From Haloplanus natans DSM 17983 (lineage in GTDB: Archaea > Halobacteriota > Halobacteria > Halobacteriales > Haloferacaceae): a stretch of 64,000 bases of DNA. Positions 1-64,000 of this stretch are shown piece after piece. The notes below the pieces were generated by a model. It did no database searches, had not been told where the DNA came from, and was given only the letters and a program-made list of their open reading frames with translations. The position numbers and the translations under genes are program-made. Each line of letters opens with the position of its first letter. Within the stretch, counting starts at the first letter, position 1. The stretch lies in NCBI RefSeq assembly GCF_000427685.1, contig NZ_KE386573.1, forward strand, positions 310,001 to 374,000, in the 5' to 3' direction.

Positions 1-729
1 GCCCTCGTCGGCGGCGATCCCGTCACCTATCCGGTGACCTACCGCGAACGCGGCGTTCACGAATTCGGCCCCGCCGTCGTCCACGCGCGGGATGTCCTCG
101 GCCTCGTGCGGCGGACCTTCGTCACCGAGGGGCGGACGCCGGTGCTGGTGTATCCGCGCGTCTACCACCCGTCGACCCCCGTCGCCGAGCGGTTGCGGGC
201 GCTGTCGACCCCCGCCGCGGCCGCCGAGCGCGGCGCGTTCGACCACCTCCGGGAGTACACCCGGAGCGACTCGCTTCGCGACGTGCACTGGAAGTCGAGT
301 GCCAAGCGCGACGACCTCGTCGTCCAGGAGTTCGTCGACGAGGGGGACGGCCCGACGGTGACGCTGTCGGCGAGCGCGGCGTCGGGGTATGCCGACCGGA
401 TGGCCGAGGCGGCGGCGACGGTCGGCTACGCCCTCCTCACGGAGGAAGCGAGCGTCGTCCTCGTGACACCCGGTGGACGGGTGCTGTGCTCGCCCGGCGA
501 GACCGACCGCCTGCTCGCCCACCTCGCCCGTGTCGACGCCGGACACGTCACCGACCGCGACGCCGACGTGGTCGTCCACGCGGGCGACGACGGCACGAGG
601 GTCCGGATCGACGGCGCGACGCTCCCGTTCGATCCCGGGCGGCGGCGGTCGATCGGCGGCGACGACGCGGGTGTGGAGACGACCGCCGATCGACCACCAG
701 CCGCCGACAGGCCGGGGGTGACGGCGTGA
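1..729 (+). CDS. DUF58 domain protein (partial, 5' end outside window)
   Basis: The frame is open from the first base, so the true start lies upstream. The C-terminal part carries the DUF58 signature (REYTRSDSLRDVHWKSSAKR) followed by VVQEF. DUF58 proteins are usually encoded beside MoxR ATPases and transglutaminase-like membrane proteins; their role is unsettled but envelope- or VWA-related. The stop overlaps the GTG start of the transglutaminase gene by 4 bp (GTGA), so the two are translationally coupled. The tail after the conserved block is long and of low complexity. Confidence 0.85.
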   Translation, partial: ALVGGDPVTYPVTYRERGVHEFGPAVVHARDVLGLVRRTFVTEGRTPVLVYPRVYHPSTPVAERLRALSTPAAAAERGAFDHLREYTRSDSLRDVHWKSSAKRDDLVVQEFVDEGDGPTVTLSASAASGYADRMAEAAATVGYALLTEEASVVLVTPGGRVLCSPGETDRLLAHLARVDAGHVTDRDADVVVHAGDDGTRVRIDGATLPFDPGRRRSIGGDDAGVETTADRPPAADRPGVTA

Positions 730-2912
730 GCGTCGACACCGGACGCCCCGGCATCCTCCCGGCCTCGTTCGTCCCGGATTTCCGTCTCGTCACGCTCGCC
801 GCCCTCGTCGCCCTCACCGCCTCGTACGGGAGTGTCCTCTATCACGTGACGGACGTGGTCGGCGGGGCGCGACTCATGATCGCGGTGTTGCTCGGCTCGG
901 CGTCGCTCGCCCTCGCGGTCGGTCGGGTGCTCCGGGTGCGGACGGCCGTGTTTCTGACCATCCTCCTCGTCGGCGGCGGGGTGACGGTGTATTTCGTCTC
1001 CGTGCCCGCGAGCCAGCGGGCGCTCATCTCGCCCGCACGCCTCGTCTCGGACACCGTTGCCCTCCTCACCGGGCTGTCGGTGTTGCGGCTGACGCAGGCG
1101 AACGTCTGGGCGCTGTCCGTCGCGCCCGCGCCAGTCTTTCTCTCGTGGTATCTGGCCGTCCGCCGACACTACGTCGCGAGCGTCGTCGTCGGTGGTATCG
1201 CCCTCGGCCTCCTCGTGTTGACCGGCGACGCGGGGACGTTCACGACGCTTCTCGGCGTCGTCGGCGGGGCGGCCGTCGTCGGCTTCGGTACCCTGGATCG
1301 CCACGGTGGGACCGCCGCACAGGTCGACACGCTCGTCGTCCTCTTCGTGGCGATGGTGGTGGTCGCGGCGACGCTCTCTATCGCCCCGACGACGCGTGCG
1401 GGGCCCGTCCTCCCCGACCGTTCCTCGCCGAGCGGCGTGACGAGTTTCGTCGATTCGGGCGACAGCGTCCGGGTCGTGGGGACGATTCGGCTCTCGCCGC
1501 AGGTGCAGTTCACGGTCGAGAGCCCCGTCGAGGAGTACTGGGCGACGGGGACGTACGACCGCTACACCGGATCGGGGTGGGTGCGCTCCGGCGACACCGA
1601 CCCGTACGTCGGTCGGTTGGGTGGACCACCCGGTGGCGGGCGGGCAGTCACCCAGACGGTCACCGCGGAGACGGACCTCGGTGCGATGCCGGCGGCGTGG
1701 CGCCCGACCCAGGTGGAGGGCATCCCGTCGGGTCGCGTTCGGGTGACCGACCAGGGGACCATCCGTCCCGCGACGACCATCGACGCCGGTGAGTCCTACG
1801 TCGTGACGAGTCGGGTGCCGAACGCCCCGGTGGAGGAACTCCGGGTCGCCGACGCCGACTACCCGGAGGAGGTGGCCACCCAGTACACACAGCTTCCGTC
1901 GTCGACGCCGGATCGGGTCGCGGAGCGGGCCGCGGCGGTGACGGCCGAGGCGGACGCCCAGACGCCCTACGAGAAGGCGCGGGCGATCGAGTCGTATCTG
2001 GAGTCCAGCAAGCGCTACTCGCTGACCGTCGAGCGACCCGACGGCGACGTGGCCGACGCCTTCCTGTTCGAGATGGACGCCGGCTACTGCACCTACTTCG
2101 CGACGACGATGGTGACGATGCTCCGTGCCGAGGGCGTCCCCGCGCGGTTCGTCACCGGCTACACCGCCGGCGAACGGGTCGCCGACGACGAGTTCGTCGT
2201 GCGCGGCCTCGACTCCCACGCCTGGGTGCAGGTGTATCTCCCCGATCAGGGCTGGGTGCGCTTCGATCCGACGCCGGCCGGCCCCCGGCAGTCCGCGGAG
2301 CGGGCGCGCCTCTCCGAGGCCCGACAGAGCGGCGACCCCGGCGTCGATACCGAGAACTCGGGCGGGACGACGCCGACGCCGACGCCGACCGGCGACGAGG
2401 GGGCCACGACCGACGCGACGCCGACGCCGGCCGGCAACGCGTCGGTCGGCACCGGCGATCCGGGCGCCATCGGCGACACCGGCCCGAGCATGTCGACGAC
2501 GACCGACGGCGGGTTCGAACTCCCCTCCGGAGAGATACTCGCGTTCTGGGGGGTCGTCCTCGTCGGCGTCGGGGCGGCCGTCCGTCGCACTGGCGCCGGC
2601 CGTCGTGCCGTCCGGGCGGTGTGGCTCCGCCGGCGCGGGCCGCGGCGCGACCCCGACGCCGACGCCGTGCGGGCGTTCGACCGCCTCGCGTACCTGCTCG
2701 AACGACAGGAACGGCCGCGCCGAACCGGCGAGACGCCGCGGGCGTTCGTCCGGAGCGTGACGAGCGACGCGCGTGCCCACCGCATCCTCGCGACGTACGA
2801 ACGCGCCCACTACGGTGACGGGGTGGACCGCGCCGCCGCCGCCGACGCCACCGACACCGTCGGCGAACTGATCCGAGAGCGAACCCTCCCGATGCGGCTG
2901 TTCGCCCGCTGA
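726..2912 (+). CDS. TgpA-like transglutaminase membrane protein with DUF4129-like tail
   Basis: A 728-aa protein. An N-terminal block of about six hydrophobic segments (to about residue 210) is followed by an extracytoplasmic region. The transglutaminase core has the expected triad: Cys455 (AGYCTYFA), His498 (LDSHAWVQVY) and Asp514 (RFDPTP). A Thr/Pro-rich linker, one transmembrane segment and a cytoplasmic DUF4129-like end (residues about 640-720) follow. The GTG start at 726 is preferred because it overlaps the DUF58 stop; longer upstream readings run inside the DUF58 gene. Together with DUF58 this is the common TgpA/DUF58 pair. The substrate is unknown. Confidence 0.85.
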   Translation: MSVDTGRPGILPASFVPDFRLVTLAALVALTASYGSVLYHVTDVVGGARLMIAVLLGSASLALAVGRVLRVRTAVFLTILLVGGGVTVYFVSVPASQRALISPARLVSDTVALLTGLSVLRLTQANVWALSVAPAPVFLSWYLAVRRHYVASVVVGGIALGLLVLTGDAGTFTTLLGVVGGAAVVGFGTLDRHGGTAAQVDTLVVLFVAMVVVAATLSIAPTTRAGPVLPDRSSPSGVTSFVDSGDSVRVVGTIRLSPQVQFTVESPVEEYWATGTYDRYTGSGWVRSGDTDPYVGRLGGPPGGGRAVTQTVTAETDLGAMPAAWRPTQVEGIPSGRVRVTDQGTIRPATTIDAGESYVVTSRVPNAPVEELRVADADYPEEVATQYTQLPSSTPDRVAERAAAVTAEADAQTPYEKARAIESYLESSKRYSLTVERPDGDVADAFLFEMDAGYCTYFATTMVTMLRAEGVPARFVTGYTAGERVADDEFVVRGLDSHAWVQVYLPDQGWVRFDPTPAGPRQSAERARLSEARQSGDPGVDTENSGGTTPTPTPTGDEGATTDATPTPAGNASVGTGDPGAIGDTGPSMSTTTDGGFELPSGEILAFWGVVLVGVGAAVRRTGAGRRAVRAVWLRRRGPRRDPDADAVRAFDRLAYLLERQERPRRTGETPRAFVRSVTSDARAHRILATYERAHYGDGVDRAAAADATDTVGELIRERTLPMRLFAR

Positions 2913-2986
2913 ACGGTCGCGTCGGGCGGGACGGGACGCCGACCGTGACTCGCGGAACCGCTATCCCGCCCGGCATCCCGACACTG

Positions 2987-2993
2987 TTTAATA
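2987..2993 (+). promoter_or_regulatory. TATA-like element for the SUI1 gene
   Basis: TTTAATA lies 27-33 bp upstream of the SUI1 ATG in an otherwise GC-rich spacer. This is the usual haloarchaeal distance for a transcript with little or no leader. Confidence 0.5.
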
Positions 2994-3007
2994 GTCCCAT
3001 CCAGTAG

Positions 3008-3313
<306 letters not shown>

Positions 3314-3349
3314 TCGTGACCGCCACCTGACCGCCCGCCCGTCGAGTTC

Positions 3350-3700
3350 TCAGAACGGCGACTCCGGCGTCTCGCCGTCGTCCGTCGCTGCTTCGAAGTC
3401 ACCCTCCCACGCCTCCAGGCCGCCAGCCATGCTCTCGACGCGTGCGTCTTTCGTCCCCTCGTAGGAGCCGATGAGCCGCGCGGCCTGTACGCTCGCCTTC
3501 CCGTGTGGACAGACGGTGACGATGTGGTCGGCGCCGGTCAACTCGTCGATCCGATCCGGTAGCTCCCCGAAGGGGACGTTCTCGCTGCCGGGGATGTGGC
3601 CGCGGGCGAACTCGCCCGGCGATCGAATGTCGACGATTCGCGGTCGGTTCTCGTCGTCGAGCAGGGCTTCGACCTCCTCGACGGAAATCTCGTCGTCCAT
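3350..3700 (-). CDS. Single-domain rhodanese-like protein
   Basis: A 116-aa protein starting MDDEISVEEVEALL. It shows the rhodanese pattern IVDIRSPGEFARGHIPGS and an active-site loop VCPHGKAS with the catalytic cysteine, then a MAGGLEAWEGD helix. It would carry a persulfide on that cysteine (sulfur relay). The frame stays open upstream for 41 residues, but the added stretch is not rhodanese-like, so the ATG at 3700 was chosen. It is on the same strand as, and just downstream of, the uncharacterised gene at 3756-4958. Confidence 0.85.
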   Translation of the reverse strand: MDDEISVEEVEALLDDENRPRIVDIRSPGEFARGHIPGSENVPFGELPDRIDELTGADHIVTVCPHGKASVQAARLIGSYEGTKDARVESMAGGLEAWEGDFEAATDDGETPESPF

Positions 3701-3755
3701 ACCCGCCCAACGAACGTCGAGTGGATAAGCGTCCGGGTCCACAGCCGCCCGACCG

Positions 3756-4958
3756 TCACCCGGTTCGAAGCACTGCCGTCGGCAGTCGGTCCCGTCGCTC
3801 GGCCGGATCAGCCGGCAGGTCACGCGTCTCGTCGAGCCCCGCGTCGGGGGCCGTCCACAGGAGCGTGGTGTCGGCGCCGTCCGCGTACGCCTCGACCGTC
3901 GGCCGCGTCACCCGTTCGACGGCGAGCGTCCGGTCGTCGAGGAGCAGACGTTCGAGGTGGGCGAACGCGTCGGCCGGCCCGTCGACGGCGAGGAGGTGCA
4001 GTCCCGTGCCGGCCGGCCGGTCGGCGACGGCGAGGGCGGCCACGCCAGTCGCCTCGGCCCGCTCGACGAGTTCGGGGAGTGTCGCCTCGACGCCCGCGAG
4101 CGCGTCGTGGAGGCGGTCGACGCCAGCCGAGGGGTCGACCCGTTCCCCGTCACCGTCGCCGTCGTCGAACACCGTCAGCATCGACCCCGTGCCCGTCCCC
4201 GTCGATCGTTCCTCGATCCCGAACGGCAGGACCCGGTCGCCGATCCGCACCGCGTCGGCGTCCGCGACGGCCGGGGGGAGCGACGCGGCGCCGGGGTCCG
4301 GGACGTGGACCGACAGCGGCAGGTCGCGGTCCCAGTCGGGGCGGACCGTCTGGACGCCGATGGCCGCTGCCCCACGGTCGTCCCGGAGCGTCTCGATCAG
4401 CGCCCGTAGCTCGACGGTTTCGACCGTCTCGTCGAGCAGGCGTTCGACCGCGTCGCTGAAGCTCTCCTCCGGGCCGAGATGGCGTGCGAGGCGTTCGACC
4501 ACCCGCCCCTCGACCCACAGGGGCGTCGGCTCCTCGAAGAGGTCGGCGGGGTACGGCGGGGGCTGGGTGTACTCGACCGTCGCCTCGGCGGCGTCGATTT
4601 TTCCCCGCGCCCGGTCGTGGTAGTCGGCGACGATGGTCCGCGAGAGGGGGTCACCGTCGGCCGACCGGCCGATGGCCCAGACGTAGAGGCCGATGGCGTC
4701 GAAGGTGAGGCGGTCGGCCCCGTCGTGGACGAGGTTGCGCAGCACCCAGGTGGTCGCCTCCCGCTCCGAGAGCGTCGTCTCGGCGGCGACCCGTTCGACG
4801 TAGGAGCCGTACAACTGTTCGAGCGTGTAACAGTACTCCTCGATTTCGTCCCTGGTGACGTTCTCGGGGAGCGGGTCGACGCGCGTGAAATCCAGCGCCG
4901 CCCCGATGACGTTTAGCTTGGTCGAGGGGTGCCAGCCGTCCTCGAACTCGGCGCGCAT
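3756..4958 (-). CDS. Uncharacterised haloarchaeal protein, 400 aa
   Basis: I do not recognise a characterised family. It is a soluble acidic protein. The N-terminal ~110 residues are mainly helical (an LEQLYGSYVERVAAETTLSE-like stretch), and the C-terminal half is alpha/beta with repeated hydrophobic strands. There is no signal peptide or membrane segment. GC-rich codon use matches the host. It is followed by the rhodanese gene on the same strand with a 55-bp gap, and could be co-transcribed with it. Confidence 0.7.
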   Translation of the reverse strand: MRAEFEDGWHPSTKLNVIGAALDFTRVDPLPENVTRDEIEEYCYTLEQLYGSYVERVAAETTLSEREATTWVLRNLVHDGADRLTFDAIGLYVWAIGRSADGDPLSRTIVADYHDRARGKIDAAEATVEYTQPPPYPADLFEEPTPLWVEGRVVERLARHLGPEESFSDAVERLLDETVETVELRALIETLRDDRGAAAIGVQTVRPDWDRDLPLSVHVPDPGAASLPPAVADADAVRIGDRVLPFGIEERSTGTGTGSMLTVFDDGDGDGERVDPSAGVDRLHDALAGVEATLPELVERAEATGVAALAVADRPAGTGLHLLAVDGPADAFAHLERLLLDDRTLAVERVTRPTVEAYADGADTTLLWTAPDAGLDETRDLPADPAERRDRLPTAVLRTG

Positions 4959-4999
4959 GGCGGCGCTACGAGGGGCGGCGGGTTAAACGCCCGGTCGGC

Positions 5000-6346
5000 T
5001 CAGATCTTGCCTTCGAAGTACGACAGCGGCACCTCCTCGACCATCTGGGCCTCGCCGCCCTGAACCTGCAGGATGCGGTAGGGGACGACGGGTTCGAGGT
5101 TCTCGTTCAGGTCGACCGTGCCGGAGGCGCCGTCGTAGTCGATGGCGTCGCCGTTGGCGATAGCGTCCTTGCCGGCCCCGAATCCCGCGACCGACACCTG
5201 TGTGTCGCTGTCGCTGTTGGGCCGCGAGACGCTCCGGATGTTCCGCGCGATGCCGGTGCCGCTCGCCTCGCCCGCCTTCTCCAGCGCGAAGCCCATGAGA
5301 TACGTCGCGTCGTAGGCGTGGGGAGCGAACTGCGTGATGTTGCTCTGGCCACCCATGTTCTCCTGGAACGTCTGGCTGTTTGCAGTCTGGGGCGACGTGA
5401 TGTACATCCCCTCGACGATGTCCGAGAGGTCGGAGAGGAGCTGTGGCGACAGGATGGCTTCGGCGCCGACCCACTGGCCGCCGTAGCCGCCCTGATTCCA
5501 CTGTTGGAGGATCGTCCGACCGTTGCCGGGGTACATGACCGCGCCGATGGCGTCGGGGTCACCCTGGAACACCGAGTTGAGCGTCGACGTGTAGTCGCTC
5601 GTCGCCTGGGAGTACGCCACCATATTCAGCGTCTCGCCGTCGAAGTTCTGGCTCGCAGCCTCGGCGAGTCCCTGCCCGTACGGGTTGTCGACGTAGAGGA
5701 ACGACACCGTCTCGGCCTGGATCGACTGGTTCAGCACGCGCGCCATCACGAGTGCCTGCTGGACGTCGTTCGGCGAGGTCCGGCCGTAGTATTTCACGCC
5801 GTTGCTCTCGTTGACGCCGGCCGTCGCCAGCGCGGGCGAGGTGTTGCCGTTGGACACCTCCATCACCCGGTTGTCGCGGGCGATGGGGGCGAGCGTCGTC
5901 CCGATGCCGCTGGAGTACGGTCCAACGAGACCGACGATGCCCTCCTGATTGATCATCGTCCGGAACTTCTGGGCCGCCCGCGACGGGCTTCCCTCGGTGT
6001 CGCGGTTGATTGGGTTGATCTGCCGTCCGCCGAGGACGCCGCCGCTTCCGTTGATCTCCTCGACGGCGAGGTTGAACGCCCGCTGGTGGCCGCCGCCGTA
6101 GGCGCTGTTCGTGCCCGTGATCGGGAAGATGGAGCCGAGCGAGATGGGCTCGCCGCCGTCCATGCTGCCCTCGGTTTCCGTGGCCGTATCACCGCCGCCG
6201 CCGTCCATCGACGTTTCCGTGGGCGTCGCCTCGTCACCACCGCCACCGCCGCCGTCCTGTTGGGAGCAGCCGGCAAGCGAAACGATACCGACCGTACCTG
6301 TCGCGCCGAGTCCTCTGAGTACGTCCCGTCGACTTCGTTCTGACAT
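5000..6346 (-). CDS. livJ: Branched-chain amino-acid ABC transporter substrate-binding lipoprotein (LivJ/K type)
   Basis: A 448-aa protein with a twin-arginine signal (SERSRRDVLRGLG) and lipobox LAGC, then a Gly/Asp/Thr-rich linker and a periplasmic-binding fold with the Leu/Ile/Val-type start (ISLGSIFPITG). It would deliver amino acids or similar amphipathic substrates to the LivHMGF machinery encoded divergently at 6587-11365. An ATG nine codons further upstream is possible. The 6346 start is preferred because a 16-bp AT-rich palindrome sits about 25-40 bp upstream of it, at promoter distance. Confidence 0.9.
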   Translation of the reverse strand: MSERSRRDVLRGLGATGTVGIVSLAGCSQQDGGGGGGDEATPTETSMDGGGGDTATETEGSMDGGEPISLGSIFPITGTNSAYGGGHQRAFNLAVEEINGSGGVLGGRQINPINRDTEGSPSRAAQKFRTMINQEGIVGLVGPYSSGIGTTLAPIARDNRVMEVSNGNTSPALATAGVNESNGVKYYGRTSPNDVQQALVMARVLNQSIQAETVSFLYVDNPYGQGLAEAASQNFDGETLNMVAYSQATSDYTSTLNSVFQGDPDAIGAVMYPGNGRTILQQWNQGGYGGQWVGAEAILSPQLLSDLSDIVEGMYITSPQTANSQTFQENMGGQSNITQFAPHAYDATYLMGFALEKAGEASGTGIARNIRSVSRPNSDSDTQVSVAGFGAGKDAIANGDAIDYDGASGTVDLNENLEPVVPYRILQVQGGEAQMVEEVPLSYFEGKI

Positions 6347-6370
6347 TACGTGTGCTGTGTTCTTTCTTGA

Positions 6371-6386
6371 CATAGATTAATCTATG
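6371..6386. promoter_or_regulatory. 16-bp perfect palindrome at the livJ promoter
   Basis: CATAGATTAATCTATG reads the same on both strands. Its AT-rich centre lies about 32 bp upstream of the chosen livJ start, where a TATA box would be. It is therefore a candidate operator overlapping the promoter of the binding-protein gene. The regulator is not identified. Confidence 0.5.
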
Positions 6387-6556
6387 GTCCGAGAAAGTCG
6401 ACAACTCGGGGGTTCCCGATAGGAGCGGTCCATGTATCGCGCCCGACGGCCCCCGGACGTGTGGGTTCGTCCGGGCAAAAAGTATAAATTAATTGAATAG
6501 ATCGGCGACGGACGCTCCCCGCGAAACGTTCACGATCGATTCACCGCCACCGAAAT

Positions 6557-6565
6557 GATATTAAC
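6557..6565 (+). promoter_or_regulatory. TATA-like element for livH
   Basis: GATATTAAC lies 22-30 bp before the livH ATG. A second AT-rich block (TATAAATTAATT, 6483-6494) lies further up in the same divergent spacer and may serve either direction. Confidence 0.4.
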
Positions 6566-6586
6566 CCCTGACAGTGATTCGCAGAC

Positions 6587-8014
6587 ATGGCCGCCGAGAC
6601 GGGTTTATTGAACGCGGTTATGACCGGCATCGTCACGGGGAGCATCGTTGCGCTCGGGGCGACTGGTCTCGCGTTGGTGTACGACATCGCCGAAGTCCCC
6701 AACTTCGCCCACGGGGATCTGTTGACACTCGGCGCGTACGCCGCGTTACTGGTCAACAAACCGGATACGGTTCCGCTGTTCGACGTGCTCGCGACTGGCC
6801 CCCAGCAGGTCGGCGTCGCCGGCGCCGCCGTCCTGTTCGTGCTCTCGGCCGCCGGCGTCCTCGGCACCGTCTACCACCTCGGCGGCGTTCCGGCGCTGAA
6901 AGGACGCTGGTGGGGCGTCGACGTTCCGGACGGCCTCGCCCTCGGCGTCCACGCCGGACTCGCCGCGTTGGTCGGCGCCGGCGTGGTGCTCGGGGCACCC
7001 GACTTCGGGGCTGCACTCCTGTTTTCTTTCGTGTTGCTCGGCGCCATCGTCCCGCTGCTCGAATCGCTGGTCTTCCGGAAGTTCCGCGAGAAGGACGTCG
7101 AACTCGCCTTGATGCTCATCGTCTCTCTCGCCGTCGCCTTCGTCGTCCGCTTCGGCATCCAGACGATTTTCGGCGGCCAGATTCGGTTTTACTCCGTCGA
7201 GACGACCCTCTCTTTCATGGGCGGGCAACTCGACATCACGCTCGCGAAGTTCTTCGACTTCTTTCTCACGAACGAGGGGCTATTCGTCAGCATTCAGGAG
7301 ACGCGTGGCGGCTCCTCCGTCCAACTACTCGTGATGCAGTACGCGTGGCTGGAACTCGCCGTCGTCGCCGTCGCCGCGGCGGCAGTGGCGTACGCCGCCC
7401 ACCGCTGGCGGCGGGACACGGCCGGCGTCGTCGGGCCGCGACTCGCCGCCACCATCGGCGGCCTCGCCGTCCTCGCCGTCGGCGCGGCGGCGTTCTGGGG
7501 CGGTGCCAACGGCACCGTCCCCGACGCGTCGCTGCTCTCGACTCGAATCCGCACCTCACCGCTGCGTCTCGGCATCATCGCGCTCGCCCTGCTCATGATG
7601 TCGGCGCTTCATTACCTGTTACAGGCGACGACGCTCGGGAAGGCGATGCGCGCGACCAGCGACAACCGCCGGCTGGCGATGGTCCGCGGTATCAACACCC
7701 GTCAGGTGATGATGTCCGTCTGGATCATCTCCGGCCTCTTCGCCGCCATCGGCGGCGTCATGCTCGGCTTCCTGTTCAGTTCCATCACGATCAACCTCGG
7801 ATTCAACCTCCTGCTCGCCATGTTCGCCGGCGTCATCCTCGGCGGCATCTCCGTCTACGGCGCCATCCTCGGTAGCTACGTCGTCGGCCTCGCGATGGAG
7901 GTGGGTATCTTCGCCATTCCCGGACTCAGCGCCACCTACCGCATCCCGGTGGCGTTCGTCGTCCTCCTGCTCGTCTTACTGGTCAAACCCGAAGGCATCG
8001 TGGGGGGGAGCTGA
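6587..8014 (+). CDS. livH: Branched-chain amino-acid ABC permease LivH type, enlarged
   Basis: A 475-aa polytopic membrane protein. It begins with the LivH hallmark GSIVALGATGLALVYDI and NFAHGDLLTLGAY, and ends with the conserved permease core containing TTLGKAMRATSDN and ANMV-like GIN. LivH proteins are normally about 300 aa. Here extra hydrophobic segments are inserted around residues 60-125 and 200-320. It is the first gene of the livHMGF operon, with a 1-bp gap to livM. It forms half of the transmembrane channel. Confidence 0.9.
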   Translation: MAAETGLLNAVMTGIVTGSIVALGATGLALVYDIAEVPNFAHGDLLTLGAYAALLVNKPDTVPLFDVLATGPQQVGVAGAAVLFVLSAAGVLGTVYHLGGVPALKGRWWGVDVPDGLALGVHAGLAALVGAGVVLGAPDFGAALLFSFVLLGAIVPLLESLVFRKFREKDVELALMLIVSLAVAFVVRFGIQTIFGGQIRFYSVETTLSFMGGQLDITLAKFFDFFLTNEGLFVSIQETRGGSSVQLLVMQYAWLELAVVAVAAAAVAYAAHRWRRDTAGVVGPRLAATIGGLAVLAVGAAAFWGGANGTVPDASLLSTRIRTSPLRLGIIALALLMMSALHYLLQATTLGKAMRATSDNRRLAMVRGINTRQVMMSVWIISGLFAAIGGVMLGFLFSSITINLGFNLLLAMFAGVILGGISVYGAILGSYVVGLAMEVGIFAIPGLSATYRIPVAFVVLLLVLLVKPEGIVGGS

Positions 8015-8015
8015 G

Positions 8016-9692
8016 ATGGCGGCCTCCGACGTCGTCATCTCCTTTATGTTACTGGTGTCGATTTACGGCATTCTCTCGCTCGGCCTGAACGTCAAGTACG
8101 GCCACACGGGGCTGCTCGACTTCGGCCACGTCGGGTTCTACCTCGTCGGCGCGTACACGGCGGCGCTGTTCGTGCTCGGCCCCGACGATCCGACCGACTT
8201 CACCGCGTACGTCATCGGGTTCGGCGACGTGCCGGTCGTCGGCACGTGGGGCGTCGCCATCCTCGCGGCGACGCTTCTGGCCGGCCTCGTCGGCGGTCTG
8301 GTGGCGCTGCCGACGATCAGGTTACGCGAGGACTACCTCGCCATCACCGTCCTCGGGGTGTCGGTCATCTTCCAGCGGGTCATCCAGTCCGAAACCTGGC
8401 TGGCCAACGGTCCGGACGCGCTTCGGGGGTACAGCCCGCCGCTCCAGTCGCTGTTCCCCCTGGCGATGGACACGACGGTCGGCCCGGCCTTGTTCGGCCT
8501 CATCATCACCGTCGTCTGGGCCATCGCCACCGGCGCGTTCGGGCGGCTCCGCGACGGCGACTCGCGGCTCCCGCTGTCCGCCGTCTACGCCGTGGCCACG
8601 TTCGGCTTGGCGCGCCTCCACCGCCGGACCGACGGCCTGGGCTCCCTCCCGGCCGTCAGCGCGCTCGCCGGCCTCGTCGCCGGTTTGCTCTCCTTTGCCC
8701 TCCTCGTCGCCGTCGACCCGCTGTTGACGCTCGGCGTCCTCGTCTCCCTCTATACGTGGTTCGTGGCGCTGGTGGCCGTCTCGCATCACTACCGCCACCT
8801 CGGGTGGCGCGAGGGGGCCGTCGGCGTCGCGCTCGGGACGGGCCTACTGGTCGCGTTGCTCCCGCTTCCAATCGTCGAGTCCGTCGGCCTCAAAAGCGCC
8901 CTGACGCTCGGCCTCCTCGGCACGCTGGTCGTCGCCTACTACCTCGCGGTCACCCGGGTCGAGTGGGTCGCCGCGGTGAAACTCACCGTCGTCGGCGTCG
9001 GCGCGCTCTGGTTCGTCGCGCTCTGGTATTTCCTCCTGCCGATTCTGGGGCCGCTCGGCGACGGCGACGTCGCCGCCGCGCTCAACGTCCTCTTCCAGAA
9101 CGTCGTCTGGGTGCTCCAGTTCGGCGGTGACGTGGGTATCGACTACGCCGTCGTCTTCATCGGTGACCTGACGACCAAGGTCGACTACTCGCGGTTCCAG
9201 CTCGCCGGGTTCGTACTCTTTCTGGCCGGGCTCTACTACGTCCTCGAACTCACCGTCCGGTCGCCGTTCGGCCGCGTCCTGCGGGCCGTGCGCAACGACG
9301 AGACGGTGGTGCAGTCGCTCGGGAAGGACCCCTTTGTCTACAAGGTCCAGACGATGGCCCTCGGCTCGGCGCTCGGCGGCTTCGCCGGCGCCCTCTGGGC
9401 CATGTACGCCCAGGGGCTGACCTTCACCACCTTCGCCCCCCGGATCACTTTCATCACCCTCCTCATCATGTTCCTCGGCGGCGTGGGTAACAACAAGGGG
9501 ATGCTCCTCGGTGCCGGCATCTTCTGGGCGTTCCAGCAGGCGACGACACAGCTCGCCTCCTACTTCCCGCCCGCAGTGCGTGTCAACATCCAGGCGTTCC
9601 GGCTCGTCGTCGTCGGCGTCCTGTTCCTCCTGGTCCTCTACTACGTGCCGGAGGGCCTGCTCGGCCGCGACGAACGGGAGGTGGAGGGATGA
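8016..9692 (+). CDS. livM: Branched-chain amino-acid ABC permease LivM type, enlarged
   Basis: A 558-aa membrane protein. It has the LivM N-terminus (LNVKYGHTGLLDFGHVGFY) and the C-terminal signature SPFGRVLRAVRNDE followed by KVQTMALGSALGGFAGALWA. Usual LivM length is about 320-420 aa. The excess lies at about residues 165-335, a block of several extra hydrophobic helices separated by short polar loops. A GGGGGGAG-type ribosome-binding stretch precedes the ATG. It overlaps livG by 4 bp (ATGA). It is the second half of the channel. Confidence 0.9.
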   Translation: MAASDVVISFMLLVSIYGILSLGLNVKYGHTGLLDFGHVGFYLVGAYTAALFVLGPDDPTDFTAYVIGFGDVPVVGTWGVAILAATLLAGLVGGLVALPTIRLREDYLAITVLGVSVIFQRVIQSETWLANGPDALRGYSPPLQSLFPLAMDTTVGPALFGLIITVVWAIATGAFGRLRDGDSRLPLSAVYAVATFGLARLHRRTDGLGSLPAVSALAGLVAGLLSFALLVAVDPLLTLGVLVSLYTWFVALVAVSHHYRHLGWREGAVGVALGTGLLVALLPLPIVESVGLKSALTLGLLGTLVVAYYLAVTRVEWVAAVKLTVVGVGALWFVALWYFLLPILGPLGDGDVAAALNVLFQNVVWVLQFGGDVGIDYAVVFIGDLTTKVDYSRFQLAGFVLFLAGLYYVLELTVRSPFGRVLRAVRNDETVVQSLGKDPFVYKVQTMALGSALGGFAGALWAMYAQGLTFTTFAPRITFITLLIMFLGGVGNNKGMLLGAGIFWAFQQATTQLASYFPPAVRVNIQAFRLVVVGVLFLLVLYYVPEGLLGRDEREVEG

Positions 9693-10657
9693 GCGACCCC
9701 ATCCTCGAAGTCGAGGACCTGCGCAAGACCTTCGGCGGCATCGTCGCCGTCGACGGCGCCACCTTCGACATCGCCGAGGGGTCGATCACGGGCCTCATCG
9801 GCCCGAACGGGGCGGGCAAGACGACGACGTTCAACCTCATCAGCGGCTTCTACGAGCCCGACGGCGGCGTCGTCAGATACGACGGCCGTGACCTGCAGGA
9901 GATCATGCGCCCCCACCGCGACGAGACGGTCATCTGGGGCGGAGCCAGCGGCATCACGGCCGGCACACTCGGCGGCATCGTCGGGCTCGGCCCGCTCGGG
10001 CTGGGCGCGGCACCCGCCCTCGGCACGACACTCGCCGGGACGGCCCTCGGCGCCGGCGGCTATCTCGCCAAACAGCGGCTGACACAGCGCCGCCCCGGCC
10101 ACACCAACAGCCGGCCCTACATGCTCGCCCGTGAGGGGCTGGTGCGGACCTTCCAGCTCACGCGCGAACTCGGCGAGATGACGGCACTGGAGAACCTGAT
10201 GCTCGCGCCCCAGGGGCAGGCGGGCGAGAACCTGGCCAACACCTGGTTCCGGCGCGACGCCGTCCACGAGGAGGAGGCGACGGTGCGTGCCCGCGCCGAG
10301 GAGATGCTCGAACTCCTCGAAATCGAGCACGTTCGCGACGAGCCCGCGGGCAACCTCTCCGGCGGCCAGCGCAAACTCCTCGAACTGGGACGGGTGTTGA
10401 TGCTCGAACCGCGGCTCATCCTGCTCGACGAACCCGTCGCCGGCGTCAACCCGTCGCTCACGAAGAAGCTGATGGCCCGCATCGAACGGCTCCGCGACGA
10501 GGGCTATACGTTCTGTATCGTCGAACACGACATGGAGGTCATCATGGAACTCTCCGATACGATCATCGTCATGAACGAGGGGAAGAAACTCGTCGAAGGA
10601 CAGCCCGAGGAGATTCGAAACGACGACGCGGTCATCGAGGCTTACCTCGGGGTGTAA
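9689..10657 (+). CDS. livG: Branched-chain amino-acid ABC ATPase LivG type with a hydrophobic insert
   Basis: A 322-aa ATPase with Walker A GPNGAGKTTT (38-47), signature LSGGQ (223-227), Walker B LILLDEP and the switch His in CIVEHDME. Relative to usual LivG (~250-260 aa), about 70 residues (72-143) are inserted between the first beta-sheet and the Q-loop region (LVRTFQ). The insert contains a Gly/Ala/Leu-rich, membrane-like stretch at residues ~84-127. It hydrolyses ATP to drive uptake together with LivF. Confidence 0.9.
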   Translation: MSDPILEVEDLRKTFGGIVAVDGATFDIAEGSITGLIGPNGAGKTTTFNLISGFYEPDGGVVRYDGRDLQEIMRPHRDETVIWGGASGITAGTLGGIVGLGPLGLGAAPALGTTLAGTALGAGGYLAKQRLTQRRPGHTNSRPYMLAREGLVRTFQLTRELGEMTALENLMLAPQGQAGENLANTWFRRDAVHEEEATVRARAEEMLELLEIEHVRDEPAGNLSGGQRKLLELGRVLMLEPRLILLDEPVAGVNPSLTKKLMARIERLRDEGYTFCIVEHDMEVIMELSDTIIVMNEGKKLVEGQPEEIRNDDAVIEAYLGV

Positions 10658-10660
10658 CGA

Positions 10661-11365
10661 ATGGCACTACTGGAAGCACGCGACGTGGTGTCGGGCTACG
10701 GCGATGCGGAGATCATCCACGGCGTCGACCTCGACGTCGGAAGCCAGGAGATCGTCACCATCATCGGGCCGAACGGCGCGGGCAAGTCGACGATGATGAA
10801 GGCCATCTACGGCCTCATCGACTGCTGGGAGGGCACCGTCACCTTCGACGGCGAGGAGATAACCGACCTCCGGGCGGACCAGGTGACCGAGCGCGGGATG
10901 TGTTACGTGCCACAGCGCGAGAACATCTTCCCGACGCTGACGGTGCGCGAGAACCTCGAAATGGGCGCGTACATCGACGATCCGACGCCCGCCGACTTCC
11001 AGGCGGTGTGGGATCGGTTCCCGTTCCTCGAGGAGCGGGAGAACATGCGCGCCAGCGCTATGTCCGGCGGCCAACAGCAGATGCTCGCGCTCTCCTCCGC
11101 GCTGATGATCGACCCCGACCTGTTGCTCGTGGACGAACCGAGCGCCGGCCTCGCGCCCGACCTGGTCGACGACATGTTCGATCGTCTGGTCGAGATTCGC
11201 GACGAGACCGAGACGGCCATCCTGATGGTCGAACAGAACGCGAAGAAGGCGCTCTCGGTCTCCGACCGGGGGTACGTCCTCGATATGGGTGAAAACCGGT
11301 TCGAGGGCTCCGGCGCCGACTTGCTGGAGAGCGACGAAGTCGCCGAACTCTATCTCGGCGGATGA
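10661..11365 (+). CDS. livF: Branched-chain amino-acid ABC ATPase LivF type
   Basis: A 234-aa ATPase of normal length. It has Walker A GPNGAGKST, the LivF-type YVPQRENIFPTLTVRENL block, signature MSGGQQQ, and Walker B LLLVDEPSAGLAP. It is the last gene of the livHMGF operon, 3 bp after livG, and converges with the DUF547 gene. Confidence 0.93.
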   Translation: MALLEARDVVSGYGDAEIIHGVDLDVGSQEIVTIIGPNGAGKSTMMKAIYGLIDCWEGTVTFDGEEITDLRADQVTERGMCYVPQRENIFPTLTVRENLEMGAYIDDPTPADFQAVWDRFPFLEERENMRASAMSGGQQQMLALSSALMIDPDLLLVDEPSAGLAPDLVDDMFDRLVEIRDETETAILMVEQNAKKALSVSDRGYVLDMGENRFEGSGADLLESDEVAELYLGG

Positions 11366-11372
11366 GCGGCCG

Positions 11373-12098
11373 TCACGCGACGAACTTGCCAGGGGTCTTC
11401 GACCAGTCCCACGCCCGGTGGCGGATCGACGGCGACGCGTCCGCGGGGACGATTCCGTACTCCCGGAGTAGCCGCCTGATCCCCGCTCCCCCGCCGAAGT
11501 CGCCGCGGTACCACAGGAACACGCGCGGAACGCGGACGACGCCGCCGTCGGCGTCGTAGGTGACGGTGGCGTCGAGGTAGGTCCGCGTCGCCAGATCGAG
11601 TTGCTCGTCGACGGCGTCGGGCTCGTACGCTCGAATCGCCGGACAGCTTGCGGCCCCACAGTTCAACGCGAAGTGAATCCGCGGATCGAGGGATGACAGC
11701 CGGTAGCGACGCTCGAACGACGTACTGTGGAGCTTCGGGAGATAGCCCAGGCCGTACTTCGACCGGCCGCCCCGCAGCAGGCCGTTCTCGATGCGACCGA
11801 GCGAGAGGGGAGTTCCGCCGACCGTGAGCGCCGGCGTCCGGAAGAACCGAACGACTCGGAGTGGGCTCTCGTACAGTGCCGGCCGGTCGTCGAGCAACAA
11901 CTGCGTCCCCGCGTTGTAACAGTTCAGCCAGAACGCGAGCGCCGTCTCGCGGTCCGTCCGCACCCGTTCCAGGTCGGCGTCGTCGAGCGACGCGAGCGCC
12001 GACGCGTACGCCTCGGTCGCCGTCCCCCGCTTGCAAGCGACCAACAGTTCCCGGGCGAGGGTAGCCGGTGTCGACGCCGACGGTTCCCTCACCTCCAT
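11373..12098 (-). CDS. DUF547 domain protein
   Basis: A 241-aa protein with the two DUF547 hallmarks FWLNCYNAGTQ and HFALNCGAASCPAI. DUF547 is a widespread family without an established biochemical role; the conserved Cys, Asn and His resemble a papain-like or transglutaminase-like site. There is no signal peptide. It is convergent with livF and divergent from the radical SAM gene. Confidence 0.85.
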   Translation of the reverse strand: MEVREPSASTPATLARELLVACKRGTATEAYASALASLDDADLERVRTDRETALAFWLNCYNAGTQLLLDDRPALYESPLRVVRFFRTPALTVGGTPLSLGRIENGLLRGGRSKYGLGYLPKLHSTSFERRYRLSSLDPRIHFALNCGAASCPAIRAYEPDAVDEQLDLATRTYLDATVTYDADGGVVRVPRVFLWYRGDFGGGAGIRRLLREYGIVPADASPSIRHRAWDWSKTPGKFVA

Positions 12099-12204
12099 GC
12101 CCGTCGGTCTGCGTTACCCGGAAAAAAGCGTTGTGCGCTTCGGTATCCGTCACGCCCACGCACAGCCACGACACCCTTATGATCGACGTGTGCTCACGCC
12201 ACCC

Positions 12205-13638
12205 ATGGCAGCCGACGAACTCGGCACGACGACGAGTCTCTGTCCCGACTGTCTGGAACCCGTGCCGGGTCGGTACGAGAAACGATCCGACGGCGTGTAT
12301 CTCACGCGGGAGTGTGCCGACCACGGGGTCGCCAGCCGACAGGTCTGGGGCTCGTTCGACCACTGGGAGTGGGCGGGCGACTTCGGCCCCTCTCCCACTC
12401 ACGACGGCGGCGACCTGACGGTCGACCCCGACCACGCTTGCCTCGCCATCGTCGAGGTGACCGACGACTGTAACCTCTCCTGTTCGTTCTGTTTCGCGAG
12501 TTCGGGTCCCGGCGGCGAGGGCCGGTCGACGGCCGAAATCGACGCCCTCCTCGACACCGTGGCCGAGGCCGGCGGGCGCCCGATCCAGTTCTCCGGCGGC
12601 GAACCGACGGTCCGGGACGACCTGTCCGAACTCGTCGACCACGCACGGAACCGGGGCATCGACCACGTCGAGGTCAACACGAACGGCATCCGGTTGGCGA
12701 CCGAGGACGGCTACGCCGACACGCTCGCCGACGCCGGCGTGACGGCCGTCTACCTGCAGTTCGACGGGCTGACGGCCGACACCTACGAGCGAATCCGCGG
12801 CGTCGACCTCGTCGACGAGAAGGGCGCCGCCATCGACGCCTGTCGTCGGGCCGACCTCCCGGTCGTCCTCGTCCCCACCGTCGTCCCCGGCGTCAACGAC
12901 GACGAGATGGGGGATATCGTGCGGTTCGCCCTCGATAACCGTGACGTGGTCCGCTCGGTCAACTTCCAGCCGGTGGCTCACTTCGGCCGCTACGACCAAC
13001 ACGAGGGCCGGTACGCTATCGACGACGCCACCCGACAACTGGCCGACCAGATCGACAGCCTCGACCCCCGAGATATGCTCCCCGCCCCCTGCTGTTCGGC
13101 CTACTGTCAGATCGGGACGGCGTTCGTGCCACGGGACGCCGACGTGGACGGCGACGACGGTGCAGCGAGTGCCGACACCGACGACTTCCCTTTCGTCCCC
13201 CTCACCCAGTTCGTCGACGACCACCTCTGGGACACCGTCTCCGGGCTGGTCGACGAGGTGGACTACATGGAACTGCTCGCGGGCACCGCCGCCGGCCAGG
13301 AGTGGGCCTGTAAGACCGCCGGCTGCTGTGGCGTCGATACGGGTGGCGTCGCCGACCTGTTCGACGAGGTGGTCCCCGTCTCGTTCACGGGATTCATGGA
13401 CGCCGACGCCGCCGACGTGAACCGCCTGAGCAACTGCTGTCTCGCCGTGCCGACGACCGACGGCGACCTGGTCCCCTTCTGTGGTTACAACATGACGACG
13501 ACCGACGGCGAGTACGCGCTCCGAAACCGCAACGGGTGGGGCGGACGCGAGACGGTAGATGGCGAGACGCCGCGGCCCGACGGCGGCGACGTCGACTGCG
13601 ATGCCCCCGCCGATCGGACGGGGGGCGATCCCCGATGA
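12205..13638 (+). CDS. Radical SAM protein resembling the Tes/MJ0619 group
   Basis: A 477-aa protein. The N-terminal Cys-rich knuckle has Cys13, Cys16 and Cys37 (LCPDC ... LTRECADHG). The radical SAM 4Fe-4S motif is Cys89-x3-Cys93-x2-Cys96, then a GGEPT motif. The C-terminal half has further Cys pairs (CCSAYC, CCGVD, LSNCCLA). This layout resembles the Tes/MJ0619 radical SAM group, whose studied member couples archaeal lipid chains. That is a family-level comparison, and the function here is open. The start at 12205 follows a short leader; the stop overlaps the methyltransferase start (ATGA). Confidence 0.8.
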   Translation: MAADELGTTTSLCPDCLEPVPGRYEKRSDGVYLTRECADHGVASRQVWGSFDHWEWAGDFGPSPTHDGGDLTVDPDHACLAIVEVTDDCNLSCSFCFASSGPGGEGRSTAEIDALLDTVAEAGGRPIQFSGGEPTVRDDLSELVDHARNRGIDHVEVNTNGIRLATEDGYADTLADAGVTAVYLQFDGLTADTYERIRGVDLVDEKGAAIDACRRADLPVVLVPTVVPGVNDDEMGDIVRFALDNRDVVRSVNFQPVAHFGRYDQHEGRYAIDDATRQLADQIDSLDPRDMLPAPCCSAYCQIGTAFVPRDADVDGDDGAASADTDDFPFVPLTQFVDDHLWDTVSGLVDEVDYMELLAGTAAGQEWACKTAGCCGVDTGGVADLFDEVVPVSFTGFMDADAADVNRLSNCCLAVPTTDGDLVPFCGYNMTTTDGEYALRNRNGWGGRETVDGETPRPDGGDVDCDAPADRTGGDPR

Positions 13639-14354
13639 GGGGGCTTTTGGACGCCGCTCTAGCCGATCCGTGGACGACGCTCGACACCCTGCTCGACGGA
13701 CCGCTCCATCCGGGCGGGCGGGCGGCCACCGAGCGCCTCCTCGACCGCGCGGACGTGGGGGCTGACACCCGACTGCTCGACGTGGGCTGTGGCGCCGGCG
13801 CCGGCCTCACGCTCGCTCGGGACCGTGGCGCCGATGCCGTCGGCCTCGATGCCAACCCGCAGATCGACGGCCTCGGTGCCGGCCCCGCTCCGATCCGCGG
13901 CGAGGCGACGACGCTTCCCGTTTGCGACGGCGCCGTCGACGTCGTCCTCGCCGAGTGTGTCCTCTGTCTGACCGATCTGCCGGCGGCGCTCTCCGAGTGC
14001 CGGCGCGCCCTCCGCGGGGGCGGGCGGCTCGCAGTGTCCGACGTGGTCGTCGACGGCGATGGTCCCGTCGTCCCCGACGCGGTTGCCGAGGCGTGCTGTC
14101 TCACCGGCGCGCGGAGCCGTGCCGACCTGACCGCGGCGCTCGCCGACGCCGACTTCGCGGTCGAATCGATCCACGACCACCACGACGACCTGGTGGCGAT
14201 GCGTGACCGCGTGCAGGACCGGGTCGACTACGACACGCTCCTCGGCTTCATGGGCGACCGGGGGCAGCGAGTACGGACCGCGATCGAGGAGCTAGAGGGC
14301 GCCCTGGTGGATGAGCGCATCGGCTACGTCTCCGTCGTCGCGCGCGCCGAGTAG
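13635..14354 (+). CDS. Class I SAM-dependent methyltransferase
   Basis: A 239-aa protein with the SAM-binding motif LLDVGCGAGAGL, acidic motif II (VGLDANP) and a CDGAVDVVLAECVL motif IV/post region. The ATG overlaps the stop of the radical SAM gene, so the two are coupled and probably act on one substrate. Length and fold fit small-molecule methyltransferases (the ArsM/UbiE type looks alike). The substrate is not predictable. Cysteine pair CC at about residue 153 is unusual. Confidence 0.8.
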   Translation: MRGLLDAALADPWTTLDTLLDGPLHPGGRAATERLLDRADVGADTRLLDVGCGAGAGLTLARDRGADAVGLDANPQIDGLGAGPAPIRGEATTLPVCDGAVDVVLAECVLCLTDLPAALSECRRALRGGGRLAVSDVVVDGDGPVVPDAVAEACCLTGARSRADLTAALADADFAVESIHDHHDDLVAMRDRVQDRVDYDTLLGFMGDRGQRVRTAIEELEGALVDERIGYVSVVARAE

Positions 14355-14395
14355 GTAGCCGCCAGCGTATTGTCGCCGCGGCCCGACGTTCGACC

Positions 14396-14887
14396 ATGCA
14401 CGAGGTCCGCGAGTTCTCGCTGCCGAACGTCGGTCCCGGCCCCGATCCGTTCACGCTCGACGCACTCGACGCGGACGTGGCCTTCGTCGTCCTCCTGTTC
14501 CAGCGTGATTACTACTGCACCAACTGCCGGAGCCAGGTACAGGCCGTTGCCGATCGGATCGACGACTTCCGTGCCCGCGACGCCACGCCCGTCTCGATTC
14601 TCCCCGAGTCGGTCGAACGCGCCGACGCGTGGCAGGAGCGGTACGAGCTTCCCTACCCGTTGCTCGCGGACCCGGACGCCGACGTCTCCGACGCGTACGA
14701 CCAGCCCGTTCGCTTCGGCTTCCTCGGTCGCTTCAGCGACTTTCTGGGCCGGATGCCCGAGGTGGTGATCCTCGACCGACGGGTCGATCCGCCGTCGATA
14801 GCCTACGTCCACCAGGGGCGCTCGACGTTCGATCGGCCGTCGGTCGACGACTTGCTCGGCGAACTCGACGCGCTCCGGGAGGCGTGA
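14396..14887 (+). CDS. Peroxiredoxin/redoxin-like protein
   Basis: A 163-aa thioredoxin-fold protein. The redoxin start (REFSLPNVG) leads into FVVLLFQRDYYCTNCRSQ with Cys41 and Cys44 in a CxxC arrangement, then PVSILPES and YPLLADPDADVSDAY, typical of AhpC/TSA relatives. It probably reduces peroxides or disulfides. It lies 41 bp after the methyltransferase on the same strand and may be the third gene of that unit. Confidence 0.8.
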   Translation: MHEVREFSLPNVGPGPDPFTLDALDADVAFVVLLFQRDYYCTNCRSQVQAVADRIDDFRARDATPVSILPESVERADAWQERYELPYPLLADPDADVSDAYDQPVRFGFLGRFSDFLGRMPEVVILDRRVDPPSIAYVHQGRSTFDRPSVDDLLGELDALREA

Positions 14888-14893
14888 CGGCCG

Positions 14894-15085
14894 CTATTTC
14901 CGACAGGGACAGACGCTCGATTCGACCCGGTCGCGCACCGTCCCCGCAATGAACCCGCTCGCGCCGCCGAAGCCGGCGCCGATACCGGCGCCGACCGGCC
15001 CGAGGGGACTGCCCATCGCCGCGCCGACGGCCGCACCCGCCGCCGCGCCCTTCTTCGCGTGGTCTTTCTTCTTGTGTGGAAGCAT
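14894..15085 (-). CDS. Small glycine-zipper membrane protein
   Basis: A 63-aa protein. A Lys-rich N-terminus (MLPHKKKDHAKK) is followed by a Gly/Ala zipper with GxxxG spacing (GAAAGAAVGAAMG, then VGAGIGAGFGGASG) and a short C-terminus ending CPCRK. The zipper suggests helix packing in a membrane. It is very similar to the core of the second glycine-zipper protein at 63360. Function is unknown. Confidence 0.75.
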   Translation of the reverse strand: MLPHKKKDHAKKGAAAGAAVGAAMGSPLGPVGAGIGAGFGGASGFIAGTVRDRVESSVCPCRK

Positions 15086-15267
15086 CGACCGGGGTTACGG
15101 TTTGGTCGGCAAAAGCCTACCCCCGACGCCACGGCCGGTGACCGGACGCCCGGTCGGTTCGGGGTGTGATACTGGCGCCGTCAGTCGCTCGACGCCATCC
15201 CGTCGCCGTTCCTACGAGCTGATAATCGGAGGTGGGGTTTGTTCGCCGTCACCGCGACCGGCCGTGT

Positions 15268-16935
15268 ATGGACGCGATACTGGACCGCTACCAACGAGCC
15301 CTCTGGGGGTCGATGGACTACCTCGGCGTCACCGAATCGATCGAGCGGAAGTTCGTCGCCGCCGTGACGATTCAGTTCGGCGCCGCGGTTCTGCTCGCCG
15401 TCCTGCCGTTCGTCCTGGCCGGGACGGTGCGTGCCGTCGTGACCGCGGCACTGCTCGGTGGCGCCGCCGTCGCCCTCGGGAACACCCTGTTGATCGCCCG
15501 TCGGGACTTCGTGGCGCCCGTCCGGGAACTGGAGGCGGCGGCGACGACCATCGCGGCCGGCGAACTCGACGCCGCCGAAGTCACGGTCGAGGACCAGGCC
15601 GACGAAATCGGCAGTCTCGTCCGCGCGTTCGACGGGATGCGCGCCTCCTTGGAGACGGTCTCCGCGCAGGCCGACGCCCTCGCCGCGGGGGCGTTCGACG
15701 ACTCCGTCCTCGACGAGGCGGTGCCCGGTTCGTTCGGCGACGACCTCGATCGGATGACGGACAACCTCCGCGCGAACACGCGCGAACTCGAGGCACTGAC
15801 CGAACATCTCGAACGCACCGCCGACGAGTACGGCGACGTGATGGCCGCCGCCGCGGCGAAGGACCTCTCGGTCCGGATGGAGCCCGACGACGAGAGTCCG
15901 GCGATGGCCGCCATCGCCCGCTCGTTCAACGAGATGCTCGACGATCTGGAGGCGACGGTCGGCGAGGTGTCCGCCTTCGCTGACACCGTCTCGGAGCGGA
16001 CCGTCGACACCGCCGCCGACCTCGACGAGGTGGCGCGGGCGAGCGAGGAGACGAGCGAGGCCACGGGCGACATCGCCGCCGACGCCGAGACCCAGCGCGA
16101 GCAGCTCCAGCGGATCGTCGCCGAGATGAGCGACCTCTCGGCCACCGTCGAGGAAATCGCGGCGTCGGCCGAGGGCGTCGCCGAGGTGGCCACCCGCACC
16201 GCGGACCGGGGCGACGAGGCACAGGAGGCGGCCGGCGAGGCGCTCGACCGGATGGACGCCATCGAGTCACGGGCGACCGAGACGATGGCCCGGCTCAGCG
16301 AACTCGACGACCGGATGGACCGCATGGGCACTATCGTCGCCACCATCTCCGACATCGCCGAGCGGACGAACCTCCTCGCCTTGAACGCCTCCATCGAGGC
16401 GGCCCACTCCGGCGAGGGGGCGGACGGCTTCGCCGTCGTCGCCGACGAGGTCAAAAGCCTCGCGGAGGAGGCACAGGCGGAAGCGACGGACGTTCAGGAG
16501 ATCATCGACGGCATCCAGTCCCAGACCGAGACGGCCGTCGAGGGGATGCGCCGGACGACCGAGGAGGTATCCGACGCGGTCGAGACGGTCGAGGCCGCCA
16601 TCGACTCGCTCGACCGGATCGTCGAACTCGCCCACGAGACCGACGAGGGGATGCGGGAGATCACCGACGCGACCGACCAAGGGGCCGCCTCGACCGAGGA
16701 GACCGTCGCCACGCTCGAACGGATCGAGACGACGAGTCAGGAGACGGCCACGGAGGCCACCGATCTCGCCGAGGCCGCGACGGCCCAGGCCGACTCGCTC
16801 GACGACACCTCGACGCGCGTCCACGAGTTGGCCGACCAGGCCGAGACGCTCATCGACCTGCTCGACGAGTTCGCGCTCGATACGGCGGGCCGGCCGGCGG
16901 CGGCCGACACCCGGGCCGCCGCCGATGCCGACTGA
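15268..16935 (+). CDS. Methyl-accepting chemotaxis (Htr-type) transducer
   Basis: A 555-aa protein. Two transmembrane helices (residues ~29-50 and ~54-77) have almost no loop between them, so there is no periplasmic sensor. Two HAMP-like segments follow ([12 protein letters not shown] ...; KDLSVRM ...), then a long signalling coiled coil with the conserved hairpin tip [18 protein letters not shown]. It should signal to CheA/CheW. With no external domain the input may be cytoplasmic, membrane-derived or from a partner. The start MDAILDRY was chosen over a 12-codon longer reading. Confidence 0.9.
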
Positions 16936-16976
16936 CGGGCCGACGACCCACCGGCACACAGCTACGGCAATCCGCC

Positions 16977-17588
16977 TCAGTCGGCGACGGCGGCGAGGTT
17001 CGCGGCGAGGCCGCTGAACAACAGGAGGACCGTCACGGCGAGGTTCGCCGTCTCACTACCGAACACGACCGGCACCGTCGAAATCTCCGCCGCGAAGCCG
17101 TTGAGCACGCCGCCAACGATCAGCGTCACGCCGACGAGCCCGAGCACGAGGCTGCCGATCCGTCCGAACCGGCCCTTGTCGCTTCCCGCCATCGCCTCGG
17201 CGATGGCCTCCCCGACCGTCTCACGCACCGCGTCGTTGACGTACTCCTGTAAAGTCGACTCCCGCTCGTCGAGTTCGGCCGCGCGCTCCGACAGCTCCTT
17301 TTCACGCTCCGCGATGGCCGTCTCCCGGTCGTCGAGTTCCGTTTCACGCTCGGCGATTCGCTTCTCGCGGCCGTCGAGCTCCGCCTCCCGCTCGTCGAGT
17401 CGCTTGCGCTCCTGTCGAAGCTCCGTCGCGCGGTCGTTCAGCTCCGCTTCCCGCTCGTCGAGTTCGTCGGCGAAATCCGACAACCCTCGCTCTCGCTGGT
17501 CCAGCGCCCGGCGCTCCTCGCTCAACGCCCCCTCGTCCGGCGGGTCGGTCACCTCGGCGTCGGTGAACGGGTCGTCGTCGTTGCTCAT
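16977..17588 (-). CDS. Coiled-coil protein with C-terminal membrane anchor
   Basis: A 203-aa protein. An acidic N-terminus (SNDDDPFTDAEV) precedes about 85 residues of almost perfect heptad/hendecad repeats rich in E, R, L and D (ERETELDDRE-type units). Two C-terminal hydrophobic segments (residues ~142-165 and ~172-200) follow. The architecture suggests a membrane-anchored scaffold. No enzymatic motif is visible. It is convergent with the Htr gene. Function is unknown. Confidence 0.75.
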   Translation of the reverse strand: MSNDDDPFTDAEVTDPPDEGALSEERRALDQRERGLSDFADELDEREAELNDRATELRQERKRLDEREAELDGREKRIAERETELDDRETAIAEREKELSERAAELDERESTLQEYVNDAVRETVGEAIAEAMAGSDKGRFGRIGSLVLGLVGVTLIVGGVLNGFAAEISTVPVVFGSETANLAVTVLLLFSGLAANLAAVAD

Positions 17589-17643
17589 GGGAGTCGTTCG
17601 CATCCGGACGAGTAAATATGGGGTGGTCGTCGGGCCGCGGCGA

Positions 17644-18072
17644 TCACTCCGTCTCCTCGGGCGGCGCGTCCGTGGCCGGCTCGCACTCGAAGTCGACGAC
17701 CTTCCGGTGAGTCACGGTGCAGGTGTGTCCGCCCCCGACGCCGCTGCCGGGAACCTTCGACAGCAGCCAGTCGCGCCAGCGCCACGTGCAGGACGCCCTC
17801 GGCGGGCTCGACCAGACGAGCCGCCCGATCTCGCGTGGCGTGGGATCACACCCGTCCGGGCAGTCCCCCGCCGCCCGCCGGAACGCCGTCAGCAGGACGT
17901 TTACGTCCTTGATCGCCGTTGCGTTCGCCCGCCGGTAGGCCGTCCCGCGGGTAGCGTCCGTCGCGCTGGCCGTCGACTGCCGGTCGAACTGCTGGCCGTC
18001 GGGGCAGCCGCGCCAGATGCGCGGGAAGACGTTCAACAGCGCTTCCTGGATCTCCACTTCGGTGATTCCCAT
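17644..18072 (-). CDS. Uncharacterised small haloarchaeal protein
   Basis: A 142-aa protein starting MGITEVEIQEALLNVFPRIW. It has conserved-looking Cys in CPDGQQF, CPDGCDP and further single Cys near the C-terminus, which might bind metal. A start eight codons upstream (18096) is possible. I do not recognise the family. Downstream on the same strand lies the coiled-coil membrane protein. Confidence 0.6.
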   Translation of the reverse strand: MGITEVEIQEALLNVFPRIWRGCPDGQQFDRQSTASATDATRGTAYRRANATAIKDVNVLLTAFRRAAGDCPDGCDPTPREIGRLVWSSPPRASCTWRWRDWLLSKVPGSGVGGGHTCTVTHRKVVDFECEPATDAPPEETE

Positions 18073-18236
18073 AAGTAAGCCTCCTCGCGTCCGCACCGTG
18101 CGAACACGGAAGCCAAAGCTAGGTCGCGAGGCGTGTTAGTAACGCGTACCCTTCCCACGGACCGAGTAACTAACCGACGGCCGTGCTTTCCCCCACGTTC
18201 CCGGTAGCTTATTTTCGATCGGTCCTTAGCCGGGGT

Positions 18237-19445
18237 ATGTCAGAGCTCGGCAGCGGGTACGGCACACGGCGAGTCAACGAACTCTACCGCCGCGGCACGC
18301 TGGACGGCGACCCGCCGGACTTCCCCGTCTCGTACGACGACCTCCGGACGGCCGCTCTCGAAGCGATGTCGCCGGAGGGACGGGCGTACGTCGCAGGGGG
18401 TGCCGGGAACGACGAAACCTTCGAACGTGGACAGGACTTCTCCGCGTGGCGCATCGTCCCGCGGATGCTCCGCGACGTCGAGTCACGCGACCTCTCGACG
18501 ACGGTCGTGGGTCAGGAGTTCCCGGTCCCCATCGCGCTCACGCCGCTCGGCATCCAGTCGCTGCTCCACGAGCGGGCCGAACACGCGACCGCGGAGGCCG
18601 CCGCCGATGTCGGCGTGCCGACGGTCCTCTCCTCGCTCTCGTCGACGCCGATGGAGGCGGTCGCCGACGCGCTCGGATCGACCCCGAAGTGGTTCCAGTT
18701 CTACTGGTCCTCGGACGAGCGCATCGCCCGGAGTTTCCTGACGCGGGCCGAGGACGCCGGCTACGACGCCATCGTCGTCACCGTCGACGCCCCGATCCTG
18801 GGCTGGCGCGAACGACTGATCGAGCGCGGGTACTACCCCTTCTTGGAGGGCGACGGCGTCGCGAACTACTTCTCCGACCCCGCGTTCCGCGACCGACTCG
18901 ACGCGCCGCCCGAGGAGGACACCGAGGCGGCCGTCGAGGAGTTCCTCGACATCTTCGGCGACGCCTCGCTCACGTGGGACGACCTCTCGTTCGTCCGCGA
19001 CCACACCGACCTCCCCATCGTCGTCAAGGGCGTCCTCGACCCGCGTGACGCCGAACTGGCCGTCGAACACGGCGTCGACGCGGTCGGCGTCTCGACACAC
19101 GGCGGCCGGCAGGTCGACGGCTCGATCACGGCTCTCGAAGCGCTGCCGGAGATCGCCGCGGCGGTCGGCGGCGAGGTCGACATCACCTTCGACAGCGGCG
19201 TGCGCCGCGCCGCGGACGCGTACAAGGCGATCGCCCTCGGCGCCGATCTGGTCATGCTGGGCCGCCCCTACGCGTACGGACTGGCCGCCGGCGGCGCCGA
19301 CGGCGTCCGGACGGTGCTCCGGAACCTCCTCGCGGAGTTCGACCTGACCATGGGGCTGTCCGGTCGCCGGGCGGTCGACGACATCGGCCGCGACGCCGTC
19401 CGGCACGCGTCGACGCTCGCCCCGGAGCGATCCGGACGGCGCTGA
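18237..19445 (+). CDS. FMN-dependent alpha-hydroxy-acid oxidase (lactate 2-monooxygenase-like)
   Basis: A 402-aa TIM-barrel flavoprotein. Conserved sites are IALTPLGIQSL, WFQFYWS, IVVTVDAPILGWRERL and the active-site segment STHGGRQVDG with catalytic His and Arg, followed by VKGVLDPRDA and DSGVRRAADAYKAIALGAD. The length fits lactate 2-monooxygenase and related L-lactate or glycolate oxidases. SxHGGRQ has Thr where Asn is usual. The start at 18237 is chosen over an 18-codon extension that has no family similarity. It lies immediately upstream of the broken ATPase gene. Confidence 0.87.
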   Translation: MSELGSGYGTRRVNELYRRGTLDGDPPDFPVSYDDLRTAALEAMSPEGRAYVAGGAGNDETFERGQDFSAWRIVPRMLRDVESRDLSTTVVGQEFPVPIALTPLGIQSLLHERAEHATAEAAADVGVPTVLSSLSSTPMEAVADALGSTPKWFQFYWSSDERIARSFLTRAEDAGYDAIVVTVDAPILGWRERLIERGYYPFLEGDGVANYFSDPAFRDRLDAPPEEDTEAAVEEFLDIFGDASLTWDDLSFVRDHTDLPIVVKGVLDPRDAELAVEHGVDAVGVSTHGGRQVDGSITALEALPEIAAAVGGEVDITFDSGVRRAADAYKAIALGADLVMLGRPYAYGLAAGGADGVRTVLRNLLAEFDLTMGLSGRRAVDDIGRDAVRHASTLAPERSGRR

Positions 19446-19524
19446 CCGGGTTCCCCCGCCCCGAGTATTATACGTGATAGCGAGGCACCAACCGCTATGT
19501 CGTCTCCGGGAGGAGCCACGAAGG

Positions 19525-19632
19525 ATGAGTGACGGACCGACGCTCTCGGTCGGTGGTGGCGAATCAAGCACCGACGACGGCCCGGTACCGACGCCGCGGG
19601 CGCCCGACGACCCCGACGCGTGGTACGCGCTC
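19525..19632 (+). pseudogene. Secretion/pilus ATPase gene, 5' fragment (1 of 3)
   Basis: About 36 codons from ATG (MSDGPTLSVGGG ... DPDAWYA) after a clear ribosome-binding stretch (GGGAGG, 19508-19513). The acidic, low-complexity N-terminus ending in a DPDAWYA motif is typical of haloarchaeal type II/IV secretion ATPases. After this point the frame runs into foreign sequence and stops at 19716. The pieces at 21765-22262 and 44382-44929 continue the same protein. About 150-230 residues between fragment 1 and fragment 2 are missing. Confidence 0.65.
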
Positions 19633-19683
19633 TCTATTCAGCACACTCGCCGACACAACTCATCTACCGAGGGTTTCAACAGA

Positions 19684-19955
19684 GTCGGTCCAATTGATTG
19701 GGGATGGTGGGATTAGCGGAATTGGTGACGAAAATAGGTTTTCGTTTCATAATCAGAATTGGAGAGTCAGAACCGACAACACACCGTTTGAACGGCTTTC
19801 CATCCGTTTCGTAATCGTCATACGTGGACCCTACCCCCGCAAGACGGAATCACACCGCTCGCAAATCCCAGTATGCAGCCCTCCGACGCACTAACTACAG
19901 CAAGTGGTCACTCCGGCGCAGACGGGCCAACACGTCCGCGACGCGGAGATCGAAC
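19684..19955. repeat. Iteron-bearing module, left copy
   Basis: A stretch matching 30184-30482 over about 270-300 bp at an estimated 70% identity by eye. It starts with three tandem 9-mers (19701-19727, ending GAATTGGTG). A shared TTCATAATCAGAATT block, CCGTTTGA, CTACCCCCGCAAGA and ACAGCAAGTGGTCA follow in the same order. It begins the first insertion into the ATPase gene. Confidence 0.75.
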
Positions 19956-20042
19956 GACCTGAGCGACGCGATCGCGGCCACCGATCCGATCGTCAGCGGG
20001 TTCATACTCGGTTGCTGTCGGGCGATTCGGCGGTATAGATGA
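19872..20042 (+). pseudogene. Frameshifted copy of the small protein at 30388
   Basis: The ATG at 19872 aligns with the ATG of the small protein at 30388, and TTASGHSGADG aligns with ITASGQSDADG. One base is missing after GACGGG, so the original frame ends early, while the shifted frame continues as SNDLSDAIAATDPIVSGFILG to a stop at 20042. Interpreted as a decayed copy of a short hydrophobic protein. Confidence 0.5.
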
Positions 20043-20422
20043 CCGCGACTGCGTACGGGCTGACTCCGATGAGAGCGACGACACAGCCGAAATCGGCAGG
20101 TGACGCACTAATTGCTTGATGGTGTGGGCCGTGTGGGCGTGGTCGTGCGTTGTTCGTGCCGCAGTCAGTTTCGGTGTCAGATCGATTCTTGCGGGCATAC
20201 ACGCCGATTATGAACAATGAGCTGCTGCCGCTGTGCGTCCAAGCAACCCTATGCGACGGCCTCGCCCTGTTCAGCCGACTATGACACGAGACTTGTCCGC
20301 AACAGAATCCACTGCCCAGTCTTCATGTGGGGCCTCCGGTTCAGGTGACCCCGCTCTACACGAACAGAATTTCCCAGTCCTCCGACCGAACACCCTTGGG
20401 GTAGCGTCCCGTATGCCCCACA
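20043..20422. other. No gene recognised
   Basis: A 380-bp spacer between the iteron module and the NmrA-like gene. No coding stretch with host-like codon use was found. Only short overlapping frames are present. The promoter of the downstream gene presumably lies at its right end. Confidence 0.5.
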
Positions 20423-21307
20423 ATGCGTGTCCTCGTCGTTGGCGCAACCGGGTTCGTCGGTGGCCGACTCGTCGAGTCGTTGCGCTCGGCCGGCCACGAA
20501 GTCGTCGCCTTCTCTAGGAGTGCGAGTCGGTCGAGCTTTCCGGACGATGTCGAGATATTTGAAGGCGACCTCGCTGATCCGGCATCGCTGGAGGGCCTTT
20601 GTGAGGGAATCGACGCGGCTTACTACCTCATTCACTCGCTGACAGCCAAGAATTTCGCGGAGCTGGACCGAGCGTATGCCCGCCGGTTCCGAGAGGTGGC
20701 GTCGGCGGCCGGCGTCGACCGGGTGGTCTACCTGAGCGGCATCAGCGGCGACGAGCGGAACCTCTCGCCACACCTCGCCTCCCGTCGCGAAGTTGAGTCG
20801 GTCCTCGAAGCGGGGAACTTCGATCTGACCGTCCTCCGAGCGGCGATTATCATCGGTGCCGGCAGCGCGAGCTTCCGCATCGTCGACGACCTCACCGACC
20901 GGCTGCCCGTGATGACGGTCCCGAAGTGGGTGAGTACGCCGTGTCAGCCGATCGGGATCGACGACGCCGTCGCCTATCTCATCGGCGTCCTCGACGTTGA
21001 GGAGACCCGTGGCGGGATCTACGATATCGGCGCGCCGGAAGTGTGGTCCTACAAGTCTCTCCTGAAGCTGACTGCCGAGGAGAAAGGCAAACGCGTGTTT
21101 ATCGTGCCGGTGCCAGTGATGTCGCCGGGCCTCTCTTCGCACTGGCTCCGATTGACGACGGACGTTCAGTATGCCATCGCCCGCCCGCTGGCTGAGAGTA
21201 TGCGGAACCCCGTGACGGTCGACCCCGGCCGGGACCTGCAGTCAGTCGTTCCGATCGAGCAGACGCCGGTCAAGGCGGCAGTCCACCAGGCGCTGGCGGA
21301 TGGCTGA
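20423..21307 (+). CDS. NmrA-like NAD(P)-binding protein (atypical SDR)
   Basis: A 294-aa protein with Rossmann motif VLVVGATGFVGGRLVESL, acidic FEGDLAD after beta-3, YYLIHSL, and VDRVVYLSGI. The usual catalytic YxxxK is not evident, as in NmrA/NDUFA9-type atypical SDRs that sense or use NAD(P). Full length. GC-rich like the host, so it may be cargo from another haloarchaeon. It sits in the first insertion within the ATPase gene and is followed tail to tail by the DCC-like gene. Confidence 0.85.
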   Translation: MRVLVVGATGFVGGRLVESLRSAGHEVVAFSRSASRSSFPDDVEIFEGDLADPASLEGLCEGIDAAYYLIHSLTAKNFAELDRAYARRFREVASAAGVDRVVYLSGISGDERNLSPHLASRREVESVLEAGNFDLTVLRAAIIIGAGSASFRIVDDLTDRLPVMTVPKWVSTPCQPIGIDDAVAYLIGVLDVEETRGGIYDIGAPEVWSYKSLLKLTAEEKGKRVFIVPVPVMSPGLSSHWLRLTTDVQYAIARPLAESMRNPVTVDPGRDLQSVVPIEQTPVKAAVHQALADG

Positions 21308-21736
21308 TCAGTCCTCTTCGGTGGGGGCCTCCTGGACCGGTATCTTCTGGACCTGTCGTAGATCCGCGAGGTGGGCTGCGGCCGCCGCCGACAGCGGGAA
21401 CGTCCCGTCGAGATCCGCAATCGTTCGGCCGTGGATCAATCGGCCAACCGGGGCGCCGCCGGTCGCATAGGCTCGCTTCAGCCCCGCAACCAGCGGGTCG
21501 GCAAGTCCCAGTCGACTGAGCATCCGCCCGACCGTCTCCGTGCCGACGTGGACAGACTCGCCCTCGACGAGGATGAACGCGAACGGGCGGGAATCAAACT
21601 GCGCTTCGAGGAACGCCTGTATTGGCGTGGCGTCCCAGCGGACGGCCACGACGCCGTCTGCCTGGCGGGTCGCCGCCTCCGCGGCCGCACGAAACATCGG
21701 GTTGCTACCGTCGTACACGAGGAGCGACTGTGTCAC
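21308..21736 (-). CDS. DCC-like (DUF393-type) protein lacking the catalytic cysteines
   Basis: 142 aa from a GTG start (VTQSLLVYDGSNPMFRAA). The LLVYDG opening, VRWDATPIQAFL and HVGTETVGRMLSRLG resemble thiol-disulfide oxidoreductases of the DCC family, where the motif is normally DxxCxxC. Here it reads DGSNPMF, so both cysteines are absent. It may be a non-redox relative or a decayed enzyme. It is convergent with the NmrA-like gene. Upstream of it the sequence returns to ATPase coding on the opposite strand. Confidence 0.6.
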   Translation of the reverse strand: MTQSLLVYDGSNPMFRAAAEAATRQADGVVAVRWDATPIQAFLEAQFDSRPFAFILVEGESVHVGTETVGRMLSRLGLADPLVAGLKRAYATGGAPVGRLIHGRTIADLDGTFPLSAAAAAHLADLRQVQKIPVQEAPTEED

Positions 21737-21764
21737 GTCTCCGTTAGCTGCTTTGGGGATTTGA

Positions 21765-22262
21765 GTGTTTGCGAGCGGAGCGATCGTCTCGCTGGACCAC
21801 GGCGTCCTCACCGTTCCCGTCCGCGACCCGCATCTAGAGGACGGCCCGCACGTCTCCGTCCGCAAGCAGGCCGCCGACGTCATGACGCCCGTCGATCTGA
21901 TCGAGCGCGACGCCATCTCGACGGAGCTCGTCACCCTGCTGTGGATGCTGTACGAACGCCACGGCGTCGTCCTCTTCTCCGGGCCGACCGGGGTCGGCAA
22001 AACGACGCTCACGAACGCTCACATGCCATTCGTCCCCTACGACGACCGCCCCGTCTCCATCGACGAGGGGAGCCGCGAGGTGCGACTCCCCCACGAGACG
22101 GGCGTCTCCCTGACGACCCGGGACCACGAAAACGAGTACAAACGCGTCTCGATGGCCCGGCTGATGACCGAAACGAACTACCTCAACCCGGACGTGGAGG
22201 TCATCGCCGAGATCAACACGCCCGCCTCCTTCGAGACGTTCGGCGAGACGCTCAATACGGGC
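21765..22262 (+). pseudogene. Secretion/pilus ATPase gene, central fragment (2 of 3)
   Basis: An open stretch coding the core of a haloarchaeal type II/IV secretion ATPase: VSVRKQAADVMTPVDLIER, Walker A SGPTGVGKTTL, SIDEGSREVRLPHETGVSL, then DVEVIAEINTPASFETF and LNTG. It ends exactly after ...CTC AAT ACG GGC. The same protein resumes at 44390 as CAC GGT GTC (HGVIGTTHAENVETL). In the native gene the order would be LNTG-HGVIGTTHAENV. The frame itself is undamaged, so the break is caused by the 22-kb insertion. Confidence 0.85.
22255..22262 (+). repeat. 8-bp direct repeat at left border of the 22-kb element
   Basis: ATACGGGC is present here and again at 44382-44389. Fusing the two flanks at a single copy restores the ATPase reading frame exactly, so it behaves as a target-site duplication. 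Confidence 0.8.
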
Positions 22263-22344
22263 TATAGTCGAGATCCGCTAATACAACCTTGCTGAAGTTC
22301 TACTCCAGAGATATGATTTGGACGGCGTGCTGAATACAGGGCGC
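22261..22344 (+). repeat. 84-bp imperfect direct repeat, copy A (element left end)
   Basis: Aligns without gaps to 23597-23680 with about 65 of 84 positions identical by eye. The best-kept parts are TATAGYCGAGATC, GAAGTTC and GTGCTGAATACAG. The first bases overlap the direct repeat. Copies A and B flank the membrane-protein gene in the same orientation. Confidence 0.7.
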
Positions 22345-22381
22345 TTGTTTCTCATCTCGGCGATTTTTGAAAAGATTCATT

Positions 22382-23425
22382 TCAAAGGACTGTTGGTAAG
22401 TAGAATTCTAATAACAGAAACATGAGCGGCAATAAAACCGATCCCGCAAACCTCACGATCACGCCAATCGAGAGGGGATATAATCGCACGGATTGGTGTT
22501 CATTGTATTTTTCTCGCAAACGCTGTAATTCCATCTCTTTCTTGACGAGAGGACCCGTCGACTCTTCTGCCGTGTTCTCGACTTGTTCTAATTCAGCTTC
22601 AAGTTGATTGATCCGACAACGTAGTTCTTCCAGTTTCGACGCACGTTTTTCTTCGGCCTGTCTATTCGCCTGGATTGTCGGGTAAACGAAGATCCCAACC
22701 AATATGACGAGGTATAGACCCACTCCCATATAGACGACTGACTCGAAAGATCCGCCGGTAGCCAACTGAAAGGCGTAGGGGAATGACAAGGCACCGAACG
22801 AAGCGATCGCCATCGTCGAGACACAGAATTCTCCGATAAATCCTAACCCACCCAATCCGTCGACGTGTAAAGGATCGATCTGTAGATCAGTCTTGGAAAC
22901 CCGACTAACTGCGATGAGCGTCGTGAGGATCAGATGAATCCCGAGGCTACTGATAAGTGAGGTACAAAGAGCATACAGCATATAAATTGTGAATGATAAA
23001 GTACCAATCTCTCCCACTCCTTGGGTCTGATAGAATCCAAAGTTCGCAGCGAATGCGATTGGAGAAAGGATACCGTATCCGATCGTCGTTTTCCACCAAT
23101 CTGCCCGATAGAACCGTACCAGACCATTACTGACTGATTGCCACTCCGGGCCAGTAATCCGTTCAACATCCGAAATGAATTTTGGGAGAACCTTTTGATC
23201 GTAGTACCAGACCAAATAACAGATGCCTGAAAGCAAGCAGGTCAATAGGGAATGGGTCAGCAGGAACGTCCACGTATATCCACTTGCGACATTAAAATAG
23301 AGGACAGTGAGAATGATCGGCACTGCCCCAATTGTAACTAAGTTTGCAATAATCGGAGGCATTGCCCAACGGGTAGCGACTGCATCAATCAGATTGGAGA
23401 CCCATATCCGATCGGGGACTGACAT
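22382..23425 (-). CDS. Polytopic membrane protein with cytoplasmic coiled coil
   Basis: A 347-aa protein with roughly six hydrophobic segments (residues ~25-70, 115-170, 200-245 and a last one at ~320-345). A charged coiled coil at ~255-310 is rich in E, K and R. The family is not recognised. No catalytic motif is visible. It is bracketed by the two direct repeats A and B and is markedly less GC-rich than host genes. Membrane proteins with coiled coils occur as effectors in defence systems, but nothing here proves that role. Confidence 0.7.
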   Translation of the reverse strand: MSVPDRIWVSNLIDAVATRWAMPPIIANLVTIGAVPIILTVLYFNVASGYTWTFLLTHSLLTCLLSGICYLVWYYDQKVLPKFISDVERITGPEWQSVSNGLVRFYRADWWKTTIGYGILSPIAFAANFGFYQTQGVGEIGTLSFTIYMLYALCTSLISSLGIHLILTTLIAVSRVSKTDLQIDPLHVDGLGGLGFIGEFCVSTMAIASFGALSFPYAFQLATGGSFESVVYMGVGLYLVILVGIFVYPTIQANRQAEEKRASKLEELRCRINQLEAELEQVENTAEESTGPLVKKEMELQRLREKYNEHQSVRLYPLSIGVIVRFAGSVLLPLMFLLLEFYLPTVL

Positions 23426-23596
23426 TACTCTCAGCTAATACTGAGACAATAAAAAATGTAGCCGGTAGTTCATCAGCAAATCCATTTTAAGAGGCATTTC
23501 TATACGCCTGAGCAGACGATCTGCTGCAGACATCCTCTATATTCTGCATATAGCTTCTATCAGCTTCGGGAGACTTCAGCAAGAGCCTCATTACAG

Positions 23597-23680
23597 GTTA
23601 TAGCCGAGATCAACTAATACGGCCGTGTTGAAGTTCTTCTAAATGGATATCTTTTGAACGGTGTGCTGAATACAGAGAGC
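23597..23680 (+). repeat. 84-bp imperfect direct repeat, copy B
   Basis: The second copy of the element-end sequence, beginning GTTATAGCCGAGATCAAC. It lies in a 350-bp spacer (23426-23779) that otherwise shows no gene. It may mark an older left end or an IS remnant. Confidence 0.7.
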
Positions 23681-23779
23681 CCATCGTGCACCAACTAGTT
23701 GCTAGTGCTAGTAGTGCCTGAGCTAGTAATTACCCTTACTTCCATGGGGATATATTCTCTATCCACCGAATTCACATCC

Positions 23780-24334
23780 ATGGGGTTAGGCCAATATAAT
23801 AGCGGTCCGACTGATGGACACGATTCACTCCCGGGCATCCTTGATGAGGTGATTCCAGAGGTAGTTCGTGATAGAATCTTTGGGACGCATCCAAAGTACA
23901 GTGATATCACGCCTAACGAGGTTACAGACCAAGGGATTCTCGATGCAGTCGATTGGGATAAGACCCCTAAACGGCAGAGGAAATGGCTGTGGATGTGTGG
24001 AGAGGTCGTCCTATGGGCAGATAAGCGACGGGAGAGATCCGAGATGTACCGCTTGCAAGAGACCCGTTCAGAGGGGTTCGGTCAGACGACATCACTCAAC
24101 TGGCAGAACTGTTATAACGAGGCTGCAGATGCTGTGGCAATCTACCTGAACGATGCATCCTGTGCTGAAAGTGTGAAAGACGGACTACGGCGACAGACGT
24201 TTGGGAGTGAGATATCTATAAGCGTCCCACGTGAAGTACTCCGGCAAGTGGAAGCACGTGTTCGTGAACACGAGAATGTCAACCCCGATGCTGTGATTGC
24301 CGCTCACAAGGAAGCTGTTGAGCATCGAGTCTAA
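23780..24334 (+). CDS. Uncharacterised protein, possible ribbon-helix-helix C-terminus
   Basis: A 184-aa protein from MGLGQYNSGPTDG; in-frame starts at 23744 or 23699 are also possible. The C-terminal SEISISVPREVLRQVEARVREH pattern (a beta strand followed by two helices) is compatible with a ribbon-helix-helix fold, but this is weak. The central region has WLWMCGEVV and several Trp. The family is not recognised. It is convergent with the DUF262 remnant. Confidence 0.55.
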   Translation: MGLGQYNSGPTDGHDSLPGILDEVIPEVVRDRIFGTHPKYSDITPNEVTDQGILDAVDWDKTPKRQRKWLWMCGEVVLWADKRRERSEMYRLQETRSEGFGQTTSLNWQNCYNEAADAVAIYLNDASCAESVKDGLRRQTFGSEISISVPREVLRQVEARVREHENVNPDAVIAAHKEAVEHRV

Positions 24335-24405
24335 CGCTACTCACGCTGCAAGGATCCAAGTTGCCACGGATCGGGATGCGGTAAGTGCAGTGTGAGGCCC
24401 CTTCC

Positions 24406-26453
24406 TCAGTCCGTAGACGTGGTAGCACGGCTCCGTGGACTAACGAGTGTCGGCTTGTCACCGGATAAGGGAATGCGATTCCCAAGAAGAAGGAGGTATG
24501 TGATCGCCCTCCCGCGTTTCTTACAGAACTCCCCGAACCTTGCGTATTCGTAGTCTTCGGGGTCGTCGAACGGTAGGTGATGTCGGTTGATCCGTTCGCG
24601 CAGTCGGTCATATTCTCTGTCCCGTGCGAGCCAGTTAGATGGATCGCGATTAGATTTCTCCTGATTCTCCGGGATCAGCTGGAGGTTCGCGAGAGAATGT
24701 CTGTACTCAGCACAGTCAGCTCGAACCTCGTCGTTGACATCGTCTAGTGGGCTATCGTCGTCGCTCTCTGAATCGTAGCGGAGCCCGTCCTGTGGATAGA
24801 TGTGATCAATCTGGACCGGTTGCGTATCGCTTTCATCGTTCTCAATCTCGTCAAGGGGGACGACACCACCGATTCGGTCGGTGTACAGTCGCGACAGGAG
24901 TAGGTAGAGCCGAGCACTGCTGCTGGTGTAGTCGATATCCTCGAGGATTGCACCGAGTCGTTGGTAGGTCAGTTCGAACGAGTCGTCCTCACGCTCGATT
25001 GTGTCGAGTAGCTCCGTTGTCGGGAACAGCGGATAGTGATCGTCGATCAATTCCTGTGCGGGCTCTAAGACCTGCTTCGGTCCCTGTTCTAGCACGTTGT
25101 TGAACACTGTCGAACACAGCCAGCGGTCAAGCTGGTAGACTATGTCGTTCGGGAGTTCTTTCTCATCATCTTGGTGATATTAGTAGAAATAATAGCAGAT
25201 CGGAAGCACGGCGGTTTTCGAGGTGAGACACTTGTTGCTAAGCCGGAGATCCTGGGTGACTACGGTGAACGTGTCTTCGATGGCGCGTCGGAATGACGGA
25301 GTCGCCCACGTCTCCCCGGTCGCTCGCATCGTGTCGGGCGAGAAATTGCGCCGTCGGAATGATGGCTCCTCTCCGGCGAGCGTGAGCAGTGCCCGGATTG
25401 TGAACCGTTTGCCGAACCCGAATCCGTAGGCACCGAACTGCTGGCTCAACTCCGTATTGAATTCCTCGATCGCTCCTTTCGGACTATCAATGTCCAGTGC
25501 GTCGACATCGTCCCAGTAGACGGACATCAGCGAGAAGGCGATATCCTCGTTCCCGAGTGGTTCGCCGGCGTCGTTCCGCCGGACAAAAAGCTCAACAGCG
25601 GTCTCGCTATCCATCCCCGTGACCCGTTCGTACTGAAGCCGCGTGTCGTCTGTGAGTGTTTCAGCGAGATGCGTTAGGTTCGTGCAGACATTCGATCGGA
25701 TGGTGTCGACTGACGGCTCGTCCGCTGCTCGTTCGGAAACCACCTCGTTGGCGATACGGTCGATTCCATCATAGTCGGTCGCGCCATCTCTGACGATCGA
25801 GCGAAACTCCTCGACAGGCCACCAGTACTCGTCCTCGTTGTCGGAGAGGCGACTGTAGCTCTCATCACGGAACTTGAACTGGTAGCGGTGCTCTTGTGCC
25901 TCGCGCTCAGCTCTTGGGTCGGCAAGGAGGTCCAGACACAGCCGCATTGGGGTGTAGGAACCCCACTTCCGGTACATGTGGTTCGTTTTGTGCTTGTAGA
26001 ACCGTCCAGACAGGCCGATCAGTAGTGCTGTGAGCCGCTGTTGGCCGTCAAGTGCGAATTAACCGGGGTGCCAATCCGGTCGTCTTCAAGCTTCGCACTC
26101 GTGTTCCGAACGTACCTGCGATCGCTCGACGAGCCCCATTCTGTGGCAGGAAACTTCGAGCTGTTCGCGTAGCGCCGGATGAACTCGTAGGTCGCTTCCG
26201 TCTCCGCGAGCGAGTCACGACTGACGTGCCAGAGCAGGAGTGACCCGATTGGAAGCCCACGGAGGAGCGAGTCGAAGAGCGTGGTTATTTGCTTGCGGCC
26301 CCAGCAGAACTCTCGCTGGAGCGATGGGATTACTACGGGAGGGTCGGCAACGTTATCTTGCTCTTTTGTAACCAGCCGACCGTATAGAGAGAGCGGCGAT
26401 TCGCTATCCGGTGTCGTCTCTGGGGAAGATGTTTTATTGTTGGATCTTAGCAC
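24406..26453 (-). pseudogene. Decayed DUF262/DUF1524 (GmrSD-like) nuclease gene
   Basis: Three reading pieces form one protein. The 5' piece (26019-26453) has the DUF262 opening IPSLQREFCWGRKQITTL and GLPIGSLLLW. A one-base frameshift near 26040-26060 separates it from the LDGQQRLTALLIGL motif. The second piece ends at an in-frame TAA (25180-25182) and the same frame resumes as YHQDDEKELPND, continuing to the DUF1524-type HIYPQ site and NLQLIPENQEKSN. Intact relatives are GmrSD-type modification-dependent restriction enzymes. With one frameshift and one nonsense codon it is probably inactive. Confidence 0.8.
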
Positions 26454-26636
26454 GAGTGGGAGGGTATGTAGCTATAATAATATATCTGTGGGCGTCGTCA
26501 GTAAGCCCAGCCGACTGCTAATTTGGGCAAGCCATATGAACGGTACGAACGCATATTCTAGGAACTGCAGCCCTTCCGGCCGAAATCAAAGCGACTTGAA
26601 CACCACCTCTGAGGTCGAATACAAGGGCAACACAAT

Positions 26637-27500
26637 ATGATAAATGAAGCTGGAATCTATGACTCTGATTGGCTCGGCTTCGATTGGTCCCCATGGCTGA
26701 GCCTCCATCCGGACGACGAGGAGTTGGACGTTCTGCCGACTGATCCGGGCCTGTATCGGCTCCGACACGAAACATACGAGGGGCTCATTTATATCGGCGA
26801 AACAGGCAGAAGCCTACGCGGTCGACTCCGTGCCTTAGTTCGTGGTATCTTCGACGACGAAATGCCATTCAGTGACCCGCATACCGCCTCACCGAGCCTC
26901 TGGGCTATCGTTGATCGACATGGGCTGGGCTTTGAGGTGTCGGGGACAACTCCACCGGAGGCTGAAAACAAACAGCAGCGCAAGGCAATTGAAGACGCCC
27001 TGATCGCGTTGCACCGTCGAGAATCGCATACAAATCTGATTGGAAACTTTGGTCGGATGCCGCCAGGGTACAATAAATCGAAACAGCGTAGCTCGGGAAT
27101 TCGCGGCGGACGGAGTGACGACGATTCGCATCGGAGCTTCCGGGAAGGCGTTGATCCCCTCTCATGGACGAATCCGACGGGTGTTACTGACTCGGATTGG
27201 ATGGGACTTGCTTGGTCATCATCTGAGCCGCTCAGCGAGTCCAGAGGCAGCGTCCCCGACAAGAGTGGTCTCTATCGGATTTGGGACCCTACCGATGCAC
27301 CACCACTTGAGTACATCGGCGAAACGGTCACTCTTAGTAATCGGCTCAATCGTCATCGGCGGAACCGTGATGAGAATCTCCACTTCTCTTACGTCGTTCG
27401 TCCGGAACTCAACGAGAAATTCAAGCTGAGTCAGGTCGAATCAGAGCTGCTTGGCGCACACTGGCTTGCCTGTAAGATGGCGCCACGAGACCAGTATTAG
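26637..27500 (+). CDS. Protein with two GIY-YIG-like domains
   Basis: A 287-aa internally duplicated protein. Each half begins with a DSDWxGxxW motif (residues 9 and 185), followed by GLYR ... YIGET with an Arg soon after (residues 38-60 and 211-236). This is the GIY-YIG nuclease pattern. The second half is shorter and may lack the catalytic Glu, so one domain could be regulatory. It is divergent from the DUF262 remnant across an AT-rich spacer with TATAATAATATA (26474-26485), and next to the integrase operon. Likely DNA cleavage, target unknown. Confidence 0.7.
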   Translation: MINEAGIYDSDWLGFDWSPWLSLHPDDEELDVLPTDPGLYRLRHETYEGLIYIGETGRSLRGRLRALVRGIFDDEMPFSDPHTASPSLWAIVDRHGLGFEVSGTTPPEAENKQQRKAIEDALIALHRRESHTNLIGNFGRMPPGYNKSKQRSSGIRGGRSDDDSHRSFREGVDPLSWTNPTGVTDSDWMGLAWSSSEPLSESRGSVPDKSGLYRIWDPTDAPPLEYIGETVTLSNRLNRHRRNRDENLHFSYVVRPELNEKFKLSQVESELLGAHWLACKMAPRDQY

Positions 27501-27532
27501 GGTCAAAGATTGTGTGATCGCGACAGAGAGAA

Positions 27533-28651
27533 TCACACATTCAGCTTGAACACATTTTCGCGATATAGGTCTGTGATGTCTTCGTAATAGGTGTGAATGT
27601 ACTCGTCAATCGCACCGCGTTCTTGAATCGACATGGATCCCGCAGTATCACCCCGCATGTACTTGATGAGCTCTCGATTCAGATCCTTTTCAACCCGCCA
27701 GTATGTCGTGAAGTAGTGGCGACCGTAGTGGCTGGTGACGGCTCGATTCTGCTCCGTCTCGGCGTACTCCGGTCGGAAAGCATCTTTCCACGGCTGGTTG
27801 ATGTCCTGTTTTCGGAGCTGCTCGTGGCGAGTTAACGAGAGGAACACCCATGGCCCACCAGTATCCGGTCGGATGAGCAGATATCGGAGCAGCACACGCC
27901 GAAGCTCGTTGTCCAGCGGCAGGAGGCGTGGACGCTGGGACTTGTTCCCTTCGCGGTCGTGCGGCACGTACACGGCGTTCTGACGCCCTTCCAATCGCGG
28001 ATTCGACCCGAGCTCCGGATAGTGCTCCCGGAGGTCGGCGTTCTGAATATCGATATCCGACAACTGCAGGTTACACACTTCCGTCGCCCGGAGGCCGAGT
28101 TTCAACTGGAGCGCGATGATAGCACGGTTGCGGACGTGTGTGACGCCCTCCAGTACGTCCCGGAGGTCCGCCAGCGGGATTCGTGGCGGTTCCTTACTCT
28201 CCACGTCAGCGAACGTCACCTTGGTTTTCGCGAGGCTGATAGGATTGTAGTCTTGGGGGTGCGGAAACGTTGGATCGTCCTGCCAATAGGTGTAGGCGTT
28301 GTTCAGCTTTCGGAGCTTCTCTTTCACCGTGTCGGGATGGTTGTCCTTGGTGTCGAGTTCGTGGCGAGCGAAGCCCTTCACATGGCCTTCACTCGGACAG
28401 GCTGGATGACGACCTTGGTCAGTCATGAACTCGCGCCACTGTCGAAAGACGCGGTCGTACCCCTCGCGTGTTCGAGCGGCGATATCTCGTGTCGCCAGTA
28501 CTTCGGCTGTGAATAGGGCGAAGGGATCCGCATCAGCCTGCTGGAATGTCGCCTCATACTCTGCAAGCGGATCCAGCTCCTGACCGAACGCAACGGCCAG
28601 TTCCGCCCATTGTGCGTCTGTCGTCGTCTCGGTGTTAGGAGTGTCACTCAT
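27533..28651 (-). CDS. Tyrosine recombinase/integrase
   Basis: A 372-aa protein starting MSDTPNTETT. The N-terminal SAM-like core-binding domain (about 50-145) is followed by a catalytic domain with Arg188 (LGLRATEVCNL), His308-x-x-Arg311 (SHYGRHYF) and a C-terminal tyrosine cluster (YIHTYYED, residues 351-356). The operon (integrase, core-binding protein, helical/coiled-coil protein, small protein) resembles the integrase modules of haloarchaeal pleolipovirus-like elements such as SNJ2; that link is by family knowledge. Its ATG overlaps the upstream stop by 4 bp. It probably catalyses integration and excision. Confidence 0.85.
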   Translation of the reverse strand: MSDTPNTETTTDAQWAELAVAFGQELDPLAEYEATFQQADADPFALFTAEVLATRDIAARTREGYDRVFRQWREFMTDQGRHPACPSEGHVKGFARHELDTKDNHPDTVKEKLRKLNNAYTYWQDDPTFPHPQDYNPISLAKTKVTFADVESKEPPRIPLADLRDVLEGVTHVRNRAIIALQLKLGLRATEVCNLQLSDIDIQNADLREHYPELGSNPRLEGRQNAVYVPHDREGNKSQRPRLLPLDNELRRVLLRYLLIRPDTGGPWVFLSLTRHEQLRKQDINQPWKDAFRPEYAETEQNRAVTSHYGRHYFTTYWRVEKDLNRELIKYMRGDTAGSMSIQERGAIDEYIHTYYEDITDLYRENVFKLNV

Positions 28652-29130
28652 CGTTTCGAACCTCCACGACGGCGGGCCATCTTCTCGTCCCACACCTTGC
28701 CTGCCGCTCCACCGTCGGCGGCAGCCATCAGTACCGGATGGTGCGTGTGCGGATGTTCAGTGTGCCACTGGAGCCAGTGGTAGAACCGCTCCACACGGAC
28801 CCAGTAGGAGTTGTACGCGGTCTTGAGTTTCAGCCGGTCTAGGAGGTCTGTCATCCACGTCTCCACGTCGGCCGGCGTGGCAAGCGCGTGATGACGGCCG
28901 CGCTCGGCCATGTGCTCCTTCCAGTAGCGACCAGCGCGGCGAGCATCCTCTTTGAACCGGTCGGAGTCAAAGCGTGGAAACAGGTGCTCGGTCAGGAACT
29001 CGTCCCACACGTCGCGTCCTTCGTAGGCGTTCGCGTGGTGGTGGAGGCGATAGCGATCCGGCACGTCCGACAGCCGCTTGTAGACGCCCATGCGATCTCG
29101 CGGATCCGGGGACTTCCGGCCGCGACTCAT
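28648..29130 (-). CDS. Integrase-associated core-binding-domain protein
   Basis: A 160-aa protein (MSRGRKSPDPRDRMGVYKRL). The segment AYNSYWVRVERFYHWLQWHTEHPH resembles the SAM-like N-terminal domain of tyrosine recombinases, but there is no catalytic domain. It overlaps the integrase ATG by 4 bp and the preceding stop by 1 bp (or 4 bp if the GTG at 29133 is used). It is likely an accessory factor for recombination, as in SNJ2-like modules. Confidence 0.7.
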   Translation of the reverse strand: MSRGRKSPDPRDRMGVYKRLSDVPDRYRLHHHANAYEGRDVWDEFLTEHLFPRFDSDRFKEDARRAGRYWKEHMAERGRHHALATPADVETWMTDLLDRLKLKTAYNSYWVRVERFYHWLQWHTEHPHTHHPVLMAAADGGAAGKVWDEKMARRRGGSKR

Positions 29131-29579
29131 CACCCACCACCATCCGAAGCGTCCTCAGTCGCGTAGTACGCGCTGTCATCGGTCGTGAGGGACTCACCCT
29201 CCAGTTCATCGAGGTGGTCACTCACCCGCCCTGGAACGGTGTCGATGACGTGTTGAATGATTTCGTCGTAGGTAGCTCCGGGGTTGTTCTCGACATATTG
29301 ATTGACGGTGTTCCGTTCGTCGTCGTGAAGACGATCCTCTAACGTCTGGATACGTGCTCGGGTCCGGTCGAGCTCGTCTTTCAGGTCGTTTCGCTGCTCT
29401 CGGAGTTCTTGATTCGTTTCGTCCGGATCGACGGTCGCGTCGAACTTCTTGAGCCCGGCCTCGACCATCGCTTGCATGAACTCGGAGACGCTCATGTCGA
29501 ACGCATCTGCCCGGTCCTTCCAGCGTTCGTACTGTTCCGTCGTCGGATAGGTCATTGCCGGCTGTGTGTCGCTACTCAT
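29130..29579 (-). CDS. Integrase-operon protein with N-terminal helical and coiled-coil regions
   Basis: 149 aa from MSSDTQPAMTYPTTEQYERW. A short RHH/helical-looking domain (FDMSVSEFMQAMVEAG) is followed by a coiled coil (about residues 55-95, ELREQRNDLKDELDRTRA) and a small helical C-terminus (ATYDEIIQHVIDTVPGRV), possibly winged-helix. It overlaps the preceding gene by 8 bp and the next by 1-4 bp. Probably DNA-binding; possibly a recombination directionality or repressor factor. Confidence 0.65.
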   Translation of the reverse strand: MSSDTQPAMTYPTTEQYERWKDRADAFDMSVSEFMQAMVEAGLKKFDATVDPDETNQELREQRNDLKDELDRTRARIQTLEDRLHDDERNTVNQYVENNPGATYDEIIQHVIDTVPGRVSDHLDELEGESLTTDDSAYYATEDASDGGG

Positions 29580-29832
29580 CGTCTTTCTCGTTCGTCTCGC
29601 CCGACTCGTCCACCACAATAGCGGCTTGGAGTTCCGAGTACAGGGCCGGGTGATTTTCATGGAGGATCTGGACATCCTCGTCGAGCTTCTGGATTTTCTT
29701 CCGGACGCGACTCACGACCGCGTAGTAATAGTCCTCGTTGACATCGGCTTCGCCGGACAGTATCTCCCGCTCTCGTGGAGTGAGCAGCGCCCGTCTGTCG
29801 TCGGCCATCTGTACTGTTTGCATCGTTGCCAT
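29572..29832 (-). CDS. Small conserved first gene of the integrase operon
   Basis: An 86-aa protein. LTPREREILSGEADVNEDYYYAV is a helix-turn-helix-like stretch followed by RVRKKIQKLDEDVQIL. Such genes recur in front of haloarchaeal integrase modules and are probably transcriptional regulators. The ATG at 29832 is supported by a TTTATT box about 29 bp upstream; an internal ATG at 29808 is also possible. Its promoter region holds three operator-like repeats. Confidence 0.65.
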   Translation of the reverse strand: MATMQTVQMADDRRALLTPREREILSGEADVNEDYYYAVVSRVRKKIQKLDEDVQILHENHPALYSELQAAIVVDESGETNEKDDE

Positions 29833-29834
29833 AC

Positions 29835-29900
29835 ACTTACCACATATGGTTTCCTTGGAATAAACTTACCGCATATGGATACACTACCATATGTGGTAGT
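29835..29900. promoter_or_regulatory. Operator-like repeats at the integrase operon promoter
   Basis: ACTTACCACATATGG (29835-29849) and ACTTACCGCATATGG (29864-29878) are direct repeats 29 bp apart that bracket a TTTATT TATA-like box read on the minus strand (about 29859-29865). A third site, ACTACCATATGTGGTAGT (29883-29900), is a perfect inverted repeat (7-bp arms) and matches the others on the opposite strand. This arrangement fits repressor control of integrase expression. Confidence 0.75.
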
Positions 29901-29937
29901 GTTCTTGAGCCGGTGGTACTGTAGCTGATTGCCGGTT

Positions 29938-30156
29938 TCATTCTTCCTCCTGAACAATCGGTATCAGCTGTACCTCGCCATCGACGATGCGCAATTCGAC
30001 GGCCTCTGCCGTTGTGGGATTGACGGCGATATTCCGGAGTTCTTCGGGAGTAAAGAACATCGCCGCCCCGATCGGCTCCCCATCGCTGTCGTGGGCGATA
30101 CGCGCTGTTCGACCGTCTGGGTGCGTGCGGATGATGGCTGGAATCTCGTTGCCCAT
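29938..30156 (-). CDS. Small uncharacterised protein
   Basis: A 72-aa protein (MGNEIPAIIRTHPDGR ... ELRIVDGEVQLIPIV) that looks like a small beta-rich domain. A TATTTA box on the minus strand (30182-30187) lies about 27 bp upstream of its ATG. The iterons at 30203-30229 are just upstream of that box. Unrecognised family; possibly a regulator or antitoxin-like protein. Confidence 0.55.
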   Translation of the reverse strand: MGNEIPAIIRTHPDGRTARIAHDSDGEPIGAAMFFTPEELRNIAVNPTTAEAVELRIVDGEVQLIPIVQEEE

Positions 30157-30183
30157 CGCCTACGCCGATTGTCTCCGATGGTA

Positions 30184-30482
30184 AATACGGTCCAATTAAT
30201 TGGGATTGGTAGAATTGGTGGAATTGGCGACCGGAGTAGAATAATTGGCGTTACTTCCTCTTCATAATCAGAATTAGAGATTTGGAACATATAACACGCC
30301 GTTTGAGCGTCTCCCCATCTGTTTCGTAATTACTATACTCGGATCTACCCCCGCAAGAAGGAATCAAATCCTTCGAAAACTCCCGGTATGAGGCTGACGA
30401 CGCAACTGATCACAGCAAGTGGTCAATCCGACGCAGACGGGCACAACACGTCCCCGGAGTGGAGATCGCACGAACGAGCTGC
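30184..30482. repeat. Iteron-bearing module, right copy
   Basis: Three tandem 9-mers (GGATTGGTA, GAATTGGTG, GAATTGGCG; 30203-30229) are followed by about 250 bp shared with 19684-19955. The iterons lie in the divergent spacer between the 72-aa gene and the small protein at 30388, so they could be control sites or a replication/maintenance sequence. Confidence 0.75.
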
Positions 30483-30588
30483 TCCTTCCCCGCCCGTGTG
30501 GGGGCTTGCGGCCGACCCGGCGGCCGTCGTCGTTCTCTTAACAAACCTCGGCCTGTGCCTCCCAGTCGTTTGGGAAACCTCCATTTGA
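30388..30588 (+). CDS. Small protein with a hydrophobic segment
   Basis: A 66-aa protein: a polar N-terminus (ITASGQSDADG), then WGLAADPAAVVVLLTNLGLCL, one likely membrane segment. A frameshifted homologue exists at 19872, showing that the reading frame is shared between the two module copies. Function is unknown. Confidence 0.45.
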   Translation: MRLTTQLITASGQSDADGHNTSPEWRSHERAAPSPPVWGLAADPAAVVVLLTNLGLCLPVVWETSI

Positions 30589-30860
30589 GTCGTCTTCCGG
30601 CTACCGGATTCTGTTGAACTTCTCAGAGTTCGAGAACGACACGCTCACCGCCGGGGAGCATCACACCATTTCCGATGTTGACCCAAGCTACTGGCTCTGT
30701 TGGAATTCTATTCTTCAGACATATTTTGTCTGAAACAGCCGGTCACTGAAGAGTGCGTACTGAACGATTCACAAATGACACTTCGACCACCAATTACGAC
30801 GGACAGCCGAGACAAAATGTCTACGAACCGTACGTTGTGATTGCCCTCAGAGTAATCTCA
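30589..30860. other. Intergenic region with a perfect hairpin
   Basis: No gene seen. TTCAGACA-TATTT-TGTCTGAA (30714-30734) forms an 8-bp stem with a 5-nt loop. It lies 130 bp beyond the stop of the PKD gene (minus strand) and could serve as a terminator or be an IS end. Confidence 0.4.
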
Positions 30861-33260
30861 CTACCCAAGTGCATCAAGATCACTCTGGAGCAAATTCCCA
30901 AGTGCATCGAGAACACTCTGGAGCAAATTCTCAAGCGCATCGAGTATCCCCTCGCCCGATTCTTCGCTTGGCGGTGCAGTCTCCGTGCTCGTCTGTTCGT
31001 CGGTTGACGAGGAAGCTTCCGTATTCGTTGGCGTTGTCTTGGCTCGTGTTTCGCCGTCGTTATTGATGATCCCGGTTATCGTCGCAGAGCCCCCCTCATC
31101 GTCAACAACGAGTAGTTCGATGTCGCGAGAATCAACGTCTTGGGCCTCGTAGGTTACCTGTTTGCCCGTCACCAGAGTGCCGTTTTCGAAGGTCCAGACG
31201 TACTGGGTGATGGTCCCGTCGTCATCCTCAGAGGCGCTCGCATCGAGCGTTACCATCCCGGACTGGCTGTCGACCGATGAAGTAAACGCCGCGGTGGGCG
31301 GTCTATTTGGGACAGAGACGTTAATTTCCTTTTCACGCACATCAGTATTCCCGATGCTATCAGTTACAGTCAATCGAATGGTATAGACCCCACCACTCGC
31401 GTAGGTGTGTGTCTGCGTCGGCCCGTCCGCAGTCGATCCGTCGCCGAATTCCCACCGATACGAACTGATAGGTCCCTCGGCGTCGGTCGATGCACTGGCA
31501 TCAAACGACACAGATTCGCCCGTCTGCGAATCAAACGTGCTCGGGGCAAACGCGGCTTGCGGTAAGGTGTCTTTCACGGTTACTGTCCTCGTCGCTGTAT
31601 CAGTGTTACCGTTCCCGTCTCGGACTGTCAGCTCGACCGTGTACGTCCCGGGACTGGTGTAGGTGTGGGTTCGGCTTGCAGTCGAGAGCTGTCCCGTCGA
31701 GCTGCCGTCGCCGAACGACCACTTATAGGCTGTGATGCTGCCAAAGAGACTGTATGACTGTCGTGCCGTCAGTGTGATTGGGTCGCCGACTTCAACGGTC
31801 GTCTCGCTCGACTCGAAGCGCGAAGCGACGAGCTGGACATTTTGTATCTGGCTCAGATCCGTTTCGAGCTGGGAGTCGGTCAGGTTTGTGTTCGAGAGAA
31901 TCAGTTCCGGTTCGGAGCTGTCGTCCTCTGTCCTCTCAGTCGTCGACGTATCTGTTGACCCGTTGAGCGATGTGTCGTCGAACGACGGTTCGGAGATGCT
32001 GGTAATCAGACTATCGTCCACGAGTTCGGTTGAGATCGTATCGCCAGCCCTGACATCTGTGAACTGGCTTGGGGTCTTTCCATCAGCGCTGATGAACACG
32101 TCGTATGACCCCTCTACCCACCGTTCTCCACTCCACGGCGTCACTCCGACAACCTCACCGTCGACGAAAACGGTCGCCCCAGGCTCTGTGGTGCGGACCG
32201 TTATCGGTTGCTTGATCTTCGTCAGTCGAGTATCAATGTCGCGTGGCTCGGCCATACGGCGCGTTTCGGGAAGGTACCCCCGATCGGCCACAGTAACTCG
32301 AACCGAGCCGTCTCTCCCCACATCTGTCGGGACCTCTCCTGTCCACGGCGTCGTCCCAACCCGCTCTCTGTCGATAGTTACGACCGCTCCGTCGACGTTC
32401 GAGGTGACCGTCACCGTCTCTGTCCGATCCTGCTCGGGGGATTCGATTTTCAGTGGCTCGTCGGGCACGAAAATGTACGGCGGGGTCCCATACAGTGAGT
32501 CGAAAATCTCAGCGAAGCCTTGGTCCGGAATGTCTGTCGGCTGCAGACAGGCGTCGAAATCCTCGCCTGTCAGCGAACCTCTTGCTTCGGGATCCCAGCA
32601 AGTTTCAAACTTGATCGATTCGATAGTCGTTCGCTTCTCGCCAGGCCCGAGGAACTGCGACATCTCGATGGCGTGACTGCCGTGTGACCACACCTTGTCC
32701 TCGCGTGAAGTTCCGACGTATAGCGGTGTCTCATCGCCCTTCTCTCCTGGGCCGAAATACCTTTTCGGTCCAATCGGCCGGTACGTCACGATGTCACGAG
32801 TTCCGTCAGCGGTATTCGCGCTCACCTCGTGCCCGGGAGTAAAGAACTCGTCAGAGGCGTCTTTCGTAAAGAAACTGTGCAGCTTCTTGAACGGACCGCC
32901 AATGAGGACCGAGAATAGTTTGGCCGTCGAGCGCCCAGCCTGACCGTTATCTTTCGGATCTTTTGGGCGCGTGTCGCTGACCATCTTGAGCTGGAATCCG
33001 GAGGCGTATCCGTCGCCATCACGGTCGATACGTTTAACAACGACCAGTTTTTCTATGCCTCCCGATCCTCGTGTGTTGAATTCGATTTTCGCCGGTAGTG
33101 ACGTTCCCGCTTCTGTGTCTACAGATGGTCTTACCTCCGGCGGCTCGTTGTAATCAGTGGTAGGAAGACCTGGTGTAGTCGCTCCGATCGCCGGTCCGGC
33201 AGCGAGAACGATCATAATGACGGACAGGATGGTTAGCGTGGTGTAACGTATGTTTTTCAT
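30861..33260 (-). CDS. Secreted PEGA/PKD-domain surface protein
   Basis: 799 aa from MKNIRYTT. A Sec signal peptide (hydrophobic core TLTILSVIMIVLAAG) is followed by a unique N-terminal domain to ~260, two PEGA-like domains (VTIDRERVGTTPWTG, then VFVDGEVVGVTPWSG), a Ser/Thr/Asp linker and three PKD-like domains (YKWSFGDGS, YRWEFGDGS, YVWTFENG). The C-terminus carries two and a half 11-residue amphipathic repeats (LLQSVLDALGN type). It is probably attached to or projecting from the cell surface. The ATG at 33260 fits an AT-rich promoter about 25 bp upstream; a TTG at 33272 is less likely. Confidence 0.85.
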   Translation of the reverse strand: MKNIRYTTLTILSVIMIVLAAGPAIGATTPGLPTTDYNEPPEVRPSVDTEAGTSLPAKIEFNTRGSGGIEKLVVVKRIDRDGDGYASGFQLKMVSDTRPKDPKDNGQAGRSTAKLFSVLIGGPFKKLHSFFTKDASDEFFTPGHEVSANTADGTRDIVTYRPIGPKRYFGPGEKGDETPLYVGTSREDKVWSHGSHAIEMSQFLGPGEKRTTIESIKFETCWDPEARGSLTGEDFDACLQPTDIPDQGFAEIFDSLYGTPPYIFVPDEPLKIESPEQDRTETVTVTSNVDGAVVTIDRERVGTTPWTGEVPTDVGRDGSVRVTVADRGYLPETRRMAEPRDIDTRLTKIKQPITVRTTEPGATVFVDGEVVGVTPWSGERWVEGSYDVFISADGKTPSQFTDVRAGDTISTELVDDSLITSISEPSFDDTSLNGSTDTSTTERTEDDSSEPELILSNTNLTDSQLETDLSQIQNVQLVASRFESSETTVEVGDPITLTARQSYSLFGSITAYKWSFGDGSSTGQLSTASRTHTYTSPGTYTVELTVRDGNGNTDTATRTVTVKDTLPQAAFAPSTFDSQTGESVSFDASASTDAEGPISSYRWEFGDGSTADGPTQTHTYASGGVYTIRLTVTDSIGNTDVREKEINVSVPNRPPTAAFTSSVDSQSGMVTLDASASEDDDGTITQYVWTFENGTLVTGKQVTYEAQDVDSRDIELLVVDDEGGSATITGIINNDGETRAKTTPTNTEASSSTDEQTSTETAPPSEESGEGILDALENLLQSVLDALGNLLQSDLDALG
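30865..30951. repeat. 33-bp tandem repeats at the 3' end of the PKD gene
   Basis: Units at 30865-30897 and 30898-30930 are nearly identical and a partial third unit follows to 30951. They encode an 11-residue repeat with Leu spacing suited to an amphipathic helix. Confidence 0.8.
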
Positions 33261-33617
33261 ACTAGTATCCAAATATTCTAATTTATTCAGATGTAACTGG
33301 TAAAGGTCTATTGGTTAATTATTAACAGTGTCTTTTCTGTAGAGCTTTCAATGGGCTCTAAACCCAGCTACATCGTAGCTGCGTTCGCAAACCCGAAGTA
33401 CTCCAGACAGGAACCAGGTATGTTGAGGCCAGTTTTGATACTTCGTTTGTCTGTATTGAGCAATCCGGAACGGTTGAATCTCTGTGCGGTTCTATGCGAG
33501 ATACGCGCAGTGTATTCAGCGCGGCTTCCGAAACCTATCATTGACTGAGGAATTCAACAAAGCCATCCTTTCGATCGCACCCGTGCTCTCTCTTCTATCC
33601 GGTCTATGTGGGGACTC
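33261..33617. other. No convincing gene
   Basis: Holds the PKD promoter at the left. The rest has only short frames on both strands (for example 33351-33548) with no recognisable protein. A GAATTCAACAAAG stretch (33552-33564) resembles TTTGTTGAATTC at 41417-41428 read inversely, so an IS remnant is possible. Confidence 0.4.
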
Positions 33618-34415
33618 CTATGCGTAGATGTGCCCTTCGATAGCTCTGCCTTCGCGAGCCACCCCGTCGCTCAGTGCCCGGCGGACTGCAAATGCGGCAC
33701 ACAAGCTGTCTAGGGCGTCATCTGAGTGACTCGCTCTCTCGACGTCCTCGTCCTTGATGGACATCTTCTCGTGGGCCTGTAGCCCCTCGGCATTCACTCG
33801 ACGACGCCGTCGTGATTGCTGACTATTGTCCTTGTACCCGGTCCGATAGAGCCGTTCAACGCCGAATGTGGCTGCTGGATACACCTCCAGCAACGTCGGT
33901 TTCATCGGGTCTCGACGCTGCATCGGCACCACTCGTACCGCATCGTCGGCGACGAGCGGGTGGAGCACGTCACGCAGCCCATAGAAGACCTGATACTGTA
34001 CCTGGGGGCTCATCGGGGATTGCCCACCAAATCGGAAGTCAGTCTCTCGCTTTGAGCGGCCGTTCGATGCATACGCACCGGGATAGGCCTCAACCTCCTC
34101 CCCGGCAAAGGTATTTGCAAAGCGGTGAAGAAACTCGTCCCAGTGGTCGACTCCGGTCGTCGACTGTGGGAGTGAAAAGGGAAAATCCAGTCCGAAGACA
34201 GCTGTCTCTGTCCGGCGAATCAGATCGCGTAGCGCAGCAAGAATCTCATCCCGGTAGGTGGCTTCGAATCGATCTGCCGCAGATTGGACGGTTTCGACCT
34301 GGAGGTGATTGTCTGGTGTGCCTGTCATCGAAGCCTCGGTAATCCAAATCTTCTGGCCCGGTGATTTACTCCCGCTAAAATCGATTCCGTAGACTGTGAT
34401 TGACATAGCGACCAT
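33618..34415 (-). CDS. DUF429 domain protein (RNase H-fold)
   Basis: A 265-aa protein. VYGIDFSGSKSPG at the N-terminus and AVFGLDFPFSLP match DUF429, a family with an RNase H-like fold suspected of nuclease activity. EVYPAATFG and the Asp-rich HSDDALDSLCAAFAVR C-terminus supply further conserved acidic sites. The start may be 34415 or the ATG three codons later (34406). It stands alone in the element, next to nuclease operons. Confidence 0.75.
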   Translation of the reverse strand: MVAMSITVYGIDFSGSKSPGQKIWITEASMTGTPDNHLQVETVQSAADRFEATYRDEILAALRDLIRRTETAVFGLDFPFSLPQSTTGVDHWDEFLHRFANTFAGEEVEAYPGAYASNGRSKRETDFRFGGQSPMSPQVQYQVFYGLRDVLHPLVADDAVRVVPMQRRDPMKPTLLEVYPAATFGVERLYRTGYKDNSQQSRRRRRVNAEGLQAHEKMSIKDEDVERASHSDDALDSLCAAFAVRRALSDGVAREGRAIEGHIYA

Positions 34416-34716
34416 TCAACTCTCTGTACAATTGTTCTATCGACCACTGATGTCGACTCTGTCCTCTTCATGTTGACCACCAACCCCCGGCAGTCTGGCG
34501 AGTGAGCGGTGAGGCACGATGCGCTACCCAGATTGGAACCGATACTGTGTTGATTCAGAGCCAGGGCGTTGCTAATAGAAGCGATTCCGGCTGTTCAGTA
34601 ATTGGCAATCTCATGACTCGAATGTTAGCAATCACAGGATTGCTTGTGATGGCAAACGGGGGACTGCCAATGTTGGCAGTCCGCGATTATATACGGTTTC
34701 AGATTGAGGTCCCGAT
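34416..34716. other. No gene recognised
   Basis: A 300-bp spacer between DUF429 and the 98-aa protein. It contains frames but none with coding character. AT-rich parts near 34685-34700 (TTATATACGG) may be the promoter of the next gene. Confidence 0.4.
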
Positions 34717-35013
34717 GTGGATCGAGACTTGGAACTGCGAGTCAACGGCCATCTCTACGAGATTACGGCGGTCAACGACGAAGTCATCGGATCAAGACAG
34801 GGGTTCCCAGCAGCGGAAGATGGCTACTCGAAAACGCTTGAGAGCGTGGCCGACTGTGCGGGTCGTGAGTTGGTGGATCAGGTTGCCGAGAGCATCAAAG
34901 AGCACATTCGCACTCACGAGGAACGCCCGACTAACCGATCCGTGCGTCGAGATGCCCGGACGCTCCTTGCGGAGGCTAATATCGTAGCGGACACGTATCT
35001 CAATCAGGCCTAA
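34717..35013 (+). CDS. Uncharacterised 98-aa protein
   Basis: ATG start (MDRDLELRVNGHLYEITAVNDE). A beta-rich N-terminus is followed by helical LVDQVAESIKEHIRTHEERP. TTATATA lies 20-30 bp upstream. Acidic, no Cys motif, no recognised family. It precedes the HNH operon on the same strand by 187 bp. Confidence 0.5.
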   Translation: MDRDLELRVNGHLYEITAVNDEVIGSRQGFPAAEDGYSKTLESVADCAGRELVDQVAESIKEHIRTHEERPTNRSVRRDARTLLAEANIVADTYLNQA

Positions 35014-35200
35014 TCCAGAGCAGTCTACACGTACCAAGGACCTTCTTTAGAACGTTCGAGGCACCGCTGTCCGGGCGGGGGCAGAGCGCTAATTAATGCA
35101 ATCAGAGTAGAGTCTGTCTAACACGAATGAACCCACTTCAAGGTATAATTTCCACAGATATGGCATACTCTTACAATCTCGGTGATATTACAGAACGAGC

Positions 35201-36250
35201 ATGACTGACAACCGCCGGATGACCGCCGATCGGTTCTACGGCGGTGTCTCCAGTCGGCTCCAAAATCTCCGGTCGATGCTCACCTACGTTCGTGACGAGT
35301 CTCCCACCCGAAACGAACTCAATCAGTGGGTCATCGAAAACACCCGAGCAGGAAGTTCGGATGCCGTCAGCCACCATCTCACGTTTCTCGAGTCAATTAG
35401 ACTCATCGAGCTATCCGACACCGGGTGCGAACTTAATAAGTATGGCCAGCGGTGGCTCGAAGACCAGACACCGGAAACGCTCTACGAGGCTCTCTCATCG
35501 GGAGTGAAGGGATTCGACACTATCCTCGAAGCCCTGCAGGAGGGGTCGATGACTGATGAGGACATCATGGATCTGCTCGTCGGTGAGTTCGACGAGGCTC
35601 AGATGTCAAAGCCTGGACCTGCGATTCGACACCGGGAATGGTTGCAAGTCCTGGGGTTCGTGGAACGTGAAGATGGAGTGAATAGACTCACCCCTGAAGG
35701 CCGCGAGTTACTGGAAGCGGAAACTGAAACGGAATCTGAGGCACGTCACGGGACGGGCGAGCCGACCCAGGGAGCCGTTGAAACGGAACGCACACGTCTC
35801 GAAAACGCAACGGATAGCGAACCGCAATTGATTGACGACGAGGAGATATATACTGAAGCTCGCAGACGTGCGCGTGATACGGCGTTCTCGGAGTTGGTTC
35901 GGCAAGCGTATGATACGACGTGTGCTATCTGTGGACGCAGTCGAGAAACACCGAATGGGAATCCCGAGGTCGAAGCAGCTCATATCTACCCCAAACAGGA
36001 GGGCGGAGCCGATGATGTGCGAAACGGGATTGCCCTCTGTAAGCTACACCACTGGGCCTTCGATACGGGGTGGCTCGCAATCAGTGACGAGTATGAGATT
36101 TTGGTGAAGGAGGCCCCTGCTCGGAACGGCTACCACGAATTCAAGCGGCTTGAAGACGACAAGATTACTCTTCCCGACGAAGAGCAGGCAGAGCCTCATC
36201 CGATGTTTCTCACAGAACACCGCCAACGTCACGGATTCAACGATGACTGA
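35201..36250 (+). CDS. HNH endonuclease with N-terminal winged-helix region
   Basis: A 349-aa protein. Residues 1-175 contain two winged-helix-like units (NELNQWVIENTRAGSSDAVSHHLTFLE; EDIMDLLVGEF) ending in REWLQVLGFVE. The C-terminal HNH has Cys241-x2-Cys244, His261 in EAAHIYPK, and Cys279/His283-His284 (LCKLHHWAFD). This is a sequence-binding helper fused to a DNA-cutting domain, as in restriction factors. Its stop overlaps the start of the DUF6884 gene by 8 bp, so the three genes 35201-37315 form a tight operon. Confidence 0.85.
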   Translation: MTDNRRMTADRFYGGVSSRLQNLRSMLTYVRDESPTRNELNQWVIENTRAGSSDAVSHHLTFLESIRLIELSDTGCELNKYGQRWLEDQTPETLYEALSSGVKGFDTILEALQEGSMTDEDIMDLLVGEFDEAQMSKPGPAIRHREWLQVLGFVEREDGVNRLTPEGRELLEAETETESEARHGTGEPTQGAVETERTRLENATDSEPQLIDDEEIYTEARRRARDTAFSELVRQAYDTTCAICGRSRETPNGNPEVEAAHIYPKQEGGADDVRNGIALCKLHHWAFDTGWLAISDEYEILVKEAPARNGYHEFKRLEDDKITLPDEEQAEPHPMFLTEHRQRHGFNDD

Positions 36251-36668
36251 AATTGGACTTGTAAGCTGTGTCAAGACCAAGCAAGAGGAGTCAGCTACTC
36301 CAAAGAACCTCTACACATCACCGTATTTCGAAAAGATGCAGGCATATGCCGAACAGTACCACGACGACTGGTGGATCCTCTCGGCCAAGCACGGTCTTCT
36401 TGACCCAGACGGGATTGCTATCGAGCCCTACGACGAAACTCTCACTGGCGCAAGAGTCGGACAGAAGCGAGAGTGGGCCAATCGCGTTGCCGAACAGTTG
36501 GATGAAGAGGGGCTTCTTTCAGACGATATTACCCTCGTTCTACACGCAGGGAAAGACTACTACGAGGAATTGCTACCCCTTCTCGAAGATAACAACGTGT
36601 CTGTTGAAATCCCAACAGAGGGGTTAGCTATCGGAGAGACGCAAGCGTGGTACAACGAACGACTATGA
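36243..36668 (+). CDS. DUF6884-type protein
   Basis: A 141-aa protein starting MTEIGLVSCVKTKQEE. SCVKTK, NLYTSPYFEKMQ and WWILSAKHGLLDPD are the DUF6884 hallmarks, seen in short proteins distantly like YaaA. Biochemistry is unknown; such proteins recur in mobile and defence-type loci. It overlaps the HNH gene by 8 bp and the GIY-YIG gene by 4 bp (ATGA), so expression is coupled. Confidence 0.75.
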   Translation: MTEIGLVSCVKTKQEESATPKNLYTSPYFEKMQAYAEQYHDDWWILSAKHGLLDPDGIAIEPYDETLTGARVGQKREWANRVAEQLDEEGLLSDDITLVLHAGKDYYEELLPLLEDNNVSVEIPTEGLAIGETQAWYNERL

Positions 36669-37315
36669 CGACCAAGGGGGAGATCTGGCAGAAGTGGACG
36701 GATCGTTATATTGACACGGAGAGTCCAATTCCGTTGTTTGAGACTGATGAGACTCTCACCGTCGAATACAAGAACTACGGCAAAGACGACAGACGAATCC
36801 TGAAACGAAGCGAGGAGATGGAAACGCTCGTCCGAGAGGAGGGGAGGAAGGTTATCAACGATTGGTCGACCTCCGACGACACGTATGATGGATTGATTTA
36901 CTTGATGTACTGGCTGGAGGATGGAAATGTCATCCCCCTCTACGTCGGCAAGGCAGGGAAGTACGGACGAGACGGTGAAGGCCTAAGTGCGAATCTACGT
37001 GGCCTCCGTGGAACGAGCACAGGGAAGTTTGCTCGATGGGGAGACGGTCACTACTACCATATCGGGAATCTCAGCGCTATCATCTTCGACCACGATAAGA
37101 ACCAGAAACAGAAATATGAGAAATGGGCTAACCGGCTTTTCGAGGAGGGAAGGCAACTTCGGCAGCAAACGTATTTCTGGACGAAAGCTTGGCGGCAGGA
37201 TGATGTTGGCCTGTACCACGACTTCGAGGTGCCACTTGAACAACTCGAATACCAGATTATTGGTTTAATTTCTGATCTTCACTCTGGAAGACTGCTGAAC
37301 GAAGAGGGGGCATAG
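36665..37315 (+). CDS. GIY-YIG-like nuclease, third gene of the HNH/DUF6884 operon
   Basis: A 216-aa protein. Residues ~78-100 read DGLIYLMYW ... VIPLYVGKAGKYG, a GIY-YIG motif in which the first element is LIYLMYW; Arg and Lys follow in SANLRGL. C-terminal FEVPLEQLEYQIIGLI may supply the Glu. The ATG overlaps the DUF6884 stop. With the HNH enzyme this puts two different nuclease domains in one operon. Confidence 0.65.
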   Translation: MTTKGEIWQKWTDRYIDTESPIPLFETDETLTVEYKNYGKDDRRILKRSEEMETLVREEGRKVINDWSTSDDTYDGLIYLMYWLEDGNVIPLYVGKAGKYGRDGEGLSANLRGLRGTSTGKFARWGDGHYYHIGNLSAIIFDHDKNQKQKYEKWANRLFEEGRQLRQQTYFWTKAWRQDDVGLYHDFEVPLEQLEYQIIGLISDLHSGRLLNEEGA

Positions 37316-37333
37316 GATAGCCTATTCGATAAA

Positions 37334-38665
37334 TTACTCCCGAGCATTCGCATCGCGAGCGAGCGGCCGCTGAGCGGGGTCAGGATCTGGTGGCCCTGTT
37401 TCAAAAGATTCCGTTGAGACGGCCTCCTGCATTTGCTTCAGCTGGCGACGTAGTTCGCCAGACGCCGCCTCAACGAGCTTTCTGTCCGGCCAACTGTGGA
37501 TAGTCACATTCCCGAACTTCTCTGCTTTCTTCTGTACGAGGTCAATCTGCTCAAGAGCATATTCAGCCCACGCGTCCTGATCTGTGAGCCGCTCAAATTC
37601 ACGGGCTGCACGCTCGTAGCCGGCCTCCTGAACGGCATTAATGCACATCTCAAAATTCACCCCTCGCGGGTTGATCGGCTCGTGAAACACTACCTCTGGG
37701 TCAATCGCGGAGAACCAACTAAGCGCCTTTTCGATATCCTCACCATCCATCGTCGGATAGGTCGGTGAGAAAGAAACGAACCGAGGCACTCCGGCCCGGA
37801 ACAGCTTATCAAGAGCTTCCCATCGGGCCATTGGCGGCGGCGCGTTCGGTTCGATAGTCCGCACCAATGAGGCGTCGAAACTCGGAATTGACGTGCCGAC
37901 TGTCAGGTTTCCATTCGCGTTTTTGAACAGATCGATATCCCGAATCACGTTCGGACTCCGAGTGAGAATCCGTGTTGGAATATCATGTTCGATCAGTTCG
38001 TGGACACAACTACGGGTAATCTGTGCTGCTCGACGGTCTTGGTAACAATCCGTTCCGCTTGATAGCATTACGACGCCGCGCCCACGTTCGGTCTTCTTCC
38101 AGTCGTCGAAGTTGTGATTCCCCAATCCCGCATGAAGACGCTCGGGGAGATCGTCGCGATAGAGCAGATAGTTTCCCCAGTCGCGCTGAGGATCGTCTAC
38201 GTCGGCCTCTTCTGCCAACATATCCTCACGACTGTCGACAGCCGGCGTTGAGGGAACGTAACAGAATTTACAGCCGTGGCGGCATCCGGTGGCGACGTTG
38301 ATGACATAGTCACACAGGCTCTTCTCGTGAAGTTTCGACTCGCTCAGAACCGATTTCGTCGGATCGGTGCCGATATTAACGTCACCTTGACTATCAGCGG
38401 TAGTCTGTTGTGCACACTTCCAACAGAGAAGGTGTCCGTCCCTATCGGTACTGAAGCGACCCGTAATCTGGTTCCCACATTCGGAACAGACGAGGCCCTG
38501 TTGCCAGAGATTGATTCGTTCGCCGTGTTCTCGCTCGGCCTCGCGAAGCTCGTCCAGTGTCGGATTCTTTCCGAACTCCCGAACGACGTTGCCCTCGTCG
38601 TCGACGAGGTTCACGAAGCGGTCGTACCAACCGCCGTCGTCGTCCCGTTCGGTCTGGATATGCAT
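37334..38665 (-). CDS. SplB-like radical SAM protein with zinc ribbon (paralogue A)
   Basis: A 443-aa protein. An N-terminal zinc ribbon uses Cys60, Cys63, Cys81 and Cys84. The 4Fe-4S motif is Cys128-x3-Cys132-x2-Cys135 (TGCRHGCKFCYVPSTP). SGTDCYQ, TRILTRSPNVIRDIDLF and IEPNAPPPMARWEAL follow the COG1533/SplB pattern. Proteins of this three-Cys kind are known to co-occur with TcmP. Paralogue B (39174) shares the core but lacks the zinc ribbon. The substrate is unknown; spore-photoproduct-like DNA repair or nucleic-acid modification are only possibilities. Confidence 0.8.
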   Translation of the reverse strand: MHIQTERDDDGGWYDRFVNLVDDEGNVVREFGKNPTLDELREAEREHGERINLWQQGLVCSECGNQITGRFSTDRDGHLLCWKCAQQTTADSQGDVNIGTDPTKSVLSESKLHEKSLCDYVINVATGCRHGCKFCYVPSTPAVDSREDMLAEEADVDDPQRDWGNYLLYRDDLPERLHAGLGNHNFDDWKKTERGRGVVMLSSGTDCYQDRRAAQITRSCVHELIEHDIPTRILTRSPNVIRDIDLFKNANGNLTVGTSIPSFDASLVRTIEPNAPPPMARWEALDKLFRAGVPRFVSFSPTYPTMDGEDIEKALSWFSAIDPEVVFHEPINPRGVNFEMCINAVQEAGYERAAREFERLTDQDAWAEYALEQIDLVQKKAEKFGNVTIHSWPDRKLVEAASGELRRQLKQMQEAVSTESFETGPPDPDPAQRPLARDANARE

Positions 38666-39173
38666 GAGAACCTCCTGTCCGTCTATCTATCCCCGAACTG
38701 CAAAAACTCACGGCAGCCAAGGCGAAAGTGAAACTAAACGTGCTTACGAACGCGTACGCCAAAATCGGTAGAAGCGGATAGTCTTCTGAAGAGCCCTTCC
38801 GTTTCAAATGGTGTCGGAACTGATCTTCACGGCTTCCCTGCGTGCTTGACGGACTTCTCATCCAGCCATAGATGAACCAGGGTCCCTAGCTTTTCACTAC
38901 GTTCTTCAACGCCGGTCAGCTGCTCCATCAAATATTCTGCTCACCAGTCTCGGTCCCAGAGGTAGTCGGGTTCTTTCGCCAGCCGTTCTGATCGGTATCA
39001 CGCGCCGCCTGCACGGTTGTATGTGATTCCCACTGCGCGGAGTGATCGGCTTCTAGGAGATTACATTCGAATCTATGCAGCCTTTGAACGTTTGCAGGAC
39101 ATTTTAGAAGCGTCCGAATGCCGGTGTATTCCACACATTTATATCTAGAGACAGACAATCGGTGATAGAAACG
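38666..39173. other. Divergent spacer between the two radical SAM genes
   Basis: About 500 bp. The promoter of paralogue B is at its right end (TTTATAT, 39138-39144, about 30 bp before the ATG at 39174). The minus strand has short frames (33 codons from about 38936) that do not look like an established gene. They may be decayed coding sequence. Confidence 0.45.
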
Positions 39174-40223
39174 ATGCCTGACTCTGAAGAGGGGATCCGT
39201 ACTGGTGGAGACCCAACGAAGGCGATCCTCAGCGAGTCGGGACTCAACAGCAAACACTTGTGCGACTACGTAGTTAACGTTGCGACCGGCTGCCGTCACG
39301 GCTGCAAGTTTTGCTACGTCCCTTCAACACCAAATATCCGAGCGCGGCCAGATATGCTCAAAGAGGCTGCTGACGTGGATAACGGCCAAAAAGAGTGGGG
39401 AAACTATGTGCTTTACCGCGACGGACTAGGTGAAAAACTCGACGCCCATCTTGATCGCAAACGAACTTGGCATGAGACTGATCGAGGACAGGGTGTTGTT
39501 GGGGTATCTTTCTCGACGGATTGCTATATGGACGGACGGGCAGGCAAAATCACCCGGAATGTGGTAAAGGCTCTCACGAGTCATAATAAATACACACGGG
39601 TTCTTACACGAAATCCGATTCTGGCGCTCCAAGATTTGGATGTGTTCCAGAAGGCTGGTGAGTACGTCACTATCGGCTCGTCAATTCCGTGTATGGATGC
39701 GGATCAAGTTGGTGCTATCGAACCAAGTGCTCCAGCGCCTGAGCTACGATTGCGGGGACTCAAGGAATTCAATGAGCATGGCGTCCAGACATTTGTCAGC
39801 ATGAGTCCGACGTACCCGACTCAAGACAAGGCTGCCCTGCGCACACAATTGGAACGGGTCGCCGAGTGTGATCCAGCAGTCGTCTTCCATGAACCAATTA
39901 ATCCCCGAGGCGGGAATTTTGAAATGACTGTTGAGGCGGCACAGGAGGCAGAGGAACACGAGCTTGCTGACGCACTGGATGAGTTGCGAACTCGCGATCG
40001 GTGGGTTGAGTACGCGACGAACCATCTCCGGTGGGTTCAGGAGATTGGGCGGGAACTCGATCTGCCGGTGCACCTCTGGCCTGACAAGCAACTCATCAAG
40101 CACGTAGACGACGAGACGGGGCTGTGGTTGCAATCTTGGCGGGAACGGCAGTCCCCTGAGAAATTCGCCGAGCGGGAGATGCCGACACAGACCGAGCCAG
40201 CCTATCCAACGAACTCAGTTTAG
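39174..40223 (+). CDS. SplB-like radical SAM protein (paralogue B)
   Basis: A 349-aa protein starting MPDSEEGIRTGGDPTKAI. The motif is Cys40-x3-Cys44-x2-Cys47 in ATGCRHGCKFCYVPSTP, the same as in paralogue A, with matching TRVLTRNPI and IEPSAPAPELRLRGL blocks. There is no zinc ribbon. The ATG at 39174 is favoured because a TATA-like box is 30-36 bp upstream; GTG 39162 is the alternative. It ends 14 bp before the convergent TcmP-like gene. Confidence 0.8.
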   Translation: MPDSEEGIRTGGDPTKAILSESGLNSKHLCDYVVNVATGCRHGCKFCYVPSTPNIRARPDMLKEAADVDNGQKEWGNYVLYRDGLGEKLDAHLDRKRTWHETDRGQGVVGVSFSTDCYMDGRAGKITRNVVKALTSHNKYTRVLTRNPILALQDLDVFQKAGEYVTIGSSIPCMDADQVGAIEPSAPAPELRLRGLKEFNEHGVQTFVSMSPTYPTQDKAALRTQLERVAECDPAVVFHEPINPRGGNFEMTVEAAQEAEEHELADALDELRTRDRWVEYATNHLRWVQEIGRELDLPVHLWPDKQLIKHVDDETGLWLQSWRERQSPEKFAEREMPTQTEPAYPTNSV

Positions 40224-40237
40224 AATTCTCAGCCGCG

Positions 40238-41263
40238 CTATTTCGTAAAATCGCCGATACTCGTCTGATCGGACACCTCCTCATCAGGGACCTCCTCGTC
40301 GATATCACTCTCGGGAAGATATTGTGTAAACGACGACTGATCATCGTGAATCACGTCAAGAAAGTTATCAACGTCACCCGCGTGGACATCCTCAATGAAA
40401 TCCCGGACGTACTGAATGACTCGAATATATCCACTTCCACCATCGGTTTCTCGCGTTGCGTAGAGGAGGTCGTACTCATAGCTACCAACATTGGCATCGA
40501 CATTCGTAACTCGTTGGACAGATCGTCCATTTTGAGCGAGACACTTTTCGTAGAGGGCCTTCATCTTCGGCCGAACGTCTGTTTGTGGAAGATCCTCTTT
40601 GTTCAAGTCCATGCAGTAGAACTTGTTCAGTTCCTCCGGAACCGGACGCCTTGTGGCGTTGCGACCGATCCCCGAGGCAGTAGGGAGATTAATCAGAAGA
40701 TCCCCCCACGGCTTCGGCGTGAGGGCTTCGATGGCGTTCCATTTCACGTTGAGTTCTTGATTGTCGATGAAGCAATAATAATTGAAGCCACCGTCCTGTA
40801 CGTCTGAGATATCTCTTGCAACCTTTGGAAGCTCTTCGTTTGCATCACCCCGGATGACTGTCCAGTCTTCGGGCTCCTGAGCATCGGTGTGGTTGTCAAA
40901 GATATACTGCATGCGCTTCTCTAAGGCGTCGGCTTTCTCCTCATCCAACTCGATGAGATACATCTTTCTGAACGGCTCTTGGGCAACCTTGGCAGCGATT
41001 ATGGGTGACCCTAAGAAACACAGATCGTCATCGCCGTAGGTAGACACACCGGATCCAGCTAAGGCATCGATATAAAAAAGATCCTGAAAGTAATCGTTGC
41101 TCTCCAGCACGTTAGTATACATATTAACAGCCGCCGAATGGAGGATCAGCTTCAGCGCAGACCAGCTATCGAAGTCGTTTGTTACCGGAGAGAGGTCGCG
41201 TATCTCCTCAGAATCCTCAGTCAGAGATTGAATTCGTTTTTTAATATACTCCGACGAATCCAT
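40238..41263 (-). CDS. Three-Cys-motif partner protein (TcmP-like)
   Basis: A 341-aa protein. DSWSALKLILHSAAVNMYTNVL, LFYIDALAGSGVSTY, FLGSPIIAAK and YLIELDEEKADALEKRM match TcmP, an acidic protein of unknown function that accompanies radical SAM-like three-Cys proteins. IDNQELNVKW and LLINLPTASGIGRN follow. The ATG at 41263 was used; a TTG at 41278 is an alternative. Being next to two SplB-like radical SAM paralogues makes a shared pathway very likely. Confidence 0.75.
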   Translation of the reverse strand: MDSSEYIKKRIQSLTEDSEEIRDLSPVTNDFDSWSALKLILHSAAVNMYTNVLESNDYFQDLFYIDALAGSGVSTYGDDDLCFLGSPIIAAKVAQEPFRKMYLIELDEEKADALEKRMQYIFDNHTDAQEPEDWTVIRGDANEELPKVARDISDVQDGGFNYYCFIDNQELNVKWNAIEALTPKPWGDLLINLPTASGIGRNATRRPVPEELNKFYCMDLNKEDLPQTDVRPKMKALYEKCLAQNGRSVQRVTNVDANVGSYEYDLLYATRETDGGSGYIRVIQYVRDFIEDVHAGDVDNFLDVIHDDQSSFTQYLPESDIDEEVPDEEVSDQTSIGDFTK

Positions 41264-41587
41264 CGTATCCTCTGTCAAAGATGTACGGATAGTTAATTGT
41301 TGCTTAGCTGTCCCACTTTCCAGTAATAGCTGCGGCTGCAGCCATTCTCAGCACACAGATTTGAATCGCCACTGAGTTCGAAACGCGCGAAATGTGTATG
41401 GGTGGTTTCAAGAACTTTGTTGAATTCAGGATATAAATACAATACCATTGGCCTTACTACACTATTTTGTCATATTGTGTATGTGTCCGGCTTTCTTTTG
41501 TTTTATAAGAACCGTCGAATGTGGTTGTCCGATCAGTAGTTGGTTTGAGGGATAAATATACTTATCCTCAATTTGAATCATAAATAA
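41264..41587. other. Divergent promoter region, no gene
   Basis: AT-rich. AATTAACT (about 41291-41298) is near promoter distance for the TcmP-like gene. AAATATACTTAT (about 41554-41565) sits 23-34 bp before the ATG at 41588. The middle holds TTTGTTGAATTC (41417-41428), possibly an IS remnant. Confidence 0.45.
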
Positions 41588-42538
41588 ATGGCAAGCAGTT
41601 CGGATTCTGCTGACAGGCCAGCCGATATCGATTTGTTCATCATTCCTGTTAGTGAGGAGTGGCTCCCAAAATTTGACCGAACTGTACGTTCGCCTATCGT
41701 TTTGGATGGCCCTGGAATCCCGGATGAATTGGTTGGTCGTGAAGAGAGAATTTGGGGTATGCTCCGAGGGCCCCGAAATACAACTACCCATGAACAGATG
41801 ACCCCACGCGACTGGCTTCTATTCTATAATCAACAACAATTTTTCGCAACGGGGCGCATCGGCCAGTGCTTCCATCATGACGAGCTGGGCGATAATATTT
41901 GGAATAATCCCAGATCGGAGCTCGGATTCACCGTAGAAGATTTTAGCTCTGTGCGTATTCCGCTTGATGATGTCCGGTCTGCATTGGATTACAAGTCGAA
42001 TTATTACCCTCGGGGCCCGAGCCGGGTTGCTGACGAGAATCTATCAGAATTGCTGAATCAATCCGGAACGATAAGCGAATTTGTAGAGGGGTATTCTGGA
42101 GAGCGCCCGGATTCAGAAGAGCAGGTCGAAGACTATGAACAACCAAAGCGTACCGAGACCACTACTTCTCGAATCATACGGAATACTGATATCGTAAAGG
42201 AACTCAAGGAAACGTACGACCACGAATGCCAAGTCTGTGGAACGAGTCGTCAGAAGCGAGGAGGCGATGGATATGCAGAAGGCCATCATCTAAAACCGCT
42301 AGGTGAGCCTCACAACGGGCCGGATATCAAAGAAAACATTCTCATATTGTGTCCCAATCATCACGCAGATTTCGATTATGGAAGAATCGCTGTGAACCCA
42401 CATACTAACGAAATCACACACGCTTACGAAGGGTCTACAGATGGAGCGACTCTCACGATGGCGTCAGGAGATTCTATCGACGAAGAGCTACTTCGGTACC
42501 ATAATCAAGAGATATCCGAGGTCAACCCTCCGAGCTAA
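41588..42538 (+). CDS. PUA/EVE-like domain fused to HNH endonuclease
   Basis: A 316-aa protein. The N-terminal ~150 residues look like an EVE/PUA-like reader (DWLLFYNQQQFFATGRIGQ; FSSVRIPLDDVR). The C-terminal HNH has Cys214-x2-Cys217, EGHHLKPLG and LCPNHHADFDYGRI. Reader-HNH fusions are typical of type IV (McrA-like) enzymes that cut DNA carrying modified bases. Its promoter is AT-rich. It is convergent with the ASCH gene (3-bp gap). Confidence 0.8.
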   Translation: MASSSDSADRPADIDLFIIPVSEEWLPKFDRTVRSPIVLDGPGIPDELVGREERIWGMLRGPRNTTTHEQMTPRDWLLFYNQQQFFATGRIGQCFHHDELGDNIWNNPRSELGFTVEDFSSVRIPLDDVRSALDYKSNYYPRGPSRVADENLSELLNQSGTISEFVEGYSGERPDSEEQVEDYEQPKRTETTTSRIIRNTDIVKELKETYDHECQVCGTSRQKRGGDGYAEGHHLKPLGEPHNGPDIKENILILCPNHHADFDYGRIAVNPHTNEITHAYEGSTDGATLTMASGDSIDEELLRYHNQEISEVNPPS

Positions 42539-42541
42539 TTC

Positions 42542-43027
42542 TCAAGAGGTATCGTACTGGTTCAGCTTCCCTTGTGTAGTGTGTGTTTTATGTGTTGGAA
42601 CCAGGTTGAAGAATTCTGGATTCTCATCGGGGCTCAAATACAGGAAGTTCTGGGGAGCACGGAACTCGCCAAGCGCTTTCTGAATATCTTTCTTGTGGAT
42701 CGGCTCATCATATCGCTTTGTGTCTGATATATGGAGAGCCTGACCGACATCGTTTCCTGAAAAGTATTCTTCAATTTCAGAGTAGCTATGGGGTGTCTTC
42801 TCCAGCGTTCGGTCTAAGAGATTCTCAACGGTATCAGAGAGTATACGATCAACACGAGCTTCGCCGACCACTTCGCTTGCGCCATCCGTCGCGTATAGAA
42901 GGATATCATAGGGCGGGTCTAACGTTGGTGCAGATCGGCGATATTCATACTCTTTTTCACCGTCCAGAATTTTCTCGGCCCATTGCGGGTGTATGCTTAG
43001 AAAGACGACTCGGCTAGACTCGGACAT
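42542..43027 (-). CDS. ASCH-domain protein
   Basis: A 161-aa protein. VVFLSIHPQWAEKILDGEKEYEYRR is the ASCH signature, and LLYATDGASEVVGEARV is the second conserved block. ASCH domains are PUA-like binders of RNA or modified nucleotides. The ATG overlaps the stop of the double-GNAT gene by 1 bp, so both are co-transcribed (GNAT first). Convergent with the reader-HNH gene. Confidence 0.8.
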   Translation of the reverse strand: MSESSRVVFLSIHPQWAEKILDGEKEYEYRRSAPTLDPPYDILLYATDGASEVVGEARVDRILSDTVENLLDRTLEKTPHSYSEIEEYFSGNDVGQALHISDTKRYDEPIHKKDIQKALGEFRAPQNFLYLSPDENPEFFNLVPTHKTHTTQGKLNQYDTS

Positions 43028-44049
43028 TATCGCCCCTCCTTGATGAATTTCCCGAGGAATATATTGTCTATTCCTGGTTTGTACGGCTCGCGAAGGAATC
43101 CCTCGACTTGGAATCCCTCTCCACGCAGCAATTTCAGAAGTTCAGTTTGAAGATGAGGAAGCATGATGTATAGCTTGCGGTGGGTTTCCTTGAAATCCTC
43201 ATATATACGTTGGAGGAGTTCTTTCACCATCTCTGCTGTTCCGTTGTTCCCGAACAGTAGAGGAACGAGTTTAACACTTCCTCCTCGCTTCGGAGTGGCG
43301 ACACAACACCCACAGATCTCCTCATCCGTTGCGACAATGTACACGACCTTTCCTTTCTTCCTGTATCCCTCGTCTATGCGCTCTTGAGCGTCAATAATGC
43401 CTGTGACAAATTCATCATCAATCTCGCCATACCACCGAGTCATCTCGCCCAATATCAGGCTGCGGAAACCAGATTCATAATCTGGAATGAGCTCGGAAAC
43501 CTCGAAGTCGATATCCGTCGTCATAAACCCATTTTCAACCGGGATATTCCCTTGTTCGGGATTATCAAGCATTTTCCCCATGATGAACTCATCTTGACCG
43601 GTATCATACTGTTCTCTGAGTATCGCCTCAAGATGCGCACCAAGATCTGAAAACCACTTATACAACTCATCCCGGTAGAGCGGAGCGTGAGTATACAGCT
43701 TACGGTGGCCTTCGTCTCTATAATGGGACTCCGCTTTATTCCACAACGCTGTGCCGTACCCTTGTTGACGGCAGGGTTCTTTGACTAAGATGGGAGATAT
43801 TTTGACGCACCCACCACGTTTCTCGGTTCCAACAATATATCCCACAGTTTCTCCCCCATCTTCACCAACCCAAATCGTCTTTGTCTTGGTGAAGTATCCA
43901 TATGGGTCACGGTCTCTTCGATGAGCACGAGAAATATTCTCAGCGAACGAATCGTCAATATCAGCATAGTGTTTCCCGATTTCGTCTTTGGCTAACTGCT
44001 TGAACTCCGGGATTTCGCTCTCCTGAATCTCCCGGAACGTGACCTCCAT
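43027..44049 (-). CDS. Tandem double-GNAT acetyltransferase-like protein
   Basis: A 340-aa protein with two GNAT-fold repeats. The first has KTIWVGEDGGETVGYIVG and KEPCRQQGYGTALWNKAE, a full acetyl-CoA loop (QxxGYG). The second has VVYIVATDEEICGCCVAT and FGNNGTAEMVKELL, a degenerate loop. Only the first is likely catalytic. It forms an operon with the ASCH gene. Acetylation of a tRNA, protein or small-molecule target is possible. Confidence 0.8.
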   Translation of the reverse strand: MEVTFREIQESEIPEFKQLAKDEIGKHYADIDDSFAENISRAHRRDRDPYGYFTKTKTIWVGEDGGETVGYIVGTEKRGGCVKISPILVKEPCRQQGYGTALWNKAESHYRDEGHRKLYTHAPLYRDELYKWFSDLGAHLEAILREQYDTGQDEFIMGKMLDNPEQGNIPVENGFMTTDIDFEVSELIPDYESGFRSLILGEMTRWYGEIDDEFVTGIIDAQERIDEGYRKKGKVVYIVATDEEICGCCVATPKRGGSVKLVPLLFGNNGTAEMVKELLQRIYEDFKETHRKLYIMLPHLQTELLKLLRGEGFQVEGFLREPYKPGIDNIFLGKFIKEGR

Positions 44050-44381
44050 GAAAAGTAAGATGGGTCCTTCCTCAGAAAATTCTTTGCCCCGATATCACCT
44101 TGGAATATTTCACTCATTAGTTCTCAACGCCTCCCCGGTACGTGACGGAAATTTAGCATCGAAATAAGCCATAATTGCGTGACATAACCGAAAGGTAAAC
44201 TCGAACACGTCTGAAGTCGACACCAGAAGAGTCTCTACAGCAGGGTATCGTCGGGTTCATGACGATGTCTGGAATCAACCTCAAATTCATTAATGTCACT
44301 CGTATATAGGGTTTTCTCCTACCTATTGATGTTTATCTGCAGACCAGACGGAGTGGCTTGCTACTAATATATCTCGACTTT
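44050..44381. other. Right end of the element, no gene
   Basis: 332 bp up to the border. The last bases (reading in from 44381, AAAGTCGAGATATATTAG) form the right inverted terminus matching the left end. No reading frame of note. Low GC. Confidence 0.6.
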
Positions 44382-44389
44382 ATACGGGC
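44382..44389 (+). repeat. 8-bp direct repeat at right border of the element
   Basis: Second copy of ATACGGGC. It is followed directly by CACGGTGTCATC, the codons that continue the ATPase after the Gly encoded at 22260-22262. Confidence 0.8.
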
Positions 44390-44929
44390 CACGGTGTCAT
44401 CGGCACCACCCACGCCGAGAACGTGGAGACGCTGATCAACCGCGTCGTCGAACAGGGTCTCCCGCCCTATCTCCTGCGCGAAATCGACCTCGTGGTCTTC
44501 CCCCACCACGTCGACGACGACCGCTACGTCGCCGAGGCGGTCGAACTCCTGAGCGAAGCGGAGTACGAGGACCTCGACGGCGGGACGCTCCCGTCTGGCG
44601 TCGTCGAGAAGGGGGGTCGCACTCTCTGCTGGAACGTGGTCGCCCGCCGCGACACCGGGGGACGGTTCGAACTCGACTACGCCCATCCCCACCTCGACGA
44701 CGGCCACCGCGCGCTCGGCTTCCGGCTGTTCCATCGCCTCGCCGACGCCACCGACCGCGAGGTGGAGGCCGTCGAGGACGAGTTCCACCGGAAACACCGC
44801 TACGTCCAGTATCTCGTCCAGGAGGGCATCGCCGACTTCGAGGAGCTGTTCGCGTTCGTCTCCGACCTGCGCACCGACGAGGCGGCGACGGTCGAACGGG
44901 CAAAGAGCGAGACGGCGAGTGACGACTGA
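44390..44929 (+). pseudogene. Secretion/pilus ATPase gene, 3' fragment (3 of 3)
   Basis: The frame continues HGVIGTTHAENVETLINRVVEQ, then LLREIDLVVFPHHVDDDRYVAEAVELL, typical of the C-terminal half of VirB11/GspE-like haloarchaeal ATPases, to a stop at 44929. It has GC-rich host codon use. Fused to 21765-22262 it makes a normal ATPase C-terminus. No TadC/PilC-like partner follows downstream. Confidence 0.85.
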
Positions 44930-45069
44930 GACGGACTACCGTAACTGTTTGCCGGCGGGCCCCCGAGACGACCCGGCGACCCGCTGGCACTCCCCGGACC
45001 GGTCCCCGCTCGGCCGCCGCGCCCGGGAAACGTAACGCACTTTTTACGCTGTGGATCGTACACGGAGTC

Positions 45070-45432
45070 GTGTCATCGAACCGTTCGTCTCCGTTTTTGA
45101 CCGCCTCGGCGGTCATCGCGTTGTTCGGCTGTCTGCTCGCCACCGTGACGCCGGTCGTCGCCGGTGCGAGTCGCGCCTTCACCGGGAGCCTCGTCACGAG
45201 CGGGCTCCTCGGTGTCGTCTTCGCCGGCCAGAACCTGCGGCTGTATCGACGGCGTGCGTCCCCGTCAATCCCGGCGGCGACGCTGACCACCATCTTCGGC
45301 GGCTGGTTCATGCTCGCCCCGCTCATCTACGACGTGGGCTTCATTGCGACCGCCGGGACGCAACTCGGGGGCCTCCTCGTCTCGGCCTTTGCCCTGTATC
45401 TGCTCGTGGCCGCGATCGAGCCGTCGGACTGA
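45070..45432 (+). CDS. Small integral membrane protein
   Basis: 120 aa from a GTG start. Four hydrophobic segments (LTASAVIALFGCLLATV; GLLGVVFAGQNL; TLTTIFGGWFMLAPLIYDVGF; LLVSAFALYLLVAAI) are joined by short loops. GGWFMLAP is faintly like SPW-repeat membrane proteins, but this is not secure. It follows the ATPase fragment by about 140 bp. Confidence 0.6.
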   Translation: MSSNRSSPFLTASAVIALFGCLLATVTPVVAGASRAFTGSLVTSGLLGVVFAGQNLRLYRRRASPSIPAATLTTIFGGWFMLAPLIYDVGFIATAGTQLGGLLVSAFALYLLVAAIEPSD

Positions 45433-45558
45433 GCGGACGAACGGGCGCCCTTCGATCGACCATCGAAAGCCTCCGCGTCGGGGTCGATGCGTCTCCCGTC
45501 GACTCATCAGGAGGCACTGTCGCACAACTATTATCAATATCTCAATGAATGGGGTAGT

Positions 45559-47277
45559 ATGGCTGGGCCAGAGGGTCGTTGCGGATTCGTTTACACGACC
45601 TCGACCGATCCCACGTCGAGTTGCTGCTATCGTCCCACGTGGCGAGATCGGGAGCACTGTGTGTGGCACGCTGAAGCACCGGCTGAGGTGAAACCCGTCG
45701 ACGAACTCGTCGCCGTCCGGGCACCTGCGTCGGTACGGGAGCTCAATGGCCCCTCCAGCCCTCGAGAGCTTCTGGATGGCGTCAGTATCCCCGATGTCGA
45801 GTTTCAGGATGGGACGGACTTCGCGGGTGTTTCTCTCCGGGAAAGTGATCTTTCAGGAGTTAACATTCGTAATGGCGACTTGCGCGATGCTACCGTCGCA
45901 TTTAGTGACTTGACTGACGCCGATTTCCGTGGCGGTACACTCACTGCTATTGATTGCCGGGAAGCGACGCTGGCAGAGGCCGATCTTCGCTCGACTGATA
46001 TGCGTAATGCGGATCTGTTCAACGCCGACGTTCGCGGTGCGCTTCTCGCCCAGGCAGAACTATCACACGCTGATCTGCGAGGCGTCGACGGCTCGGAGGC
46101 GGTGCTGAAGAAGGCAACACTGCAAGAGGCACGGATGGACGAAGCGACCTTCCCACGCGCCGACTTTCGAGAGGCCACGCTGGCCGATGCAGCGCTACCG
46201 AGTGGTGACTTTACCGACGCAGACTTCGCGGATGCGTCCCTCGACGACACCGTCCTCCGTGGAGCAACGTTGGAGCGAGCGAACCTACAGCACGCGACCA
46301 TGAGAACCGCCGAACTTCTTGCAGCGGACCTGAAACGAGCAAATCTGCTTGGCGCGGATCTCACCGAGGCGTGGCTCGTCAAGGCCGACCTCTCACACTC
46401 TCATCTCGTCGATGCAACACTTCGGCACGTCGATTTGCAGTCCGCAACGCTTGCCGATGCCCGTCTGCAGGAGAGCGATTTCACCAATGCAAGCCTTCGA
46501 GACGCCACCCTTCGGAACTGCCAGGCCCGGGCTGCCTGCTTCGACCGAGCTACGTTGGCGGGTGCGGATCTCGCCGATATCGGATTGGCCGAAGCGACGC
46601 TGGTGGGGGCAAACATCGAGCGTGCCGTTCTCACACAGGCCGATCTGTTCGATGCTGACCTCCGACAAGCATGGTTCTACGGGGCGGTGCTCGCCGAAGC
46701 CCGCATCAACGAAGCGACCAACTTCGGCGAGCGCTGTGCGTACGACCCACGCTCGCGTACGGCCGGTGGGGAGGACGGCGCCGACCCGGACCTCGCCAAA
46801 GCCGCTGGCGCGTATCAGGAACTGGAGAAGCTTTGCCGAGAGAATGCCCTTACGCGCAGACAGGCCTACTACTTCGTTCGCAGAAAGGACATTCACCTTG
46901 CCCAACACCGGGCAGCTGGACGACGCGGTCGGACCATAGCTGCCCGGGCGTCTCGGTCGTTCACCCTCTACGGCGAGAGTCCGTGGCGTGTCTTGGGATT
47001 GATGAGCTTGGTTATCGTCGGTGCCGGCCTCGTTTATCCGATATTTGGGGTTCAATCCGCGGCGGGTGGAAACACGCTCCGGTATTCTTCCGAAATAGCC
47101 TCCTCCGTTCGGGCGCTCCTGGTTAGCTTGTATTTCAGCACGCTCACCTTCACGACCGGGTTCAGCGGATTTCGCCCGTTGGGACTCGGGCGAGTGGTAG
47201 CGACCGCCGAAACGCTTTCCGGAGCCATTCTGTTGGCGTTGCTGGTTTACGTGTTTGGTCGACGAGCGAGTCGATGA
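45559..47277 (+). CDS. Pentapeptide-repeat protein with C-terminal channel-like module
   Basis: 572 aa from MAGPEGRCGF. A short Cys/His head (CGF, CCYRPTW, HCVWH) may bind metal. About 300 residues of A(D/N)Lxx-type pentapeptide repeats follow, forming a right-handed quadrilateral helix. The C-terminus has a helical linker (CRENALTRRQAYYF) and two membrane helices around FSTLTFTTGFSGFRPLG, which resembles a two-helix potassium-channel pore loop. A TATTATCAATATC stretch (45529-45541) is at promoter distance for this ATG; an ATG 24 codons upstream is less likely. Confidence 0.85.
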   Translation: MAGPEGRCGFVYTTSTDPTSSCCYRPTWRDREHCVWHAEAPAEVKPVDELVAVRAPASVRELNGPSSPRELLDGVSIPDVEFQDGTDFAGVSLRESDLSGVNIRNGDLRDATVAFSDLTDADFRGGTLTAIDCREATLAEADLRSTDMRNADLFNADVRGALLAQAELSHADLRGVDGSEAVLKKATLQEARMDEATFPRADFREATLADAALPSGDFTDADFADASLDDTVLRGATLERANLQHATMRTAELLAADLKRANLLGADLTEAWLVKADLSHSHLVDATLRHVDLQSATLADARLQESDFTNASLRDATLRNCQARAACFDRATLAGADLADIGLAEATLVGANIERAVLTQADLFDADLRQAWFYGAVLAEARINEATNFGERCAYDPRSRTAGGEDGADPDLAKAAGAYQELEKLCRENALTRRQAYYFVRRKDIHLAQHRAAGRRGRTIAARASRSFTLYGESPWRVLGLMSLVIVGAGLVYPIFGVQSAAGGNTLRYSSEIASSVRALLVSLYFSTLTFTTGFSGFRPLGLGRVVATAETLSGAILLALLVYVFGRRASR

Positions 47278-47390
47278 GTGCCCGTTCCGCCCGATCTACC
47301 GACCTGTTCGGGTCGTCTCGAACTTCGCACTAACGAGACGGCGACGGTCGAACGGAAGTGAGGAGACGAGAGACGCCCGCCGCCCCCAAT

Positions 47391-47495
47391 TCAGTCGACC
47401 AGTCCCACGTCGTGCACGTGCCGGCGGAGCGCGGCCTCGCTCTCGAAGCGTTGGCCACAGACGTCACAGCGCAATTCAGTGTTTTCTGTTGACAT
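47391..47495 (-). CDS. C2H2-type zinc-finger microprotein
   Basis: Only 34 aa. LRCDVCGQRFESEAALRRHVHDVGLVD carries Cys-x2-Cys and two His. Zinc-finger microproteins ending in HVHDVGLVD are frequent in haloarchaea and some act as regulators. ATG start at 47495. It sits between the pentapeptide-repeat gene and the flavoenzyme remnant. Confidence 0.75.
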   Translation of the reverse strand: MSTENTELRCDVCGQRFESEAALRRHVHDVGLVD

Positions 47496-47536
47496 GTGTC
47501 GCGGTACTCGACGGTGGCAAATGAGCGTTCCGCCGC

Positions 47537-48810
47537 TCACTCGAGTTCGGCGGCCGCCTCGCGGAACAGGCCGTCGAGTATCTCCGGCGTGGTGGGGTGG
47601 TACGCACGGTCGGGCACGTCCCGAACGTCGAGACCCATCTCGACGACCACCTGTGCCGTCTTCGCCATCACGTCAGCGTGGTAATAAATTCCCTGCCACC
47701 CGAGGACGGTGCCGTCGGTGCCGACCACGAGACGCGCCAGCCCTTCCGGGACGTTCTTGGTCCGGAACACGCCGTCGCTCGCCGTCTCACGAGTGACGAC
47801 GACGTGATCGACCCCTGCCGCGCGTGCGGACGCGGCGGAGTGCCCTACTCGCGCGTAGGGGAGGACCCCCAGCCCCGAGAAGACGACGTGGTGGTGGACG
47901 TTCTCGTACGCGACGAGTGCGTCGCCGCGCCGGTGTCTGCCGATGTTCTCCGCGGCGGTCGTCCCGTGTTCCTTAGCGACGTGGAGGATGGGCTCCTTGC
48001 CGTTGGCGTCGACGACGACGAACACCCGGTCGTCGTCGCGGGCTTGCATCGTGTCCCGCACCCAGTCGGGGTCGGGGTCGAGCGACGTGTTCGACAGCCC
48101 CAGTCCGTCCAGGGCGGGCCGTCGCCCGGTGAACGTGACGAGACGGTCGGCGTCGATGGCCCGTTCCTCGCCGTTGCGCTCGACGGTCAGGCGGACGCCG
48201 GCCGCGGTGGACTCGACGCCTCGTTCGGTCGTCTCGGTCAGAATCTCGACGTCGAACTGCTCCCGGTAGTAGTCGAGGAGCGCGTCGCCGAAGGATGGGT
48301 CGGCCTCGTCCAGCGGGCGGGCGTCGTGTTCGACGACCGTGAGGTCCATCCCGCCCGCCTCGCTCAGGTAGGGGACGAGCTCCAGTCCGACGTATCCGAA
48401 GCCCATGACGACGCCCGAGTCGGGAAACGTCGTCGCGTCTAGGACGTCGGCGCTCGTCATCGGCTCGACGTCGTCGATCCCCGGAAGCGAGGGGCGGTTG
48501 ACCGTCGAGCCGGTCGCGATCACGACATAGTCCGGTTCGACGTCTGGTCGCCGACGGCCAGGCGCCGGTCGTCGACGAAGCGGGCGGTCTCGCGAAGCAG
48601 TTCCACGCCGTCGCGGTCGGCGAGGCGGTCGACGGCGGCTCGTCGGTGCCCCGCGAAGGTCGCCGTATGTTCGTCCTTGCGGGCGACGACCGCCGCCGTG
48701 TCGACCGTCAGCAGGCCGTCGAGACGGGGGTCGTCACGGCTGGCATACCGGTGTTCGGCCGCCACGCCGGCACTTCCGTACGCACCGACGACCGCGACGT
48801 GTGTCGTCAT
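47537..48810 (-). pseudogene. Decayed flavin disulfide reductase (dihydrolipoamide-dehydrogenase-like)
   Basis: The 5' piece (from MTTHVAVVGAYGSAGVAAEH, ATG 48810) joins the FAD-binding start directly to RYASRDDPRLDG. The expected segment with the redox-active CxxxxC and much of the Rossmann helix is absent, an internal deletion of roughly 35-40 codons. A one-base frameshift at about 48540-48560 then separates RLAVGD from VEPDYVVIATGSTVNRPSLPG. The rest (47537-48523) is intact to the dimerisation domain. Activity is very unlikely. Confidence 0.8.
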
Positions 48811-49008
48811 AGCTCTACTCACGGGCCACCGACGTATTTATCCACGCCGTGGCGCGTCGCAGCGGTCGAGGGCCGTCGCGTGATCGCCGGTCGCCGACGA
48901 GCGGATAAAGACCCGTACAGCTCGGGGGCTGTCCTCTGTGCGACCGCGCCCGTACGTTCGCCACTGCGGTCGGCAGTCCGGGAACGACGCCGGCCGCGAG
49001 GTGACATC

Positions 49009-50541
49009 ATGACGGGACTCGACTCCGAATCCGTCGTCGTCGTCGGCGCGGGGTTCGGCGGGCTCTCGGCCGCCTGCCACCTCGCCGACGCCGGGGCCGA
49101 CGTGACGGTCATCGAGCGACGCGACCACCTCGGCGGCGTCGCCGGGCGCATCGAACGCGAGGGGTTCCGGTTCGACACCGGCCCGTCGTGGTACCTGATG
49201 CCCGAGGTCTTCGAGCGCTTCTTCGGGCGCTTCGGGCGCGATCCGTCCGACTACTACTCGCTGACGCGCCTCGATCCTCACTACCGCGTGTGCTGGAAGG
49301 ACGGCGACAGCGCCGTCGTCCCCGCGGACCGCCCCGGACAGCGCGCGCTCTTCGAGTCCTACGAGTCGGGCGCCGGCGATGCGCTCGACGCCTATCTCGA
49401 TGGCGCGGCCGAGGCGTACGAGGTGGGGATGGAGGAGTTCGTCTACGAACGCCGACCGCGCCTGCGCGACTGGATCGATCCGAGCCTGTTACGGGCGGCG
49501 CGCGGTGTCACCCTCCTCGGATCGATGGACGACCACGTCGGCGACTACGTCGACCACCCGAAGCTCAAGCAGGTACTGGAGTACACGCTCGTCTTCCTCG
49601 GCGGGTCGCCGTACAACACGCCCGCGCTCTACTCGCTGATGAGCCACGTCGACCTCGACCGCGGCGTCTACTACCCCGACGGTGGCATGGCGAGCGTCGT
49701 CGACGGCATCGCCCGGCTGGCGCGGGACCTCGGCGTCACGTTCGAGCGCGGGACGGCCGTGACGGGTATCGGGCCGACGGCCGACGGGATGGCGGTTCGG
49801 ACGGCGGACGGCCGGCGGACGGTCGACCGAGTCGTCAGCAACGCCCCGCCGTCGTACACCGAGCGCGAGTTGCTCCCCGCGGGGGTCGGAGACCACGACC
49901 CCGACTACTGGGAGACGCGAACCTACGGCCCGTCGGCGTTCATGCTGTATCTCGGCGTCGAGGGTGAGCTGTCGGAGCTGGCCCACCACACACTCGTCCT
50001 CCCGACGGACTGGCGCCCGCATTTCGAGTCGATATTCGACCGGCCGGCGTGGCCCAGCGATCCGTCGTACTACGTGAACGTGCCATCGCGCACCGACGAC
50101 GGCGTCGCGCCCGACGGCCACTCGACGGCCGTCGTCCTCGTGCCCATCGCGCCGGGCCTCGACGACGGTGCGGGACAGCGTGCGCGTTTCCGCGAGACGG
50201 TGCTCGACGACTTGGCCGCCCACGCGGGCGTCGACCTCCGCGACCGCATCGTCGTCGAGGAGTCGGCCTGTGTGACCGAGTTCGCCTCGATGGGCTACCC
50301 GCAGGGGACGGCGCTCGGACTCGCCCACACTCTCGGACAGACCGGGCCGTTCAGACCCGACCACCGGTCGGGGGCCGTCCCCGGCCTCTATTACACCGGC
50401 TCCTTCACCGACCCGGGTATCGGCGTGCCGATGTGTCTCATCAGCGGCGAACACGTCGCCGACGCGGTTCGCGAGGACGCCGCCGCGTCGGCGGACGGTG
50501 GCGCCGGGTCGCTCGTTCCTGTGGCGCTTCGCTCCGACTAG
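49009..50541 (+). CDS. crtI: Phytoene desaturase-type carotenoid oxidoreductase (CrtI)
   Basis: A 510-aa protein. The N-terminal FAD motif VVVVGAGFGGLSAACHLA is followed by ERRDHLGGVAGRIEREGFRFDTGPSW, and the C-terminal YYTGSFTDPGIGVPMCLISG is the CrtI-type FAD-binding signature. It dehydrogenates phytoene-type C40 precursors. The start at 49009 follows GAGGTGA (48998-49004). Close to, and convergent with, the Blh gene, so carotenoid supply and cleavage genes are adjacent. Confidence 0.9.
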   Translation: MTGLDSESVVVVGAGFGGLSAACHLADAGADVTVIERRDHLGGVAGRIEREGFRFDTGPSWYLMPEVFERFFGRFGRDPSDYYSLTRLDPHYRVCWKDGDSAVVPADRPGQRALFESYESGAGDALDAYLDGAAEAYEVGMEEFVYERRPRLRDWIDPSLLRAARGVTLLGSMDDHVGDYVDHPKLKQVLEYTLVFLGGSPYNTPALYSLMSHVDLDRGVYYPDGGMASVVDGIARLARDLGVTFERGTAVTGIGPTADGMAVRTADGRRTVDRVVSNAPPSYTERELLPAGVGDHDPDYWETRTYGPSAFMLYLGVEGELSELAHHTLVLPTDWRPHFESIFDRPAWPSDPSYYVNVPSRTDDGVAPDGHSTAVVLVPIAPGLDDGAGQRARFRETVLDDLAAHAGVDLRDRIVVEESACVTEFASMGYPQGTALGLAHTLGQTGPFRPDHRSGAVPGLYYTGSFTDPGIGVPMCLISGEHVADAVREDAAASADGGAGSLVPVALRSD

Positions 50542-51591
50542 CTACGGGACGTGCCAGATGCCCCGCTCCCGGTCGAGGACGTTGCCGACGACGACGTGGG
50601 GGAGGGCAACGACGCTGATGAAGACGCTCCAGAAGGCGACGGCGCCGAGGCGGGGCGGCCCGGGAAGTGGGGTCGGGACGAGCACCCAGAAGGCGACTGC
50701 GACGGCGGCCGTCGCCAGCGCGCCCGCGACGAGGACGCCCCACGCCCGCAACGCCACGGTCCCCGTCGAGGCCTCGCGGCCGCCGAGCAGATCCGTCCCG
50801 TGGCCCGGCGCATCGTCCACGGCGAGTTCCCGCGCCACCTGCCTGACGGAGTACCAGCACGGGAAGTAGAGCCCGACGGCGACGACCACGGGGACGACGG
50901 CGAAGTAGGACACGAGCAACAGCGTCTCCAGGGCGTCGGCGGCCCACGACCCGGTGCCCGGCCGGCGGGCGAAGCCGAGGCCGAGGTGGGCGAGGACGGC
51001 CGCCCCGTAGAGCCCGCCGATCAACGGCCGCGTCACGTCGAAGTAGCCCGCGACCCCCGCGAGACCGCCGGGATCGACCATCGAAACCATCAGGCTGCTG
51101 AACGTATGAAACGTCGCCGGGAACGCGACGATGGGGACGGCCATCACCGCGCCGCCGCGCGCGATGACGGCGAGCAGTCGCTGGGGACGCGAGCGAAGGT
51201 GGCCGGTCCCCGTCGTCGCCCGCAGGACGTACAGGTCGCCGCCGCCACCTTTCAACACCGCGACGGTGATGGCCAGTGCCAGGCCGACCACCGGGGCGAC
51301 GAGAAACAGGCCGACGAACGCGCCCGCGAGGAGGAGGTAGCCGGCGACGTATCGGCCACGGAACTCCATCGCCCGCCGACGAAGGTTCGCGAAGTGTTCG
51401 TAGCCGCCGTGTGGGAGGTTCAACGCCACCATCCCGACGAGATACACCGCGGCCTGGGTCCGAAGCGACACGGTGGTCCCGAGGCCACGGGTCACGGTGA
51501 ACAGACAGACGAGTCCTGCGAGCGCCGCGCGCGAGAGCGTCACCGCCCCCGCGCCGACGCGCGTCGTCGCGTGGGTTCGGACGGAGCGCAT
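50542..51591 (-). CDS. blh: Brp/Blh family beta-carotene 15,15'-dioxygenase
   Basis: A 349-aa integral membrane protein with about 8 helices and the Brp/Blh conserved His sites (LNLPHGGYEHF near residue 60; ALPHVVVGNVLDRERG at the C-terminus). It cleaves beta-carotene to two retinals, the chromophore of the halorhodopsin encoded at 52475. Stop-to-stop with CrtI. Promoter elements lie toward the Bat gene. Confidence 0.9.
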   Translation of the reverse strand: MRSVRTHATTRVGAGAVTLSRAALAGLVCLFTVTRGLGTTVSLRTQAAVYLVGMVALNLPHGGYEHFANLRRRAMEFRGRYVAGYLLLAGAFVGLFLVAPVVGLALAITVAVLKGGGGDLYVLRATTGTGHLRSRPQRLLAVIARGGAVMAVPIVAFPATFHTFSSLMVSMVDPGGLAGVAGYFDVTRPLIGGLYGAAVLAHLGLGFARRPGTGSWAADALETLLLVSYFAVVPVVVAVGLYFPCWYSVRQVARELAVDDAPGHGTDLLGGREASTGTVALRAWGVLVAGALATAAVAVAFWVLVPTPLPGPPRLGAVAFWSVFISVVALPHVVVGNVLDRERGIWHVP

Positions 51592-51719
51592 ACCTGCCTG
51601 TACGGTCCGGGGCGTGGTTGCCGCGGTCCCGTACAGTTTTGGGGCTTTTTATAAGACGTGTCGTCAGGTCGGTTCGTCCGCCACGGGGTTTATGACTCCC
51701 GAGCGGTGCATTCGGGACG

Positions 51720-52367
51720 ATGCCAGACGGCGTCCGCGCGGAACTGGTGGTCCACGAACCGGCGAACTGCCCGCTCGCAGCGCTCGCCGACGAGAGCGAC
51801 GCCCCCGTGACCGACGTGACGTGGGCGACGGGGGAGAACGCCACGGCCGAGGAGTTCCGGGTCGCGAGCGACGACACCGAGGCGGCCGCGGCCCTCGACG
51901 CCGTCACGCCCGTCGTCGATGTCGGCGAGGAGCGCGTCTATCGCTTCGAACGCGACTCCGACACCACCTGTGCCTGCGAACTCGTCGAATCGCTCGGCTC
52001 GCCCGTCGCGGACGTTCGGCTCGACGACGGCACGCTCGTCCTCACGCTCCATCTCGAAAGCGTCGACCGCCTGCGGACGGTGGTCGGCGAACTCTCCGAC
52101 GCCGCCGAACGGGTGGAACTCAACTATCTCGTCCACACGGGGACGGCCGCGGTCGACGACGGCGATCCGACGGTCGTCGACCGGAACCGCCTTACCGACC
52201 GACAGCGCGATGTCGTCCGAACGGCTCACCGTATGGGCTATTTTTCGTATCCGCGCGAGGCCAACGCGACGGCCGTCGCCGACGAACTCGGGATCGGTCC
52301 CTCGACGTTCGCCGAACATCTCGCGGCCGCCCAGCGCACCCTCCTTGACGACCTGCTTCGCGAGTGA
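51720..52367 (+). CDS. Bat-type (HTH_10) transcriptional regulator
   Basis: A 215-aa protein. It has an N-terminal Bat-like sensor fold without a PAS domain and a C-terminal HTH_10: LTDRQRDVVRTAHRMGYFSYPR ... VADELGIGPSTFAEHLAAAQRTLLDDLL. Bat proteins activate bacterio-opsin and carotenoid genes. Placed between Blh and halorhodopsin, it is the probable regulator of the light group. Confidence 0.85.
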   Translation: MPDGVRAELVVHEPANCPLAALADESDAPVTDVTWATGENATAEEFRVASDDTEAAAALDAVTPVVDVGEERVYRFERDSDTTCACELVESLGSPVADVRLDDGTLVLTLHLESVDRLRTVVGELSDAAERVELNYLVHTGTAAVDDGDPTVVDRNRLTDRQRDVVRTAHRMGYFSYPREANATAVADELGIGPSTFAEHLAAAQRTLLDDLLRE

Positions 52368-52474
52368 GCGGCCGACGGACCGCCGACCGGTTCATAGTGT
52401 TTATTGTAACTGGTTACCGCTGGATCGCTGGACCGTCTTGGCTACCCACCGGTACTGACTCACAACGAACAGTA

Positions 52475-53308
52475 TCAGTCGTCCCCCGGGGCGGTCCCTC
52501 CCAGTGCGCCCCGCGTCGCCGAGACGACGCCCTCGTTCGCCGCGACCCACCGCAGGAGCAGGAACGAGAACACGTACTTCGCGAACACGTCGAGAATGGA
52601 GTAGCCCCACGACGTGAGCCCGACCGACCCCACGAGCGCGAGGCCCTCGACGCCGACGGCCCAGATGATCGGGTAGCCGAGCCAGAGCACGACTGTCAGC
52701 GCCCGGAGCGTTCCGAAAATCTCGTCGGTGCCCGCGGCCGTCGCCGACGCCGCCCACTCCGTCAACAGCGCGTAGAGGACGACGAGGAAGAACGTGCAGC
52801 TGACGGCGTAGAAGGCCCAGCGGAACAGATACGAGGAGGTCGTCAGCGCCGCTGCGAGCCCGGTCACGCACATGGCGATGTCCGCGGCGATGACGGTGAG
52901 CAGGCTTCCCGTATCCACGTCGGCGACTAGCCCGAGCGCGAGGAGGATCATCGGCGTCGACAGCGTCCACGTCAGATACCGACCCCACTGGCTCATCACT
53001 TCCTGGCCGGCGAGGGCGTGCCCCGCCGGCATCTCGATGAAGCCGACCGTCAGCCCGGAGAGCAGCGCCAGATAGCTCGAGATGGAGACCAGCGGGATCA
53101 TGAGCGTCGCCCCCCAGACCAGCTTGGCGCGCTCGCTCGTCACGTTCCGGCCCATGTAGACGAAGAGGAGAATCGAGAGGCCGGCCAGCGCGACGTTGAT
53201 CCACAGCGACGAACTGAGCAGCGGGTCACTCCGTACCGCCGACAGGGCGTCGGCCTGAGTGGCTTGAAGCAGTACGTCGAGTCCACGTGTGAGCGGTGGA
53301 GTGGGCAT
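52475..53308 (-). CDS. hop: Halorhodopsin (light-driven chloride pump)
   Basis: A 277-aa seven-helix opsin starting MPTPPLTRGL. Helix C reads GRYLTWTLSTPMILLALG: Thr113, Ser117 and Ala124 take the positions of bacteriorhodopsin D85, T89 and D96, the TSA motif of chloride pumps. The retinal Schiff-base lysine is Lys244 (LDVFAKYVFSFLL). It is encoded beside Bat, Blh and CrtI, so retinal synthesis and its regulation are linked. An ATG 23 codons upstream is unlikely. Confidence 0.95.
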   Translation of the reverse strand: MPTPPLTRGLDVLLQATQADALSAVRSDPLLSSSLWINVALAGLSILLFVYMGRNVTSERAKLVWGATLMIPLVSISSYLALLSGLTVGFIEMPAGHALAGQEVMSQWGRYLTWTLSTPMILLALGLVADVDTGSLLTVIAADIAMCVTGLAAALTTSSYLFRWAFYAVSCTFFLVVLYALLTEWAASATAAGTDEIFGTLRALTVVLWLGYPIIWAVGVEGLALVGSVGLTSWGYSILDVFAKYVFSFLLLRWVAANEGVVSATRGALGGTAPGDD

Positions 53309-53554
53309 ACAGGAACCGTTGGTTTCGTTCGTACAAATACCTGCCCTGAGCGGTGGGATTTTATTCGTCACTTGCACGTCCCACTGAAAAACGACACGAA
53401 CGGTCGCTTCCGGCGGCTAGACGGCCGTTCGGCCGCACAGCGACGCGGATGCCGACCGGTTCACCGGCGCGGTGGCGTCCCGTTCATCGCTCGATGTCGT
53501 CCCGCGGAACGGTTTTAATCGTCCAGCTCTCACCATCTCGTGGGTGATGTGACC

Positions 53555-53710
53555 ATGTGTCATCACTACGAGTACGAGAGCACGTCCTGGTGGGACGAAC
53601 GCGCCGACGACGAACCGGCCGACGCCGAGGACGACGACTGGACACCCGAGGGCTTCGAGGAGGACCGCGACGTCGGGGTGGAACTGATCACCGACGGCGG
53701 CGACGAGTAG
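53555..53710 (+). CDS. Acidic 51-aa microprotein
   Basis: Begins MCHHYEYESTSWWDERADDEP and is rich in Asp/Glu. The MCHHYEYESTSWWDE opening is widespread in haloarchaeal genomes. A GGTGATG stretch precedes the ATG. Divergent from halorhodopsin. Function is unknown; possibly metal-binding. Confidence 0.6.
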   Translation: MCHHYEYESTSWWDERADDEPADAEDDDWTPEGFEEDRDVGVELITDGGDE

Positions 53711-53768
53711 CGTCGGTCGCGGCCCGATCCCCCCTCCGATCTCGCCGTTTTTTGCCGGTGCCGCCCGC

Positions 53769-54422
53769 TCAGCGACGGATCGCGTACGGATCGAACACCG
53801 GCCGGGTGTCCGCGTCCAGCGGGCAGTCGTATCGCTCCCGGAGACGCTCCGCGAGCGCCGTCGACGGCCGAGTGAACAGGTAGACGACGCCGTACGGCCA
53901 CGCGTACGACGACGCCTCCGGTGGATCGGGGTCGAGAAAGACCGCCTCGACGGCCGGTTCGCAGAGCCTCGGCACGGACGCGAACTCGGACTCGAGGGGG
54001 AGGAGTCCGGTCAGCACGTTCGGGACGAACGCGCCGTTCGGCAACGGGGCGCGTGGCTGGACGCCACAGACGCCGACGGGCGCCCCGTCCTCGGTCAGGA
54101 CGGTGTACGCCGGCTCGGTCCGGTCGGGCGTCCAGCACTCGCGGGCCACCTCGGGCGGGTCGACGTCGACGGCGAAGGCGGTCCGAACCCGGTCGATCCG
54201 GTCGACGGCGGCCAGTCGCCACGGCTCCGTATCGTCGTCGGGGTCGCCGGCGAGCGTCGCCTCGATCAGGTCGCCGGTTTCGAGGCCGTCGACCGCCGGC
54301 TGGAGATCGCCGTAGCCGGACTGGTAGACGGAGTACAGCGTCGGCGAGTCGACGGCCTGTACGTTGACGTGGGGAACCGATTCGACGACGCGGTAGACTC
54401 GAAAGCGCCCCGACCGTTCCAT
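53769..54422 (-). CDS. DUF6663-like uncharacterised protein
   Basis: 217 aa from MERSGRFRVYRVVES. DSPTLYSVYQSGYGDL and PWRLAAVDRIDR look like the haloarchaeal DUF6663 family, which has no known function. Soluble, GC-rich, no membrane segment. Downstream lies the microprotein (opposite strand). Confidence 0.6.
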   Translation of the reverse strand: MERSGRFRVYRVVESVPHVNVQAVDSPTLYSVYQSGYGDLQPAVDGLETGDLIEATLAGDPDDDTEPWRLAAVDRIDRVRTAFAVDVDPPEVARECWTPDRTEPAYTVLTEDGAPVGVCGVQPRAPLPNGAFVPNVLTGLLPLESEFASVPRLCEPAVEAVFLDPDPPEASSYAWPYGVVYLFTRPSTALAERLRERYDCPLDADTRPVFDPYAIRR

Positions 54423-54461
54423 ACGGAGCGGCGGGGCCACGCCGACGTAGGCCTTTCGCGC

Positions 54462-54521
54462 TCACCGCGGCGCGTGGGTGACGCCGCCGTCGATCCGCAT
54501 CGTCTCGCCGGTGACGTGAAC
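54462..54521 (-). pseudogene. C-terminal remnant of a short-chain dehydrogenase
   Basis: Codes VHVTGETMRIDGGVTHAPR and a stop, the typical SDR C-terminus (VTGxxxxVDGG). The upstream part is replaced by the TnpB element, and no SDR N-terminus occurs on the far side at 56075 onwards, so the rest has been lost. Confidence 0.65.
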
Positions 54522-54530
54522 TACCCCACC

Positions 54531-55809
54531 CTACCGCTCGCCTGACGGCTCGCGCTTGAGGATGGGGCTTCCTGCTTCCACGACGCGCTTTGCAGACACC
54601 GAAGTGTCCACGGGGACGCAGTCTCCACAGGCGTTGACGAATCGCTCTGCGATTCGTTCGCCAACCAGAAATCTTTGATTTCTGGTGACGTTGATTCGGA
54701 GCGTCCCGCTCCTAACCGCTTCATGATACCGCGAGAAAGAATGTTCCACGCCGCGTTTGCGTCTCTGTCTACCTCGAACCCACACGCCGGACAGGAGTGT
54801 TCACGGACCCACAACGGTTTCTCTGTCGAAACGCCACAGGACGCACACTCTTTGGTCGTTCCGCGCGGATTCACCGCGACGAAGTGCGTCCCTTCGCGTT
54901 CGCACTTGTATTCAAGCATCCGCAGGAACGTTCCCCACGCCGCCCCCGCTCGATTCCGCGAGTTGCCCGGTAGTTCGACCAAGCCCTTCGTGTCGAGGTC
55001 TTCCACCGCCACGAGGTCGTATTCTCGGGCGTAGTAGTTCGACAGCTTGTGAAGAAAGTCGCGGCGCTTGTTCTTGAGGTCGGCGTGGCGTTCTGCCACG
55101 ACCCGACGCTGTTTCTCCCAATTCGCGGAACCGTGCTGTTTCCGTGAGAGGTCGCGCTGTGAGCGTTCCAAACGTTCGCGTTCGTCGGACAGGTCAAGGG
55201 ATTCGACGGCGGTTCCGTCGGTGTCGTGGGCGTACTTGAGAATCCCCACGTCGATACCGACGCACCCCCCAGGACTCTCCGGTTTCTCCGGCGGGTCGTT
55301 GGGCATCTCGACGCCAAGAATAGCGTACCACTTCCCGGTGGGTTCTTGCTTGACCGTGACAGTCTTGATTTCGGCGTCGTCGGGCAACTCACGGTGGAAA
55401 GTGAGCGGGATTTCTCCGAGTTTCGAGAGCCACAGACGAGTCCGACCGCTCGTGTTCTTGAGCTTGAAGCCGGATTGACTGTAGGTGAAACTGCGGTACT
55501 CGCCCGGTGCCTTCCACTTGAGCGTGCCGACGCGGTAGCCGTTCTCTTTGCGCCCACGGAGTGTGGAGAGGTTGTCGTACAGGCGTTGCACGACTTTCTG
55601 AAGGACCTTTCAGTGAACTTGTTTCAGGTCGTTCCACCACTTCTTGAGACTTGGCAAGAGTTTTTGCTCGCTGTATGCCGAAGTATCGTCGGTTCGGTTG
55701 AGTCGGTGGAGGAAGTGGTTGTAGACCTGTCTACAGGTATCGACAGTCCACGATAACTGCTCTTCGAGAGCGTCGGACGGCGGAGTCGATACCTGTAGTT
55801 GTAGTTCAT
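54531..55809 (-). pseudogene. tnpB: TnpB (IS605 OrfB-like) with several lesions
   Basis: A RuvC-like nuclease with Asp in GIDVGILKYAHD, Glu in VAVEDLDTKGL, Asp in DRDANAAWN, and a CxxC ... CxxC zinc finger. Lesions: a frameshift about 30 bases after the ATG (55809), an in-frame TGA at 55610-55612 where a Ser codon would fit VHSKVLQ, and a C-terminal frameshift after PVETASP (near 54610). The middle piece (54521-55591) stays open but is not a complete enzyme. Probably inactive. Confidence 0.8.
54637..54685 (-). ncRNA. Possible omega-RNA scaffold hairpins in the 3' end of tnpB
   Basis: Two adjacent perfect hairpins, each with 9-bp arms and a 3-nt loop: ACGAATCGC-TCT-GCGATTCGT (54637-54657) and CCAGAAATC-TTT-GATTTCTGG (54665-54685). 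They lie inside the tnpB 3' coding region, where guide RNAs of studied TnpB elements overlap the gene. Role inferred from position only. Confidence 0.4.
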
Positions 55810-55932
55810 CTACGAGCGTTCTTCGATGAGTTCGTCAAGTTTCTCTTGGACGAACGACGAGAGGTTGAGATGGTTGTCCTCAACCCACTCGGCTTGGTCG
55901 TCGCGGATAGAGATGTTCTTGCGCGTTGCCAC
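55810..55932 (-). CDS. 40-aa RHH-like protein in front of tnpB
   Basis: GTG start (MATRKNISIRDDQAEWVEDN ... FVQEKLDELIEERS). A short strand and two helices fit a ribbon-helix-helix/CopG-like protein. Its TAG is directly followed by the tnpB ATG (55809), so the two are coupled. It may regulate the transposon. Confidence 0.6.
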   Translation of the reverse strand: MATRKNISIRDDQAEWVEDNHLNLSSFVQEKLDELIEERS

Positions 55933-56101
55933 ACCACAATATACACAAACTACACAAATAGGAGTTGCGATCGCGTGGGCCTGTGGGCCGAGCGTCGCAC
56001 GTGTTTGGTACTCGGGCGGCGCTGTATCCCCACCCTACTCGCTCCCTTTAGTCGCTCGTTGAGGAAGGGACCTTAGCGCCTCAATTCGGGTAAAGGACCC
56101 C

Positions 56102-56158
56102 GCGGGGCCCCGCGACCGTCCTACAGTCGGCCGTTCTGCCGGATTGAACTACGAGCCC
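56102..56158 (-). other. tRNA-Tyr-like 5' half (incomplete)
   Basis: Read on the minus strand from 56158: acceptor-like GGGCTCG, TA, a D-arm GTTC ... GAAC, then a stem around CTGTAGG (a GUA anticodon loop if real). Beyond about 56102 no T-arm or complementary CGAGCCC follows. It looks like a truncated tRNA gene or tRNA-like remnant, not a functional tRNA. Confidence 0.35.
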
Positions 56159-56239
56159 ACGTCGAGGTAGACTCCCGGCGATCATAGGGCACGGTCGACG
56201 TTCCCGCCGGATAGGAATCGGAGCGGTGGCGAGTGCGCG

Positions 56240-57112
56240 TCAGGTCGGTGGCTCCAGACTGGCAGCGGCCGCGGCCACGGCGCCACTGAGCAGGAGGACG
56301 AGCACGCTCGCGGCGTTGAGGAAACTCGTCGCCCCGATGCGGACTTTCCCGTAGATTTCGAGGGGCATCGTCGTCACGCCGCTGCCCGCGAGGAAGAAGG
56401 TGAGCAGGAACTCGTTGAACGAGAGCGCGAAACAGAACAGGACGGAAGCGACGAGCGCGGGCCAGAGCCGCGGGAGGGTGACGGTCCGGAAGACGGTCGC
56501 GCCGTCGGCGCCGAGGTCACGCGCCGCCTCGGCGACGCGGTCGTCGAGGGTGGCGTACCGGGACGCGACGAGGAACGTACTGAACGGCAACACCCAGTAG
56601 AGATGGCCGGCGACGACGGGTCCGAGGCCGAATCCGAGACCGACCCGGCCGGCGGCGACGCCGATACCCAGCGCGACGACGACGGTCGGGACGAACAGCG
56701 GGATGGCGACGACGAGGGCGACGCCGGCCCGGAACCAGGCCGGCAGTCGCCCCCGGACGATGGTGCGAGCCGCGAGGAGGCCGAGAGCCGTCCCGACGAC
56801 GGCGGCGACGGCACCGATGGCGGTACTGGTCACGAGCCCGCGGACGAACCGCCCGTCGGTCAGTACCGCCCCGTACCACCGGAGTGTCGCGCCCTCCAGC
56901 GGGATCGACGGCTGTGACGCCGGCGCCAGCGACAGGTAGCCGACGACGAGGACCGGGCAGTACAGAAAGAGCGCGGTCAGGACGACCGTAGCCCGGAAGA
57001 ACCCGCCGCGAACGGTGGTGACGGCGTGGCGGCGGATACGTCCGTCTGCCCGGAGTCGGGAGGCGTCGCCATCCTCGACTGCCGGTTCGGAGCCCTCACC
57101 CACGACGATCAC
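56240..57112 (-). CDS. PotC-type ABC transporter permease
   Basis: 290 aa from GTG 57112, which overlaps the stop of the preceding permease by 4 bp. About six hydrophobic helices and the binding-protein-dependent permease loop ASRYATLDDRVAEAARDLGADG (EAA motif). It pairs with the gene at 57109-58023 to form the channel. A polyamine-type (PotC) assignment is suggested by the gene set and is not proven. Confidence 0.8.
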   Translation of the reverse strand: MIVVGEGSEPAVEDGDASRLRADGRIRRHAVTTVRGGFFRATVVLTALFLYCPVLVVGYLSLAPASQPSIPLEGATLRWYGAVLTDGRFVRGLVTSTAIGAVAAVVGTALGLLAARTIVRGRLPAWFRAGVALVVAIPLFVPTVVVALGIGVAAGRVGLGFGLGPVVAGHLYWVLPFSTFLVASRYATLDDRVAEAARDLGADGATVFRTVTLPRLWPALVASVLFCFALSFNEFLLTFFLAGSGVTTMPLEIYGKVRIGATSFLNAASVLVLLLSGAVAAAAASLEPPT

Positions 57113-58023
57113 CACCGTTTGAGTTCCGCGCGCACGTCGGTCGAGAGCGCGCCGACCCCGAACCCCACGAGAACGACGGCGAGAAAGGCCACCGAGAGCG
57201 CCGCCGCGAACGGATAATCGAGGACATCGTAGAACTGCGTCGTGATGATCTGGGCGATCATCTGTTCGGACGGCGCCGCGAGGATCTGTGGCGTCGCGTA
57301 CGCGCCGGCGATTCGGGCGTAGACGATGAGCGCGCCGGCGACGGCGCCGGCGTACGTCTCCGGGACGACGACGTCGAGGAAGACCCGCAGACTCCCGGCC
57401 CCCAAGTCGCGGGCGGCCTCGACCTGCCGGTAGTCGAGGCGCTCCATGGAGACGTACATCGTGAGGAGGACGTAGGGGAGGTAGATGTGGACGAAGCCGA
57501 GGCCGAGCGAGAGGCCGGGCAGTTCGAGCGCCCCGACGCCGACCCCCGAGGCGGTCCGGAGCAGGTCGAGCGGTCGATCCACGACCCCGAGTCCCGTCAG
57601 CACCGTGTTCACGACGCCCTCGCTCGCCAGGATCCACACCCACGTGTAGTTGAGGACGACGTAGTTCAGCCACAGCGGCAGGGTAAACGAGACGAGAACG
57701 GGGAGTCGGTAGCGAGCGGGACAGCGGTGGGCGAGCCAGTAGGTCACCGGGTACGCGATGGCCAGACAGACCAGGGTGACGACGACGCCGATGCCGAGCG
57801 ACCGGAACATGACTGCCGGGTAGACGCTCCCGCCGAGGTCCGCGTAGTTCGACAGCGTCACCGGCGGACTGACGCTCTCGACGAGCAGGACGAGCAGGGG
57901 AACGACGCCGAGTGCGGTCGCCAGAAGCGCCGGGAGCGCGGCGAGGGCGGCGTCGGCGAGCGCCCGCCGCCGGTCGCGGTCGACCGGGAGCGGAATCCAC
58001 CGCCGGTCGGTCTCGCCGCTCAT
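57109..58023 (-). CDS. PotB-type ABC transporter permease
   Basis: A 304-aa polytopic protein with the EAA loop RQVEAARDLGAGSLRVF and a long hydrophilic start (SGETDRRWIPLPVDRD). It overlaps the downstream permease by 4 bp (GTGA) and the ATPase upstream by 4 bp (ATGA). It is the second membrane half of the transporter. Confidence 0.85.
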   Translation of the reverse strand: MSGETDRRWIPLPVDRDRRRALADAALAALPALLATALGVVPLLVLLVESVSPPVTLSNYADLGGSVYPAVMFRSLGIGVVVTLVCLAIAYPVTYWLAHRCPARYRLPVLVSFTLPLWLNYVVLNYTWVWILASEGVVNTVLTGLGVVDRPLDLLRTASGVGVGALELPGLSLGLGFVHIYLPYVLLTMYVSMERLDYRQVEAARDLGAGSLRVFLDVVVPETYAGAVAGALIVYARIAGAYATPQILAAPSEQMIAQIITTQFYDVLDYPFAAALSVAFLAVVLVGFGVGALSTDVRAELKRW

Positions 58024-59090
58024 CCCCGCCCTCCAGTCTTCGGAGCCGGTCCCGCCTCACCGTCGACCACCGCCGCGTCGGCGACGTCGAGGCCGACGGC
58101 GTCGTCAACGGCGGCGCGGTCGTCGGTTCCGCTCCGGACGCGCACCGTCTCGCCGGTATCGAGACCGATCGCGTACTCCTCGAAGGCGCCCTTGTACTCG
58201 ACGCTCCGGACCGTCCCGGTGAGGGTCCCGCCGTCGAGGCGAAGATCCTCCGGCCGGATCATGACCGTCACGCCGCCGGCGGTCGACTGGTCGTCGTCGA
58301 CGGCGGCGTCGAACCGGCCACCGCCGGCCGCGACGGTAACGCGGTCGGTCCGACGCTCCCGAACCGAGGCCGACAGGAGGTTGGCGTCGCCGAGGAAGTC
58401 GGCGACGAAGGCCGTCCTCGGGCGGGTGTAGAGCGCTTCGGGCGGCCCCCGTTCGACGACGCGGCCGTCACGCATCACCGCCAGCCGGTCGGACATGCTC
58501 ATCGCGCTCTCCTGGTCGTGAGTGACGTAGAGGAAGGTCGTGCCCACGTCGCGCTGTATCCGGCGGAGTTCGGTCCGCATCTCCGTCCGTAGCGTCCGGT
58601 CGAGCGACGAGAGGGGTTCGTCGAGCAGGAGTACCGCCGGCTCGTTGACGAGCGCACGCGCCAGCGCGACCCGTTGACGCTGGCCCCCCGACAGGTCGGC
58701 CGGATCGCGCTCGCCGAAGTCCGCGAGCCCGACCGTCGACAGCATCTCCACGACGCGCTCCTGACGGTCCGGCTTCGGGACGCCGTCACGGGCGAGGCCG
58801 TACCCCACGTTCTCCGCGACGGTCATGTGTGGAAAGAGCACGAGGTCCTGAAACACGAGGTTGGTGTCACGTGCCCGGGGCGGCCGCTCCGTCACGTCCC
58901 GCCCGTCGAGTTCGACTCGCCCGGCGGTCGGCGACTCCAGCCCGGCAAGCATCCGCAGGGTCGTCGTCTTCCCACACCCCGACGGGCCGACGAGCGAGAA
59001 GAACTCGCCGGCCGCTATCGAGAGCGACAAGTCGGAGACGGCCGTCGTCCCGCCGAACCGTTTGGTCAGGCCGTCGGTGCGCAGGATCAT
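58020..59090 (-). CDS. PotA-type ABC transporter ATPase with TOBE domain
   Basis: A 356-aa ATPase with Walker A VGPSGCGKTTT, signature LSGGQRQR, Walker B LLLDEPLSSL and switch His (YVTHDQE). After residue ~240 a TOBE-like regulatory domain follows (DAVDDDQSTA ... VTVMIRPEDLRLDG). The order SBP-ATPase-permease-permease is that of Pot/thiamine/iron importers. Substrate not assigned. Confidence 0.9.
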   Translation of the reverse strand: MILRTDGLTKRFGGTTAVSDLSLSIAAGEFFSLVGPSGCGKTTTLRMLAGLESPTAGRVELDGRDVTERPPRARDTNLVFQDLVLFPHMTVAENVGYGLARDGVPKPDRQERVVEMLSTVGLADFGERDPADLSGGQRQRVALARALVNEPAVLLLDEPLSSLDRTLRTEMRTELRRIQRDVGTTFLYVTHDQESAMSMSDRLAVMRDGRVVERGPPEALYTRPRTAFVADFLGDANLLSASVRERRTDRVTVAAGGGRFDAAVDDDQSTAGGVTVMIRPEDLRLDGGTLTGTVRSVEYKGAFEEYAIGLDTGETVRVRSGTDDRAAVDDAVGLDVADAAVVDGEAGPAPKTGGRG

Positions 59091-59099
59091 CGTCGGTCG

Positions 59100-60167
59100 T
59101 TACGACCCGGCGGCGCTTTTGGCCTCGCTCCACACCTGCGCGTACCGCTCGATCAGGGACTGTGGCTTGGGGTCCTCGTAGATGAACCGGTCGGGGTCGT
59201 CGAGGCCGAACGCCGCCCGTTCGACGTCGTTCGCCTCGAACACGCGCGCGTTCGGGATCGCGATGTTCGACGGCGCCATCAGCGACTCGTAGCCCATTCC
59301 GGCGTGCCACTCCTGAACGAACCGGTGTGCGGCCTCGACGTTCTCGGCGCCCTCGGGGATACAGAACTGGATGAACCACGCCTTGGTCCCCTCTTCGGGG
59401 TACACCCGCTCGACCGGCACGTCGCTTTCCTGCATCGACGAGATGACGTAGTTCCAGACCGGCTGGATCGCCACCTCGCCCGAGCGGAGCAACTGTTCGG
59501 ACTCGCCGCCCGACGACCACAGGCCGCCCGCAAGGTCGACGTGTCTGGCGAGACGGTCCCGGGTCGCCGCGAAGTCCACCGCCTCGGCGCTCGTCGGATT
59601 GAGGGGCTCCGCCCCGAAGGCCGCTCGCTCGTACAGGAACTGCAGGCGGGCGTCGTCCCGACCGCCGATCCGGCCCGCGTACGCCTCGTCGAAGAGGGCG
59701 CGGAGGCTGGTCACGTCGTCGTCGACGGCGTCGGTGTTGACCGCGAGGGGCGTCTGCCCGAACGACCGCGGGACGCCGTACACGTCGCCGTCGGCCCGGA
59801 AGTAGTCCCGCTTCACCACGTCGAAGATGTCGTCGTACGCCGGCACCCGATCGAGGTCGACCGGCCGGAGCAGTCCCTCGTCTATCGCTGGCGGGACGGC
59901 GTAGTTGCCGAGGCCGACGAGGTCGTGATCCGACCGCCCCGAGCGGAGCAAGGAGAGGTTCTGTGCCGAACTCTGTGCGGCCTGGAGTTCGACCGTGATT
60001 CCGGTCTCGGACTCGAACTCCTCCAGTACCCCGTCGGCGTACACGTAGTTCCAGTCCAGCAGCCGGAGGGTAGAGTCGTCGCTGCCGCCGCCGGCGCCGA
60101 GACAACCGGTCCCGACCGCCGCCGCTCCCGTCCCGATGCCGGCGAGGTAGTGCCTCCGAGTGAGCAT
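59100..60167 (-). CDS. PotD-like ABC transporter substrate-binding lipoprotein
   Basis: A 355-aa protein. The Tat-type signal RRHYLAGIGTGAAAVG ends in lipobox GTGC. LRLLDWNYVYADGVLEEFESETG and GLGNYAVPPAIDEG are PotD-like, and FCIPEGAENVEAAHRFV is the usual C-terminal lobe. First gene of the 56240-60167 operon. GGGAGG precedes the ATG and TTTATTACG (60191-60199, minus strand) is at promoter distance. Polyamine or related cation is the likely ligand class. Confidence 0.85.
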   Translation of the reverse strand: MLTRRHYLAGIGTGAAAVGTGCLGAGGGSDDSTLRLLDWNYVYADGVLEEFESETGITVELQAAQSSAQNLSLLRSGRSDHDLVGLGNYAVPPAIDEGLLRPVDLDRVPAYDDIFDVVKRDYFRADGDVYGVPRSFGQTPLAVNTDAVDDDVTSLRALFDEAYAGRIGGRDDARLQFLYERAAFGAEPLNPTSAEAVDFAATRDRLARHVDLAGGLWSSGGESEQLLRSGEVAIQPVWNYVISSMQESDVPVERVYPEEGTKAWFIQFCIPEGAENVEAAHRFVQEWHAGMGYESLMAPSNIAIPNARVFEANDVERAAFGLDDPDRFIYEDPKPQSLIERYAQVWSEAKSAAGS

Positions 60168-60220
60168 CGCCTCCCGTTACGACTAGATCGTAATAAACCA
60201 ACTGCGGGGCGTGTTAGTAC

Positions 60221-60240
60221 CCCACGACTGACGCCGTGGG
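60221..60240. terminator. Hairpin between photolyase and PotD-like genes
   Basis: CCCACG ... CGTGGG forms a 6-bp stem with an 8-nt loop in the spacer just after the photolyase stop. It could be a terminator. It also resembles the imperfect palindromes at haloarchaeal IS605/IS1341 ends. Confidence 0.35.
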
Positions 60241-60319
60241 CCTTCGCCTCGCCTATCCGCGACCCCGCCGGAGCCGTCCGTCCGTGGCGCGGCCCGGCAC
60301 CTCGGCGTGCCGGACCATC

Positions 60320-61708
60320 TCAGCGCTTGCCGAGCGCCCGCTCGAAGACGCGCTGGGCCCGTTCGTACCCCTCGTTGCGGTCGACGATGGGGTGTGGGTA
60401 GTCGGGTGCGAGCGACTCGCGCTCGCTCCGCGACAGCGTCGGCCAGTCGACGATCCTTCTCGCCGGGACGCCCCGCAGTTCGGGAACGTACTCCGTGACG
60501 AACGCCGCACCGTCGTCGTACTTCGACATCTGACTCACGGGATCGAAGATGCGCACGTCCACGGAGTCGGTGCCCGTCGACGCGATCCACTGCCAGTTGC
60601 CGTTGTTCGACGCGTAGTCGTGGTCGAGCAGTTTCCGCTGGAAGTGACGCGCCCCGCGACGCCAGTCGATCAACAGGTGTTTCGTGAGGAAGCTCGCGAC
60701 AACCTGCCGCGGGCGGTTGTGAACGTACCCCTCCCGCTCCAGTTGGCGCATCCCCGCGTCGACGAGGGGGTAGCCCGTCTCGCCCGCCGCCCACGCCTCG
60801 AACGCGTCATCGTCCTCGCGCCACTCGATCTCGTTGGGGAACGACTCGTAGTTTGCCTCCCCGAGGTCGGGGTTGTGATACAGCAGGTGGTAGTTCTGTT
60901 CGCGCCACGAGAGCTCGTACCGGAACTTGTCGACGTTCCGCGCTTCGCCCCCGGTCACCGCGTCGTACACGTCGGTGGCGTCGGCCCACACCTCCCGAAC
61001 CCCGATCATTCCGGCGGCGAGATACGGCGAGAGCCGGGAGACCGCCGCCGTCGGCGCCTCGACCGCCAGTGCGAGGTCGTCGCGCGTATCGTTATAACTG
61101 TAGATACCCGCGTCGAGGAAGTCGTCGTACCGCTCACGGGCGGCCGCGTAGCCCGCCTCGGGAAGGTCGATATCGACCGCCGAAACCGGGACGGTCGTGC
61201 TGTCGCTCATGTCCGCGAGCGACTCGGGGGCCGGTTCGCCGGCCGGCGGCGTCTTCGGGACTCGCTGCCAGTCGTCGTGGAACAGGCTGTGATTCGGATA
61301 CGCCGCGTCGAGTCGCCCCGGATCGACGAGGACGAGGTCGGTCCACGACTCGGTGTCGACGCCCGCGGCCCCGAGCGCCCGTTCGACGCTCCGTTGTCGG
61401 GCCCGCCGGGCGGGACGGTAGCCCTCGGCGTAGCCGACGGTATCGACGCCGAACTCCTCGGCGAGGTCGGTCAGTACGTCACCCGGCGTCCCGCTCCGGA
61501 CGAGCAGATCGCTTCCGAGTTCGCGGTACCGCTCTTTGAGCGCCCGGACACCCCGCATGAAGAAGGCACGCTGTCGCTTTCCGATCGTTCCTAACGCTTC
61601 GGGGTCGTAGACGTACACCGGAACGACGGGGTCGTCGCGTCCCGCCATCGCCGCCAGTCCCACGTTGTCCCGCGTCCTGAGATCGTGCTGATGCCAGTAC
61701 AGGTGCAT
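60320..61708 (-). CDS. phr: Deoxyribodipyrimidine photolyase
   Basis: 462 aa from MHLYWHQHDLRTRDNVGL. The antenna domain is followed by the FAD domain with the signature RHFQRKLLDHDYASNNGNWQ and GTDSVDVRIFDP. It repairs UV pyrimidine dimers with blue light. ATG 61708 is chosen because the upstream 33 codons are not photolyase-like. Downstream on the same strand is the Pot-like operon. Confidence 0.93.
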   Translation of the reverse strand: MHLYWHQHDLRTRDNVGLAAMAGRDDPVVPVYVYDPEALGTIGKRQRAFFMRGVRALKERYRELGSDLLVRSGTPGDVLTDLAEEFGVDTVGYAEGYRPARRARQRSVERALGAAGVDTESWTDLVLVDPGRLDAAYPNHSLFHDDWQRVPKTPPAGEPAPESLADMSDSTTVPVSAVDIDLPEAGYAAARERYDDFLDAGIYSYNDTRDDLALAVEAPTAAVSRLSPYLAAGMIGVREVWADATDVYDAVTGGEARNVDKFRYELSWREQNYHLLYHNPDLGEANYESFPNEIEWREDDDAFEAWAAGETGYPLVDAGMRQLEREGYVHNRPRQVVASFLTKHLLIDWRRGARHFQRKLLDHDYASNNGNWQWIASTGTDSVDVRIFDPVSQMSKYDDGAAFVTEYVPELRGVPARRIVDWPTLSRSERESLAPDYPHPIVDRNEGYERAQRVFERALGKR

Positions 61709-61803
61709 GCGTGGGGAACGGACTCGATACACGAGTACCCGCCGAAACGTCCACCCACCGTTGCACTCAATTGGCCGGGGCCGTACCCTCACACGTGACA
61801 TCC

Positions 61804-63096
61804 TCACCCGCCGTGAACGGCGGGGCTTCCTACAAGAGAAGGCTCGCTACGCGAGGAAGTTTCGGAACTGTACGCCGAGAGGGTCGTCTGTCGGGATTTC
61901 CGACTCGCCCCTCGGTGTCCCGTGGTGCTGTCACAAGCACTCCCGTCCCGTGGCAAGTCATCGCCCGCCGGTTTCCAAGGCAGGCTCTCTCCCCACGGGT
62001 CGAGGCGACCGGCGATGTTGGCCGCCGCGTTGATGTCCGCTTGGTACTCCGTCACCCAACACTCCGCGTTCGTGCATCGGAACGCCGCCTGCGACGACCG
62101 CGACCCGATGTGGCCGCAAGCGTGGCACGTCTGACTCGTGTACGCCGGATTTACCGTCCGCACCGGGATACCCGCTTCGAGGGCTTTGTCCTCGATGCGG
62201 CCGGTAAGACGTGCAAACGCCCAGTTGTGGAGGCGGCGGTTCATCCACGCGCCGTAATCCAGATGCTCACGGATGTACGACAGGTCTTCGAGGACGATAA
62301 CCGGATTCTCGAACTGTTGGGCGTACTCGACGGCTTGTCGAGACGCCTTCTCCACGATGTCCGTGAGGGCGTTTTGGTAGTAGTCGAACCGTTCGTCTAC
62401 GCGCCACTGGGCGGCCTCACGCTCTTGGAGGCGCTTCAGCGTGGTGTGCATCTCCTTTCGGAGGTGTCGGGCACGCCCCCCGTCGAACAGCATAGGGTCG
62501 CTCGGAGTACCGTCCTGACAGGCACAGCCCGTCAGGAGTTTGGATTCACCGATGTCGAAGCCGACCGGCGTCGGGTCGTCCGGCTCCTCTGGTTCCGCAA
62601 CCTCGTACTCAATGGTGACGTGAAGCACCCATGTCGTCCGGTGTTCTTGCAGTCGGAACTCGCCGACCGACACGTCACCGTCGAGCAGGTCATCCCACGA
62701 CTCCCGCTGAGCGGGGTTGATGCGGAGTGGAATCCAGAAGGCGTTGCCACGTCCGGCCTGCGGAACGCGCCAGCAGAACTCGTGCGTTCTGTCCTCGGAG
62801 TGGTCAAGTGTCCATCCCCGGTTCGTGAATCGGACGGGATGGTCGTCCTCCAACTCCGAAGCGTTGTACGTGTCGCGGAGTTGCGGGACGTAGTTCTTGA
62901 GCGCGTCCTTCGCGTAGGACGTGAGAGTGTAGCCAGTAACGACATCGTTGACCGCCGTTTGCGTGTCCGCGCTACTCTCGAACGCATCGTCAAGAGCGCG
63001 GCGGTACGTCGCCACGGTGCGCTGAAGCCGACGCTCTTTGTGCGCCGTCGGCGGCGCGAGCGTGGCTTCGAGCGTTTTCGTGGCGGTGGCGGTCAT
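61804..63096 (-). CDS. tnpB: TnpB (IS1341-type), RNA-guided nuclease family
   Basis: 430 aa from MTATATKTLEATLAPP. RuvC-like sites Asp in GFDIGESKL, Glu in VIVLEDLSYI, Asp in EYQADINAAANIAG, and a zinc finger CHACG ... CTNAEC. Open along its length, unlike the copy at 54531. TnpB proteins are guide-RNA-dependent nucleases that preserve the element. It is divergent from a 45-aa protein. Confidence 0.88.
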   Translation of the reverse strand: MTATATKTLEATLAPPTAHKERRLQRTVATYRRALDDAFESSADTQTAVNDVVTGYTLTSYAKDALKNYVPQLRDTYNASELEDDHPVRFTNRGWTLDHSEDRTHEFCWRVPQAGRGNAFWIPLRINPAQRESWDDLLDGDVSVGEFRLQEHRTTWVLHVTIEYEVAEPEEPDDPTPVGFDIGESKLLTGCACQDGTPSDPMLFDGGRARHLRKEMHTTLKRLQEREAAQWRVDERFDYYQNALTDIVEKASRQAVEYAQQFENPVIVLEDLSYIREHLDYGAWMNRRLHNWAFARLTGRIEDKALEAGIPVRTVNPAYTSQTCHACGHIGSRSSQAAFRCTNAECWVTEYQADINAAANIAGRLDPWGESLPWKPAGDDLPRDGSACDSTTGHRGASRKSRQTTLSAYSSETSSRSEPSLVGSPAVHGG

Positions 63097-63154
63097 CCGA
63101 CAGTACCACTTACAACCCGAAGGTACATAAGAATATGGAATAAGATACTCATGT

Positions 63155-63292
63155 ATGCCAAAGAGCATTCACATCAAGGTAAACGAGGAGCAGTACGAGG
63201 AACTAAGCGAGTTCAAAGAGCGGCGCGGGTACACGTGGAAAGGCCTTCTTCTCGAAGGCTATCGCGCGCTCGACACCGACAGAACGCAGTAG
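63155..63292 (+). CDS. 45-aa RHH-like protein divergent from tnpB
   Basis: MPKSIHIKVNEEQYEELSEF ... YTWKGLLLEGYRALD. The strand-helix-helix pattern is like CopG/RHH. It starts 59 bp from the tnpB ATG on the opposite strand. The other tnpB locus also has such a small gene, so both elements carry one. Confidence 0.65.
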   Translation: MPKSIHIKVNEEQYEELSEFKERRGYTWKGLLLEGYRALDTDRTQ

Positions 63293-63359
63293 TTGGACAG
63301 ACGGCTAAGTGTCGCATTCCTCCCCGCCCTCAAGGGGCGGGGTTTCCTGCTTGAAAAAG

Positions 63360-63683
63360 ATGAGCGATCCGTCACTCCTGTTGGCACCGTTTCTCGACGA
63401 CGACGAAGACGTGCGTCTCGTCCAGCGGTACGCGAGCGCGGGCGCCCGAACCGGCGCGAAGATGGGGGCGGCTGCGGGCCCGGTCGGCGCCGGCGTCGGC
63501 GCCGGATTCGGCGGCGCCGCCGGTTTTTTCATCGGCTACGGCGTCACCGGCGTCGACCCCTCGGACCGTCGCGTCGGCGGGGGCGATGACAGTCATGGGG
63601 CGTCCGACGGCCACGACGCCGACGACGGACCGGTGACCATCGCGGTGACCGAGGCGTCACCCGACCACGACGCCGACGGCTGA
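63360..63683 (+). CDS. Glycine-zipper membrane protein with acidic tail
   Basis: 107 aa from MSDPSLLLAPFLDDDED. The central zipper GPVGAGVGAGFGGAAGFFIGYG parallels that of the 63-aa protein at 14894. A long Asp/Gly/His-rich tail follows (GGGDDSHGASDGHDAD). The start lies directly after the end of the tnpB element. Function is unknown. Confidence 0.65.
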   Translation: MSDPSLLLAPFLDDDEDVRLVQRYASAGARTGAKMGAAAGPVGAGVGAGFGGAAGFFIGYGVTGVDPSDRRVGGGDDSHGASDGHDADDGPVTIAVTEASPDHDADG

Positions 63684-64000
63684 TCACTCCTCTGCCAGTC
63701 GTCCGCCGTCGACGGCGACGTTCTGCCCGCTGACGTAGGCCGCGCTCTCGTCGAGGAAAAAGAGGAGCGGCGCGGCCACGTCGTCGAACGACGCCGGCCG
63801 CCCGCGCGGGAACGACGACACGTCCGAGACGGTGTTCTCGACGGCAAAGGGCGACACCGCATTGACCGTGATCCCATCGTCCTGCGTATCGGCCGCGAGC
63901 ATCCGCGTGAACATCAACACGCCTGTCTTCGCGACGAAGTAGGGGAAGTTGACCGGGTGAGCAACCCCGCGGTCGCTGTCGGCGAAGCCGACGTTGACGA
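63684..64000 (-). CDS. Short-chain dehydrogenase/reductase (partial, 5' end outside window)
   Basis: The C-terminal part of a classical SDR: the active-site YFVAK, NAVSPFAVENT, and the end YVSGQNVAVDGGRLAEE. It would carry out NAD(P)-dependent oxidoreduction. The frame is open to the window end. Stop is tail to tail with the glycine-zipper gene. Confidence 0.85.
   Translation of the reverse strand, partial: VNVGFADSDRGVAHPVNFPYFVAKTGVLMFTRMLAADTQDDGITVNAVSPFAVENTVSDVSSFPRGRPASFDDVAAPLLFFLDESAAYVSGQNVAVDGGRLAEE

Follow-up and report, generated by a model that had tools for sequence, protein, structure and literature searches.

The arrangement closest to the locus considered here is the DUF5131 (Gp37/Gp68)-TcmP pair (PF07505 + TIGR04474), in which a TcmP of the same family and a three-Cys radical-SAM-like gene are neighbours, often convergent, on plasmids and phages. 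TcmP with radical-SAM-like partners is widespread on plasmids, phages and islands, and we found no known function for it in the literature: TcmP was met as a gene name in a table only, without a function, and the papers searched included none on the function of DUF5131, the radical SAM mobile pair or GMT-wHTH. An earlier sequence-only reading of this DNA had proposed a possible undescribed system. That proposal needs narrowing, as the DUF5131-TcmP pair is already annotated, without known function; what is new here relative to that pair is the partners resembling spore photoproduct lyase (SPL), the fixed heteropair of radical SAM proteins (RSAMs) and the predicted clamp docking.

Other known families resemble single components. 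Both radical SAM genes match Radical SAM mobile pair protein B (TIGR04470), a named protein of a mobile two-gene pair, but they score 52 and 47 bits where 410 is required, with no listed match to partner model A. The best relatives are the PA0069/Rv2578c families (NF033668, 89.6 bits for RSAM-A; NF038135, 65.7 bits for RSAM-B), with scores far below the cut-offs of 360 and 430. The family described here differs from spore photoproduct lyase (SplB) in its methyltransferase-fold partner and in a CRHGCKFCYVPSTP motif of its own. RlmJ and Trm1 have the folds closest to TcmP, but they act on rRNA and tRNA, and neither is known to us to have a clamp tail or to pair with a radical SAM enzyme. M.EcoGIX and M.BceJIII are plasmid-borne, ssDNA-specific m6A methyltransferases coupled to replication, for which a link via DNA polymerase I has been proposed (PMC7736820); they are likewise plasmid-borne and thought to be active on ssDNA at replication, and have no radical SAM partner.

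The locus lies in a window of 64,000 nucleotides from Haloplanus natans DSM 17983. As the sequence-only reading had it, there are two radical SAM genes and a TcmP gene; all three, identified by computation, are intact and their coordinates agree with those first given (Table 1). RSAM-A and RSAM-B diverge, while RSAM-B and TcmP converge with 14 bp between them, so at this locus the three do not form a single operon. There is a TTG 15 bases upstream of the TcmP ATG. For RSAM-A, RSAM-B and TcmP alike dN/dS is ≤0.08, which places them under purifying selection. For the remnant of a third RSAM gene between RSAM-A and RSAM-B, clade C RSAMs supply the best match and four of the five top matches; the E-value to L005 is 4e-11.

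Table 1. Features of the locus, with positions counted from the first letter of the window
Feature	Position	Strand	Basis
RSAM-A, radical SAM protein, 443 aa, clade A, with N-terminal extension	37334-38665	-	score against cut-off, SPL fold
Zinc-ribbon cysteines of RSAM-A (C60-x2-C63...C81-x2-C84)	38414-38488	-	sequence, alignment
Radical SAM CxxxCxxC of RSAM-A (C128, C132, C135)	38261-38284	-	alignment
Remnant of third RSAM gene, C-terminal part, in-frame stop	38782-38991	-	E 2.7e-5, 1 TGA
RSAM-B, SPL-like radical SAM protein, 349 aa, without ribbon, clade B	39174-40223	+	score against cut-off, tree
Radical SAM CxxxCxxC of RSAM-B (C40, C44, C47)	39291-39314	+	alignment
TcmP, class I methyltransferase fold, 341 aa from ATG	40238-41263	-	TIGR04474, model
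Predicted PIP box QTSIGDFTK, TcmP C-terminus	40241-40267	-	motif; tail predicted disordered

Both radical SAM proteins exceed the Pfam Radical_SAM (PF04055) cut-off of 29.5 bits (55.4 and 34.5 bits for RSAM-A and RSAM-B, respectively). The iron-sulfur motif, the absence of which was to count against the initial proposal, is present in both and is kept as CxxxCxxC in every aligned member of the family. The two are paralogues with common motif blocks, as proposed, being 48% identical over about 330 aa and sharing LCDYV(I/V)NVATGCRHGCKFCYVPSTP with CxxxCxxC. Their description as SplB-like is borne out by structure: the closest solved structure to the RSAM model is spore photoproduct lyase (Z 19.7, with an rmsd of 3.6 and 14% identity across 280 aligned residues), the next family being at Z 16.4, although by sequence both proteins stay below the PF20903 cut-off for that family (13 and 14 bits against 27). 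RlmN and MiaB/RimO are also among the radical SAM matches. When solved structures were searched by sequence with single proteins, no match was significant, and a profile search gave only weak matches to SPL and RlmJ. PF07505 matched neither RSAM-A nor RSAM-B at an E-value of 0.1, whereas a control protein (L156) matched it at 3.9e-92. Phage collections contain distant RSAM relatives only.

The pair had been read as a duplication with specialised N-termini, which is not what the tree shows. RSAM-A and RSAM-B belong to old, separate clades, A and B (or C), that occur together across families, and local tandem duplication as their origin is rejected; that they are a pair of old paralogues is a computed result. 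The N-terminal extension of RSAM-A consists of a beta-beta-beta-alpha element plus a zinc ribbon. That only one member carries a ribbon holds at this locus, where it is confined to RSAM-A, but it is no rule, because both members have one in other haloarchaeal loci. The zinc ribbon is not what sets the roles of A and B apart.

The association of the RSAMs with TcmP is not due to chance and is near-obligate. TcmP occurs in 24 of 391 haloarchaeal genomes, in all 24 adjoining a full-length RSAM of the family and in 21 adjoining two, so that the neighbourhood survey suggested by the sequence-only reading found co-occurrence to be anything but rare. Full-length RSAMs are encoded in 29 of the 391 haloarchaea and in 22 genomes of a sample of 291 cyanobacteria, at least 18 of the 22 having TcmP next door; the SPL-like radical SAM/TcmP pair is also found in Verrucomicrobiota. 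TcmP is itself exchanged beside conserved RSAMs across loci. At locus L029 an Eco57I/N6 DNA methylase (PF07669, 1.4e-15) stands in its place, overlapping the RSAM gene and ending in QSGLGAWSDD, a predicted PIP box.

The window TcmP passes the family cut-off, confirming that a TcmP-type protein accompanies the radical SAM genes (TIGR04474, 78 bits against 53, E 1.1e-21). Its predicted model (pLDDT 82.5) has a Rossmann methyltransferase fold with the glycine-rich motif I DALAGSG, and is closest to RlmJ (N6-adenine) and Trm1 (N2-guanine), with Z of 14-16. At the motif IV position the alignment gives DNQ (DNQE), which is not of the (D/N)P-x-aromatic or DPFG type; other TcmPs have DPFG or DPKG. Methyl transfer by the window TcmP is uncertain because its subgroup has DNQ instead of the catalytic DPFG, and the protein may be a subunit for binding or recruitment.

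A feature new here is the TcmP C-terminus, which by its sequence is a predicted PCNA-binding PIP box in haloarchaea and a predicted bacterial beta-clamp motif in one cyanobacterial class. The PIP consensus (Q, hydrophobic at +3, aromatic at +6) and its C-terminal placing are described (PMC3504372, PMC4929162), and the window TcmP conforms to it with QTSIGDF; the host's own FEN1 ends in QTGLDRWT, a motif of the same type. A strict PIP box lies within the last 12 aa of 19 of 29 haloarchaeal TcmPs, as against 3 of 200 neighbouring ORFs (p 1e-17), and a relaxed one in 23 of 29 against 5 of 200. The beta-clamp motif occurs in 20 of 45 cyanobacterial TcmPs as against 2 of 302 (p 4e-18). Neither PIP boxes in cyanobacterial TcmPs nor beta-clamp motifs in haloarchaeal TcmPs were found, and TcmP bodies less than 25% identical still have a common tail motif. 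The beta-clamp motif marks the long wHTH class of cyanobacterial TcmPs and is not a general feature of the family: the strict pattern is failed by 17 of 20 DUF5131-paired and 14 of 19 RSAM-paired cyanobacterial TcmPs, and clamp motifs are missing from several classes of TcmP that pair with the same RSAM or with DUF5131. Most of the DUF5131-paired TcmPs inspected are without one (one has KQIKLF), although three of four long cyanobacterial ones carry the beta-clamp motif. PIP-like tails also occur on RSAMs without TcmP (L119 and the viral L147), too few to count.

That these genes are a conserved, mobile system with a role in nucleic acids, as the sequence-only reading envisaged, is supported by the strict co-occurrence, the plasmid and island setting, the SPL and RlmJ/Trm1 folds and the predicted clamp-binding tails. 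Clamp binding is predicted from short motifs, and their matching to the domain of the host points to DNA at the replication fork. The RSAM pair and a methyltransferase-like protein with a clamp motif suggest a so far unstudied apparatus for modifying or repairing DNA bases during replication. Of these, modification is more likely than repair, and we tentatively favour, at nearly even chances, a mobile, clamp-tethered module that modifies bases of newly replicated DNA. Besides the association, the clamp motifs and the folds (SPL itself is an enzyme of DNA), this reading draws on the replacement of TcmP by a DNA methylase at L029, on the occurrence of loci on plasmids and in flanks with methyltransferases, restriction-modification genes, Cas1 and GmrSD, and on the precedent of M.EcoGIX and M.BceJIII. 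Against it count the DNQ of the window TcmP, the RNA substrates of RlmJ and Trm1, and the shortness of the clamp motifs together with their lack in some TcmP classes. TcmP, with its fold of the nucleic-acid amino-methyltransferase type, would dock on the sliding clamp via its C-terminal tail and in this way act behind the fork, on DNA that is single-stranded or freshly synthesised. An SPL-fold radical SAM partner (of the B or C type, joined by the A type in most haloarchaea) would make a 5'-deoxyadenosyl radical and carry out the difficult chemistry, either on the base itself or on a methyl group added by the methyltransferase. Replicating DNA, whether of the host or of the element, would thus come to bear a base mark, which might serve in anti-restriction, in self-marking or in controlling the fork within mobile regions rich in defence genes. 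A bolder version, in our view rather doubtful, is clamp-guided DNA hypermodification in archaea and bacteria, with a docked methyltransferase and SPL-fold RSAMs writing a new base on nascent DNA and clamp binding adapted to each domain (PIP box in haloarchaea, beta-clamp motif in cyanobacteria). Radical SAM enzymes, if they do modify or mend DNA bases together with a clamp-docked methyltransferase, would bring a new kind of chemistry to the modification or repair of DNA.

Clamp-tethered repair of DNA lesions, with SPL-fold enzymes reversing a photolesion or alkyl lesion and TcmP as a clamp-docked lesion finder, is unlikely. Haloarchaea and surface cyanobacteria, the two main host groups, are strongly sun-exposed, and at the low water activity at which haloarchaea live spore-photoproduct-type lesions could form; SPL is clearly ahead of the next closest fold, and clamp docking is typical of repair factors such as NreA and NucS (PMC4929162). 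Yet the sparse distribution is unlike a general repair need, the unit is mobile and defence-linked in haloarchaea, the SPL family score is below its cut-off, and the partner has a methyltransferase fold and is replaceable by a DNA methylase.

Ranked next, and improbable to a similar degree, is an anti-phage module, in line with the defensive role that the sequence-only reading thought possible. It would mark or damage the replicating DNA of invaders, self DNA being spared by a mark or by regulation. Besides the exchange of TcmP beside conserved RSAMs, its setting speaks for it: the flanks, judged by their own contents, are rich in defence genes (methyltransferases, restriction-modification, Cas1, GmrSD), BREX adjoins the Nostoc copy of the pair, and PADLOC gives TcmP the candidate label PDC-M41A. 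Across the loci, however, no fixed fourth component, no recurrent NTPase sensor, toxin or other effector and no common cognate nuclease except an HNH protein in three loci were found. Since neither a nuclease nor a sensor recurs, a complete restriction or defence system is less likely.

Least probable by some way is an RNA modification pair acting on tRNA or rRNA, its clamp-like tails being coincidental or for another contact: by fold an RNA substrate is possible, since RlmJ and Trm1, the nearest methyltransferase structures, act on RNA, and RlmN and MiaB/RimO also resemble the radical SAM proteins, but the domain-matched motifs sit at the extreme C-terminus, in the window on a tail predicted to be disordered, and an Eco57I-type DNA methylase can take the place of TcmP. 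The same motifs give a direct and cheap route to testing the DNA role of the favoured clamp-tethered module.

Finally, in the family alignment most haloarchaeal RSAMs have a Cys in TDCY, as against TDPY in the cyanobacterial ones; it may or may not be the counterpart of C140/C141, the H-atom donor cysteine of spore photoproduct lyase.

The three genes lie exactly where the sequence-only reading placed them, at 37334-41263 within a low-GC stretch (~22-45 kb of the window; 46-60% GC versus ~65-72% outside), and their assignment held up. Both spore photoproduct lyase (SPL)-like proteins, RSAM-A and RSAM-B, pass the Radical_SAM family cut-off, are 48% identical and have TGCRHGCKFCYVPSTP in common, while the methyltransferase-like TcmP scores 78 bits against a TIGR04474 cut-off of 53. 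RSAM-A and RSAM-B are divergent and RSAM-B and TcmP convergent, with a gap of 14 bp; dN/dS, compared with relatives, is ≤0.08 in all three.

Features of the low-GC island, in window coordinates
Feature	Position	Strand	Remark
106-nt repeat, first copy	22239-22344		
106-nt repeat, second copy	23575-23680		
GmrSD-type gene (DUF262/GmrSD_C)	24406-26453	-	modification-dependent restriction; three reading frames, apparently decayed
Tyrosine recombinase	27533-28693		same low-GC island
HNH gene	35201-36250		remote likeness to PT-DNA restriction enzymes
DUF6884 protein	36150-36668	+	PADLOC PDC-M57A, weak DpdC likeness; adjoins RSAM genes
RSAM-A	37334-38665	-	radical SAM gene
RSAM-B	39174-40223	+	radical SAM gene
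TcmP	40238-41263	-	TIGR04474 match
HNH gene	41588-42538		remote likeness to PT-DNA restriction enzymes

Rare co-occurrence, which that reading had named as evidence against a three-gene system, is not what we find. TcmP is present in 24 of 391 haloarchaeal genomes, and in all 24 a full-length SPL-like RSAM (found in 29/391) lies within ~2 kb; two RSAMs adjoin TcmP in 21 of these genomes and one in G337, G281 and G400. Of 291 evenly sampled cyanobacterial genomes, 22 have a full-length RSAM, with TcmP alongside in at least 18, and 20/20 cyanobacterial TcmPs examined from places without an SPL-like RSAM adjoin DUF5131, a three-Cys radical-SAM-like family (PF07505). Further RSAM-TcmP examples occur in Verrucomicrobiota (L080, L082, L086). 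Order and orientation differ among loci, adjacency is kept, and no other fixed partner recurs across the related loci. Several Nostocales pairs (L061-L071) seemingly share one chromosomal site, next to what looks by eye like a pntB gene, which suggests vertical inheritance there.

The two RSAMs had been read as a duplication, but a tree of 63 proteins indicates that they are an old pair. Haloarchaeal members fall into clade A (n=21) and C lineages (n=8), both with an N-terminal zinc ribbon, and clade B (n=24), without it. The two-RSAM loci in this tree are A+B or A+C and single-RSAM loci with TcmP are B-type; the A protein therefore appears to have joined a B/C-TcmP core as an extra partner, not to have arisen by local duplication. 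Between RSAM-A and RSAM-B are the decayed remains of a third RSAM, whose best match and four of whose top five are clade C proteins. Elsewhere, a lone A-type RSAM (L033:2356-3471) adjoins a protein weakly like NucS endonuclease (PF01939, below cut-off), cyanobacterial RSAMs of L074, L075, L077 and L079 reach ~650 aa, with an intein-like LAGLIDADG insert in L075, and Acidianus two-tailed virus (L017) carries a distant radical SAM relative (30% identity) with transposases alongside.

The occupant of the TcmP slot beside RSAM can be exchanged. Haloarcula, Natribaculum and Halopiger plasmids carry an RSAM-B that shares 80-86% identity with the window's, yet the adjoining TcmPs are 67-69% (L008) or only 17-18% (L009, L011) identical to that of the window. 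In Halorientalis persicus (L029) TcmP is absent and its slot holds an Eco57I/N6-type DNA methylase (L029:4964-5953; PF07669, 1.4e-15; PF02384, 3.3e-10), whose gene overlaps the RSAM gene and whose product ends in a PIP-box tail, QSGLGAWSDD. In the RSAMs of L029 and its relative L084, alanine stands in place of the cysteine of TDC(Y).

The window TcmP ends in QTSIGDFTK, after a predicted disordered tail (residues 308-341, pLDDT <50), and FEN1 of the same genome ends in QTGLDRWT. In haloarchaea, TcmPs with at least three dissimilar kinds of body end in QxxLxxF/W or a close variant, and tails agree between bodies <25% identical. The strict PIP motif occurs in 19/29 haloarchaeal TcmPs versus 3/200 neighbour ORFs (p 1e-17) and the relaxed motif in 23/29 versus 5/200. 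Such p values overstate the case, since some of the proteins counted are related to one another and the neighbour ORFs were called mechanically. Among cyanobacterial TcmPs, the long ones end in KQLSIF, KQTKLF, QISLF and similar, of the bacterial beta-clamp type (20/45 cyanobacterial TcmPs versus 2/302). The PIP motif was found in 0/45 cyanobacterial TcmPs and the beta-clamp motif in 0/19 haloarchaeal ones (a first, smaller set); short and 380-aa cyanobacterial TcmPs have no clamp motif. The PIP consensus, its position at the extreme C-terminus and the bacterial form QL(S/D)LF follow published descriptions (PMC3504372, PMC2737543, PMC4929162). These tails are putative clamp-docking motifs matched to the domain of the host.

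The closest family to the RSAM-A model (pLDDT 89.8) is spore photoproduct lyase, with ~280 residues aligned at Z 18.6-19.7, followed by SuiB at 16.4, and the TcmP model (pLDDT 82.5) matches Trm1 (Z 13.8-16.2) and RlmJ (Z 14.2-15.5). TcmP's glycine-rich motif I is conserved; catalysis is uncertain in the window's subgroup because its motif IV reads DNQ, versus DPFG or DPKG in other TcmPs. We give most weight to a scheme in which TcmP would be a nucleic-acid methyltransferase-type subunit docked on the clamp, with which the SPL-fold radical SAM enzymes may work on DNA bases close to the replication fork. A close functional precedent is offered by m6A methyltransferases of ssDNA that are carried on plasmids and linked to replication (PMC7736820). 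DNA repair by the unit is retained as a rival, although base modification is favoured over it because TcmP is exchanged for a DNA methylase and the distribution is sparse and mobile. Defence through damage to foreign DNA and modification of RNA are likewise kept as rivals.

DUF5131-TcmP is an annotated, still unexplained pair. The SPL-like unit differs from it in the RSAM family, the haloarchaeal RSAM heteropair, the DNA methylase exchange and the domain-matched clamp tails, and in the part of the literature searched we found no paper on any of these features of the SPL-like RSAM unit.

The island also holds ASCH and GIY-YIG genes. DpdC, which the DUF6884 protein weakly resembles, is part of a 7-deazapurine DNA modification system. 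Flanks of the 15 related loci scanned hold Cas1, GmrSD, type I, II and IIG methyltransferases and a DISARM-type MTase. The island's left edge has a 1.2 kb insert flanked by two copies of the end of an ATPase-like gene, the 106-nt repeat of the table (76% identical).
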